Positions 1-39,954 of a stretch of DNA of 39,954 bases are shown here, piece by piece (the stretch's first letter is position 1; the number at the start of each line of letters is the position of its first letter). The notes below the pieces were generated by a model, which made no database searches, was not told the origin of the DNA, and saw only the letters and a list, made by a program, of their open reading frames with translations. Made by a program: the position numbers and the translations under genes. This DNA comes from a virus, in IMG/VR virus record IMGVR_UViG_3300020436_001609, positions 1 through 39,954 of that record; one strand, 5' to 3'.

Positions 1-100
1 CGCCCGGCTCTAGAAATTTATATTTGACTAAAGGTATGACACTTGGATAATAAGTACAAATGACAACACCAACAATCAATCCCATAACAAATTTAAACAT
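1..100 (-). CDS. small membrane protein, 3' end cut by window edge
   Basis: The reading frame opens with ATG at 100 and is still open at base 1, so the C-terminus lies outside the window. The visible 33 residues begin MFKFVMGLIVGVVICTYY and form one hydrophobic segment (about residues 3-22), followed by a basic stretch. It is probably a single-pass inner-membrane miniprotein. Its start is fused to the stop of the upstream lipoprotein gene in a TAATG junction, so translation is likely coupled. Small proteins of this look are common in marine T4-like phages. No function can be assigned. Confidence 0.6.
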   Translation of the reverse strand, partial: MFKFVMGLIVGVVICTYYPSVIPLVKYKFLEPG

Positions 101-240
101 TAGTCAGACTTTTTATCATCAGAATTTTGCCACTTTGTAACTTTATTACCTACGTCACTGATATCTTTACCAATGCCACTAATAGTGTTACCACAAGCGG
201 TTAACCCCAAAGTCAAAACCATAATCATAATATATTTCAT
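100..240 (-). CDS. entericidin-like lipoprotein (46 aa)
   Basis: This gene encodes 46 residues. A short hydrophobic signal ends in a lipobox L13-T14-A15-C16, followed by GNTISGIGKDISDVGNKV. The pattern of a lipobox Cys, then N-T, G-x-G-x-D-I and a small-residue G-N, matches the bacterial entericidin EcnA/EcnB family (in E. coli EcnB the Cys is followed by NTTRGVGEDISDGGNAIS). Entericidins are tiny cell-envelope lipoproteins of Proteobacteria; EcnB is described as bacteriolytic and EcnA as its antidote. The start overlaps the upstream stop (ATGA) and the stop overlaps the next start (TAATG), so it is a genuine operon member. It sits with several exported proteins and may act on the envelope. 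The function here is inferred; the family match is by motif only. Confidence 0.75.
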   Translation of the reverse strand: MKYIMIMVLTLGLTACGNTISGIGKDISDVGNKVTKWQNSDDKKSD

Positions 241-686
241 TTTTCACAACTTTCCATAAATTTAACTTTACCAATATTGGTATTCATAGTAATTACTTTA
301 CACCCTTTACGAATATTTGTCAATGCACATTTAAGATTTTTTTTACTTGTAAGAGTTTCGGCAATTTGTTCTCTCATAACTTTTTTCTTTGCCCGATCTT
401 CAGCAAGATTACAAGCTTTAGTTTCAGACATATCAGGCCCATACATATAATATCCTTTAGACGGATACCATTTACCGTCTACCCTAGACTCTATAGATAT
501 GACACATTTTTTTATGTCTTTAATATTTGAAATTTCTTCTATTGACTTAGAAATAAATCTAACACTTTCTATACTGCCTTTATAGATTATAGTATCGTTT
601 ACTTTATAATCACAAGGTACTTCAGCAAAAGCTGAAGTAGTCAGCGTAGTAAAAAGAAATAATGATAATTTATACTTTTTTAGCAT
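237..686 (-). CDS. exported cysteine-containing protein of unknown function
   Basis: An upstream in-frame extension to 755 is possible. I choose the ATG at 686 because it begins a classic signal peptide, MLKKYKLSLFLFTTLTTSAFA, with likely cleavage after AFA. The mature protein of about 128 residues has six cysteines, a Lys-rich central helix around ACNLAEDRAKKK, and a C-terminal K-G-C / E-S-C pair, so it probably folds with disulfides in the periplasm. It overlaps the upstream gene by 17 nt, and its stop overlaps the entericidin-like start (ATGA). The Shine-Dalgarno is weak (AAGG abuts the ATG), so translation is probably coupled. I do not recognise the family. Confidence 0.65.
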   Translation of the reverse strand: MLKKYKLSLFLFTTLTTSAFAEVPCDYKVNDTIIYKGSIESVRFISKSIEEISNIKDIKKCVISIESRVDGKWYPSKGYYMYGPDMSETKACNLAEDRAKKKVMREQIAETLTSKKNLKCALTNIRKGCKVITMNTNIGKVKFMESCEK

Positions 687-912
687 CCTTAAGCGTATCT
701 GTGATGATTTCTGAAATTGGAACGATTTCTTTCTCACCATCCTCATCAGTTTCAACTCTGATCAAGCCATCCTTTTCCAACATAGTAATTGTGGCATCAA
801 CCATATTTTCAGCCAGATCATCAGTTACTTTTTTACCACCCAAATAATGACCAACGAAAAAGAAACATACCAGAGAGCCAACTGCTAGTATTGTGTGTGT
901 AAATACATCCAT
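670..912 (-). CDS. single-pass membrane protein with acidic cytoplasmic tail
   Basis: An 80-residue protein. Residues 6-24 (HTILAVGSLVCFFFVGHYL) form one transmembrane helix, followed by an acidic domain containing TDDLAENMVDATITMLEKDGL. Its ATG lies 6 nt after the -10 box of a strong sigma70-like promoter (919-947), so the transcript may start at or next to the AUG. A GGAG lies 12 nt upstream inside the promoter spacer and could serve read-through transcripts. It heads the run of exported or membrane genes down to the left edge. Function unknown. Confidence 0.7.
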   Translation of the reverse strand: MDVFTHTILAVGSLVCFFFVGHYLGGKKVTDDLAENMVDATITMLEKDGLIRVETDEDGEKEIVPISEIITDTLKDAKKV

Positions 913-918
913 GCTTTA

Positions 919-947
919 TTTATACTCCATTCAAATAGATTTGTCAA
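919..947 (-). promoter_or_regulatory. sigma70-like promoter with ATG 6 nt after the -10
   Basis: TTGACA at 947-942, a 17-nt spacer, and TATAAA at 924-919. The -10 is part of TATAAATA (924-917), which is also the T4 late-promoter octamer, so the site could serve both early and late transcription. Initiation would fall at or near the ATG at 912. A second TTGACA (954-949) lies just upstream and overlaps the stop of the preceding gene. Confidence 0.65.
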
Positions 948-950
948 GTG

Positions 951-1154
951 TCAATATGGAATAAAATCTAAATCAGAACCGTATTCAAAATGACCATTAT
1001 CCATATCAAATACACACTTATCAACTAAATTAGGCCAAACTGCTGGAATAGGAATACCCTCTTTTTCTCCAACATTTTTGCATAATTCAATTTTCTTAAT
1101 TTTTGCAATTCCGTATTTGCCAAATACCATATCACCGACTTTTATTTTTTTCAT
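951..1154 (-). CDS. small conserved phage protein, beta-rich
   Basis: A 67-residue protein starting MKKIKVGDMVFGKYGIAKI. The KVGDMVFGKYG opening resembles small SH3-like or KOW-like beta-barrels, but there is no family signature I can name. Its start overlaps the stop of the upstream gene (TAATG), so the two are coupled. Its stop lies inside the tandem TTGACA promoter region of the next transcription unit. Function unknown. Confidence 0.6.
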   Translation of the reverse strand: MKKIKVGDMVFGKYGIAKIKKIELCKNVGEKEGIPIPAVWPNLVDKCVFDMDNGHFEYGSDLDFIPY

Positions 1155-1510
1155 TACTTAACTCCTTGTTCTTTAGCGGCAGCAATAATGATAGGAGTCA
1201 AAACTTCTTCAACTCTATCTTCCCAATGACTCCAAGTCATCTTGGTAGCATATTTTAAATCTCTCACACCAACTGACCAACCATAGATATTGTGGAAAAG
1301 ACTTTTCTTGTTAATAAGACCATTGTTGAAAAGGTCATAAGCAGCATTTTGAGCCCTTCTGAACTTATCTAATGCTTTGTTCTTTGAGTTAGGAAACTCA
1401 CATCTACCCATCATAGGTAGTAATTCATCTAACTTCTCTTGAAGATGTTTGAAACCTTCATTAACACCCCAAGGGTTTTTAAACATTTCTTCTTGATAAC
1501 CTTTATACAT
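1154..1510 (-). CDS. conserved phage protein of unknown function
   Basis: A 118-residue, predominantly helical, soluble protein (MYKGYQEEMFKNPWGVNEG...) with several Trp residues and no signal peptide or catalytic motif. It begins about 40 nt downstream of a rho-independent terminator and is the first gene of a short coupled pair with the 67-aa gene. The leader before ATG (AAGAAAGAAAGAAAAAAT) is purine-rich but has no canonical Shine-Dalgarno. Function unknown. Confidence 0.6.
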   Translation of the reverse strand: MYKGYQEEMFKNPWGVNEGFKHLQEKLDELLPMMGRCEFPNSKNKALDKFRRAQNAAYDLFNNGLINKKSLFHNIYGWSVGVRDLKYATKMTWSHWEDRVEEVLTPIIIAAAKEQGVK

Positions 1511-1550
1511 ATTTTTTCTTTCTTTCTTGATTATATTAATACTATGACAT

Positions 1551-1576
1551 AAAAAAGGGGGTTTGTCAACCCCCTA
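1551..1576 (-). terminator. rho-independent terminator whose loop is a -35 box
   Basis: On the minus strand a 6-bp stem (AGGGGG/CCCCCT) closes the loop TTGACAAA and is followed by five or six T residues. It ends the transcription unit of the 43-aa gene. The loop contains TTGACA (1569-1564). With 17-nt spacing this gives a CATAGT -10 (4/6), so the element may also start transcription of the 1510 gene. The same loop recurs in the hairpin at 33552-33579. Confidence 0.75.
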
Positions 1577-1593
1577 TTTTAATCGTTGCTGGC

Positions 1594-1649
1594 CATACGT
1601 TTCAGCGTATGTATATTTTATATTCATTGCGAATCGCAAAGTGATTCGC
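1594..1649 (-). other. two hairpins in an untranslated RNA segment
   Basis: Between the stop of the 43-aa gene and the terminator lie two more perfect inverted repeats: GCGAATC/GATTCGC (1629-1649, 7-nt loop) and CATACG/CGTATG (1594-1611, 6-nt loop). With the terminator, the roughly 100-nt 3' region folds into three consecutive stem-loops. This could be a stabilising 3' UTR or a small RNA processed from it. There is no open reading frame here. The bases 1512-1550 between terminator and gene hold only the possible weak -10. Confidence 0.45.
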
Positions 1650-1780
1650 TATTGATTCTTTGCTTCTTTTCTACCATATTGCATATACCATACCCAAGTA
1701 CTAAGTCTACCAATTTTGCGAGAAACCCACAACATAAAATTACTATTCCAAAACCAATGATTATATCTTCCTGTACTCAT
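1649..1780 (-). CDS. 43-aa Trp-rich basic miniprotein
   Basis: A clean short ORF with a strong Shine-Dalgarno (AGGAG, 6 nt before ATG). It starts MSTGRYNHWFWNSNFMLW and contains five Trp and a basic C-terminus. It is amphipathic or membrane-associated in character. It follows the metallopeptidase gene with 9 nt spacing and is followed by the hairpins and terminator. Similar short NHWFWNS-type proteins occur in marine T4-like phages as far as I recall. Function unknown. Confidence 0.6.
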   Translation of the reverse strand: MSTGRYNHWFWNSNFMLWVSRKIGRLSTWVWYMQYGRKEAKNQ

Positions 1781-1789
1781 AATTTTCTC

Positions 1790-2278
1790 CTAATACATCA
1801 AATTATCACAGTTTGTTATTACCATAAAAAATAATCTGTTTAACTTTATAGTATCCCAAACTGTAACACCGTATTTTTCTTGTAACCATTTATCTTGTAA
1901 ATTATATGCTTCCTTTTCAAGTTCAGCTTGACAATTTACAGTACTATCTATACCGTTGTGATATTGAACATGGTGGACTAGCTCATGAAATAATACAGAC
2001 TTATCATGAACTGTGGTGATATCAAAATTTTTATTTAATATAATTATTTTGTCTACATGATCATATAATGCTAAAGGAACACCTTTTGTATCTAATTCCC
2101 AAAACTCTCTAGCATCACAAATATCTTTATTGTGAGAAGGAATAGGATTTAAGTTACATCCATAAGCATATGCACGTAAATCCATACTCTCTAAAAATTT
2201 TACATTTGGAACTTCGGGAACAACCCATCCTGTGGCATTATGAATCCAAAGCATCATAGCAAGTATTAATTCTTTCAT
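1790..2278 (-). CDS. exported zinc metallopeptidase-like protein (HExxH)
   Basis: A 162-residue protein with a hydrophobic N-terminus (residues 3-18) that looks like a signal peptide or anchor. The motif HELVHHVQ is the HExxH zinc-metallopeptidase signature. A downstream ELEKEAYNLQDKW helix offers an acidic third ligand, as in gluzincin-like enzymes. Four cysteines suggest a periplasmic location. Plausible roles are envelope or peptidoglycan-associated protein cleavage during late infection. There is no Shine-Dalgarno at a usable distance, but a TATAAATA box lies 7 nt upstream of ATG, suggesting late, leaderless expression. The catalytic motif is clear; the substrate is unknown. Confidence 0.7.
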   Translation of the reverse strand: MKELILAMMLWIHNATGWVVPEVPNVKFLESMDLRAYAYGCNLNPIPSHNKDICDAREFWELDTKGVPLALYDHVDKIIILNKNFDITTVHDKSVLFHELVHHVQYHNGIDSTVNCQAELEKEAYNLQDKWLQEKYGVTVWDTIKLNRLFFMVITNCDNLMY

Positions 2279-2285
2279 ATCGTAT

Positions 2286-2293
2286 TATTTATA
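2286..2293 (-). promoter_or_regulatory. T4-type late promoter box TATAAATA
   Basis: The minus-strand octamer TATAAATA exactly matches the T4 late-promoter -10 recognised with gp55. It ends 7 nt before the metallopeptidase ATG. No Shine-Dalgarno lies between box and start, so transcription probably begins at or very near the AUG. Confidence 0.45.
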
Positions 2294-2300
2294 CTCTTTA

Positions 2301-2777
2301 TTAAAGTCTGGATAGAAGTCTCGCAATAGGTTGTATAAATGGTAGTAGAGTCAATGCCATAAACAGATTGACTCCAGTATGAGCCATTGCAATTCTTAGT
2401 GTGTCTCCCTTTGGAATACCATCAGACACAAAAAATCCGGCTAACCAAATGGTGCCGGTTGTTCCAATATTTGCACCTAGTACACAGGCTATTGCAGCCG
2501 GTAGTGGTACTGCTCCAGATGCAACAAGAGCAATTATTGCCGTAGTGGATAGTGAAGATGATTGCCATAACAAAGTCATGACGATACCACCTAGAAACAT
2601 CCAGTAAGGGTTATGGATGAAAAAGGATAGGTGATCCATATTACCCATTGACTTCATTCCACCCGAAAACATTTTTAGTCCGATATAAAAAACCACCAAC
2701 CCAACGAGGGCGGTGATTACAGGATTTCCTAATTCCATATTTTTCACCTTCTTTAATAGTTTATCTGTGTTTGGCAT
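2301..2777 (-). CDS. half-size Na+/phosphate cotransporter-like membrane protein
   Basis: I choose ATG 2777 (residue 5 of the longest frame) because GGAG lies 6 nt upstream. The 158-residue protein has about four hydrophobic segments. It carries WQSSSLSTTAIIALVASG followed by VLGANIGTT. QSSS and GANIGTT are the signature of the Na/Pi cotransporter (NptA/PNaS, SLC34-like) family. Full transporters have two inverted QSSS repeats; this protein has one, so it would have to dimerise or work with a host half. It may raise phosphate uptake during infection, like other phosphate-related auxiliary genes of marine phages. The family assignment is strong; transport activity is inferred. Confidence 0.8.
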   Translation of the reverse strand: MPNTDKLLKKVKNMELGNPVITALVGLVVFYIGLKMFSGGMKSMGNMDHLSFFIHNPYWMFLGGIVMTLLWQSSSLSTTAIIALVASGAVPLPAAIACVLGANIGTTGTIWLAGFFVSDGIPKGDTLRIAMAHTGVNLFMALTLLPFIQPIARLLSRL

Positions 2778-2822
2778 TATATACTCCAATTCACCTTTTA
2801 ATTATTTATTCATATTTTTCAT

Positions 2823-2851
2823 AATGTAACAAAATTTTAATATTTTGTCAA
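2823..2851 (-). promoter_or_regulatory. sigma70-like promoter upstream of the Na/Pi gene
   Basis: TTGACA at 2851-2846, a 17-nt spacer and TACATT (4/6) at 2828-2823. Unlike the other promoters here, it leaves a leader of about 45 nt before the ATG at 2777, which carries a normal GGAG. The -35 overlaps the stop of the preceding coiled-coil gene. Confidence 0.5.
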
Positions 2852-3450
2852 GACCCTTTACCTCTCATTCCAGCTAATGGGTTTTCAAGTGCCTTTTTAA
2901 TTTTATCGTTAATGGTATCCTGTAACTCTTTCATTTGAGATTTAATTCTTGTTTCCAAATTATCCATATCGTTCCGTAATTGTTCTCTACGATTATCAAA
3001 TCTTTCAGAACTATCAGATACTAATTTACGAACTTTAGTATCGTTAGTATCTATACTTTCACGAACTAAACGAAATGCTTCTTTTCCACGTTTCTCTATA
3101 TCATCAACTTGTTTTGACATATGATGCATCTCATCTTTCAAGTCTCTTTTAATATCTTTTGTATAATCCCTTGCATCATCAGCTGATTCTTTAATTACCT
3201 TTTCAAGCTGTACTACAGCAGCCATCTCTGTTTTAAGAGATGCCATTTCTTCGTGTAATACTGCGAGCTTTTTATCGAACCCCGATAAGTCTGGAGCTTC
3301 ATAACTCTCTATTCTCTCTCTCATATTCATGTAATCTTTATAAAACTCAAAACCACCCCAAAGTCCACCACCTAAAGTACCTAATATTGGAAGTATCAAT
3401 AATATTTTTCCACCTTTGATTTTTGCACCGGCGATTTCTACTTCGGCCAT
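2848..3450 (-). CDS. membrane-anchored coiled-coil protein
   Basis: A 200-residue protein. Residues 15-35 (KILLILPILGTLGGGLWGG) form a transmembrane segment, preceded by the short beta-like MAEVEIAGAKIKGG. Residues from about 45 to 190 are a long charged heptad-rich coiled coil. The shape (short N-terminus, one helix, long coiled coil) recalls inner-membrane spanin or pore-scaffold proteins, but a clear spanin pair exists elsewhere in the window (11194-11908), so I do not call it a spanin. It starts 9 nt after the Thr-rich exported gene and is followed by a promoter. Function unknown. Confidence 0.65.
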   Translation of the reverse strand: MAEVEIAGAKIKGGKILLILPILGTLGGGLWGGFEFYKDYMNMRERIESYEAPDLSGFDKKLAVLHEEMASLKTEMAAVVQLEKVIKESADDARDYTKDIKRDLKDEMHHMSKQVDDIEKRGKEAFRLVRESIDTNDTKVRKLVSDSSERFDNRREQLRNDMDNLETRIKSQMKELQDTINDKIKKALENPLAGMRGKGS

Positions 3451-3459
3451 TTCTCTCTC

Positions 3460-5265
3460 CTATTTGTATTGACTATCTACTAATGCTCTATGAGCAACAT
3501 CACTTCCTCCAATCATATAATATGCAGCACCTGTATTGTCTGCAATAGTGTTATCTGGTATTCTATCGGCAGAAAAGAAATTTGGGGTATCTGGTATATG
3601 TCTTTGAGCATTAAAGAAACTTTTACTGTCTCCTAAAACTGACATAATAACTAATGTCTTTAGTTGATTGCCCCCTTCGTACTTTCCTTTATCTCCCATG
3701 TTTTTAACGATCTTACGAGCCGCCTTTTGTTTTGCCTGTCTCTTTTGTTTTACGCTTTTAGGTTTAGGTTTAGCTTTGGTTTCGGTTCTAGGTTTTGACT
3801 TAGGTTCTCGTACAGTAGACTTTGGCTCGGGTTTAACTTCTGCCTTTTCTGGTTCTTTATCAGAACTTTCATCACCTTTGGACTCATTAGATTCAGAGGA
3901 TTCTGTATTTGTTTCGGTTTCTGTTTTTGTCTCTGATTCTGTTGACGCTTCTTGTTGTTGTGGTTCTGATGTTGTGGATTCTGATTCGACTTGTGAATCG
4001 GTTCCACTTTGCGCCTCTGTGGCGGTATCCATAGATTGTCCAAGATCATTATTCATTTCCATTTCAATATTAGCAACTTCCACTTGCATCTCTGTGGTAG
4101 GAACAGGCATATCCATTACTGGTTCAATTTGTATAGATGCAATTTCCATAGGTGGCGGAGCCATAGTTGTTGTAGAAACTTCGGTAGTTTCTGACGGCCC
4201 ATCACTTGGTAATTCTGCTATTTCTTGTATCTCTGCTGGTGCTGAAAGTTGAGTTTCTACAGCAGCTGTAGTGTTATCTAACAAAGATGCATCTTCTGTT
4301 AATATGTCTGTAACCTCTGTAACACAAGTTCCCAAAATTTCACAACTTACTGTACTTATCAATTCAGAGTATGTAAGTGATGTTGAAATTTCAGTTTCTA
4401 TTTCATTATACAGGAAAGTAGTAAATATATTGTTAAAACGAGGCCCATAATATCCAGCCCAATATCCATTGTCAATACCAGATAAAGTTATTGTTCCACT
4501 ATTTACTATATTACCAGAATCAATATGCAATGTTCCTGTTTCAGTTTGATTCGTTTGGAGTGTGCTACCAATATTTGCACCGCCTGTTACACCAATAGTT
4601 TCATCACCTAACAGATTTCCATCTGGATCAAATATTTCTAATTTTATAGACCAAGTATCTGTAGTTCCACCTTGAGAATAATTACCACCTATTTGATTAC
4701 GAAAATCATTTCTTACATCTGCACCAAAAGAAAAAGTCATTCCTTGACCAGCTTCTACAGCATTTATATCATTATCTATTCCTAAATCAGAAGCAGATTG
4801 TGTTTGTGTTATAGTTCCTGTACCGTAAGAAGTCATAAAACCATGAGTTGGCCCAAACGCACAACCACTACCACCACAAGCAGCTAAATTCCAATCTGTG
4901 GATGATCCACCACCCAACTCATTTGTAAAGTTTGGATTTGATACTATATTATCTACTTGAGTTTGTGTAACAGTAGTTGTTGTGGTTGTTGTAGTTATTG
5001 GTGTTGTAAGAGTTGTAGTTTCTGATCCATCATCATTAATAACCGTTTCAGATGTAGCTGTACCTGTAGATGTTGTTGTAGTAGTACCAGATGTAATTGT
5101 ATTGGAATCTACGCCTTGACCAGCATTAGAATAAGAAGGTAGGAAGACCAAAGAACATACCAATAACACCAACGACAGCTGCGGCAGGAACCCATGCAAA
5201 GCTTTTTGGTTCTTCGGTATTTCTTTCTTCTGTGGAGTAATCATCTGGTGATACATATGTGTCAT
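3460..5265 (-). CDS. large exported Thr-rich / acidic / Lys-rich modular protein
   Basis: About 601 residues. ATG 5265 (6 nt after GGAG) is preferred over 5268. Domain order: a hydrophobic signal or anchor near residues 30-48 ending SYSNA; a Thr-rich linker with runs of T; a beta-rich region starting VSNPNFTNELGG and resembling a carbohydrate-binding jelly-roll, with a CGGSGC pair; an acidic Ser/Glu/Thr tract; a Lys/Pro/Arg tract; and a non-repetitive C-terminal domain (NQLKTLVIMSVLGDSK...). It is probably periplasmic or surface-exposed. It follows an exported 150-aa protein with no gap, so the two may act together. The long plus-strand ORF opposite its low-complexity tract is an artefact. 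Function unknown. Confidence 0.65.
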   Translation of the reverse strand: MTHMYHQMITPQKKEIPKNQKALHGFLPQLSLVLLVCSLVFLPSYSNAGQGVDSNTITSGTTTTTSTGTATSETVINDDGSETTTLTTPITTTTTTTTVTQTQVDNIVSNPNFTNELGGGSSTDWNLAACGGSGCAFGPTHGFMTSYGTGTITQTQSASDLGIDNDINAVEAGQGMTFSFGADVRNDFRNQIGGNYSQGGTTDTWSIKLEIFDPDGNLLGDETIGVTGGANIGSTLQTNQTETGTLHIDSGNIVNSGTITLSGIDNGYWAGYYGPRFNNIFTTFLYNEIETEISTSLTYSELISTVSCEILGTCVTEVTDILTEDASLLDNTTAAVETQLSAPAEIQEIAELPSDGPSETTEVSTTTMAPPPMEIASIQIEPVMDMPVPTTEMQVEVANIEMEMNNDLGQSMDTATEAQSGTDSQVESESTTSEPQQQEASTESETKTETETNTESSESNESKGDESSDKEPEKAEVKPEPKSTVREPKSKPRTETKAKPKPKSVKQKRQAKQKAARKIVKNMGDKGKYEGGNQLKTLVIMSVLGDSKSFFNAQRHIPDTPNFFSADRIPDNTIADNTGAAYYMIGGSDVAHRALVDSQYK

Positions 5266-5268
5266 CAT

Positions 5269-5721
5269 CTACTCCGTCATTGATTCTTTTTTTTTAAATA
5301 TCTTACTATCCTTTGGGGCATCCTCTGGATTTTCTTCCCAGGCTTTCTTTGCGTCATCTCCAATCGCACCCATATAAGGACAAGGTGTTCCTGCCATCCA
5401 CATTGCATCAAATGCTCGAGCATCTTGACATAACATAGAAACAGCAGCTACCTTCATGCCCATTCCATACATAGAACGTGCAAGTTTTAGTCTTTCACAG
5501 TTTTCATCAGTTACAGTTACACCAGAAGCAAATCCTAAGATTTGTGTCTGGATCGCCGCTGAAGCAGCACTTTTACACACATCACTATTGTTAATAACGA
5601 CAGAAGGAGCAGATGCAGTTGGTGGTGCTTTATCTGTTACCACTGTTTTATCTGCTGCATATAATAAAGAAGGAAATAGTGCCACAAAAGCCGTCATAAC
5701 AAAAAGTCTGAGAGCTTTCAT
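5269..5721 (-). CDS. exported periplasmic protein of unknown function
   Basis: A 150-residue protein with a clear signal peptide (MKALRLFVMTAFVALFPSLLYA, cleavage after LYA). The mature region has paired cysteines in SDVCKSAA, DENCERLK, MLCQDARAF and TPCPYMG, and a Lys-rich C-terminus. It starts after a strong AAGGAG Shine-Dalgarno. Its stop directly abuts the start of the large modular exported protein. Proteins of this pattern are widespread in marine T4-like phages. No enzymatic motif is visible. Confidence 0.65.
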   Translation of the reverse strand: MKALRLFVMTAFVALFPSLLYAADKTVVTDKAPPTASAPSVVINNSDVCKSAASAAIQTQILGFASGVTVTDENCERLKLARSMYGMGMKVAAVSMLCQDARAFDAMWMAGTPCPYMGAIGDDAKKAWEENPEDAPKDSKIFKKKESMTE

Positions 5722-5734
5722 TGGTTCTCCTTAA

Positions 5735-5914
5735 TCAGAATCTACCTTTCCAAAAATGTATACTATAATAGTGTTTTTTTGTGTAAGGCGTTTTTTTATC
5801 ATATCCTTGATCTAATTTATAGATTTTCGTTCCATCACCATCATATTCCCAAACTCTTAGTTCTGGGATTATTTCTCTTATTTGTTCTGGACTAAAATCT
5901 ACTTCATCAGTCAT
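5735..5914 (-). CDS. 59-aa acidic-to-basic conserved phage miniprotein
   Basis: A short ORF, beginning MTDEVDFSPEQIREIIPELR and continuing with VWEYDGDGTKIYKLD, ending in a basic aromatic stretch HYYSIHFWKGRF. It lies in a 220-nt space between two accepted genes in the same orientation. It has no Shine-Dalgarno, but a TATAAATA late box ends 5 nt before its ATG. Its stop is 13 nt before the next gene's start. Function unknown. Confidence 0.55.
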   Translation of the reverse strand: MTDEVDFSPEQIREIIPELRVWEYDGDGTKIYKLDQGYDKKTPYTKKHYYSIHFWKGRF

Positions 5915-5919
5915 GTAAC

Positions 5920-5927
5920 TATTTATA
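5920..5927 (-). promoter_or_regulatory. T4-type late promoter box TATAAATA
   Basis: A perfect minus-strand TATAAATA, 5 nt before the ATG of the 59-aa gene, with no intervening Shine-Dalgarno. It lies at the boundary between the nuclease/reductase block and the exported-protein block, where a switch to late transcription would make sense. Confidence 0.45.
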
Positions 5928-5942
5928 AGAATAGTTTATAAT

Positions 5943-6302
5943 TTAGCTGTGACGCTTATCACATTTAGGATTATTTTCATGCATTTTTACAAAATAATTA
6001 GCGTCAACAACAACTAAAGGTTTTTGATTATTACGTTTGATGAAAACTACAGGCTCATAGTCACCAGAGTTTTCCATTGCTTGTTCGTATGATTTCCATA
6101 CGTTCAAACTTTCTTGGTTTTTACACTCAATAGAGTATGGAAACTTCTCTCTTGCAGCACGAGCCATGATAAGGTCTTCACCACCAGCACCCATACTACG
6201 AGACTCTATATCTTCGGGATGAACACCTAACTGTTCGATAAGTTGGTCACGAACCCATTGTTGAAATCTGCGACCTTTTGCTTTTGCACTACTAGTTTTC
6301 AT
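5943..6302 (-). CDS. PD-(D/E)XK-type endonuclease (resolvase-like)
   Basis: The start is ATG 6302, which forms a TGATG junction with the upstream stop and sits 8 nt from AGGA. The upstream in-frame ATG at 6308 is too close to the AGGA. The 119-residue protein begins with a basic KTSSAKAKGRRFQQWVRDQL helix, then GGEDLIMARAAREKFPYSIECKNQES. The Glu/Asp in GGED and the ECK triad are the PD-(D/E)XK catalytic pattern of Holliday-junction-resolvase-like and phage DNA-degrading nucleases. It likely acts in recombination or nucleotide salvage next to the reductase. Fold and catalytic residues are visible; the substrate is inferred. Confidence 0.7.
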   Translation of the reverse strand: MKTSSAKAKGRRFQQWVRDQLIEQLGVHPEDIESRSMGAGGEDLIMARAAREKFPYSIECKNQESLNVWKSYEQAMENSGDYEPVVFIKRNNQKPLVVVDANYFVKMHENNPKCDKRHS

Positions 6303-6475
6303 CACCATAGTCCTAATAATCTACCATTACCTATAATTATAAAAAGGCAAGTTACTATATGTAGTAAGAACCAAAGTGTCCGTATTGTTAAGTGTATATG
6401 ATCATCTTTTTTATCGTCATCATAAGCGTGGCTTCCCATCGCTTTGCACCAATATTTCCAAATCAATTTTCTCAC
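6302..6475 (-). CDS. 57-aa single-pass membrane protein (GTG start)
   Basis: The GTG start overlaps the stop of the upstream Zn-ribbon gene (GTGA) and the TGA stop overlaps the nuclease ATG (TGATG), so both junctions are coupled. This supports a real gene despite the non-ATG start. The protein opens VRKLIWKYWCKAMGSHAYDD, has an acidic-basic linker DDKKDD, then a hydrophobic helix (TLWFLLHIVTCLFIIIG). The KYWCKA...DDDKK arrangement recurs in marine T4-like phages as I recall. Function unknown. Confidence 0.6.
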   Translation of the reverse strand: MRKLIWKYWCKAMGSHAYDDDKKDDHIHLTIRTLWFLLHIVTCLFIIIGNGRLLGLW

Positions 6476-6630
6476 AAATAATCATCCTCATCCCACTCCA
6501 TTTCATCCTCTAATTCTTCTGAAAGTCTTGCACCACAAAAAGTACAAAATTGCATTTCGTAATACCTACTATCTAAATTGTGTTTGATTTGATACTCTGC
6601 TTCACAGGAGTCACATACTATGAGTTTCAT
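6472..6630 (-). CDS. 52-aa zinc-ribbon protein
   Basis: The ORF begins MKLIVCDSCEAEYQIKH, has a second knuckle FCTFCGARL, and ends in a very acidic tail (DEMEWDEDDYL). The CxxC...CxxC pair makes a zinc ribbon. It follows the ribonucleotide reductase by 3 nt and overlaps the next gene (GTGA). Being the neighbour of a reductase that needs dithiol reduction, it could interact with that enzyme, but the only firm statement is that it binds zinc by motif. Confidence 0.65.
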   Translation of the reverse strand: MKLIVCDSCEAEYQIKHNLDSRYYEMQFCTFCGARLSEELEDEMEWDEDDYL

Positions 6631-6633
6631 ACA

Positions 6634-8550
6634 TCATATCTCACAACCGCCAGCTACGCAGGCAAGTTCTTGAGATGCGATTGTCATATCTGTTTTCTCA
6701 TATTCTGCAAGCTTCGACCAATCTACTTCTTTTGGCATTTTGTTTAATAATACTTCATACTCTTCTTTCTTTATATCTTGATAAGGTGCCTGTTTATATG
6801 TGTGTTCACTAAATGGAAGGAAACTCACACCACTCATCCAATCAAAGTTTTCATAAACCCATGCTCCTACATCTAACCATTCATGTTCTTTTACAGAAAT
6901 AGTTACAGAAGGTTTATGTTCACACCAATGCTTCTGATAAATTAACCACAATTCTAATTGTTGTATTGCTGTCATATCTGTACGAAATACTGCACCTTCA
7001 TCAACTCTCATTGGAAAAGAAAACACAGCAGTATGACTAGGATTCATTACATCATCCTCTACTGGAAATCCAGCATCTGTCATCATCTTTGTCAATGGGT
7101 CTTTCTTGTCTCCACGCACTGTACGAATGTAATATGGATTATGTCTTGCATGAATACCAGAAGCTGCATCTACAAGTTGTGATACAGTACCACTTGGTTT
7201 GACGCAAGTAATAGATACAGATTGATTAATACCAATCTTTTTAGCCCATTCTGCATTTGTTTTAACTGCTTCTTTTTTCAAATCTTCTAATAGTTCTGGC
7301 AAATGTTCATCTAATACTTTTCCATTAAGTAATTCATTATCCATAATACCAGTAAGAGAGACTCCTAAAAGTCTCTCTTCTTCGCAATTATTTTTCCATA
7401 CAGAGGATACATACTTGAAATTTGTAAGTGTAGATTGTAGAGTGCCAAGAATAGTAGCAAGACGAACTTTCTTTAAAAGAGTCTCTCTAGTATCTGTAGT
7501 GCGTACTACAACTTCTGAAAGATTACAAAATTCTCTACTACGCAAAATAATTTCTGAACATGGGTTTGTTCCAAATTCATGTTCAGAATTTCTACGACCA
7601 TTACTTTGAGCCATCTTTACTGCACTTTCACGATTAAAGATACCACGCTCACCAGACTTAGAATCATACAAAGCTTTCCACTCATCCATGAATGTACCAA
7701 TATCTGGTTTTTCTGTATAACAGGCAGAATTATTTGCAAGTGCTCTTTGACCATTATCATTCCACCACTGGCCTGTCTTAGCGTGCCTCATACGGTCATC
7801 AGAGAGGTTTGAGAGACTTATGAGCGCACTTCTTCTTACACCACCTACTACGACTACCTCTGCTATCTTACAAACAAGATCATGACACTCAATAGATGAT
7901 AATTTTCTGCCAGGAGCATTTTTAAATATATTTACTGTAAAATTAAAAAGAGATTCTAGTGGTTCTGGCCCAGATGCTCTACCACCAAATGTTTTAAGTG
8001 GAGCACCAGCTGGTCTAACTTTTGATAAATCCCATCGTGGAATTTGACCAACATACAACATTGCAACAAGTTCTTTAAGACCTTTTGCCCAACCAAGTTT
8101 AGAATCCGAAACCGTGATAGTAGTATCGGTATGATGAAATTCATCTGCAACATGGGGAAGTTGAGATACGTGTTGACGTTCTACACTAAAACCAACACCA
8201 GTGCCATTCATAAGAACATACAAAATTTCATCAAATGCATGGACACGATTTACCGCAACATAAGAACAATTATATCCAGCAATATTTTCTCTCTTTAGTG
8301 CTTCACCAGCAGTCATAAGACAACGCATTGATGGCATAACTTTTAAATCAAGAACTGCTTCTTCTAGCTCTTTTCTTACTGCATTTGAAAGACTAAAATT
8401 ATGCATATCTTTTAGATGTTCTTCAAAGAAATTAAAATATCTTGATACCGTTTCATCCCAAGTTTCTCGGCGCCCTTCATCTGGCAACCATCTTGAATAA
8501 CGTGATAAGTGAATGAATTCTTGATAACTTGTTGGTAACATATTAGACAT
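6634..8550 (-). CDS. nrdJ: adenosylcobalamin-dependent ribonucleotide reductase (class II, monomeric)
   Basis: A 638-residue enzyme that makes deoxyribonucleotides for phage DNA synthesis. Visible marks are the N-terminal CSY cysteine (GYNCSYVAV), MNGTGVGFSVE, the active-site loop NPCSEI followed by the FCNLSEVVVR strand, the phosphate-binding region ITCVKPSGTVSQL, and the C-terminal redox pair CVAGGC three residues from the end. There is no separate beta subunit nearby and the length fits the single-chain B12 enzyme, so it needs cobalamin rather than a diiron radical. The start at 8550 has GGAG 8 nt upstream and overlaps primase by 8 nt. B12-type reductases replace the T4 NrdA/NrdB pair in many marine phages. 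Confidence 0.92.
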   Translation of the reverse strand: MSNMLPTSYQEFIHLSRYSRWLPDEGRRETWDETVSRYFNFFEEHLKDMHNFSLSNAVRKELEEAVLDLKVMPSMRCLMTAGEALKRENIAGYNCSYVAVNRVHAFDEILYVLMNGTGVGFSVERQHVSQLPHVADEFHHTDTTITVSDSKLGWAKGLKELVAMLYVGQIPRWDLSKVRPAGAPLKTFGGRASGPEPLESLFNFTVNIFKNAPGRKLSSIECHDLVCKIAEVVVVGGVRRSALISLSNLSDDRMRHAKTGQWWNDNGQRALANNSACYTEKPDIGTFMDEWKALYDSKSGERGIFNRESAVKMAQSNGRRNSEHEFGTNPCSEIILRSREFCNLSEVVVRTTDTRETLLKKVRLATILGTLQSTLTNFKYVSSVWKNNCEEERLLGVSLTGIMDNELLNGKVLDEHLPELLEDLKKEAVKTNAEWAKKIGINQSVSITCVKPSGTVSQLVDAASGIHARHNPYYIRTVRGDKKDPLTKMMTDAGFPVEDDVMNPSHTAVFSFPMRVDEGAVFRTDMTAIQQLELWLIYQKHWCEHKPSVTISVKEHEWLDVGAWVYENFDWMSGVSFLPFSEHTYKQAPYQDIKKEEYEVLLNKMPKEVDWSKLAEYEKTDMTIASQELACVAGGCEI

Positions 8551-9541
8551 TTATTTTTCTCCATGTAGCGAATTGCATCTTTGCTGATGCATTTTGGAAA
8601 GTATTTTCCTTAATTATTGTTTGTATTTCTTCTTTTGTATATCCACCAAGTATCATATCATTAATATCTTTGTGTTCCATACTCTTTGGCCATAAACAAA
8701 TTTCATGACCACGATTTATAGTTTTCTCTATCTGTTTTAACATCTCTTTATTTCTAGGTTCATTATCAAAGACAACTGTAAAATCGCAATCCAGATTTGG
8801 TATCTCTGCACCAGCAACTGCAATACAATTGTCTAGAAATAAACTGTCAAGAGGGCCTTCGACAACATATATAGGTTCTTTTTTATCAACCCTATCTAAA
8901 CCAAAAATCTTGTCTCTATCTTGTAATTTGATAGTTATATATTTTGGTTCTTCTTTTCCGAAAGCTCTTCCTTGGTATGCGAATATTTCTCCTTCTTCAT
9001 CTCTAAACGGTATCAACAACCTTGGGTGATCACCATCCAAGGAAGGAAACTTATTTGGTATTATTGAATTTGTGAATTTGTAGAATGACTCACAAAGGTA
9101 CAAGTTGCCCCAATGTTCTTTCGGGATTTGTCGATCTGACACAATTTTTCTAGCTGGGTGATCTTCTCTAAGTTCAGCGATAGATCGTAAACCTTTGAGG
9201 ATACCTTTTTTAGAAAATTTTGGAACATCAAATGAAAACTCCGGCTCTGGGTTGTTAGTCTTAACACCTTTTTTATATCGTTCTAGTATATAGTCATCGT
9301 AAGTTTTTAAGTCTACTTCTTTGATAAGATTACCAAGAGTTGCACCTACTCCACAATTATGACATTTGTAGAATAGATCATTTTTCTTGCGAAAGATAAA
9401 TCCTCTCGCCTTTGTACGTGACTTTTGGGAGTCACCACAATAAGGACAACGAAAGTTCCATAAAAAATCACCTTTCTTCTTGAATTGTTGAAGAAAAGGT
9501 GATATAAGATTCACATATTTTATATCAATATAAGATTGCAT
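8543..9541 (-). CDS. 61: DNA primase, T4 gp61-like
   Basis: A 332-residue protein close in length to T4 gp61 (342). An N-terminal zinc finger is formed by C32-P-Y-C35 and C60-H-N-C63, followed by a TOPRIM-type core: PIYVVEGPLDSLF gives the conserved Glu, and the acidic DFTVVFDNEPRNKEM gives the Asp motif. It makes RNA primers with helicase gp41 on the lagging strand. The ATG lies 7 nt after a TATATT -10 box and there is no Shine-Dalgarno, so the mRNA is predicted to be leaderless. It overlaps the reductase start by 8 nt. Confidence 0.88.
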   Translation of the reverse strand: MQSYIDIKYVNLISPFLQQFKKKGDFLWNFRCPYCGDSQKSRTKARGFIFRKKNDLFYKCHNCGVGATLGNLIKEVDLKTYDDYILERYKKGVKTNNPEPEFSFDVPKFSKKGILKGLRSIAELREDHPARKIVSDRQIPKEHWGNLYLCESFYKFTNSIIPNKFPSLDGDHPRLLIPFRDEEGEIFAYQGRAFGKEEPKYITIKLQDRDKIFGLDRVDKKEPIYVVEGPLDSLFLDNCIAVAGAEIPNLDCDFTVVFDNEPRNKEMLKQIEKTINRGHEICLWPKSMEHKDINDMILGGYTKEEIQTIIKENTFQNASAKMQFATWRKINV

Positions 9542-9548
9542 AGTACAT

Positions 9549-9577
9549 AATATAACTGATTAGATTCAAATTGTCAA
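9549..9577 (-). promoter_or_regulatory. sigma70-like promoter for primase, leaderless type
   Basis: TTGACA at 9577-9572, exactly 17 nt, then TATATT at 9554-9549. Seven nucleotides later comes the primase ATG at 9541. The space between the preceding gene and primase is only 32 nt and is wholly occupied by this promoter. Confidence 0.75.
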
Positions 9578-10005
9578 GAGAACTCCATAAATTTATGTAA
9601 TAAAAAGCCAACTACAATAGAGCCACCAATAAGAACGTGTCTCCATTTTTCCATAACACCTATTCTACCACTTAACTCTTCTCTTATTTTTTGTATTTCT
9701 TTATTTTGTTGTTCATGTTGTTCTCTCGCTGAAACCATGATTTCTTTAGTATTTGTAGTAATTCTAGAATGTAAATCATCTATTTTGTTTAATAACTCCG
9801 ACCTTCTATTTTCTATTTGTTTCTCTAATTCATAACTCGCTTCTTCTTGTCTTGCAAGTTTTTCTTCATGAACAGCAAGCATACGGTGGATAGAGTTGGA
9901 AACATCAGTTAACTTATCAATCGCAACATCAAGTCTACCATGAATAACCTTGGTATCTTCAATATCCCTTTTGAGTAACTTAACCTCTGTTTCCAACTCA
10001 GCCAT
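9574..10005 (-). CDS. coiled-coil protein with C-terminal membrane anchor
   Basis: A 143-residue protein. Residues 1-118 are a continuous charged coiled coil (MAELETEVKLLKRDIEDTK...). Residues 123-138 (HVLIGGSIVVGFLLHKF) form a C-terminal hydrophobic segment. This tail-anchored topology is common for small marine-phage proteins of unknown role. It starts 1 nt after the stop of a 56-aa membrane gene. Its last codons overlap the -35 of the primase promoter. Confidence 0.6.
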   Translation of the reverse strand: MAELETEVKLLKRDIEDTKVIHGRLDVAIDKLTDVSNSIHRMLAVHEEKLARQEEASYELEKQIENRRSELLNKIDDLHSRITTNTKEIMVSAREQHEQQNKEIQKIREELSGRIGVMEKWRHVLIGGSIVVGFLLHKFMEFS

Positions 10006-10006
10006 A

Positions 10007-10177
10007 TTATCCGCCTGTTCTTAACATAGACCAAACGCCCCAAGCTAAAGCACCCCAAAGGATTACTTGTGTTAGGGAATAACCAAAAAATAGTACTGCA
10101 ACGGCAGCTGCAACTACTATCGCACCTTGATGGCTAGATGCCTCTTTAATTCTATCTGAAATCCATTGTGATAACAT
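10007..10177 (-). CDS. 56-aa membrane miniprotein
   Basis: A short ORF with a good Shine-Dalgarno (AAGGAG, 7 nt before ATG). It starts MLSQWISDRIKEASSHQGAI and continues into two closely spaced hydrophobic stretches (VVAAAVAVLFFGY and VILWGALAWGVW), then a short basic tail. This is a holin-like size and shape close upstream of the tail-anchored coiled-coil gene and near the spanins, so a lysis role is possible. There is no direct evidence for pore formation. Confidence 0.6.
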   Translation of the reverse strand: MLSQWISDRIKEASSHQGAIVVAAAVAVLFFGYSLTQVILWGALAWGVWSMLRTGG

Positions 10178-10188
10178 TTGTTTCTCCT

Positions 10189-10452
10189 TTATTTACCGTC
10201 ATTCGTATGAATACGATCTAAATAACTTACACGTTCTTCTAAGTCATCTAATTTCTTGGAAATATGTGGATACTTTTTTTTCCACTTTTCCTCGGCTTGT
10301 AAAACTTTTAAACCTAGTTTTTTAGAAGCCCACGTTGATACATTATGAACTTTTTTATAAAACCATATACCCAACTTGGTTTCTGAAAACCAACTATCGG
10401 CAGCATTTCCTAAAATACTTCCTGCTATTGCAGATATTACCCAAAACCACAT
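10189..10452 (-). CDS. 87-aa membrane protein with basic amphipathic tail
   Basis: The N-terminus (MWFWVISAIAGSILGNAAD) is hydrophobic, with Gly/Ala spacing like small membrane-inserting phage proteins. The rest is basic and helical (WFYKKVHNVSTWASKKLG..., then EEKWKKKYPHISKKLDDLEERV). It sits between the Cys-rich peptide and the 56-aa membrane protein in a cluster of small membrane genes that follows the spanins, so a lysis or envelope role is plausible. Function unknown. Confidence 0.55.
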   Translation of the reverse strand: MWFWVISAIAGSILGNAADSWFSETKLGIWFYKKVHNVSTWASKKLGLKVLQAEEKWKKKYPHISKKLDDLEERVSYLDRIHTNDGK

Positions 10453-10455
10453 ATT

Positions 10456-10560
10456 TTATTCCGGCGGACTAATGCAACAATAGCATAGGTCTTCTTCTGT
10501 GCAATCACAAGGATCACAAGGGCAATCTGGATTTATACATGATTCGTTATCGCAACTCAT
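10456..10560 (-). CDS. 34-aa cysteine-rich, metallothionein-like peptide
   Basis: A tiny ORF with a GGGGGT Shine-Dalgarno 5-6 nt before ATG. Nine of its 34 residues are Cys, arranged as CxC, CxxC and CC pairs: the middle reads CPCDPCDCTEEDLCYCC. All other residues are small or acidic. The Cys density and CxC spacing are those of metal-thiolate cluster peptides. It lies 2 nt after a separate 51-aa zinc-ribbon gene and 3 nt before the next start. Metal binding is inferred from composition only. Confidence 0.6.
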   Translation of the reverse strand: MSCDNESCINPDCPCDPCDCTEEDLCYCCISPPE

Positions 10561-10562
10561 TT

Positions 10563-10718
10563 TTACCCCCAATCTGTTTTTGTTTCGCAATTCTCACAAC
10601 GACACATTTTACAAACTTCTATTTGACCCTCTGGGCCATGGTCATAAGTTCTTCGGAACTCTTTCATTAGTCTAGTTCCACAATGAGATTCATGACCACA
10701 ATTTTTGCAATTATACAT
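10563..10718 (-). CDS. 51-aa zinc-binding protein
   Basis: The start overlaps the upstream DUF1353 stop (TAATG). The sequence opens MYNCKNCGHESHCGTRL and later has VCKMCRCENCE, giving two CxxC-rich knuckles and several His. It is probably a small zinc ribbon. It is coupled to the upstream gene and directly followed by the 34-aa Cys-rich peptide. Function unknown. Confidence 0.6.
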   Translation of the reverse strand: MYNCKNCGHESHCGTRLMKEFRRTYDHGPEGQIEVCKMCRCENCETKTDWG

Positions 10719-11194
10719 TATCCTGTACTCGCTGGTTTCCTACCAAACAAACGCACAGCCCAATATGCTGGATAGATTTTCCACTTAGGCACAGATGGTT
10801 CAGCTGATAACATACCATCTAAAAATACCTTGTCAGCAAGGTCTTTACCCTCTTTCCATGTAGCATACGACCAAGTACCGTTATTAAGTTTATCTTTATA
10901 ATATGATCTAAGAACAGCGTAAAGATGATCATGAATAATAGCTGCACGAGCAACATCCCAAGGAGCAATTAAATTCCACAATATTCTTGGTGTGGATGCC
11001 AAGTCGGTCTTCATACCTTTCTCACAAGTTATTGATCCCTTACCTCGGCCACCATCTTTAACATTTGCACCTATATCTTTTAAAAGTTTAATTTCTTTAT
11101 TCATTAATTTTGTGACAAATGATAACGGTTCTTCTAAAATCCATGTTTTAGGCGGTGTGAATTCCGCAACTATTTTAGCGCTAAATACTCCCAT
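10718..11194 (-). CDS. DUF1353-family phage protein
   Basis: A 158-residue protein with the core MKTDLASTPRILWNLIAPWD followed by ARAAIIHDHLY. The D-L-A-S-x-P-R and A-A-x-x-H-D-x-L-Y motifs are the hallmark of DUF1353, found in many tailed phages and often near lysis genes. The paired His-Asp suggests a metal site, but the biochemical role is not established. It starts immediately after the o-spanin stop and is coupled to the 51-aa Zn protein downstream. Confidence 0.75.
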   Translation of the reverse strand: MGVFSAKIVAEFTPPKTWILEEPLSFVTKLMNKEIKLLKDIGANVKDGGRGKGSITCEKGMKTDLASTPRILWNLIAPWDVARAAIIHDHLYAVLRSYYKDKLNNGTWSYATWKEGKDLADKVFLDGMLSAEPSVPKWKIYPAYWAVRLFGRKPASTG

Positions 11195-11580
11195 TACTTT
11201 CCTTCCTTTTTCCTTGGTTTCACAGCCTCTTCATAGTAAATGATAATCTCTTTTTGTTGTTTTATGTATCTCTTAATTTCTGCCATATTCAATGCAAGTG
11301 TTTCATAATCTCGTACACTCAATACATATGCAACTAAAGGATCACCGTTCTCTTTTTGAAACTTCTCTTTAAACTCTGCAAAATTTTCCTCTGTAACAAC
11401 CCACCATTTCATAGTGGTGTTCATTCTAATTGGTTGTGGTCTATTCTGTATAGGTATATTTCTTTCTACCTCTACAGTCTTAACTTCTATCTGTTTTAAT
11501 TGAGGCCAAGAACTACAACTACTTAGTGCTAGGGATAGCAGTAATAGACTCGAAACTTTCAAGCACTCTCTTAGACGCAT
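11194..11580 (-). CDS. o-spanin (Rz1-like outer-membrane lipoprotein)
   Basis: A 128-residue lipoprotein. The basic N-terminus MRLRECLK is followed by a Leu-rich signal and the lipobox L19-S20-S21-C22. The mature part is Lys/Glu-rich, including VKTVEVERNIPIQNRPQPIR, typical of the T4-group outer spanin subunit. Its first 62 nt overlap the i-spanin gene in another frame, as in classic Rz/Rz1 and T4 PseT.3/PseT.2 pairs. Together they would bridge inner and outer membranes and fuse them in the last step of lysis. The role is inferred from lipobox, length, overlap and partner. Confidence 0.75.
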   Translation of the reverse strand: MRLRECLKVSSLLLLSLALSSCSSWPQLKQIEVKTVEVERNIPIQNRPQPIRMNTTMKWWVVTEENFAEFKEKFQKENGDPLVAYVLSVRDYETLALNMAEIKRYIKQQKEIIIYYEEAVKPRKKEGK

Positions 11581-11908
11581 TGTTTATTTTCCTCTCCCAA
11601 ACTGCTGGTTCTTCTGCACTTACTTTGCTAAGATTTATTTTACGTAATTTTCCCAGCAACTGGTTCTTATATTTATTTGCAGCTACCAACTTAGTTTGTA
11701 GTTGACTATTTAGTTCTGCATACTTCTTCGCATCTGCTTCAAGAGCAGCAATTGTATTATTCTGTAGTTCTGCAGCCTGTTCTAGTTTGGCACTGTTCTC
11801 TGTTAATACTTGAATACGAGCCTGTGTATCTTTGTAATAGTAGTATCCACCATAGACAACACCACCTACAAGACCAAGTACAACTATGAGCATATAAACT
11901 TTTAACAT
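11519..11908 (-). CDS. i-spanin (Rz-like inner-membrane subunit)
   Basis: A 129-residue protein with an N-terminal signal-anchor (MLKVYMLIVVLGLVGGVVYGG) and then a periplasmic coiled coil (about residues 28-105), matching the N-in, C-out topology of i-spanins. Its 3' end overlaps the lipoprotein o-spanin gene by 62 nt. The start is coupled to the stop of the upstream gene (TAATG). No endolysin or classical holin was identified next to it in this window. Confidence 0.75.
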   Translation of the reverse strand: MLKVYMLIVVLGLVGGVVYGGYYYYKDTQARIQVLTENSAKLEQAAELQNNTIAALEADAKKYAELNSQLQTKLVAANKYKNQLLGKLRKINLSKVSAEEPAVWERKINNASKRVLESFESITAIPSTK

Positions 11909-12438
11909 TAGTCTACATACATATTTAATTCGTAAGATTTACCTGTATTGTAAACCTGTACGTGAAGATTTTGTTTAACTGGTTTTCCGTTCTTCATCAA
12001 ACCAAGAGTAAATTTATTTGTTTTACCTGTACTTGGTTTACGTGGGCCAGATGCAACTTTATCATCAATTTCTTTAGGATCAACTTCGTAACCCTTTTTC
12101 TTAACTTGTTTATATGAATGTTGCATAGCACTAGAATAATCTTTGTGATAAATATCATACTTTTCGCCAAGAGTGTATTGCATTACGTGTTCAACATAAT
12201 TACTTTTTTTCTTATTTAATGCTTCTTGACGTTTTACACGGGCTCTTTCTAATTTTTCACGATGTTGTCTATATGCTCTTGTACGCCCATCATATAATTC
12301 TTTTTTCTTTTTCTTTTTTACAACGACAGTTGATGAATCATCTCCAGCACCAGCAACATTTGCTGTATTATTGGATGGAGCATCTTCTTCAATTTCATCT
12401 CCTGTGTGTGGATTTAGTATTTTCCATGTGAGTTTCAT
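11908..12438 (-). CDS. basic phage protein, possibly virion-associated
   Basis: A 176-residue protein opening MKLTWKILNPHTGDEIEEDA, then NTANVAGAGDD, a poly-Lys stretch, and DGRTRAYRQHREKLERAR, which is a long basic helix. The NVAGAGD...LYDGRT...R pattern recurs in T4-like marine phages. High basic content suggests nucleic-acid contact or a head-associated role. It is coupled on both sides (ATGA with the 201-aa gene, TAATG with the i-spanin). Function unknown. Confidence 0.55.
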   Translation of the reverse strand: MKLTWKILNPHTGDEIEEDAPSNNTANVAGAGDDSSTVVVKKKKKKELYDGRTRAYRQHREKLERARVKRQEALNKKKSNYVEHVMQYTLGEKYDIYHKDYSSAMQHSYKQVKKKGYEVDPKEIDDKVASGPRKPSTGKTNKFTLGLMKNGKPVKQNLHVQVYNTGKSYELNMYVD

Positions 12439-13040
12439 TTAATATCCTCCAAACTTACGTAAATTTTTTCTTTAGAATTGACATGAATAACAGGAAAAAT
12501 GTCTACTCCTAAAACAGTATCAACTGGTGCCTCATCATCATAGGCTATTACTTTATCACCTTTCCTTGCAGTTAACTCTTCTTCTTCTTTATTTAATATG
12601 TCATTAACTAACACATACTCCCCTTTGGGTAACACTTCGCCAAAACCTATAACTTCTTCACTGATGCTATCATCAATCTCGTACCCTTGCTCTTTAAGAT
12701 ACTTCATAAACTCTTTCTCAAATACATCTGGATCATCTACCGATTCTTTAAATGTATCCTTTAAAAGAAATAAGGCAGCTGCATATGTTCCTAACTTAGT
12801 TCTAAGCCCTGGCACCTTCTCAAAGATTTTTTTGATGTTAAATACAAGTTTATGAAGAATAGTGTATGAGTTTTTCTCATCAATAGTTCTTAATGTAGTA
12901 GGTTTATTGGTGCCGGGATCAAGTTGTCTATTTCCTTTTTCATCAATAATACCTAACTCAAAAGCATCCGTTTTATTAAACGGAGTTACTAATAGTTTTA
13001 TAAATCTGTAAGTTACGAATAAATCTATCGCTCTTCCCAT
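12435..13040 (-). CDS. conserved phage protein (MGRAIDLF family)
   Basis: A 201-residue protein starting MGRAIDLFVTYRFIKLLVTP, helical in the N-terminal half. After about residue 125 it has a beta-rich C-terminal part (GEVLPKGEYVLVNDIL, LTARKGDKVIAYDD). Homologues with the same GRAID...RFIKLLVTPF opening occur in many T4-like myoviruses, always next to the gene upstream of it here. Translation is coupled to both neighbours. The conserved late-region position suggests a head or baseplate assembly role, which I cannot prove. Confidence 0.6.
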   Translation of the reverse strand: MGRAIDLFVTYRFIKLLVTPFNKTDAFELGIIDEKGNRQLDPGTNKPTTLRTIDEKNSYTILHKLVFNIKKIFEKVPGLRTKLGTYAAALFLLKDTFKESVDDPDVFEKEFMKYLKEQGYEIDDSISEEVIGFGEVLPKGEYVLVNDILNKEEEELTARKGDKVIAYDDEAPVDTVLGVDIFPVIHVNSKEKIYVSLEDIK

Positions 13041-13405
13041 TACAGTTTCCTTAAAATATCTAAAACTTCTTGACTAGCTGCAACTTCCTCCAATTCATCT
13101 GATCTTATAATATTCAAATATAATAAAAATGATTTTAATGTACTCCAATATTCTTTTCTAATTTTAAAAATCAATAATGTTGCACAAGCTTCAGCACCAA
13201 AAAGATTATTTAAAATAATTATGTGATTTAATATTAATCTCTCTTTCAAAATACCAGTATCATGATATTTACGTAGAAGACGCTTTATATACTTAAAGCG
13301 TTTCATATCATCATGAAATTCTTTTTCACCCTCACAATGAGGATTATCATAGTGCTTCACTGCAAACATCATCACGTTTGCACTAGTAATTTTTTCGTAC
13401 ATCAC
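13040..13405 (-). CDS. conserved helical phage protein (DUF7207-like)
   Basis: A 121-residue protein with the pattern KHYDNPHCEGEKEFHDDMKRFKYIKRLL, then LKERLILNHIIILNNLFGAEACATLL. This is the conserved architecture of a small T4-like family that I believe is catalogued as DUF7207; the accession is from memory. It is coupled (TAATG) to the MGRAIDLF-type gene, and the pair is co-conserved. There are no catalytic motifs. Function unknown. Confidence 0.6.
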   Translation of the reverse strand: MMYEKITSANVMMFAVKHYDNPHCEGEKEFHDDMKRFKYIKRLLRKYHDTGILKERLILNHIIILNNLFGAEACATLLIFKIRKEYWSTLKSFLLYLNIIRSDELEEVAASQEVLDILRKL

Positions 13406-13408
13406 ATA

Positions 13409-13831
13409 TTATTTTATTTCTGCCATGACTTTGAACAGATGATTTTCAACCTTCTCGTATGTTAATTGTAATTTTAACCCGCCTTCAATTTGATTAGAAA
13501 GACCATCATCTTGAGCAAACTCATCATGAGGCGTATCTAAACCTTTACCAAATCTACCACCGAAAGCTGTTAGTGGTAAAGTCAAACTATTTTTATCTTC
13601 CGAAAGATCAGGCTGTCCAAATTGTAAATGCATCATTGACAAATGGTGCCTAATTTTTCTTACTGCTTGCTCTGGTAATGTGTAAGGGCCATCTTGACAG
13701 ACCTTTCCAAGAACAGCATTAATTTTCCTAATAACGTCTGGATTATCAAATCCATTAGCTGTTGGGCTTTCGGAGTATTGATTGTGCGTATTAGCACTAT
13801 GTTCATCTAGGTAACTTTTAAACCTTTTCAT
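13409..13831 (-). CDS. putative prohead-targeted protein with capsid-targeting N-terminus
   Basis: A 140-residue protein whose first residues MKRFKSYLDE-HSANT match the T4 capsid-targeting signal: short, basic, aromatic, ending in a (L/I)xE prohead-protease site, here L8-D9-E10. The remainder is soluble, with a central His-rich helix (IRHHLSMMHLQFG) and a C-terminal beta segment. The start is coupled to the small upstream gene (ATGA). It is likely packed in the head and trimmed by the gp21-type protease; this is inferred from the N-terminus. Function otherwise unknown. Confidence 0.6.
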   Translation of the reverse strand: MKRFKSYLDEHSANTHNQYSESPTANGFDNPDVIRKINAVLGKVCQDGPYTLPEQAVRKIRHHLSMMHLQFGQPDLSEDKNSLTLPLTAFGGRFGKGLDTPHDEFAQDDGLSNQIEGGLKLQLTYEKVENHLFKVMAEIK

Positions 13832-13995
13832 TTTTCATCTCCGTCAGGCTCAACGTCAGAGGGAAGAGTATCCATAATTCTTTCCTCAAGAATTTCAGCC
13901 TTTTTCTTTGGTTTCTTTTTTGGTTCTGGTTGTGGTTCAACAATTTCCATTAATACACCACCAGCACCATATCTTTTTCCATCATCTCTTGCCAT
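13828..13995 (-). CDS. 55-aa Lys/Pro-rich miniprotein
   Basis: A strong AGGAGA Shine-Dalgarno lies 6 nt before ATG and the stop overlaps the next start (ATGA). The protein begins MARDDGKRYGAGGVLMEIVE and has PQPEPKKKPKKKAEILEERI and an acidic tail. It is disordered and highly charged. It sits just downstream of a strong hairpin, so its mRNA may begin a separate segment. Function unknown. Confidence 0.6.
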   Translation of the reverse strand: MARDDGKRYGAGGVLMEIVEPQPEPKKKPKKKAEILEERIMDTLPSDVEPDGDEK

Positions 13996-14011
13996 TTTTT
14001 ATCTCCTAAGA

Positions 14012-14039
14012 ATTGGAGAGTGCCTAAACACTCTCCAAT
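14012..14039 (-). terminator. strong hairpin, terminator-like, between late genes
   Basis: A perfect 11-bp inverted repeat (ATTGGAGAGTG / CACTCTCCAAT) with a 6-nt loop sits 6 nt after the stop of the 150-aa structural gene. The downstream strand on the transcript is followed by TCTT rather than a long T tract, so termination may be partial. It may protect or process the structural mRNA. It lies immediately before the Shine-Dalgarno of the 55-aa gene. Confidence 0.6.
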
Positions 14040-14045
14040 ATAGAA

Positions 14046-14498
14046 TTATGCTAAAGCACAACCTTGATTAGCAATAATTGTCCAACCAACCGTTGAGTCA
14101 ACATACAAACAAACAACAGAATCACCATCATCAGCAAATGTGATTGTAGTATATCCATTGAGTGTATTTGGTGTTAGGACATAGTTTCCGCCACCATCGG
14201 TAATCATCGTAATGATTTTGAGTTGACCAGCAACGGAACCATTTGCCATGGCACCAGCAAGACCACTACCACCAGTAGCAATAGTAGTAATAGCAGAAGT
14301 AACATCTACTGCTGTTGAACTAGTGATTGCCTGTACTGTTTGACCAAGACCAATAAATGTTGGAATTTTATTAAAGGTATTTGCCAGAGTCATCTTCTTG
14401 TTAACTGGTGTTCCAGCTGGATCATCAATTACGTGAATAAGGTCTGCGGCTGCGGGAGCTGTCAACTCCGTAAGTGCAGTAATTTTCTTATCAGCCAT
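14046..14498 (-). CDS. phage structural protein, fibre/head-decoration type
   Basis: A 150-residue protein opening [20 protein letters not shown], then [20 protein letters not shown]. This is a very common N-terminus of small tail-fibre or virion structural proteins in marine myoviruses. The rest is beta-rich and Thr/Gly/Ala-rich, ending [13 protein letters not shown] good AAGGAG precedes the ATG, and a strong hairpin follows the stop, consistent with a highly expressed virion protein. The exact virion position is unknown. Confidence 0.65.
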
Positions 14499-14508
14499 TT
14501 AAGTCTCC

Positions 14509-14733
14509 TTACTTATCAGAACCCTTTTTATCGGGAATGCTACTGACGGTATCATCACCGCCATCAATTTGTTGAAGAAAATCATCGCACTGCTGGATGG
14601 CACCATTTAGTGCATTTCCCAACGCCCGAGCATCTTCAATTCCTTTTTGCAACTGAAGAATTTGTTTACTATTTTTCTCAAAATCTTCTTGTAAAGTTGC
14701 TTTACGTGCTTCAATTTTTTCTTTTGTTAACAT
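14509..14733 (-). CDS. 74-aa helical late protein
   Basis: The start at ATG 14733 is chosen over GTG 14742 because GGAG lies 8 nt upstream. The protein is one long helix or coiled coil (MLTKEKIEARKATLQEDFEK...) with a disordered acidic tail. It is sandwiched between two virion structural genes, so it is probably a chaperone or minor virion component. Function unknown. Confidence 0.55.
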   Translation of the reverse strand: MLTKEKIEARKATLQEDFEKNSKQILQLQKGIEDARALGNALNGAIQQCDDFLQQIDGGDDTVSSIPDKKGSDK

Positions 14734-14784
14734 AATTATCACTCCAATAGTATATTATATATCAATCATATATAGTAGTTTAAA

Positions 14785-15783
14785 TTAACTGTCTGGTGTT
14801 GCAATATCCTCGAAATCACCAGAAATACTAGAAGCAGCAACAAGTGTCTCATACTGTACTCTACCAGCACGGCCGCCTGTTCCTACTGTTCTCTTAACCC
14901 AACCAGCATGAAAACCAGTATCAGTACCAGCACCAAGAGAAGCGGTTGCTGTTGCAGTTACACCAGTAATCGTATGACTAGCACCAACACCATCTGTTAA
15001 TGCAAAAGGAAGGTTATTTATAGCTGCAAGTTCTGTCGGTGCAACTTTAATTGTATTAGCATCTACCTTAATGATAAAGATTGTAGCTGGTAAATTACCA
15101 GCAGCGGTAACAGTACCTTCTCCATCAGTATGCTCTGCAATAGTAATATCTGTTCCACCACCATCTGCATAAGCAGCTTGATCACCAGTGTTAAACGTGT
15201 GACCAGTAAGAGTAATTGTTTCGGCAGAATCATCCACACCACTAGCACCATTAAATGTATATGCAGCTGGGGGAGCGATTGTAACTGTAGGTGCAGAGGT
15301 ATAACTTGAACCAACATTACTTACTGTAACTGCTGTTAAACCACCACTACTAATTGTGGCTGATGCAGCTGCAGAAGAACCACCACCGCCTGAAAATGAT
15401 ACGGAAGGTGCAGAACCTTTATAACCAGTACCAGCAGTTGCTACAGCAACACTTACTACGTTATCACCACCAGCTGAAACCTCAGCAGGGGTCATACCGT
15501 AAACTTCTGAACTAGGTAAAGCAGCGTTTCCATCCGTAGGTGGCTTTCTTAATGTACCAGCTACACCAGATTCAGAACCAGATGCGGCTGCAGTTAGTGT
15601 GATTTGACTAGTAGAATCAACACTTAATACTCTTAGACTCTCACCACCAGCAGTGACAATAATATCACCAGATTTAATACCATCACTAATAAAACTAGTA
15701 CCAGCAGAACTTAGTGTGGTACTACCATTCGTGGTAATATTATCTGACAGTGCAGAACCATCATTCATTGACCATAAGGACAT
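14785..15783 (-). CDS. repeat-containing virion structural protein
   Basis: A 332-residue, Gly/Ser/Thr/Ala-rich, almost all-beta protein. Around residues 110-172 two repeats of the form V-x-x-x-G-x-G/S-Y-x-x-x-P-x-V-x-I/F occur (AGTGYKGSAPSVSFSG and VGSSYTSAPTVTIAP), a type common in fibre and capsid-decoration proteins. The C-terminus (GWVKRTVGTGGRAGRVQYET...) is a conserved element of marine T4-like structural proteins. A GAAGGAG Shine-Dalgarno precedes the start. I call it structural without assigning a tail or head position. Confidence 0.7.
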   Translation of the reverse strand: MSLWSMNDGSALSDNITTNGSTTLSSAGTSFISDGIKSGDIIVTAGGESLRVLSVDSTSQITLTAAASGSESGVAGTLRKPPTDGNAALPSSEVYGMTPAEVSAGGDNVVSVAVATAGTGYKGSAPSVSFSGGGGSSAAASATISSGGLTAVTVSNVGSSYTSAPTVTIAPPAAYTFNGASGVDDSAETITLTGHTFNTGDQAAYADGGGTDITIAEHTDGEGTVTAAGNLPATIFIIKVDANTIKVAPTELAAINNLPFALTDGVGASHTITGVTATATASLGAGTDTGFHAGWVKRTVGTGGRAGRVQYETLVAASSISGDFEDIATPDS

Positions 15784-15826
15784 TTTTTTTCTCCTTCGTT
15801 ATAGAGTTATTTACTTCTATTTATGT

Positions 15827-16342
15827 TTATTTGAACCCCAACTTTTTCAATTCTGCAATGGTTTTACCTACGTTTGTATGGTGTATACCAATACCACCTT
15901 TAGCTTCCCATTCATTTATATTTTTTAAATAATCATCAATAAGTACATTTGGTTCACCATCCCTGTTCTTTGCATATGCTTGTTTTTGAGAACGCTTTAC
16001 CAGATGTATTTTGGCTCTTTTAAATTTAGTATTTTTATTCAACCATTTCATTTTACCTACTTTTGAATTTGGGTCACGCCCAGAATAAGCAGATAAAACG
16101 TGTGGATCGTATTTTGCAATAAATTGATATAATTTTTTTGCACCAGGCATCCAATCCAAATTTGCCCAGAAACCCTTCGTTTGGTTTATTATCTTCCATC
16201 TTTCATCTTTGTCCATAGTTACAAAACCACCGCCAACAGCTTTGTTAGCGCCACTTATAAATGCAACGAGAACTTCATCAAGATCAGAATATATTTCTGG
16301 AAGTTCAGATGGAGATTCTATTAATTGAATAAGGTGTTTCAT
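15827..16342 (-). CDS. HAD-superfamily phosphatase (5'-nucleotidase-like) with capsid-targeting-like start
   Basis: A 171-residue protein. IYSDLDEVLV carries the HAD nucleophile pair D20-x-D22 (motif I), VLSAYSG supplies motif II (Ser85), and NVLIDDYLKNINEW supplies motif IV (D136-D137). This is the 5'(3')-deoxyribonucleotidase type common in phages; it would dephosphorylate nucleotides or another phosphoester. Its first residues, MKHLIQLIE, resemble the neighbouring capsid-targeting peptides, ending in an LIE site, so it might be packaged. It is coupled to the upstream gene (ATGA). The HAD assignment is firm; the substrate is unknown. Confidence 0.75.
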   Translation of the reverse strand: MKHLIQLIESPSELPEIYSDLDEVLVAFISGANKAVGGGFVTMDKDERWKIINQTKGFWANLDWMPGAKKLYQFIAKYDPHVLSAYSGRDPNSKVGKMKWLNKNTKFKRAKIHLVKRSQKQAYAKNRDGEPNVLIDDYLKNINEWEAKGGIGIHHTNVGKTIAELKKLGFK

Positions 16343-16947
16343 TTTTTCTTTTTATGATAACCTTCATCTTCCATATCGGGATTCATTTTGATTTCATCAG
16401 GCTTTTTACCTGTATCAGTTTTACCCTTTTTCATTGGTTTATCTTTTTCATCATCATCCATCTCATGTTCATCTTCTTTAACTTTTGCCTTTTCTTGAAC
16501 TTGACGATAAGCTTCTTCCCATCTTTCTTTCATATTTTTAGCAACTGCTTTTCTTCTTTTATGCAAGAACTTGTCAGAATCATCTACATCACCATCATTG
16601 TCAATATCTTTATCTTTTCTGTCTGCAAATTTCTTCTTAACTGCTTTGGGTTGAACTGCATCAAGACCATCACCATCATCAGACTTGTCATTCTTGTTAG
16701 TTTCTTTCTGTAGTATTTCTTCTACGTCATACTGTTTACTACCAATAGTAAAAGTCTTTTCACCATTCTTCTTTGCCATTTTAGCGGCATAGATAAAATT
16801 ATTTTCTTTCTTTGGTTTTGGCTTGAACGTGTCTAAATCTTTTCCACGTTTCATAGCACCTTCCGTTTGTTTAGCAGCCTCTTCCCACACTCCTAGAATG
16901 GATTGCTCAAGACTACCTTTTTTTGTTTCAAGGTATTTTTTACCCAT
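16339..16947 (-). CDS. acidic/basic phage protein with EF-hand-like Ca2+ loop
   Basis: The start is set at ATG 16947 (AGGAGA 6 nt upstream) rather than the longer frame to 16974. The 202-residue protein begins MGKKYLETKKGSLEQSILGV, a recurrent late-phage opening. Residues 112-125 read DKDIDNDGDVDDSD, a textbook EF-hand/dockerin calcium loop, followed by a basic KFLHKRRKAVAK helix. The C-terminus is highly charged and disordered. It overlaps the upstream 643-aa gene by 8 nt and couples to the phosphatase. It is likely a prohead-core or virion-internal protein; the role is inferred from context. Confidence 0.6.
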   Translation of the reverse strand: MGKKYLETKKGSLEQSILGVWEEAAKQTEGAMKRGKDLDTFKPKPKKENNFIYAAKMAKKNGEKTFTIGSKQYDVEEILQKETNKNDKSDDGDGLDAVQPKAVKKKFADRKDKDIDNDGDVDDSDKFLHKRRKAVAKNMKERWEEAYRQVQEKAKVKEDEHEMDDDEKDKPMKKGKTDTGKKPDEIKMNPDMEDEGYHKKKK

Positions 16948-18871
16948 TTTTCTTCTCCTGTATTTTTTTATCAATCCTATCTAGAATTGTTTCTCTTTTA
17001 ATTGTTGGATCAAAACTATCTCCAAGTTTCGCAGTTGCAATAGCACCAATCGCACCAGCAACAGCAGCTTTCTTAGCTGCAGATTTTAACTTACCGCTAG
17101 CGGTTTTCTTTTTATAATCTGCCATAGCTTGTTTTGCATTATCTAATTTATCTATTGCATCACTATGTGCTTGTGTTCCACTTTTAGAAGCACGAACTTC
17201 AGCTCTAGCATTTTTAATTCTGTCACTAAATTTATCATCTTTAACTTTTTTCATTTCATCACTATCTTCATTAAAATTTTCTTTTAATGCAGAAAGCAAA
17301 TCTTTATATGACTTACCAATTTTAGCTTGAAACTTTTCTTTATCCATAGGTTTTCTCATTGAGTCATACTTACGTAAAACTGCCTGAGCAATTTTAGGAT
17401 CAACCTTTTCTTTTTTCTTATCACCAAACTCAACCTTAAAGTTTCCACGTAAAGAGATAACCTTTCTCATCTGCATCATAATATTTTTAGATGCAGCTTT
17501 TACATCATCATCAGTTGCATCTGTGTCTATATCAGCAGGATCAACTTCTTTACCTTTACGCATTGCTCTCATTGCATCTCTACGGGCAGATGCTTCATCA
17601 AGTTCAGTTTCTTCTCTTACTTTAGCAGCTAAATCTTTATCTGCACCGCCCCAAGTTCCTTTACTTTTAGTTGTAAAAGAGTTAACTCTTGCCATTGCCC
17701 ATTGTTGTGGTGTAGTGCCAGGCCTATGACCTGTTTTGTATGCAGCCATACCACGATCATATACTTTCTTCAAAACTCCATAAGGCATACCTGTCTTTTT
17801 TGCTTTATTTTTCAATCCCTCATTCTCATCAAGTTCAGTTTCTTCTGCTTTTACATTTCTATGGTTAAATGAGATAGAAGATAAGTATTCGCCTGGCTTT
17901 GATTTTGGATACATTTTATTAAAAGTATCTGGATCATTTCTACCAATCAAATCCATAATTGCTTCAGTTGGTTCTGTATCTAAATTATAGATAAACTTTT
18001 TAAGTTTCTCTCTTGAAGCAGCATCACTTGCCTGAACATACAATTGTCTTGCCTTTTGGAAATCTTTTTTATCCATACCACCATTTTTAATTAATTTGTC
18101 AAATTCTTTTGCACCACGTTCTTGAGGTTTAGTATCTTTCATTTTGCCAGGCTTGTATGCCATTTCATCAATTTCAATATAATTTCCGCCCTTTACTTTA
18201 TACATATCTTTCCAATCATTACCATACATTGTTTGTAACATTTTTTCAATACCTTTTGAATCACCAGTTACAACTGTTTCATCACCAGAGCTTTTTATTT
18301 TCAATTTATTTTTCTTCACTAATTTTTGAAAATCTTTATCAGTCGCATCATGGTTTGCAAGATTAATGGTTGCTTCATCAAGTTCAACTTCTTCTTTGAC
18401 GATATTTTTCATTGACACTCTGCTTGGAGTACGTGAAAAATCATGTTTGACAATGATGCTGTCTTTTTCGATTTTTGTAACTTTACCTTTTTCAATATAT
18501 TCCTTGCCTTTACGATTAAGTTTTACCTTTACTGTATCACCAACCTTTACGGCTTCATCAAGTTCTTCTCCATCATGTTCTACTTCATCACCCGAATTAA
18601 TCTTAGACATTGCAAACTTTTGAAGTTTTAGAATTGCAGCTTTATTACCAGTGTTGACCAAATTTTCCATTGTTTTTTTGTTCTTAGCATTAACTGCTTT
18701 ATAAATTTGCATGATGGCAGATGCTGTAAAGGAATCCATCGTTACTTTACCATCTTTCATCTTTAGTTTTTGCGCTGAACCACCAGCAGCTTTCTTGAGT
18801 AAGGCCATATTATCCTCACCAAGAAGAACTTTTTGATACGCTTCTGCCATTGATTGTGTATATCTGGTCAT
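16940..18871 (-). CDS. putative prohead-targeted polyprotein with five internal LDE/IDE sites
   Basis: A 643-residue protein starting MTRYTQSMAE-AYQK, which resembles a capsid-targeting peptide ending in a gp21-type site. Inside are repeated acidic junctions ELDE-A (ending 106, 166 and 426), EIDE-M (236) and ELDE-N (349), each ending in (L/I)DE. They divide it into modules: a helical domain (1-106), a KOW/SH3-like basic barrel (107-166), a small alpha/beta domain (167-236), a helical domain (237-349), a DUF5824-like GMPYGVLKKVYDRGMAAYKT domain (350-426), and a Lys-rich C-terminal region with a hydrophobic helix. The simplest reading is a packaged precursor cut into several head peptides. Cleavage is inferred. 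The DUF number is from memory. Confidence 0.6.
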   Translation of the reverse strand: MTRYTQSMAEAYQKVLLGEDNMALLKKAAGGSAQKLKMKDGKVTMDSFTASAIMQIYKAVNAKNKKTMENLVNTGNKAAILKLQKFAMSKINSGDEVEHDGEELDEAVKVGDTVKVKLNRKGKEYIEKGKVTKIEKDSIIVKHDFSRTPSRVSMKNIVKEEVELDEATINLANHDATDKDFQKLVKKNKLKIKSSGDETVVTGDSKGIEKMLQTMYGNDWKDMYKVKGGNYIEIDEMAYKPGKMKDTKPQERGAKEFDKLIKNGGMDKKDFQKARQLYVQASDAASREKLKKFIYNLDTEPTEAIMDLIGRNDPDTFNKMYPKSKPGEYLSSISFNHRNVKAEETELDENEGLKNKAKKTGMPYGVLKKVYDRGMAAYKTGHRPGTTPQQWAMARVNSFTTKSKGTWGGADKDLAAKVREETELDEASARRDAMRAMRKGKEVDPADIDTDATDDDVKAASKNIMMQMRKVISLRGNFKVEFGDKKKEKVDPKIAQAVLRKYDSMRKPMDKEKFQAKIGKSYKDLLSALKENFNEDSDEMKKVKDDKFSDRIKNARAEVRASKSGTQAHSDAIDKLDNAKQAMADYKKKTASGKLKSAAKKAAVAGAIGAIATAKLGDSFDPTIKRETILDRIDKKIQEKKNG

Positions 18872-18903
18872 TTTGTTAACCTTTCTTTCTATTTATTTAT
18901 TAG

Positions 18904-20997
18904 TTACCATGCTTTACAAGACCAATATCGTGCTTTTGTTTTTGGGCCAGGATTGTCACAATTATGACGAGCTCTAAAAGATTTTCTTCTTTCTGGATTA
19001 TCTTTCTTAATTTCCATATTCGGATCACCGAATCGAACTATTATAACCTTTCCCTTTTCATTCTTTACATATACAGCAGACTTCTTTGGGCCATCTGGTG
19101 TATAGAATGGTTTATTTAGCGTAACTTTACGACCTTGATATTCTGCAGCTTCTTCTACTTCACCCCACTCATTAAGTTTTGTTTCTTCACCCTTTGCTCT
19201 TTTTAATTGAGCTGGAGTAGGTGCTCCTTTCTCTCCTGGCTTTCTCATCTTTTCGCCAGAACCTCTTTTAATTCTTTCTCTTTTCTTGTGGATATTTGCC
19301 CACAGACTTTCGTTTGTTTCTTCTCCGTACATCTGTTTAAACTTTTTTGTATGTACAGATGGTTTTGTTTCTGCATCGGCATCGCCAGGAGCTGGGCCTG
19401 ATTTCTTTGCCTTAAAGTGTGCATCACGTTTTTTCTTTGTAGATGGTGACAATCCTTTATGATATTTTGCTGGTTGTGTACCTTTTCTATCATCTATATC
19501 GGAATCTTGTCGAACACCCTCATCTTTTTTATCAAGATATGCAGCTATAGCCATTTGTTTCTTTTTCTCATCAGATTTACCTTTAAACTGTGGTGCATCC
19601 GATTTTTTGAAATCTTTTATGTAATCTTTAGCAGTAGCATTTTTACCAAGCTTTTCATTCATCTGCATAATTTTTACAAAATCCTTAAATGAAATATTTT
19701 CTTCTACTTCGTATTCTGCTTTTAAATCTCTTGGCATTAAACCTTTATCAACTAGATCATTAATATGATCACGTAAAACTCTATCAGTTACATTACTGTA
19801 TCTTCTTGCAATACTATGAACAATATTCATCTTTGGCATAGATTTTTTTTCTTTTGATAATTTTGCTACTTCTCTTGCATACTCATAAGAAAGTTTATCT
19901 AAACCTTTTGCATGAGTTTTATCAAAAATCTTTCTTTTTAATTTTGCAAGCCATGGAGCATAACTATCTAAACTTTCATCAACTTCTCTCAATCTTGGCT
20001 CCTTACGATTTTTAGTTGGGTCTTCATTACGTAGATTTTTAGGATCATTGTTCATAGGATTATTGTCTTTATGTCCAACATCCATACCTACTTTAGTTTT
20101 ATCACCCATAATTCTACGAGCTTTATTTCTACTAGACCTTCTTGCAATCTGTTCTGGGCGTGAGTGGTAGTTGTCGTACTCTTTGCGATAGTTTCTTTCA
20201 TCAAGTGTAATCTCATGTAACCATGCTTTATGTACTTTACCATCCTCATCTACAAATGAGAGATAATTTGTACCTTTACGAACAACTTCACCAGTAATAC
20301 CATTTGCTTCTACGATATCACCAGCGTTCCAAATCTTTCCTGTTAGATACATATCACGAACAGTTTCAAAGTCAGTCATATTACCCATATCACGTTCTTC
20401 ACGAATACCCATGTATTTACGAACATCACGATATAGTTTTTCACCATCTCTAAAACCAGAAGGTAATCCTGTTAGAAATGCATCTTTATCACCATCAGCA
20501 GCTGCAGCTCTCATTTTAGAAGCTGACATACCTTCTACACCTTCTGCATCTGGATCACGTTCACCAGCAGATACAACTTTAATGGAATCAAATTCATAGA
20601 AGCCGTGACGTTTTCCTTCTACTCCATTATACTGATTTAAGAGTTTTTGAAATTCTTGTACTCTATCAGAACCTACGACCATAATTAGATTTTTAAAACC
20701 TTCATCATATAACTTAACAGCAATGTCAATACCTGTTTTTGCAGTTTTATCAGCTATAATACTATTGCCATACTTTCTAAACATTTTCCTCATGTACGCA
20801 ACTTTTAGTGCGTGAGGCAATGGGTCTTTCTTCGGGTTATTTGTATGAGAAGGATATATACGAAATGGATTAGAACCAGCGACAGATGCTACTTTTTTAA
20901 TTAACTTCTCATGCCCCGTTGTAGGTGGATTAAAGCGACCAAAAGTAAATACAATGGTTTCTTCTGCTTCTGTTATATGACTTTTAAAACTACGCAT
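18904..20997 (-). CDS. nucleotidyltransferase-HNH-like multidomain protein, prohead-targeted
   Basis: The start is ATG 20997, giving the capsid-targeting-like MRSFKSHITE-AEE; the frame upstream to 21030 is overlap with the previous gene. Of 697 residues, about 15-197 form a cytidylyl/adenylyltransferase domain: FTFGRFNPPTTGH (T/HxGH motif) and MSASKMR (ISxTxxR motif). Residues 285-332 look HNH-like (VGHKDNNPMNNDPKNLR). Later segments resemble modules seen in other phage head proteins (DAPQFKGKSDEKKKQMAIAA; GTQPAKYHKGLSPSTKKK) and end FRARHNCDNPGP...YWSCKAW. TLDE (267), MNE (448) and LNE (610) are possible prohead-protease sites. Enzyme motifs are visible; packaging is inferred. Confidence 0.65.
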   Translation of the reverse strand: MRSFKSHITEAEETIVFTFGRFNPPTTGHEKLIKKVASVAGSNPFRIYPSHTNNPKKDPLPHALKVAYMRKMFRKYGNSIIADKTAKTGIDIAVKLYDEGFKNLIMVVGSDRVQEFQKLLNQYNGVEGKRHGFYEFDSIKVVSAGERDPDAEGVEGMSASKMRAAAADGDKDAFLTGLPSGFRDGEKLYRDVRKYMGIREERDMGNMTDFETVRDMYLTGKIWNAGDIVEANGITGEVVRKGTNYLSFVDEDGKVHKAWLHEITLDERNYRKEYDNYHSRPEQIARRSSRNKARRIMGDKTKVGMDVGHKDNNPMNNDPKNLRNEDPTKNRKEPRLREVDESLDSYAPWLAKLKRKIFDKTHAKGLDKLSYEYAREVAKLSKEKKSMPKMNIVHSIARRYSNVTDRVLRDHINDLVDKGLMPRDLKAEYEVEENISFKDFVKIMQMNEKLGKNATAKDYIKDFKKSDAPQFKGKSDEKKKQMAIAAYLDKKDEGVRQDSDIDDRKGTQPAKYHKGLSPSTKKKRDAHFKAKKSGPAPGDADAETKPSVHTKKFKQMYGEETNESLWANIHKKRERIKRGSGEKMRKPGEKGAPTPAQLKRAKGEETKLNEWGEVEEAAEYQGRKVTLNKPFYTPDGPKKSAVYVKNEKGKVIIVRFGDPNMEIKKDNPERRKSFRARHNCDNPGPKTKARYWSCKAW

Positions 20998-21358
20998 TTT
21001 TAGCCGCCTTTGCTTTTTTAACTCTATCAATTTCCATCTTCTTTAATTTCATTACCATTTTTTTAGAAATTTTATCTATTTTAGGCCCATATCTTTGTTG
21101 AATGATTTGATCAACTTTAACTCTTTGTTGAAGAGGCATATCTTTATAAGTTGGATAAAACTTATCTCGAAACATCTGTATAGTCTTTTTTCTTGCAATA
21201 ATAGCAAGTTTACCAGCATCTCGTACTCGTAATGCCATACGTTTCTTTTTAGCTTGAAATGCAGAAGACCGTTGCATCTTAGCCATACGGCGGGCCATCT
21301 TCTTGCGTTGAATCACGCTGACAGTTTTTTCTTCTATGTATTCTTTAAACTTTTTCAT
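20990..21358 (-). CDS. very basic prohead-targeted protein
   Basis: A 122-residue protein starting MKKFKEYIEE-KTVS, the clearest match in this window to the T4 capsid-targeting signal (MKTYQEFI-x-E type) with an I-E-E cleavage site. The rest is extremely Lys/Arg-rich and helical (RKKMARRMAKMQRS, KKMVMKLKKMEIDRVKK), so it probably binds packaged DNA, as T4 internal proteins do. It overlaps the next gene by 8 nt and the previous one through ATGA. The internal-head-protein assignment is inferred from signal and composition. Confidence 0.65.
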   Translation of the reverse strand: MKKFKEYIEEKTVSVIQRKKMARRMAKMQRSSAFQAKKKRMALRVRDAGKLAIIARKKTIQMFRDKFYPTYKDMPLQQRVKVDQIIQQRYGPKIDKISKKMVMKLKKMEIDRVKKAKAAKNA

Positions 21359-22938
21359 TTATCCCATGCCTTTATAGCTGTGAAATTGTTAAATGAGAAC
21401 TCCATACGGTCTACTAATTTAACTGCTCCACCACTCACCCTATCAATAGCAACATATCCTTCGGGATTAGTTACTTTAAATCCATTAGATGTTTTAATAA
21501 AGGTATCTGTCAATCCCTTAACACTATTTAGTTTTTTTACAATTTGCATCTTTGAATCTACAAGTAAATTTTGAAATGTAATGACATATTCTAGATTACG
21601 TGTATGTTTTTTGATCTCTCTAAGATATTCTTTCTGTATATTTGTATACTTTTCTTTACCCTTGTCACTTTTGGCTTTATCTATTTGTTTTTGGATGGAA
21701 TCAAAAACCCATTTTTCATAACCTTTAGCATGAGCTTTTGGATTATTAATTTTTTCTCCAGCACGTACTTTACTATTATTGTATGTTTTAAGTGAAGCGC
21801 CTGCAAGAGCTCCTGTCATACCATTTTGTACAACTAGAAATTTTCTCAATCCTGGGCCACTAATCTTCTGAAATGTTTTACCTACATCAGATAATACTTT
21901 TGTAATCTCTTCAGTTTCTTTTTGATTAAAAGTAGCTTTACCAGATACGTCTTTATATGTTGCGTCATCCATCCAAACAGAACTAGTTTTTTTAAGTTTT
22001 GATATATCTGCACCAAAAGATGCTTTCATGGATTGTAGTTCACTACCAGTATATGTTGTATGCCAAACGATACCTATCTTTGCTTTAGCGAATGTTCTAC
22101 CAAGATCACTATTAACAGGTGCAGCATAAACGATAGTATTAGGCTGAAAAGTATAGTATTTTTCACCATCAATCGTTTCCGTTTCGATATCATCAGTGAA
22201 CATAAGATCACCTTGAAGTACGTTCTTAATACCCAATCTTGAAAACTCTTGTAGTGCAATCTTAAACTTGGAGTTAAGGGTGCCGGATAAATCATCATCT
22301 ATTTCCTTGTCTGTCTTATATAGTTTCGGGTTCACGTTAAACACACTCTTTTTTGCGACAAAGAACTTGCCATCAGAAGGATCAACACCAGCAAATATCG
22401 CTGGAGCTCCATCCCACTTAACTGTCATGTTTACCGAACTACGACTTGCACCAGCAAGCATATCTCTTAGTGAACGTAAAAAGTTAATTGCAGCTCTACC
22501 ACCATCAACGCCAAAATTTAAAATTTCGTCTTCAATATGTTCCAGATGTAAATTTTTTCCTGCTTTATCTTCCAACAAAAACGACTCAAATGCAAACTTT
22601 TGATTTGTTGTTTTGAAATCTTTTTTTCTCATAATTGTTTTTGCAACTAAATCTAATTCATCGCCATCTTTTTTAAGTACAAAAGGCATATTGATATCCG
22701 TTTTCATATCATTAATAACTGCCTGTGCATCTGAACCTAAAGATGCAATCTTTTTACCAAACTTTTTGTAAGATTGTTTAAATAGTCTAGTAAGTTCTGC
22801 TGGAGTTATATCCTTTTTATTTCTAGCGTCATTAGCACGATCAATAAAGTGTCGAGTAAACTCAACATCAATACCAACGGCTTTAAATAATCTATCGGCA
22901 TACTTTTCTAATTCTGCTATATCTTTTCTAGTAATCAT
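21355..22938 (-). CDS. putative ligase-type nucleotidyltransferase (DUF6267-like) fused to an N-terminal domain
   Basis: A 527-residue protein. Residues 20-115 form a conserved phage domain (FTRHFIDRANDARN...INMPFVLKK...IMRKKDF). Residues 116-124 (AFESFLLED) look like a capsid-targeting peptide now inside the protein, followed by KNLHLEHIEDEIL. From there the order of motifs fits covalent nucleotidyltransferases (DNA/RNA ligases): motif I VK174-WDGAPA, a motif III-like VLQGDLMF (240-247), motif IV EGYVAI (493-498) and motif V VK507-LVDR. K174 would carry AMP. The DUF6267 name is from memory. The nucleotidyltransferase fold is my inference from ordered motifs; the substrate is unknown. Confidence 0.6.
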   Translation of the reverse strand: MITRKDIAELEKYADRLFKAVGIDVEFTRHFIDRANDARNKKDITPAELTRLFKQSYKKFGKKIASLGSDAQAVINDMKTDINMPFVLKKDGDELDLVAKTIMRKKDFKTTNQKFAFESFLLEDKAGKNLHLEHIEDEILNFGVDGGRAAINFLRSLRDMLAGASRSSVNMTVKWDGAPAIFAGVDPSDGKFFVAKKSVFNVNPKLYKTDKEIDDDLSGTLNSKFKIALQEFSRLGIKNVLQGDLMFTDDIETETIDGEKYYTFQPNTIVYAAPVNSDLGRTFAKAKIGIVWHTTYTGSELQSMKASFGADISKLKKTSSVWMDDATYKDVSGKATFNQKETEEITKVLSDVGKTFQKISGPGLRKFLVVQNGMTGALAGASLKTYNNSKVRAGEKINNPKAHAKGYEKWVFDSIQKQIDKAKSDKGKEKYTNIQKEYLREIKKHTRNLEYVITFQNLLVDSKMQIVKKLNSVKGLTDTFIKTSNGFKVTNPEGYVAIDRVSGGAVKLVDRMEFSFNNFTAIKAWDK

Positions 22939-24329
22939 TTGAAAATTGCCTTAAAATCTGGTGTTGCAACTGCTTGAAACTGTGGGTTAGCAGTATAACT
23001 TCCTTTATATCTAACTTCAAGGTCTATAATTTTTGCACCGTCACTAAAGATGGAAAAAAATACTTTTGCAGCTCCTGCTCCCTTTTCCCATGCTTGTAGT
23101 TTACCTGGCGTTTTAGACATTGTTAACTTAGAATTAAATATTTTTGTTAGAGCTTCTATAGTTTGTGGTGTATCTTTATTCTCTGCTTCTTCTATCTCTA
23201 CCGTTCCACCAATAAAACGACCAATACCTGTCAATAGATAAAATTTAAATTCACCAGTATTCTCTATATCTTTCATCTTTGTCCTAAAGAGAAGCTCTAT
23301 AAACGACTTAACAAAATCCTCTGCATTTTTAGTGAGAACTTGCTCAACTCTACGAAAGAAAGTATTTTTACGATCTTTGAGATACACACCCATTTGTTTT
23401 TGTGATATCTGACCTATCATTTTACTTTTTTCTTTATCATCAATCTTTTTAGGATTCTCTTTATAATGTTTAAATACAACATAATCAAAGAATAGTTGTT
23501 TACTTTTCTCTATAGATGCTACCTCTTTTGCACCTAAAATATCTTTCAATATACCCACATTTCCAGTGATAGGTTTATTAATAAGAGTGGGATCAACATC
23601 TTTACTGCGAGCTTTCTTTTTGAGAGAGAAACCATAAAATACACCATCCCCACCTTTAACCACAATATCAGATGAATTATAATCTCTAACACCACCAATG
23701 GGGGGATTATATTTTGCAATATCTGGGCCCCAGCCCTTTCCTGTCCAATATGCTTTAACAGGATTCGATACTACTTTAAGAATAGCATTTGATGAAGAAA
23801 TTGCAGTTGCAAGATCATTAAAGTTTCCTGTAAACTGATCTATCAAATCTGGTCTACCAGAAGCACCTTCAATCTTATTAAATTGAGTTTTTGCTTCGTC
23901 AATCATTTTTACTGCGGCAGCCTCATCAATATTACCAGATTTCACTTTATTAAGAACAAGAGCTGCAACCATAAGTTCCTGTGTGGATTCACTGATCTTT
24001 ACACCACCACCTTTACCTATGGAACCTTGACCAAAAGAAATTTTTAAATCGGGAGTATTTTCTTTTGCCCAAGCTCTTATTTCTGAATCTTTATCTTGAG
24101 CACTACGAATTTTAATTCCTGCTGGCCCACCAGCAATAGGAATATCATCTAGTTTTAATGATTGTAAGTGTTTTAATAGAGATTTGATCTGTGTCTTATC
24201 AAGTTTGGTATCAAAACTATCAACATCAGAGTCATTCTGAATGGGTATATTATATGCTTCTGTAAATTGAAGTTTATTTTCCAAATTACGTCTAGGACGC
24301 AATTCCCTAACATATTTTTGTAAAGGCAT
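22935..24329 (-). CDS. conserved late-region protein, possible PD-(D/E)XK-like core
   Basis: A 464-residue protein with no close function known to me. N-terminus: MPLQKYVRELRPRRNLENKL; a Gly-rich segment follows (ISFGQGSIGKGGGVKISEST). Residues around 214-237 read YNSSDIVVKGGDGVFYGFSLKKKA. An Asp followed by a strand ending in S-L-K-K-K is compatible with a PD-(D/E)XK nuclease core but lacks a canonical Glu. The C-terminal third is beta-rich (AAKVFFSIFSDGAKIIDLEVRYKG). It is coupled to the ligase-like gene downstream (ATGA) and has a GGAG 6 nt before ATG. The nuclease idea is tentative. Confidence 0.5.
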   Translation of the reverse strand: MPLQKYVRELRPRRNLENKLQFTEAYNIPIQNDSDVDSFDTKLDKTQIKSLLKHLQSLKLDDIPIAGGPAGIKIRSAQDKDSEIRAWAKENTPDLKISFGQGSIGKGGGVKISESTQELMVAALVLNKVKSGNIDEAAAVKMIDEAKTQFNKIEGASGRPDLIDQFTGNFNDLATAISSSNAILKVVSNPVKAYWTGKGWGPDIAKYNPPIGGVRDYNSSDIVVKGGDGVFYGFSLKKKARSKDVDPTLINKPITGNVGILKDILGAKEVASIEKSKQLFFDYVVFKHYKENPKKIDDKEKSKMIGQISQKQMGVYLKDRKNTFFRRVEQVLTKNAEDFVKSFIELLFRTKMKDIENTGEFKFYLLTGIGRFIGGTVEIEEAENKDTPQTIEALTKIFNSKLTMSKTPGKLQAWEKGAGAAKVFFSIFSDGAKIIDLEVRYKGSYTANPQFQAVATPDFKAIFK

Positions 24330-24348
24330 TCAATTTCTCCATGTAAAT

Positions 24349-24364
24349 AATACTTTAAAGTATT
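24349..24364. promoter_or_regulatory. 16-bp perfect palindrome, operator candidate
   Basis: AATACTTTAAAGTATT lies in the 50-nt gap between the helicase stop and the next gene. Its 10-bp core ACTTTAAAGT occurs again inside the -35/-10 spacer of the gp43 promoter (29906-29915). Shared palindromes at replication/late boundaries suggest a regulator binding site. An RNA hairpin is the alternative. Confidence 0.35.
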
Positions 24365-24379
24365 TAGGAGACTTTGACT

Positions 24380-25750
24380 TTACACTTTCCAATCTTGTCC
24401 AAAATCTGTATTATCAAATACTGGTTGAGCAAAATCATCTTGTCCACTATCTACTATATTTTGTTGTGCATTGCTAACATCATATAGTTTCATTTTTGCT
24501 CTGTCAATACCTATAACAAATCTTTTATTCATTGTTGGGTCATTGTATCTGTTTTTGAGTTGTTTAACGGCGATTTGATTGAGTTTGTCAAGTTCTTCGT
24601 TAGAAATGAGTGCAAACATGAGATCAGCTGTTGCAGGCAAGCCAAAGCTTTCAGACGTATCTTCAAGACCAATATCTGTAGAAACGAAGCCTGATCTAGT
24701 GGTTTGTGTTGCCGACATAATTGGGATATTTGTCTCAACTGCCAATCCCCTAAGTTCTTCTGCAATTGACTTAATGTACATATAAGAGTTGACATTAGTT
24801 GCTCCTTTAAATCTAGATGAGGCACATATATTAAGATAATCAACAAACAGAATATCTGGTTTGAATGTTTTCTTAATTGCTAGTTCTTTTATCAATCCTC
24901 TAAAGTGTGCTGTGTTAGCAGATGCTGTTGGATACTCTTTGATAATTAGTTTACCATTTGTCTTATCTTTTATATTTTTAATTTTATCATCAAACATCTG
25001 TTTTGGTAAACTATACAAATCTTCCATAGATATGTCCATAAGATTTGCATCTATTCTTTCTGCAATCCTTTCTTCTGCCATCTCCAAAGTAATATACAAA
25101 ACATTCTTACCTTGAGATAAACAATTTGCAGCCATATGACACATAAACAGTGACTTACCAACACCAGTGCCTGCCAATGCAATATTTAGTGTTTTAGGTG
25201 GAAGTCCACCCTTAGTAATCTTGTTGAAAAACTCTAGATCAAAAGGAATTTTCTCTTCTACGGTATGATAAAATTCAAATCGGGAGTCGCTATCCAAGAC
25301 ATAATCATGCCCAATGTTATTATCAAAACCCACAGCCAAGGCATCAGTGAGAATGCTCGGAATGCTTCCGACATCTCTATTTCGATCCTTTCCTTCAATG
25401 ATGTTAATACCGTCAACAATCGCATTGTATACCGCCTTATCTTTACAGAATTTTTCAGTTGTGTCTACGAGCCAATCAAAATCTACTTCTGTAGATTCCA
25501 ATTGTTTTATAACTTCGACTACTTTTTTGTAATCACCTTCATTTAAATCATTACGTTCAGAAACTTCAATTTCAAGAGAAGTTTGTGTAGGAACATTTTT
25601 GTATTTTTCTACAAACTTTTGTATTTCTTCAAATACAGTTCTTTCTACTTTGTCGGAAAAATAATCACTCTTGAGAAAAGGCAAAACTTTACGAGCATAT
25701 TCTTCATTGTAAACTAACTGACTAAGAGTTGTTCTTTCTATAGAATTCAT
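24380..25750 (-). CDS. 41: replicative DNA helicase, T4 gp41-like (DnaB superfamily)
   Basis: A 456-residue protein (T4 gp41 is 475). A helical N-terminal domain is followed by a RecA-type core: Walker A G194-TGVGKS200 after GGLPPKTLNIALA, Walker B ILFVDYLNI, and an Arg/Gln-rich motif region (SATQTTRSGF). It unwinds the fork 5'-3' and recruits primase gp61, which is also in this window. Its ATG is 17 nt downstream of the CCA end of a tRNA-Gly-like RNA, so helicase mRNA probably carries or releases that RNA at its 5' end. There is only a weak GGA ahead of the ATG. Confidence 0.9.
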   Translation of the reverse strand: MNSIERTTLSQLVYNEEYARKVLPFLKSDYFSDKVERTVFEEIQKFVEKYKNVPTQTSLEIEVSERNDLNEGDYKKVVEVIKQLESTEVDFDWLVDTTEKFCKDKAVYNAIVDGINIIEGKDRNRDVGSIPSILTDALAVGFDNNIGHDYVLDSDSRFEFYHTVEEKIPFDLEFFNKITKGGLPPKTLNIALAGTGVGKSLFMCHMAANCLSQGKNVLYITLEMAEERIAERIDANLMDISMEDLYSLPKQMFDDKIKNIKDKTNGKLIIKEYPTASANTAHFRGLIKELAIKKTFKPDILFVDYLNICASSRFKGATNVNSYMYIKSIAEELRGLAVETNIPIMSATQTTRSGFVSTDIGLEDTSESFGLPATADLMFALISNEELDKLNQIAVKQLKNRYNDPTMNKRFVIGIDRAKMKLYDVSNAQQNIVDSGQDDFAQPVFDNTDFGQDWKV

Positions 25751-25766
25751 TTGTAATCCATGTTTT

Positions 25767-25840
25767 TGGAGCGGGTGGAAGGTACTGCCCCTTCTTCTAC
25801 AGTTTGGTAAACTGTTATAATACTTTTATACGACACCCGC
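25767..25840 (-). tRNA. tRNA-Gly-like RNA, anticodon ACC, non-canonical elbow
   Basis: A 74-nt sequence folds as a cloverleaf. The 7-bp acceptor GCGGGTG/CACCCGC is perfect and is followed by encoded T73-CCA. T8 is present. The 5-bp anticodon stem ACAGT/ACTGT closes loop TTACCAA (T33, anticodon ACC, A37), and the 5-bp T-stem is GAAGG/CCTTC. The known bacterial glycyl-tRNA-synthetase determinants G1:C72, C2:G71, G3:C70, C35, C36 and U73 are all present. The D-loop lacks the G18-G19 pair, the T-loop is GGCAGTA instead of TTCRANY, and the D-stem is weak (3 bp with one G-T). It therefore looks chargeable with glycine but unable to form the standard elbow. It begins 8 nt after a promoter -10 box. 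Confidence 0.65.
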
Positions 25841-25848
25841 ATTTTTTT

Positions 25849-25877
25849 AATATACACGTTTTAAAATTAAATGTCAA
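25849..25877 (-). promoter_or_regulatory. sigma70-like promoter for the tRNA-Gly-like RNA and gp41
   Basis: TTGACA at 25877-25872, 17 nt, TATATT at 25854-25849. The first base of the tRNA-like RNA is 25840, so the predicted start site is at or within 1-2 nt of the mature 5' end, needing little or no 5' processing. The -35 overlaps the stop of the preceding gene. Confidence 0.75.
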
Positions 25878-26259
25878 GTTCCTTTTGAACCTTTTCTAAT
25901 AATTCAAAAACTCTTTTTCTATAACCCCAACCTAACATAGATGATTTTTCTCCTTGGTCATATGGTGGTATTCTATTCCATTCATAGTATTGTGCATCAG
26001 TTAAATCTATAATTTGGTCATTAATATCTACACACCACCAATGCCAAATATCTTGTTCATCTTTTGCCCTATATAGTTTTATATTTTTAGTACCAAAAAT
26101 TTTTTGTAGACAAGCTGATGCTGTATGACAATGACCAAACATTTTATTTACGGAGTTTCGTTTACGCCATTTTAGGGGTATTAAATCTGGGGTTAAGTTA
26201 TCTACAATTGCTTTAGAAACTTTTTCTAAATTATCTTTATCGTATGATATCAATGTCAT
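25867..26259 (-). CDS. Cys-His-Asp protein of a phage family with a protease-like triad
   Basis: The start is ATG 26259; the longer frame begins with GTG at 26265. The roughly 130-residue protein has GHCHTASACLQKIFG, then DIWHWWCVD and IIDLTDAQY. A Cys at a helix start, a His in a W-H-W strand and an Asp in I-I-D-L-T-D-x-Q form the order of a papain/NlpC-like or transglutaminase-like triad. Phage proteins with C-Y/H-x-A-S...HWF/W...IIDxTxxQ are frequent. It overlaps the DUF4338-like gene by 23 nt. The activity is unproven. Confidence 0.6.
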   Translation of the reverse strand: MTLISYDKDNLEKVSKAIVDNLTPDLIPLKWRKRNSVNKMFGHCHTASACLQKIFGTKNIKLYRAKDEQDIWHWWCVDINDQIIDLTDAQYYEWNRIPPYDQGEKSSMLGWGYRKRVFELLEKVQKELDI

Positions 26260-27358
26260 CTGCACAATTCCAAGTTTCTAATTCATTTCTTAAACGACCA
26301 TCTGATTTTAGAGATTCATATCTTTTAGAAGCTTTATTCTTCCACCATTCTACAACCCCATCGAAAGAATAACGATCATAGTTTTCTTTTTTATTTAGCG
26401 TATCTGTTTCCAGATTAAAATATTCTTTTACGTTATCATAACCATAATCACAGAAATAAGCTCTTTTCTTTTCTGTAAGGTCTTTAGCACCATTGCAAGC
26501 AGTAACAAAACGATTATATTCATTTGTATTATTTTTAAGAGAATTTTTTATAATAGAAATCATTTTAGTCTGGCTCTTTAGTTTCCTACTTGATGCATTA
26601 GGGTCTACCAGAGGCCCACCATTACGTTCTTTAAACCAATCATTAAGTCTGTGATAATTATCATCATTAATTAGTGGTGCAAAATCTGATTGTGTATTAC
26701 CTTTGTAACGTAAAAAAGGTTTCATACCATCATATTGTGAACTTGATTTTGTAGAACCATAAAGCGAGGTTGTCTCAAACATACAAAAGGTACTACCATA
26801 TTTAGCATTTAATGTATCAGTAGTTAAATGAGAACAACATATGGCGGCGAGTAGTTTACCGCCAAGATAGTTGTATCCAAATGGTTGTGTTGGTACAATA
26901 ATAAATCCCATGATACAGGAATCATTAAATCTACTCATAACATCAGCATTGAGTGTGTCAAGAGGTTTACCAAGAAACTCATTACGAGGCAAAGAGTTAA
27001 TTGTTGGGCTACCAAGACGAATAAAACCCACAATCTTATTAGTATTCTTTTCGTAGACTACCCACTTAATAGATTTGCCTGGCACCGAAACTTCTACCGC
27101 ATGAGAAGTAACTATTTCCAAATAGTTTACAAAAATCTCTGTTGATACTTCACGGCACTCAAACTCCATATCATTTGGATGAATTGTAAAATCATCGAAC
27201 ATATCATCTTGAGGCCCCATCCCTGGCAAAGAAGTAGGATATTTTGACATCCTTTCGAGTTTTACTTTGCGGAGATAGTCATCAATTCTACCAAAATTTT
27301 TGAAATAATCTACAAAAACATTAGCTGCATATAAAGCATCCTTCTCATTTAATATCAT
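26237..27358 (-). CDS. DUF4338 / DruA-like protein
   Basis: A 373-residue protein. The central segment has KIVGFIRLGSPTI, SRFNDSCIMGFIIVPTQPFG, NYLGGKLLAAICCSHL, YGSTFCMFETTSLYG and SSQYDGMKPFLRYKG. This is the order of conserved blocks in DUF4338 (leading V-G-x-x-x-x-S; R-F-x-x-x-P; N-L/Y-x-x-K-L-L; Y-G...E-T; G-x-x-Y), the domain that defines DruA of the Druantia anti-phage system. Here it lies between DNA polymerase (ATGA overlap) and helicase, so it probably serves phage DNA metabolism or competition rather than host defence. The family call rests on motif order from memory. Confidence 0.55.
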   Translation of the reverse strand: MILNEKDALYAANVFVDYFKNFGRIDDYLRKVKLERMSKYPTSLPGMGPQDDMFDDFTIHPNDMEFECREVSTEIFVNYLEIVTSHAVEVSVPGKSIKWVVYEKNTNKIVGFIRLGSPTINSLPRNEFLGKPLDTLNADVMSRFNDSCIMGFIIVPTQPFGYNYLGGKLLAAICCSHLTTDTLNAKYGSTFCMFETTSLYGSTKSSSQYDGMKPFLRYKGNTQSDFAPLINDDNYHRLNDWFKERNGGPLVDPNASSRKLKSQTKMISIIKNSLKNNTNEYNRFVTACNGAKDLTEKKRAYFCDYGYDNVKEYFNLETDTLNKKENYDRYSFDGVVEWWKNKASKRYESLKSDGRLRNELETWNCADDIDIIR

Positions 27359-29892
27359 ACAAAAAAATCCTCCAACGTACCTTGTGTGCCATAACTACCA
27401 TCTATTCCCCACATAATTTTATCAGTGATAAATCTTAATGGTTCAACAAACGACTTCTCAAACTGTGTATTATAATCAACTAAATCAAGTATGTCAAGTT
27501 CCTCTGGAAAAGAAGTCATAAAAGAAAATGCTGATGATTGATATACATTAGGTTCTTTTAGCGCCACAAATTTAATTTTATCTCCTTCTTGTATGTAAGG
27601 ATACTTGTTTGATAATTTATTTTTCTCTATTAGATGGTTCATCAAAATTGCACCTTTAACATGAATTGGAGCACCCTTTTTGAAAAAACCATAATCTACT
27701 TTTTTACCACTGATTAGATCAACTGTACTTTTAGATGTAGCAGTATACTTTTTCACACCATTACAACTTCTAGGATACGCAATATCTTCTGGTGATAACT
27801 TCATAAACTCTTCTCTGAAATCTTGTACAAACTTATTTAGCATCTTCTCATCACCTGTCATGATGATGTTCATGGCCTCTTTAATCTTTTCTCTACAAGG
27901 AGCAGGAGTTGAACTCTTAACTGCTTCGATACCCATCATCTTGAGTTTAGGTTCATGATATCGCACACCTTCGATATCCCAACAGTTGAGGATGTATCTT
28001 TTCTTGGCCGTCCAGATACCTTTGTCTGCAATTACTTCACGTTTCATAACCATCTTCTGGTCATAAGCATTTACTGTTTTAGCAAGCGCTTCATAACTTT
28101 TATCAATAAAAGGTTCCAACTTCTCAGTTGCAACTTTGTCCAAGAAGTTGACGATCTTTTCAGTTTGCGATCTATCTTTAAACACTTTTCGTACAAGTTT
28201 ATCAAACGTGATGTAAACCGAATCTGTATCTGAAGCCACAATATAATCTTCGTTAGTAGTTTCCAGAAGCTTATTAAGATAAATGTTAAGGGCTTTTTCA
28301 ATCCATCGTATAGATAACTGGCCACTTGTTGTAATAGCTTCAGCGTTTCTAAGATCATAATACCTAAACCAATGATTCCCAATAGCACCATACGCACTAT
28401 TAAGGGATATCTTTTTGGCCATTTGTATGTTCTCGTAGCGTGAGATATCTTTGAGATACTTTTTGTCTTTAGTATCCTCAAACTTTTGTTTAGCTTCCAA
28501 TAGAAGTCTTTTATATTTAACTCTATCATTGTAAATAGTCTCCATTAGTTCTGGGAGAAATCCTCTCTTATCTCTACGAAAAAATGCACCATTTGGAGCC
28601 ATGCAATATTCTGTTTTATTTTTAACTTCACCATTAAGAATTTTATCAACAAATTTATCTGATGTTTCTTCATCAGATGGTATCAAAGTCTCTGGTGAAA
28701 TATTATATTGCATAATTAAATGAGGATATAGACTATTTAAATCAAAAGACATAACCCATTCATGCATACCTACAATTGGGTCTTTAACATATGCACCTTC
28801 ATATGCTTCAGACTTTTCTGATTCCTTCTTTTGTGGTATAACAATATTTTTTTCTTTTAGATAGTTGTATATTAGAACATCCCAATAACGGACAGTTCCA
28901 AGAACGTCAGTATAGTTAACTTTGGCATCATATGCCATGGTAAGACACAACTCAATTAATCGCATCTTATCTTCTAGTTTATCAACTAGTTCTACGTCTG
29001 TAATGTTGTATTCAATAAATGATTGATAATCTTTTGTATACCATTCTCTAAACGTATCAAAAGGATTACCATCTTTTTGTTCACCAAGTTCAACTTTCGC
29101 AATATGATCCAAACGATATGACTCTTGAGCTGTATATGTAAACTTACGATACAGATCAAAATAATCTAAATGAGCAATACCTTGTATGTTATACACCTTA
29201 TGGCGCCTACCCATTTGGTAAACTTCACGATCATGTACAGAACCCCAAGGTGAAAGACGTTTTAATTCATCTTCACCAAATACTTGTTTAATTCGATTAC
29301 AGAGATACGGAATATCAAAAAATTCTGTATTCCAACCAGTAACAATATCTGGACAATATAATTCCCAATCACTTATAAATTGTCCAAGTAAATCTTTTTC
29401 ATCTTTACACAAACGGTATTCAACATCGTCACGGTTATTTTTAAAATCACGTAAACCCCATACAATAATTTTTTTGTTTTGGTGGTTTTTTATAGTTATA
29501 GATAACATTGGTTCTTGTGCTAGTTCAGCAGCAGGAAATCCATTTTCACATTCAACTTCTATATCAAGAGTTACTATAAGTAATTTACTAATATCCCAAT
29601 CAATACTTCCTTTAAAATTATCAGATATATAACTGTATGGATATTGAGTATTACCATAAATTAAATCAGTTTGATTTTGATAATTTTTTATCCATTCTGT
29701 AGCATCACCCATACTTTCATGTGTGATGGGCGTCACATACTTACCATCTAAAGTTTTGTATTCTGTAGGATTGTTAACTAAAGAAAAAAGAGTAGGGTTA
29801 TACCTAACTCTTTTTTTCTCACGTTGACCGTTTTTAACCTCACGAACTAAGAGATTATTGCCAAAACGAATTACATTTGTATAAAAATTCAT
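27355..29892 (-). CDS. 43: DNA polymerase, family B, T4 gp43-like
   Basis: An 845-residue replicative polymerase (T4: 898). The 3'-5' exonuclease motifs are intact: Exo I D110-x-E112 (VTLDIEVE), Exo II NTEFFDIPYL and Exo III YNITDVELVD. Polymerase motif A is DLNSLYPHL, motif B KKISLNSAYGAIG and motif C ASDTDSVYI. The C-terminus ends LEDFFV, resembling the gp45 clamp-binding peptide. It is encoded by one uninterrupted frame, unlike some T4-like phages with split polymerases. The ATG is 5 nt after a TATAAC -10 and lacks a spaced Shine-Dalgarno, so leaderless translation is likely. RegA sits just upstream, as in T4. Confidence 0.95.
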   Translation of the reverse strand: MNFYTNVIRFGNNLLVREVKNGQREKKRVRYNPTLFSLVNNPTEYKTLDGKYVTPITHESMGDATEWIKNYQNQTDLIYGNTQYPYSYISDNFKGSIDWDISKLLIVTLDIEVECENGFPAAELAQEPMLSITIKNHQNKKIIVWGLRDFKNNRDDVEYRLCKDEKDLLGQFISDWELYCPDIVTGWNTEFFDIPYLCNRIKQVFGEDELKRLSPWGSVHDREVYQMGRRHKVYNIQGIAHLDYFDLYRKFTYTAQESYRLDHIAKVELGEQKDGNPFDTFREWYTKDYQSFIEYNITDVELVDKLEDKMRLIELCLTMAYDAKVNYTDVLGTVRYWDVLIYNYLKEKNIVIPQKKESEKSEAYEGAYVKDPIVGMHEWVMSFDLNSLYPHLIMQYNISPETLIPSDEETSDKFVDKILNGEVKNKTEYCMAPNGAFFRRDKRGFLPELMETIYNDRVKYKRLLLEAKQKFEDTKDKKYLKDISRYENIQMAKKISLNSAYGAIGNHWFRYYDLRNAEAITTSGQLSIRWIEKALNIYLNKLLETTNEDYIVASDTDSVYITFDKLVRKVFKDRSQTEKIVNFLDKVATEKLEPFIDKSYEALAKTVNAYDQKMVMKREVIADKGIWTAKKRYILNCWDIEGVRYHEPKLKMMGIEAVKSSTPAPCREKIKEAMNIIMTGDEKMLNKFVQDFREEFMKLSPEDIAYPRSCNGVKKYTATSKSTVDLISGKKVDYGFFKKGAPIHVKGAILMNHLIEKNKLSNKYPYIQEGDKIKFVALKEPNVYQSSAFSFMTSFPEELDILDLVDYNTQFEKSFVEPLRFITDKIMWGIDGSYGTQGTLEDFFV

Positions 29893-29897
29893 ACCTA

Positions 29898-29926
29898 GTT
29901 ATAACACTTTAAAGTTAGAATGTCAA
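29898..29926 (-). promoter_or_regulatory. sigma70-like promoter for gp43, leaderless type, with palindromic spacer
   Basis: TTGACA at 29926-29921, 17 nt, TATAAC at 29903-29898, then TAGGT and the gp43 ATG. The spacer contains the 10-bp palindrome ACTTTAAAGT (29906-29915), well placed to act as an operator. The -35 overlaps the RegA stop codon. Confidence 0.75.
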
Positions 29927-30327
29927 GTATCTTTTTTCTTACCAATATTATATTTTGTTTCTAATACCCAATTTGACTTATCTGAAAAAGAAATTATTTT
30001 TATTTGACTAAGAGGCGCTTGTTCTCCCAATTCAGATATAATAGTAATTAAACCCCAATCACTAAGAAGTTTTGCAATTGTATTTCTACGAGCAATATCA
30101 TTTTGTGATAAATTAGTTTTTTTACCATCAAGTGCAAAAAGTTCTTTAAAAGATACTAAAAAATATCTTCCTTGTTTGTGTAAAATATGACACGATTGAT
30201 ATAACTTTTTTTCTTTTCTAGAGGCTACGCCAATTCGTGAAAGGGTTTCACGAACCTTTAAAAAATCATCTGGCTCTTTAAGGCCAATCTCTAGCATTTG
30301 CTCAGGCAGCCAATTAACTTGTTCCAT
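29923..30327 (-). CDS. regA: RegA-type translational repressor
   Basis: The core LEIGLKEPDDFLKVRETLSR, then YQSCHILHKQGRYFLVSFKE, aligns along its length with T4 RegA (IEITLKKPEDFLKVKETLTR; LYQSCHILQKKGLYYIVHFKE). RegA binds the translation start region of early phage mRNAs and represses them, including its own. ATG 30327 has AAAGG at 8 nt. An internal ATG at 30297 corresponds exactly to the T4 start, so 10 extra N-terminal residues are possible. It overlaps gp62 and sits next to gp43, as in T4. Leaderless genes would present unusual targets. Confidence 0.9.
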   Translation of the reverse strand: MEQVNWLPEQMLEIGLKEPDDFLKVRETLSRIGVASRKEKKLYQSCHILHKQGRYFLVSFKELFALDGKKTNLSQNDIARRNTIAKLLSDWGLITIISELGEQAPLSQIKIISFSDKSNWVLETKYNIGKKKDT

Positions 30328-30709
30328 TTTTTCCACCTTTATTCAACTTTCTTTTTATGGTGGCGATTTGTTCATCATTAAGTATTGAAAGAGCGTCTTT
30401 TGCTTTTTGATTATTATATCCATAAAACTCTTTAACATACTCTAGATTCTCTAATTTATTCGCCTTCACCCAAGGTGTAAATCTTTTCCTTGGACGTATA
30501 CTATTTAGTAAAAAGTCAAATTGTAGTTTTTTATCTACATTAGGCGTACAATTTATCTCATTAACAAGCATTAATGTATCTTGAAAACCAGATAGACACT
30601 TATTTACAATAAATGGTGGATATTTCTTTTCCCACATTTCATCTTCTGTATCCATCAATTTTTCTTTAGTATGATTTATTGCATTAAGATAGTCCTTCAA
30701 CTCATACAT
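30314..30709 (-). CDS. 62: clamp loader small subunit, T4 gp62-like
   Basis: A 131-residue protein (T4: 187, so this is a short version as seen in marine T4-likes). Features: MYELKDYLNAINHTKEKLMD, YPPFIVNKCLSGFQDTLMLV, LQFDFLLNSIRPRKRFTPW and YGYNNQKAKDALSIL. Its position before RegA and gp43 and downstream of gp44 agrees with the T4 order. With gp44 it loads the gp45 clamp. It overlaps the HD-like gene upstream and RegA downstream. Confidence 0.85.
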   Translation of the reverse strand: MYELKDYLNAINHTKEKLMDTEDEMWEKKYPPFIVNKCLSGFQDTLMLVNEINCTPNVDKKLQFDFLLNSIRPRKRFTPWVKANKLENLEYVKEFYGYNNQKAKDALSILNDEQIATIKRKLNKGGKNGTS

Positions 30710-31124
30710 TATATGCTTCTTCCCATGTCATCATTCTATTTTTACGTTTTCTACTATACATTTCTTCTTCATTTGCTTTATTTAATAATAGTAAATCTTC
30801 TTTTACTGGGCTTTCTTCTAAACTCATAATATTACCAAGTCTAGGTTGTGGAATTCTAGAAAACAAAATTACTAGTTCTTCTGCTTTTTCCCCTATTAAT
30901 TCTCTTACTTTTTCTCTATCTTTTGTGCTTTGATGTTTAAATTGAGTTGTTCCATACACAGAGTGAAAAAGTCCAGCATCTTGTAAGTATTCTGGTGTTC
31001 CAAGATCGTGAAGTATTTTATGCACACCGATTAAGTGATCTAATAAAGTTCCACCAGAATGATTTTTTTCATCAGCACCAATACTTTTTAAGAAATTAAT
31101 TTTTGTAGAAGTCAAGTCGCTCAC
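30702..31124 (-). CDS. HD-like metal-dependent protein (DUF6817-like)
   Basis: A 140-residue protein with a GTG start at 31124 (GGAG 6 nt upstream). HSGGTLLDHLIGVHKILHDLG, then LQDAGLFHSVYGT, gives the spaced His residues and helix pattern of an HD-domain-like fold; I believe it is catalogued as DUF6817 (name from memory). It may hydrolyse a nucleotide or a small phosphate ester. It is inserted, with the oxygenase gene, between gp44 and gp62, which are adjacent in T4. It overlaps both neighbours. Substrate unknown. Confidence 0.55.
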   Translation of the reverse strand: MSDLTSTKINFLKSIGADEKNHSGGTLLDHLIGVHKILHDLGTPEYLQDAGLFHSVYGTTQFKHQSTKDREKVRELIGEKAEELVILFSRIPQPRLGNIMSLEESPVKEDLLLLNKANEEEMYSRKRKNRMMTWEEAYNV

Positions 31125-31665
31125 GGTTTGCTCCCTCTATAAATGTTTTAAATACAATAACACTTCTTAATTTATAACATTGTCTAGAAACAGGCATAGC
31201 TTGATGTGGCCTCCAAGCATCAAAAACCATAAGTCTATTTCCCTTATAGTTTACATACTTTTCTATTTCAGTTCTTTCTTCATTCCATATAGAAGTTCCA
31301 CCTAACCATTCTGGAATCCAATCAATTAAAGGATAATATATCATAGTAAAATCACCATCATCAGTGTGAACATGAGGTTCTACACCATAAGTATGTGCAT
31401 TACAATATATCCTTTTATAAGTGTCTATATTATATTTTTCTTTAAAATTTATTTTTTCTTTGAAATGTACAAATAAATCATGTACCCATTTCACTTTATT
31501 TAGTTCACATTGTGCAACATCATGACCACATAAAAAATGCCAATGTCTGTTTAGTTGCTTTGGGTCAGATGCATGATTATATTTCCACATGATGCTTTGC
31601 ATATTATCATTTATCGCTAAAGCATCATGTTCTGCTAAGATATTATCATAAACATCACAGATCAT
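31096..31665 (-). CDS. Fe(II)/2-oxoglutarate-dependent oxygenase (prolyl-hydroxylase-like)
   Basis: A 189-residue protein with a double-stranded beta-helix signature: PHVHTDDGD supplies the HxD metal pair, WRPHQAMPVS the distal His, and YKLRSVIVFK the Arg that binds 2-oxoglutarate. YYPLIDWIPEWLGGTSIW lies between. Prolyl-4-hydroxylase-like oxygenases are common in marine T4-like phages and of unknown substrate. The gene is coupled to gp44 (ATGA) and is an insertion in the clamp-loader operon. Confidence 0.8.
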   Translation of the reverse strand: MICDVYDNILAEHDALAINDNMQSIMWKYNHASDPKQLNRHWHFLCGHDVAQCELNKVKWVHDLFVHFKEKINFKEKYNIDTYKRIYCNAHTYGVEPHVHTDDGDFTMIYYPLIDWIPEWLGGTSIWNEERTEIEKYVNYKGNRLMVFDAWRPHQAMPVSRQCYKLRSVIVFKTFIEGANRERLDFYKN

Positions 31666-32597
31666 TTAAATTTTGCCTTAGCCATTATTTCTGTGAGGCA
31701 AGCCAGGGTGTTGATTTCTTGGTCGGCCGCAAAAGCGCTTCTATACTGATACTCAGATAGTATACAGACAACATGAGGTATAGAGCTAGGATCAATGAAA
31801 TTATACAAGCTATCGTAAACACTCCGATAAAGACGTACAGCATCCATGTCAAGATTGTTAACAACCCACTTTCTAACATTGGTAAACTCCTTTTCCTTCA
31901 TAAACTTCATAAGTTCTTTGATATTTATTTCTGCCATATCGACTAGGATACCAGCATCAATACAACCAGAAACAGAATATCTTTGGAGTTCATTTAGAGT
32001 TCTTCTGAAATCTGGAAAATGCATCATTGTTACTTCTGCAACAACTTTTTTATCATACTCTATTTCTTCTTTTTCAAGAATATCCATAACCCTCTTCATA
32101 AAATCAGAAGCCATGGCTTGTTTTTCACCAGAAGGAATTGTAAAATCAATAATACTACAACGAGAGTGTAGTGGTTCAATTAGACGATTCTTGTAGTTAC
32201 AAGTAAGGATAAATCCACAGTTTGCATGAAACTCTTCCATAAACCCACGTAAAGCTGGTTGAGTAGATTGTGGATTTAGATAATCTGCTTCATCAAGAAT
32301 TAGATATTTTCTACCACCTTCAAGAGATACCGTAGATGCAAAGTTTTTGATCTTGGTTCTAAGAACATCAATACCAGATTCTTCTGAACCATTAATCATC
32401 ATATACGTTGCACCGATTTCATCTAGTACAGCTTTTGCAATGGTTGTTTTACCAATGCCTGGCCCACCAGATAAAATTAGATTGGGTAAATTACCTTGAT
32501 CTAAAAAGAAATCAAATGTATCTTTAAGACTATCGGATAAGATACAATCTTTTACAGTTTTTGGACGGTACTGTTCAACCCACAAAAATGTATCCAT
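31662..32597 (-). CDS. 44: clamp loader large subunit, T4 gp44-like AAA+ ATPase
   Basis: A 311-residue protein (T4: 319). WVEQYRPKTVKDCIL is the canonical loader N-terminus. Walker A GGPGIGKT is at 44-51, Walker B LILDEADYL, sensor 1 ILTCNYKNRL, and the SRC motif LHSRCSIIDF. With gp62 it opens gp45 at primer-template junctions. It starts 2 nt after the clamp stop and couples to the oxygenase gene. Confidence 0.93.
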   Translation of the reverse strand: MDTFLWVEQYRPKTVKDCILSDSLKDTFDFFLDQGNLPNLILSGGPGIGKTTIAKAVLDEIGATYMMINGSEESGIDVLRTKIKNFASTVSLEGGRKYLILDEADYLNPQSTQPALRGFMEEFHANCGFILTCNYKNRLIEPLHSRCSIIDFTIPSGEKQAMASDFMKRVMDILEKEEIEYDKKVVAEVTMMHFPDFRRTLNELQRYSVSGCIDAGILVDMAEINIKELMKFMKEKEFTNVRKWVVNNLDMDAVRLYRSVYDSLYNFIDPSSIPHVVCILSEYQYRSAFAADQEINTLACLTEIMAKAKFK

Positions 32598-32599
32598 GA

Positions 32600-33268
32600 T
32601 TAATTACCGTAAGATGATTCAGGCTCAAGAGCAATAAAGTATCCTACTGGCAATTTTTGATTTTGAAAATGACTAATACGTTTTGAAGATACTCTAACAT
32701 CATAACTACCTGGCAATAATTTAAGATTTTCTACCTTAAACCAAAACTTATAATCAATAGCCTCTGAACCTTTTTGAATAACTTCTGTGGAATAACTATT
32801 AGCAGTATCATTCTTTTTATCTGTAACTCTTAACGCTCCATTTTCCAATGCCATATCTGGAGCACCAATTACGGCTGCAGCTTTTTGAACTTCTGAAAGA
32901 ATAGAACTATCCATAGGAAATTCTACTTCTACGGAAGGCATTTCAAGTTCTTTGCTTGGTGATGTAACTACGGAAGGATCAGAAAACCAATACTTTAATT
33001 TCTTACCTTTTTTTCCAGTTTCACTCATAACAACAAAATTATCATCAAAATCTAAATTTGCTTTTTCAAATAAAGACATAGCTGATAGAAATTCATTCAA
33101 ATCATAAATTGCAAACTCAACTGGAAATTCTTCTTCCACTTCAGCTTTTGCCACAATGTTTTTCATTGCAGACATTGTATTAAGAACCTTACCTTGTTTA
33201 ACTAAAAGGTTCTGGTTAATTGCCGAAAAGTTTTTCAGTATCGACACTGTTTGTTCACTTAGATTCAT
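32600..33268 (-). CDS. 45: sliding clamp, T4 gp45-like
   Basis: I set the start at ATG 33268 because MNLSEQTVSILKNFSAINQN aligns with the T4 gp45 start (KLSKDTTALLKNFATINSG). The 15 additional upstream codons lie in the overlap with the previous gene. The protein is 222 residues, close to T4's 228, with FAIYDLNEFLSAMSLF and the C-terminal FIALEPES. It is a ring-shaped processivity factor for gp43 and, in T4, also a mobile activator of late transcription, consistent with the TATAAATA boxes here. GGAG is 10 nt before the ATG. Confidence 0.9.
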   Translation of the reverse strand: MNLSEQTVSILKNFSAINQNLLVKQGKVLNTMSAMKNIVAKAEVEEEFPVEFAIYDLNEFLSAMSLFEKANLDFDDNFVVMSETGKKGKKLKYWFSDPSVVTSPSKELEMPSVEVEFPMDSSILSEVQKAAAVIGAPDMALENGALRVTDKKNDTANSYSTEVIQKGSEAIDYKFWFKVENLKLLPGSYDVRVSSKRISHFQNQKLPVGYFIALEPESSYGN

Positions 33269-33533
33269 TATCAAGATTCTCCATATCATTAATGTGTAGG
33301 GCGATGATTCCATAATGAATCACCTTTAGCAAATCCTTACGGTCTTTGCCATTCTTCTTTCCATATCGTTGGGCATACTTCATAATATTACCTATACAAA
33401 AACCTTCTCCATGACCACCATCAATTATGAATTCTGTGGCTTGAAACTTGTTTTTGCTGTAATGTTGTTCGTATGTTGAGTCGATATAGTTTTTCAACTC
33501 TTCAAGAGATTTATCTTCACTGTATTTGTACAT
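33255..33533 (-). CDS. DUF3310 phage protein
   Basis: Short phage protein with FIIDGGHGEGFCIGNIMKYA, then QRYGKKNGKDRKDLLKVIHYG: the F-C-x-G-N-x-x-K-Y-x-x-R-x-x-K-K-x-G...D-L-x-K motif is DUF3310 (sometimes annotated nucleotide-kinase-like without proof). The longest frame begins at TTG 33569, but that is the -35 box itself. I choose ATG 33533, 7 nt after the TATGAT -10, giving 92 residues and a leaderless mRNA. It overlaps gp45 by 14 nt. Confidence 0.75.
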   Translation of the reverse strand: MYKYSEDKSLEELKNYIDSTYEQHYSKNKFQATEFIIDGGHGEGFCIGNIMKYAQRYGKKNGKDRKDLLKVIHYGIIALHINDMENLDNESK

Positions 33534-33540
33534 ATTACTC

Positions 33541-33569
33541 ATCATATAGAAAGAAGGGTACTTTGTCAA
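33541..33569 (-). promoter_or_regulatory. sigma70-like promoter for DUF3310-gp45-gp44 operon, leaderless type
   Basis: TTGACA at 33569-33564, 17 nt, TATGAT at 33546-33541, 7 nt, ATG at 33533. The -35 is the loop of the hairpin at 33552-33579, so the same DNA ends one transcript and starts the next. Confidence 0.7.
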
Positions 33570-33579
33570 GTACCCTTCT
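33552..33579 (-). terminator. hairpin after hsp20 with TTGACAAA loop
   Basis: A perfect 10-bp stem (AGAAGGGTAC / GTACCCTTCT) with loop TTGACAAA begins 14 nt after the hsp20 stop and is followed by TTCTATAT on the transcript. The T tract is short, so termination may be partial. The loop is identical to that of the terminator at 1551-1576 and contains the -35 of the next promoter. Confidence 0.6.
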
Positions 33580-33592
33580 ATATTTTTTAGGA

Positions 33593-34030
33593 TTATTTGA
33601 CTTCAATGATCCTAGGCTTCTTCTCTTCTGGAACAATACGTTCAAGTTCTACAGTAAGCATACCGTTTTCAAGTTTTGCGCCGTTAACTACAATATCTTC
33701 TGATAATGTAAATTTACGATCAAACTTACGATAAGAAATACCACGATAAAGATTATCTTTATCTTCTTCTTTCTTATCTGAACGAACAGAAAGCGTACCA
33801 TCAGAAACTTCTACTTCGATATCATCTTTACCGAAGCCCGCTAATGCCATCTCTATGACATAGTTATAGTCACCTTCCTTCCGAATGTTATAAGGCGGGA
33901 ACCCTGTAGATTGAGAATTATTATCAACATATCTGGTTAGATTATCGAATACACGATCAAACCCAACAGCGTAGGGCGTAAGTTTATTGAAGTGATCATT
34001 GAATAAAGTCATTGCGTTGGTAGTAACCAT
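33593..34030 (-). CDS. hsp20: small heat-shock protein Hsp20 (alpha-crystallin family)
   Basis: A 145-residue IbpA-like chaperone. The N-terminal arm (FNDHFNKLTPYAVGFDRVFD) is typical of bacterial IbpA. It is followed by the alpha-crystallin domain with MALAGFGKDDIEVEVSDGTL, YRKFDRKFTL and the hallmark AKLENGMLTVEL, then the C-terminal I-I-E-V motif. It holds unfolding proteins, perhaps during capsid assembly or host stress; Hsp20 is a common marine T4-like gene. AGGAGA lies 6 nt before the ATG and is predicted to be masked by a ROSE-like hairpin. Confidence 0.93.
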   Translation of the reverse strand: MVTTNAMTLFNDHFNKLTPYAVGFDRVFDNLTRYVDNNSQSTGFPPYNIRKEGDYNYVIEMALAGFGKDDIEVEVSDGTLSVRSDKKEEDKDNLYRGISYRKFDRKFTLSEDIVVNGAKLENGMLTVELERIVPEEKKPRIIEVK

Positions 34031-34183
34031 TTTAAATCTCCTTTATAAAGCAAGACTGCTATGCATCCCCTAAGGCGATGCGGTTAAATGGTGGTTTTTT
34101 AGTCTATCTCTAAGAGCCTTGACTATACGGTAAAAACCACCTAAAAATCCGTTTTTGAAGGACTTATGAATTGCCTTTCTATA
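34031..34183 (-). promoter_or_regulatory. ROSE-like RNA thermometer in the hsp20 5' leader
   Basis: The leader of about 150 nt has three stem-loops in transcript order. The first is a long arm pairing 34131-34141 with 34090-34100 (11 bp, GGTGGTTTTTA type). The second is GCATC/GATGC (34063-34081). The third is an SD-masking hairpin at 34057-34035, where UUGCU (34053-34049) faces AGGA (34042-34039) across the loop UUAUAA with one G left unpaired, extended by C-G, U-A, G-U and A-U pairs. UUGCU opposite AGGA with a bulged G is the defining feature of ROSE thermometers, which control hsp20 genes of alpha- and gammaproteobacteria. Function is inferred from structure. Confidence 0.65.
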
Positions 34184-34189
34184 CTATTA

Positions 34190-34218
34190 TATATAACAAT
34201 TATTAGCTAAAATGTCAA
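34190..34218 (-). promoter_or_regulatory. sigma70-like promoter for hsp20
   Basis: TTGACA at 34218-34213, 17 nt, TATATA at 34195-34190; an alternative TATAAT lies at 34191-34186. It initiates the structured hsp20 leader and lies just after the sulfotransferase stop, so hsp20 is separable from the accessory island. Confidence 0.7.
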
Positions 34219-34225
34219 TACCCAT

Positions 34226-34858
34226 TTAAAAAAATTCTTTTTTATAGCCAAAAATATCAAAATCAGATTTAAATTTTTCGTATACAATATCTCCAAGTTC
34301 TTGTGTATAGTAATATTCATATGGTTTATGGTCTGTTTTATTTATACAAGAATGTGCAAACTTAACCTTAGTATATTCTTCCATTTCATGTAGATCATTC
34401 TCCAAAGAAAATACTTTCATATTTGATATATCATTATACCAATAACTTTGTTGAGATGTCAAGTTCCAAGCTCTCCACGAATTTGTGCTTTTATATGCTA
34501 TAGTATCTTCAGCTGTTTTCAACATATCTAATTTAACAAAATCCTTAAATGAACAAAAATCCCAATTTCCACTTTTATATTTACCAATTTTATATCTATG
34601 CTGTATAAAGAAAAACCACGATACATATCTGGAATATGGATTTCTTGATATACATATCCACTGTCTACCTTTTATTTCTGGATAATTTTTTTCCCACCAA
34701 GAAGGAGGCTGGTGATATATTAGATCATTTTCTTTTTTGGGAGCATTAGGAATACGATAAGAATTTTTAAAATTTCTTCCACCGTTTTTAGGTATGTGAC
34801 AAAAGACCCATTCATCATTATATGCAAGAAGATGATACAATGCAGTATCAGTAATCAT
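34226..34858 (-). CDS. sulfotransferase-family protein
   Basis: A 210-residue protein with FCHIPKNGGRNFKNSY near the N-terminus (the 5'-phosphosulfate-binding loop of PAPS-dependent sulfotransferases, H-x-P-K-x-G-G/T) and WICISRNPYSRYVSWFF (the 3'-phosphate-binding R-N-P-x-x-R-x-x-S motif). It would move sulfate from PAPS to a sugar, lipid or protein. It overlaps the nucleotidyltransferase gene and is the last gene of the operon that also has an APS-kinase-like gene. The family is clear; the acceptor is unknown. Confidence 0.8.
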   Translation of the reverse strand: MITDTALYHLLAYNDEWVFCHIPKNGGRNFKNSYRIPNAPKKENDLIYHQPPSWWEKNYPEIKGRQWICISRNPYSRYVSWFFFIQHRYKIGKYKSGNWDFCSFKDFVKLDMLKTAEDTIAYKSTNSWRAWNLTSQQSYWYNDISNMKVFSLENDLHEMEEYTKVKFAHSCINKTDHKPYEYYYTQELGDIVYEKFKSDFDIFGYKKEFF

Positions 34859-35249
34859 TTTTTTTTATTCTCTCCTGTCTTAGTTTCCATAACATCCAAT
34901 CATAATATCTTTCTGGTTCTGGATCATCGTGTCTTAATTTTGTAGCTGATATTTTATGTATTTCTTCACCAAGATCATGTTGTGTAAAAGTATAACCTAC
35001 ATCACGGCCATAACTTATATCAACAATGTTTGGTACATCCATAATAATATAGTCCTTATCATACACAAAGTTTTCTTTGCTTAAAGATTCTATAATACCC
35101 TTTCTACTGTGATATGATTCGCCAGTATCTCTTACCATTATTGCAACTTGGCCAGTTTTTTTATGAGCTCGTTTAAAAAGTTCTGTGTGTCCTTTGTGCC
35201 AGGGTTGATATCTTCCAAGCATTTGTACAGTTGGTTTTCTTCTATCCAT
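34848..35249 (-). CDS. adenylyl/cytidylyltransferase-like nucleotidyltransferase
   Basis: A 133-residue protein. MLGRYQPWHKGH holds the HxGH-type motif (H-K-G-H) and HKISATKLR the ISxTxxR motif of the nucleotidylyltransferase superfamily. The G-R-x-Q-P-x-H-x-G-H form is closest to NMN adenylyltransferase and PPAT-like enzymes rather than ATP sulfurylase. It overlaps the kinase gene by 112 nt in another frame. The start at 35249 has GAGG at 9 nt; ATG 35222 would shorten the overlap. The nucleotide and acceptor are unknown. Confidence 0.7.
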   Translation of the reverse strand: MDRRKPTVQMLGRYQPWHKGHTELFKRAHKKTGQVAIMVRDTGESYHSRKGIIESLSKENFVYDKDYIIMDVPNIVDISYGRDVGYTFTQHDLGEEIHKISATKLRHDDPEPERYYDWMLWKLRQERIKKNDY

Positions 35250-35596
35250 TCAGTAATCCTCAAATCATATTTTTGTGGTGGTTTAAATAGTTTATTTGTA
35301 TCTTCATATATTCCTTTATTAATAGTATCCATCCATATAAGTTTGTCTGGAAAAAAGAAAGACCTATATCCAGGCAAAGGACAAACAAATCCAGTTATAC
35401 TTACAGGGTCTATTTCTGCAAGTCTACGTATACGTAATGTTTGTTGTTCTCTACCTCTACTAGAAAAATCCCAATCATTATATATACGCCTAACATCATC
35501 CCCATCCCAATATGGAATATTAAAATATTTACCTAGTCGTTGACCCAACCAAGTTTTACCAGAGCCAGGCAATCCCATTATTAAAAGTTTTGACAT
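35138..35596 (-). CDS. APS-kinase-like P-loop kinase
   Basis: A 152-residue protein. The P-loop GLPGSGKT is at residues 8-15, and YWDGDDVRRIYNDWDFSSRG followed by IRRLAEI matches the D-G-D-x-V-R...F-S-x-x-x-R...R-R-x-x-E block of adenylylsulfate kinases. The C-terminal half (WMDTINKGIYEDTNKLFKPP) is a phage-type variant. It is shorter than bacterial CysC (about 200). It would convert APS to PAPS or phosphorylate a related substrate. Neighbouring nucleotidyltransferase and sulfotransferase genes suggest a sulfate-transfer pathway, but no ATP sulfurylase is visible. Confidence 0.7.
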   Translation of the reverse strand: MSKLLIMGLPGSGKTWLGQRLGKYFNIPYWDGDDVRRIYNDWDFSSRGREQQTLRIRRLAEIDPVSITGFVCPLPGYRSFFFPDKLIWMDTINKGIYEDTNKLFKPPQKYDLRITEWIEENQLYKCLEDINPGTKDTQNFLNELIKKLAKLQ

Positions 35597-36618
35597 ATTT
35601 TAACACCTTCTTCATATGTTATATTTTTAACAAAATATCTTATTAATATTCTTTCCTTTTTAACAGTTGGAACATAATGAACCACTTTGTTTGCATTAAA
35701 TAAAATAGAATTATAAAATACATCATAATGGTGATCATCAATTATAAATTTTAAAGGAGTTTCTTCATCCTCAGTTAATAAAATATTAACAGCAAACCCG
35801 ACATTATTTTCTTTTGTAAAAGGGTCTGTGTGTTTTCCTATTTCAGAACCAATAGGTAATTTATAAAATATAATATTGTGAATGTCTTTTTTAAATATAT
35901 CTTTTATTTGTAAATATACATTATTAATTTCATTATATTTTTTTAAAAATTTTAAGTTATCAATTCTAGCTTCTAACATAGTTTTAAAAGCAGTTCTTTT
36001 TCTTCTTAGTAATTCGTATCCACTATTATAACCAATACGCTCGCCTTCGTTAATTAATTTTTGTTTATCATAATCTAAATTTATTTCAAATAAATATTTT
36101 CTTATTGTATTAAAATTTTTTACAGCTGTGTCGTAATCAATATCAAATATACTAAACTTTAATAAGATTCTTTCTTCTTCATGACTTTTTACACTATGTC
36201 TTTTTTGTGTATCTAAAATAGCACATTTATAAAAGTGATCATTACTTTCTTCAAATGTTATCGGAGCATAATTCTCTGACAGTATAATATTTACGCAACA
36301 TTTTGTTCCGTTGTCACTATGCATTGGAACTTCAGTATTAGATTTTTGTTTGTAAAATCTTGCTCTAATATCTTGACAACCTAAAAGAGTTTTTATTTGA
36401 TAATACAACTTTTTAATTTCTGAATTTTTATTCAGTTCATAATACTTAACGTGAGCTTGTAACCAAGTATTTGGATTATAAAACCAGCTAGTTTCTGGTA
36501 TTTTAGTTTCACCTTTACCATCAGGCCCACGATCATTAAAAGGATGGAAATCTAAAGTTTCCATTTCTTTTAATATTTTATTTTTATTATATGTTAAATC
36601 TATTTCTTTTAAACTCAT
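35581..36618 (-). CDS. tandem-duplicated 2OG/Asp-hydroxylase-like protein
   Basis: A 345-residue protein with a start at ATG 36618 in a TGATG overlap with the radical SAM stop. It contains two copies of a cupin/DSBH domain. Copy 1: VPMHSDNGTKCCVNIILS, then QKRHSVKSHEEERILLKFS. Copy 2: IGKHTDPFTKENNVGFAVNI, then NKVVHYVPTVKKERILIRYF. Each keeps the HxD pair, a distal His and the R-I-L-x-(K/R) strand expected to bind 2-oxoglutarate, so both may be active. The same (K)xERILI-type strand suggests internal duplication. Substrate unknown. Confidence 0.7.
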   Translation of the reverse strand: MSLKEIDLTYNKNKILKEMETLDFHPFNDRGPDGKGETKIPETSWFYNPNTWLQAHVKYYELNKNSEIKKLYYQIKTLLGCQDIRARFYKQKSNTEVPMHSDNGTKCCVNIILSENYAPITFEESNDHFYKCAILDTQKRHSVKSHEEERILLKFSIFDIDYDTAVKNFNTIRKYLFEINLDYDKQKLINEGERIGYNSGYELLRRKRTAFKTMLEARIDNLKFLKKYNEINNVYLQIKDIFKKDIHNIIFYKLPIGSEIGKHTDPFTKENNVGFAVNILLTEDEETPLKFIIDDHHYDVFYNSILFNANKVVHYVPTVKKERILIRYFVKNITYEEGVKICQNF

Positions 36619-38099
36619 CACCAACCTTTCATTATATTTACAACTTTATCATCTAAATCATCATATTGATAATAATCATTAATCATAGTGTATGATTTAT
36701 CTGATACTGTTGGTCTATCAAATAAATTTCTTTTTATAGCCTCATCTAAAAATATAAAAAATCTTTCAATTCTTTTTTTATAATTACTATGTTTGCTTTC
36801 CCAAATATAAGAATTTGTAATATGTTCGATATCATATCTTTCTGGATTTAAGTGAACAGGCGTACCCTCAATTACGTGCATAGGATGATCCATGTGTATT
36901 CTTTTTACTACTTTAGGGTATTTTGCAAACATATCTAATATATTAACAGTTTCTTGAAAATCCTCATCTGTCTCTGTAGGAAATCCTACAAAAAATAAAG
37001 GAACCATTTTAATACCAACTCTATCCATTTCTTGTAGATGATATTCTATAGATTCATTTGAAAAATATTTACCCAATTCTTTTCTTACTTTTTCACTACC
37101 AGATTCTATACCTATTGTTGGTCTATTGTATCCAGCACTTTTCATTAAACTAAACATTCTAGGTTTAATTTGTTTTTTCTCTCTACAAATAAATTGTCCA
37201 CCAATATCAAATTTTGCACCACTTTCTATTTTATAAAGAGAAATATATTCAAGTAACTTTAAAAATTCTTTTTGATTACCATTCGTTAAACTATCTATTA
37301 AATAAACTTTATCAAAATTATATTTTTCATATAGGTAAATTATTTCATCAGCTATTCTTTCACCTGTTCTAAATCTAAATTTTTTCCAAATAAGAGGCAC
37401 ATTACAAAATGCACATTTTCTTACACACCCCCTAGAACCACGAATAAAATATTGTGGATCAGTATAGACTGACATATCAATATCTTCATAATCTGGAATA
37501 GGAACGGCATCTTGATTTATTATTTCTATCGGATTAAATGAATTTATGCCAGGGTATTTCTTATTTCCTTTTAGATATTCTACAATACTTATTTCAGCAT
37601 CACCACAAATAAAATCATCTATTAAACCCTCATCTTTTAAATTTTTAAAATAGTCAGCATTATTATCTAACCCATAAGATGATTTGTCTGGTGGTGCATC
37701 TCTTACTGCTGGGCCACCAATTAATATTTTAATTTCTGGATTTGTTTTTTTAATTTCTTTAGTAATGATATCAATATTTGGATATGTCCAACTAGAAAAT
37801 GCTGTTATACCAATTATTTTAGGATTATCTTTTTTTATATTTTCTTCAAAAAATTCATTCCAATACATTCTGTATTCATCTTCAATATCTTTTATCTTTT
37901 CTGTAATTAAAGTATTATCTAGTACCTTCCATATATATCCCAATTCTGTATCTTTTGTTTTATTATATAACCAAATATTAAAATCATAACAAGTAGACGT
38001 AAACCCAGCTTCTTTTACACAAGCTTTTAATTGTGTAATAGATAATATTGGGCCTTTGGTTTGTAATTTTGGAATAGATATGAATACAATATCCGTCAT
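36618..38099 (-). CDS. B12-binding-type radical SAM enzyme
   Basis: A 493-residue protein. Residues 1-180 form a Rossmann cobalamin-binding-like domain (IIGITAFSSWTYPN, ILIGGPAVRD). Residues 215-440 form the radical SAM barrel with the [4Fe-4S] motif C225-x3-C229-x2-C232 and a SAM-contact strand PTIGIESGSEKV. This architecture catalyses difficult methylations, ring contractions or C-C/C-S bond changes. It is coupled on both sides to hydroxylase-like genes (ATGA and TGATG). Host cobalamin would serve this enzyme and the phage reductase. Reaction unknown. Confidence 0.85.
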   Translation of the reverse strand: MTDIVFISIPKLQTKGPILSITQLKACVKEAGFTSTCYDFNIWLYNKTKDTELGYIWKVLDNTLITEKIKDIEDEYRMYWNEFFEENIKKDNPKIIGITAFSSWTYPNIDIITKEIKKTNPEIKILIGGPAVRDAPPDKSSYGLDNNADYFKNLKDEGLIDDFICGDAEISIVEYLKGNKKYPGINSFNPIEIINQDAVPIPDYEDIDMSVYTDPQYFIRGSRGCVRKCAFCNVPLIWKKFRFRTGERIADEIIYLYEKYNFDKVYLIDSLTNGNQKEFLKLLEYISLYKIESGAKFDIGGQFICREKKQIKPRMFSLMKSAGYNRPTIGIESGSEKVRKELGKYFSNESIEYHLQEMDRVGIKMVPLFFVGFPTETDEDFQETVNILDMFAKYPKVVKRIHMDHPMHVIEGTPVHLNPERYDIEHITNSYIWESKHSNYKKRIERFFIFLDEAIKRNLFDRPTVSDKSYTMINDYYQYDDLDDKVVNIMKGW

Positions 38100-38737
38100 A
38101 TTTTATATATTTGCCTTATGATATTCCTAAATTTTGGTTCTAATTTAACATCTAGTTTTAATGTAAACGTATCAAATGGTGATGCTTCAACACCATGCCA
38201 ATCGCTAATATCTAACCAATTAATTCTTCCTTCAAAGTAATGCCTAACTTTAGTCATAGAATCTAACATATACAAATATTTTCTTTCACCAAAATTTATA
38301 TTTAATATTCTATCATACTCTTGCATTGGTGAAGCATTTGGTTGAAACTGTGGATCAATATGAGCAGGCGTATCTCGACCAGCTGGAACTTTTAAAATTG
38401 AAGCTCTGCCTATACTTTCTATTGGTAATTGGTTAACAAAAGATATTAGTTTAGGGAAAAGTCTTTTAGCTACTTTGTTCCACTCTCTTTTCCTATATAA
38501 ATCTGGCGCACCATAAAAACTATCTACAAGAGGAAATGCTTCCCAATTTTGTTTTCCTTTTGATTCTTCTTCTGAAATAAATTCATATTTTCCTCTTTTA
38601 CTTTGTCCTATGAGTAAGGCAGGAAGTTTATTTGTAACCTTGATAATCTCATCATCAACTTCTTTAAAATCTTTATCTGTAAAATTAAGATGATTATCAA
38701 GACTAATCGGCATACTTTTATCTAATACATTTCTCAT
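38096..38737 (-). CDS. aspartyl/asparaginyl beta-hydroxylase-like protein
   Basis: A 213-residue protein with PAGRDTPAHIDPQFQP (HxD metal pair), ILNINFGERKYLYML and SDWHGVEASPFDTFTLKLD (distal His and the following strand). This is the cupin fold of Asp/Asn beta-hydroxylases and related 2OG oxygenases. It is coupled to the GNAT-like gene upstream and the radical SAM gene downstream by ATGA overlaps, so the products are made together. Substrate unknown. Confidence 0.7.
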   Translation of the reverse strand: MRNVLDKSMPISLDNHLNFTDKDFKEVDDEIIKVTNKLPALLIGQSKRGKYEFISEEESKGKQNWEAFPLVDSFYGAPDLYRKREWNKVAKRLFPKLISFVNQLPIESIGRASILKVPAGRDTPAHIDPQFQPNASPMQEYDRILNINFGERKYLYMLDSMTKVRHYFEGRINWLDISDWHGVEASPFDTFTLKLDVKLEPKFRNIIRQIYKI

Positions 38738-39324
38738 TCTAACTCCCCATATTCACTTATATTTATAGAAGGCAATCCTATTTCCTCAGTCGATAAAATA
38801 TTCTGCCAACAAACTTTTCTTAAACTAGGTTTACCACCACAAGTATAATGTAGCTTTGGTAACAGCTTATAGCCTAAAGATTTGTCTATTCTATTATTCA
38901 ACCATCTTCTAACACCTTTTCTTCTTTCTAAATCCTGTATTGAAAGAAATGGTATTTTGCCCATATCAAAAACAAGTTTTGTTTGATAAGGTAAAAGTTG
39001 ACCAGAACACAATCCACCTAGTTTAACAATGTTTGGTTTTTTATCAGAAAAACCATTCATATTTCTAACCCTAAATTCTGGAAAAGTAAACATTCTATCA
39101 ACAACTCGTAAAATATTATCAGGCCAAGTAGGGTCTTTGTATATTCCGGCAAAAGATAATATCTTGCCTTCATGTTTTAATATATGAAATGATTTATAAT
39201 TAGGTATTCTTTTTTCAAAAGACCTATAATTTTTTGAATTTCTATGAACACCATTTACTTCACTAGCTTTTTCAGTTAATAAAATAATTAATTCTGGATT
39301 AGATATTATGTTCTCTATTTTCAT
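38734..39324 (-). CDS. GNAT-like protein of unknown function
   Basis: A 196-residue protein. FHILKHEGKILSFAGIYKDP, then LRVVDRMFTFPEFR, gives the strand-turn-strand pattern of a GNAT acetyltransferase core (beta2-beta4), though the pyrophosphate-binding R/Q-x-x-G-x-G/A loop is not evident. The C-terminal region has LHYTCGGKPSLRKVCWQNIL with two Cys. Such small GNAT-like proteins often accompany hydroxylase genes in marine phages. It overlaps the radical SAM gene by 26 nt. The functional call is weak. Confidence 0.45.
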   Translation of the reverse strand: MKIENIISNPELIILLTEKASEVNGVHRNSKNYRSFEKRIPNYKSFHILKHEGKILSFAGIYKDPTWPDNILRVVDRMFTFPEFRVRNMNGFSDKKPNIVKLGGLCSGQLLPYQTKLVFDMGKIPFLSIQDLERRKGVRRWLNNRIDKSLGYKLLPKLHYTCGGKPSLRKVCWQNILSTEEIGLPSINISEYGELE

Positions 39325-39954
39325 AACTATTTACCTGTTTAGCATAATATTCAAATGCTGGAGCTATAGTGTAGTTGTCTGTTAAGATTCCTCGACGCCA
39401 ACTACCACCATCAATTACACCATCATCATCTACATTCCAATCTGTAATTTTACAAAGCATATCTCCAGCTTCTGTTTTAAAAGGAAATACTAAAGTACCA
39501 ACTTCATTATATCCATCAACATTAGTATGCTTCATAATATCATCTACACTAACGCCAGTTAGTACAGATATAATTTCTGAAAGCTCATTCAAATTATAAC
39601 TTTTTGTATCCAAAAAATTACCCATCTGACCTATTGATTTTGGTCTAATCATAACAGGAAATTTTATAGGGCTTATAACTATTTTATTTTTTATAGCTAA
39701 ATCTACAATAAGTGATAGTAGAGGTTTTAAAACATGAAGATTTAATGGTGTAACAATTATATTAATATGTGGAATAATTTTAACTTTAAAACAATTTTCT
39801 AAAGCTTTCATTTTTTGTTTTGCATATTTACCATTATCATATAATTGATAAACAGAATCATCAGTTCCACCATTCATACTTAATCCTAAAGTATTTAAAC
39901 CGGCATCTTTTAATTCTTTAGCATAAGGTTCTCTCGACAACTTTAAACCGTTAC
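39299..39954 (-). CDS. radical SAM protein, 5' end beyond the window
   Basis: The frame is open to the window edge and the upstream residues read NGLKLSREPYAKELKDAGLN. N-G-x-x-L...L-x-x-A-G-L followed by LGLSMNGGTDDSVY matches the second half of a radical SAM TIM barrel (the T-N-G strand and the S-x-D/N-G strand). The Fe-S Cys motif would lie upstream, off the window. The C-terminus (FPFKTEAGDMLCKITDWNVDDD...) forms a small beta domain. It is the first visible gene of the island operon. Reaction unknown. Confidence 0.7.
   Translation of the reverse strand, partial: NGLKLSREPYAKELKDAGLNTLGLSMNGGTDDSVYQLYDNGKYAKQKMKALENCFKVKIIPHINIIVTPLNLHVLKPLLSLIVDLAIKNKIVISPIKFPVMIRPKSIGQMGNFLDTKSYNLNELSEIISVLTGVSVDDIMKHTNVDGYNEVGTLVFPFKTEAGDMLCKITDWNVDDDGVIDGGSWRRGILTDNYTIAPAFEYYAKQVNSYENREHNI

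Follow-up and report, generated by a model that had tools for sequence, protein, structure and literature searches.

The hsp20 gene of a T4-like phage is preceded by a leader whose last 60 nt or so (34089-34028, minus strand) are likely to function as a two-hairpin ROSE-like RNA thermometer. This element lies in a stretch of viral DNA of 39,954 nt, hereafter the window (positions 1 to 39,954 of IMG/VR virus record IMGVR_UViG_3300020436_001609), and, with the same good probability, it represents a marine subfamily common to T4-like phages, other marine phages, and SAR11-type bacteria. The ROSE-like core exists in the window, is conserved and covaries among relatives, is specific to hsp20, and has a bacterial counterpart. 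A preliminary description of the window had interpreted the leader as a thermometer. This interpretation is retained for the core, its covariation, its host type, and the predicted closure of the Shine-Dalgarno (SD) sequence; it does not extend to the leader as a whole, and no Rfam match to the window was obtained.

The gene itself (33593..34030, minus strand, start codon at 34030) encodes a complete Hsp20 of 145 aa of the IbpA type (Pfam PF00011, E 5e-20), with an arginine at the position of Arg93 of IbpA. Thus, as expected of a ROSE element, the leader is followed by a small heat-shock gene. The neighboring genes encode DUF3310, the gp45 sliding clamp, the gp44 clamp loader, RegA, and a family B DNA polymerase, which identifies the window as a T4-like phage. 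Upstream of the leader, a sigma70-type promoter (34190..34218, minus strand, inside TATATATAAT) carries a -35 box TTGACA (34218-34213) and a -10 box TATATA (34195-34190) separated by a 17-bp spacer. The preliminary description had located TTGCT (34053-34049) and AGGA (34042-34039) exactly, and the hsp20 leader does have its own sigma70-type promoter on the minus strand. Of 31 unique leaders of close relatives that contain the RNA module described below, 25 have a promoter of the TTG-N-TATATA type 5' of it, 17 bp being the commonest spacer. Besides, a perfect 12/12 extended sigma70-type promoter (TTGACA-18-TATAAT plus TG, 34462-34433) is located within a sulfotransferase-like open reading frame upstream of hsp20. 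Immediately 3' of hsp20, a hairpin of 12 bp resembles an intrinsic terminator (33552..33579, minus strand) and overlaps TTGACA, the -35 box of an 11/12 promoter serving the DUF3310 gene (33579-33541).

Two ROSE-type hairpins are formed on the minus strand just before the start codon. Hairpin A (34063..34081), GCAUC-G-CC UUAG GG-GAUGC, contains a bulged G and is supported by covariation. Hairpin B (34036..34056), GUCUU-G-CUU UAUA AAGGAGAU, is the proposed thermosensing hairpin and is supported by conservation, by covariation, and by the covariance model R1 presented below. In hairpin B, UUGCU (34053-34049) faces AGGA (34042-34039) of the SD sequence AAGGAG (34038..34043), and G 34051 is bulged, which corresponds to the core of ROSE elements. 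With hairpins A and B, both conserved with covariation, the 5' untranslated region also falls within the two to four hairpins typical of these elements. The earlier view of three stem-loops in the leader is only partly right: the leader begins with a 5' hairpin, continues with an H-type pseudoknot in which another hairpin is nested, and ends with the two ROSE-type hairpins. The full leader folds better than its shuffled versions (z -2.28). Hairpin B alone is weak at 37 °C (-3.2 kcal/mol) and behaves like shuffles (z 0.25); it is therefore unremarkable in one genome, where a claim would rest on the motif. Folding energy alone was hence set aside as an uninformative test of hairpin B.

The comparison of leaders is more telling. 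In 80 IMG/VR loci encoding a relative of the Hsp20 of the window, nearly all leaders carry UCUUGCUU, a variable loop, and AAGGAGA. Variants include CUCGCUU, as well as CCUUGCUU together with AAGGAGG, a combination that retains the pairing, and the loop between the motif and the SD sequence varies in both length and sequence. The same arrangement is observed in 15 cultured or named phages, including the Pelagibacter phages Mosig, HTVC008M, HTVC103P, and HTVC115P, the Methylophilales phage Melnitz, phage C48C1, and cyanophages such as S-PM2, P-SSM4, and Syn33. Overall, all 126 unique hsp20 leaders of related marine phage contigs contain U(U/C)GCU with an SD sequence after it, a count that leaves out the loci found via a motif search. 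On the same contigs, it precedes 5 of 1074 other open reading frames of at least 100 aa, or 5 of the 350 that bear an SD sequence. Hairpin B is thus not a chance pairing, and the UUGCU/AGGA interaction with one bulged G, proposed from the window, stands both in its sequence and in 126/126 relatives. Both variants known from the literature, UUGCU and UCGCU, occur among the phage leaders. Related hsp20 genes were retrieved in 508 records of the phage collection. DNA-level similarity searches against named phages gave almost no matches, which indicates that the leaders are conserved in structure more than in sequence.

Covariation among homologous leaders, put forward beforehand as a check on the thermometer, is extensive. 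A first MAFFT alignment displaced the SD sequence because of the variable loop. A covariance model comprising hairpins A and B (R1) was built from 62 phage leaders, and 76 matches were realigned to it to address this displacement. In these 76 sequences, all eight pairs of hairpin A show changes on both sides, with 95.7% of cells paired, and three pairs of hairpin B show double-sided changes despite the constraint exerted by the SD sequence. For the two hairpins together, 11 of 16 pairs are changed on both sides, 88.1% of cells are paired vs. 50.7-59.4% when the partners are slid by one to three columns, and the covariation score is 0.524 vs. 0.229 after shuffling. As the realignment is fitted to the structure, these figures lean toward it, and the argument is carried by the slid controls and the raw leaders. 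In the window, which is among the training sequences, R1 matches 34089-34028 with 58.1 bits (E 2.9e-12), and the next match is at chance level (E 0.81). The model also recovered hsp20 leaders outside its training set (for example, L099, L104, L125, L164, and L196).

The element is not restricted to phages. When 84,980 species genomes of bacteria and archaea were scanned, 80 loci were retrieved (L229-L308), mostly from SAR11, with some from other marine alphaproteobacteria and SAR324, and all 76 unique hsp20 leaders among them contain U(U/C)GCU. R1, trained on phages only, matches the hsp20 leaders of SAR11 and other alphaproteobacteria with E values from 6e-13 to 1e-5, gives a weak match on SAR324 leaders (E 0.09), and does not match E. 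coli ibpA. At the whole-genome level and with strict filters, R1 was found in 36 of 60 SAR11-family genomes (completeness not given), nearly always once, and in none of 149 other genomes drawn from the same phylum. Most of the hsp20 leaders of SAR11, SAR324, and other marine bacteria are unrecognized by the Rfam ROSE models. Because leaders from SAR11 and other marine alphaproteobacteria match the phage-trained model, the element is of host type, as had been suggested for a sensor carried by this virus. These bacterial leaders resemble those of phages in having the two hairpins and the motif. They differ in that no 5' hairpin-pseudoknot module was seen in them and in their promoter, which is mostly sigma32-like: the CTTGAA type is present in 55 of 79 bacterial leaders vs. 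13 of 141 phage leaders. A T4-late-type ATAAATA is found in 62 of the 141 phage leaders. A description of these bacterial leaders as ROSE elements was not found in the literature searched.

In a tree of Hsp20 proteins made from 149 columns and containing some long branches, the phage proteins form several groups among bacteria. Five changes between phages and bacteria are required, at least two of them forced by well-supported branches, and a single origin of phage hsp20 is therefore unsupported. We infer that hsp20 and its ROSE leader have been exchanged as a unit more than once between phages and bacteria, the promoter being replaced.

The predicted temperature behavior of the window agrees with a thermometer but is no proof of it. 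With ViennaRNA and the full leader, the mean unpaired probability of the SD sequence rises from 0.15 at 15 °C and 0.18 at 20 °C, through 0.28 at 30 °C and 0.40 at 37 °C, to 0.57 at 47 °C. Hence, the SD sequence is predicted to be mostly paired at 15-20 °C and to open with heat, in line with the preliminary description. At 20 °C, the mean is 0.31 over 131 hsp20 leaders vs. 0.56 over 150 other SD-bearing genes. The average of the hsp20 set shifts little with temperature (0.29 to 0.41), the predicted opening is gradual, and some relatives, such as Melnitz and HTVC008M, are largely open or flat; ViennaRNA does not model non-canonical pairs, to which the melting of ROSE elements is ascribed. This gradual opening, and the weak energy of hairpin B, would also suit a constitutive structure that occludes the SD sequence or stabilizes the mRNA and so tunes hsp20 expression without sensing, all the more as the stable hairpin A and the 5' hairpin and pseudoknot could protect the mRNA. 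We consider this explanation improbable. Indeed, an occluding structure that does not sense needs no specific U(U/C)GCU with a bulged G, yet the motif is found in 126/126 phage and 76/76 bacterial leaders and stays while the intervening loop varies in length and sequence.

According to the thermometer model, hairpin A would be a stable scaffold and hairpin B would keep the SD sequence closed against UUGCU with its bulged G. Warming, or misfolded protein withdrawing bound Hsp20, would open hairpin B and allow ribosomes to start. In bacteria, the element is mostly placed behind a sigma32-like heat-shock promoter; the phage has a promoter of sigma70 or T4-late type in its place and retains the translational lock, so that hsp20 mRNA would be made during infection and translated on demand. 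Opening of the SD sequence by temperature, release by misfolding, and the timing in infection are the inferred parts of this scheme.

The nature of the trigger deserves attention. In E. coli, IbpA represses its own translation via the 5' untranslated region; for this activity, Arg93 is indispensable and position 34 has to be aromatic (PMC10474464). Of 73 phage proteins, 72, among them that of the window, have the corresponding arginine, and position 34 is Tyr or Phe in 73/73; IbpB has Gln at the Arg93 position. In view of this conservation, protein misfolding during infection has to be taken seriously as a trigger acting at constant sea temperature, either instead of heat or in addition to it, and the signal may be misfolded protein rather than the temperature of the sea. 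It is thus conceivable, at somewhat less than even chances, that the same RNA primarily senses aggregates. In that case, Hsp20 of the phage or of its host would bind the leader and repress translation at constant temperature, and misfolded proteins of the infection would titrate Hsp20 away and so relieve the repression. A scheme of this kind has been proposed for E. coli IbpA. Binding of Hsp20 to the leader is putative, however, and the conservation of Arg93 may be plain inheritance, since the residue is common to alpha- and gammaproteobacterial IbpA (PMC10474464). Aggregate sensing is also compatible with temperature sensing by the same hairpin.

Upstream of the ROSE-like element, the leader of the window is of another kind. 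On the minus strand, hairpin P1 (34157..34179) exposes a conserved 12-nt loop, CARUUCRUAAGU (34173-34162). It is followed by a pseudoknot in which stem S1 (34127..34152), formed by ACGG (34152-34149) and CCGU (34130-34127), encloses the 5' strand of stem S2 (34090..34141), formed by GGUGGUUUUU (34141-34132) and AAAAACCACC (34099-34090). Loop 1 is U-rich and loop 3 is A-rich; in the window and in some relatives only, a hairpin AGUC...GACU (34101..34124) is nested in loop 3. The stem of P1 varies yet stays paired, and its loop is nearly invariant. In relatives, both S1 and S2 are formed by sequences that are quite different and yet complementary. Since S1 was misaligned between groups in alignment A5, shuffles were used as the control for the pseudoknot, the finder itself requiring complementarity. 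The window scores 35 vs. 14.7 in shuffles, none of 60 reaching this value. Over 89 unique modules, the best pseudoknot has a mean score of 32.4 vs. 17.1 in dinucleotide shuffles, and in 53 modules, that of the window among them, the observed score is above those of all 60 shuffles. In these 89 modules, loop 1 is 66% U, and the junction side of S2 is UUU/AAA or GUU/AAC in 62. Telomerase and SAM-II pseudoknots, with their U-A-U triple helix, likewise combine a U-rich loop 1 with adjacent U-A pairs in S2, and by analogy the phage pseudoknot is a candidate for such a triple helix. The leader of T4 gene 32 holds a pseudoknot as well. The module shares with telomerase and SAM-II pseudoknots the H-type fold and the U-rich loop 1. 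It differs from them and from that of gene 32 in its position before hsp20 or DUF3310-gp45 and in having no Rfam match: Rfam models gave no hit at the cut-off on the 5' module, only low scores at chance level. In locus L012, two such pseudoknots, as judged by eye, apparently occur in tandem upstream of hsp20.

The core sequence of P1 has 119 matches in IMG/VR, with hsp20 just downstream in 100. Most matches lacking hsp20 are coincidences in protein-coding sequence, so that the P1 core was rejected as a general element of other genes. Four are real and two are cut by contig ends. The four real ones (L162, L171, L187, and L209) carry the module directly before DUF3310, followed in three of the four by a gp45-like open reading frame; in L162, hsp20 with its ROSE element is located elsewhere, apart from the DUF3310 module. 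In many relatives, a T4-late-type promoter is inserted between the module and the ROSE element, and in some S2 is followed by a T run. The module (34179-34090 in the window; also in L113, L121, L125, L162, L171, L187, L209, and others) often possesses a T4-late-type promoter of its own together with a T run behind S2, an arrangement expected of a separate small RNA. In ten loci (L113, L123, L126, L185, L186, L191, L196, L210, L213, and L220), though not in the window, a conserved insert CUGGUCCAUUGGYCUU...GGGUGAGRCCUACCWCYACC resembles another structured RNA; where its surroundings were read, it separates the module from the ROSE leader.

Because the module is present before DUF3310-gp45 without hsp20, and because a late-type promoter often separates it from the ROSE element, it is a separate phage RNA element, placed in the clade of the window on the predicted hsp20 transcript. 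The idea that the whole leader of about 150 nt is one thermometer was consequently abandoned: its 5' half is this module, which occurs without hsp20, and ROSE occurs without it. Alternatively, the leader could be united as a single regulatory RNA whose 5' hairpin and pseudoknot would respond to a ligand or phage protein and control access to the ROSE element or transcription readthrough. Several features would fit, namely the presence of both parts on one predicted transcript in the clade of the window, no further promoter having been seen in between, the strong selection on the pseudoknot, the hsp20 gene following 100/119 core matches, and the terminator-like T run after S2 in some relatives. 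Nevertheless, this is unlikely in view of the four DUF3310-gp45 loci, of the many phage leaders and all the bacterial leaders examined that have ROSE without the module, and of the late-type promoter separating the two in many phages. A looser association can be envisaged, more tentatively than the thermometer itself. The leader might be a composite one for a chaperone, where a host-type ROSE lock reports misfolding or heat and, in this clade, a phage-specific RNA, which can also head the DUF3310-gp45 replication operon, adds a second regulatory input; this RNA, with its conserved-loop hairpin and triple-helix-type pseudoknot, might itself be a sensor or might exist as a small RNA apart from the leader.

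A ROSE-like element thus stands before every marine phage hsp20 examined (126 unique leaders, cultured phages included). Such conservation suggests that chaperone synthesis during infection is under translational control by heat or protein misfolding, and that the virus keeps the translational control of its host while using its own transcriptional control. The Arg93 result makes heat vs. misfolding sensing by phages directly testable. The hsp20 genes of SAR11 carry the same element, and a structured RNA module absent from Rfam is revealed at a phage replication operon.

How does this element relate to known thermometers? Searched with RF00435, RF01832, and RF02523, the window gives no match at E<=10, a curated model being an indicator of membership rather than its definition. 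Below its cut-off of 43 bits, RF02523 (ROSE_3) nonetheless falls exactly on hsp20 leaders of relatives: Melnitz (34.1 bits, E 0.0025) and C48C1 (26.8 bits), the phage loci L195 (32.2), L214 (27.8), and L125 (24.2), and, among bacteria, L302 (23.6) and the gammaproteobacterial L304 (34.6). The similarity to ROSE initially claimed is hence upheld in part, through these relatives and not through the window itself. For these reasons, we term the element ROSE-like, a marine subfamily near ROSE_3 and outside existing Rfam families.

RNA thermometers of phages are known in lambda cIII, SP-beta blyA, and a Caudoviricetes sigma70 gene, and few had been counted by 2024 (PMC11182007). These likewise act in phage mRNA, on other genes, none being on hsp20 according to the same paper. 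Two articles on cyanophage small heat-shock proteins (PMC3827213, PMC5028025) mention neither thermometers, nor hairpins, nor untranslated regions, and a survey of Pelagibacter structured RNAs (PMC2704228) mentions neither ROSE elements nor hsp. No cyanophage or Pelagibacter thermometer was found in the literature searched, and priority is uncertain, as most subscription journals and bioRxiv were outside its scope.

The literature regards U(U/C)GCU as the hallmark of ROSE thermometers (PMC3669281, PMC11182007). The rhizobial and E. coli ibpA ROSE elements (RF00435, RF01832) have in common with the phage leader U(U/C)GCU opposite the SD sequence, a multi-hairpin leader, and a small heat-shock gene. 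They are nevertheless distinct, as neither model matches the window and R1 misses E. coli ibpA. The closest parallel is the short ROSE-like thermometer of Pseudomonas ibpA (PMC3669281). Like the phage element, it precedes a small heat-shock gene and comprises two hairpins in about 60 nt, of which the first is stable and the second sets U(U/C)GCU against the SD sequence. Hairpin B (-3.2 kcal/mol) is weaker than the Pseudomonas ROSE hairpins (-4.1 to -7.6 kcal/mol; PMC3669281). Compared with this element and with RF02523, hairpin A of phages has a conserved bulged-G CC/GG core and the thermosensing hairpin is A/U-rich. Finally, unlike the Pseudomonas element, the phage version is borne by a virus, is placed behind a phage promoter, and carries an additional 5' module.
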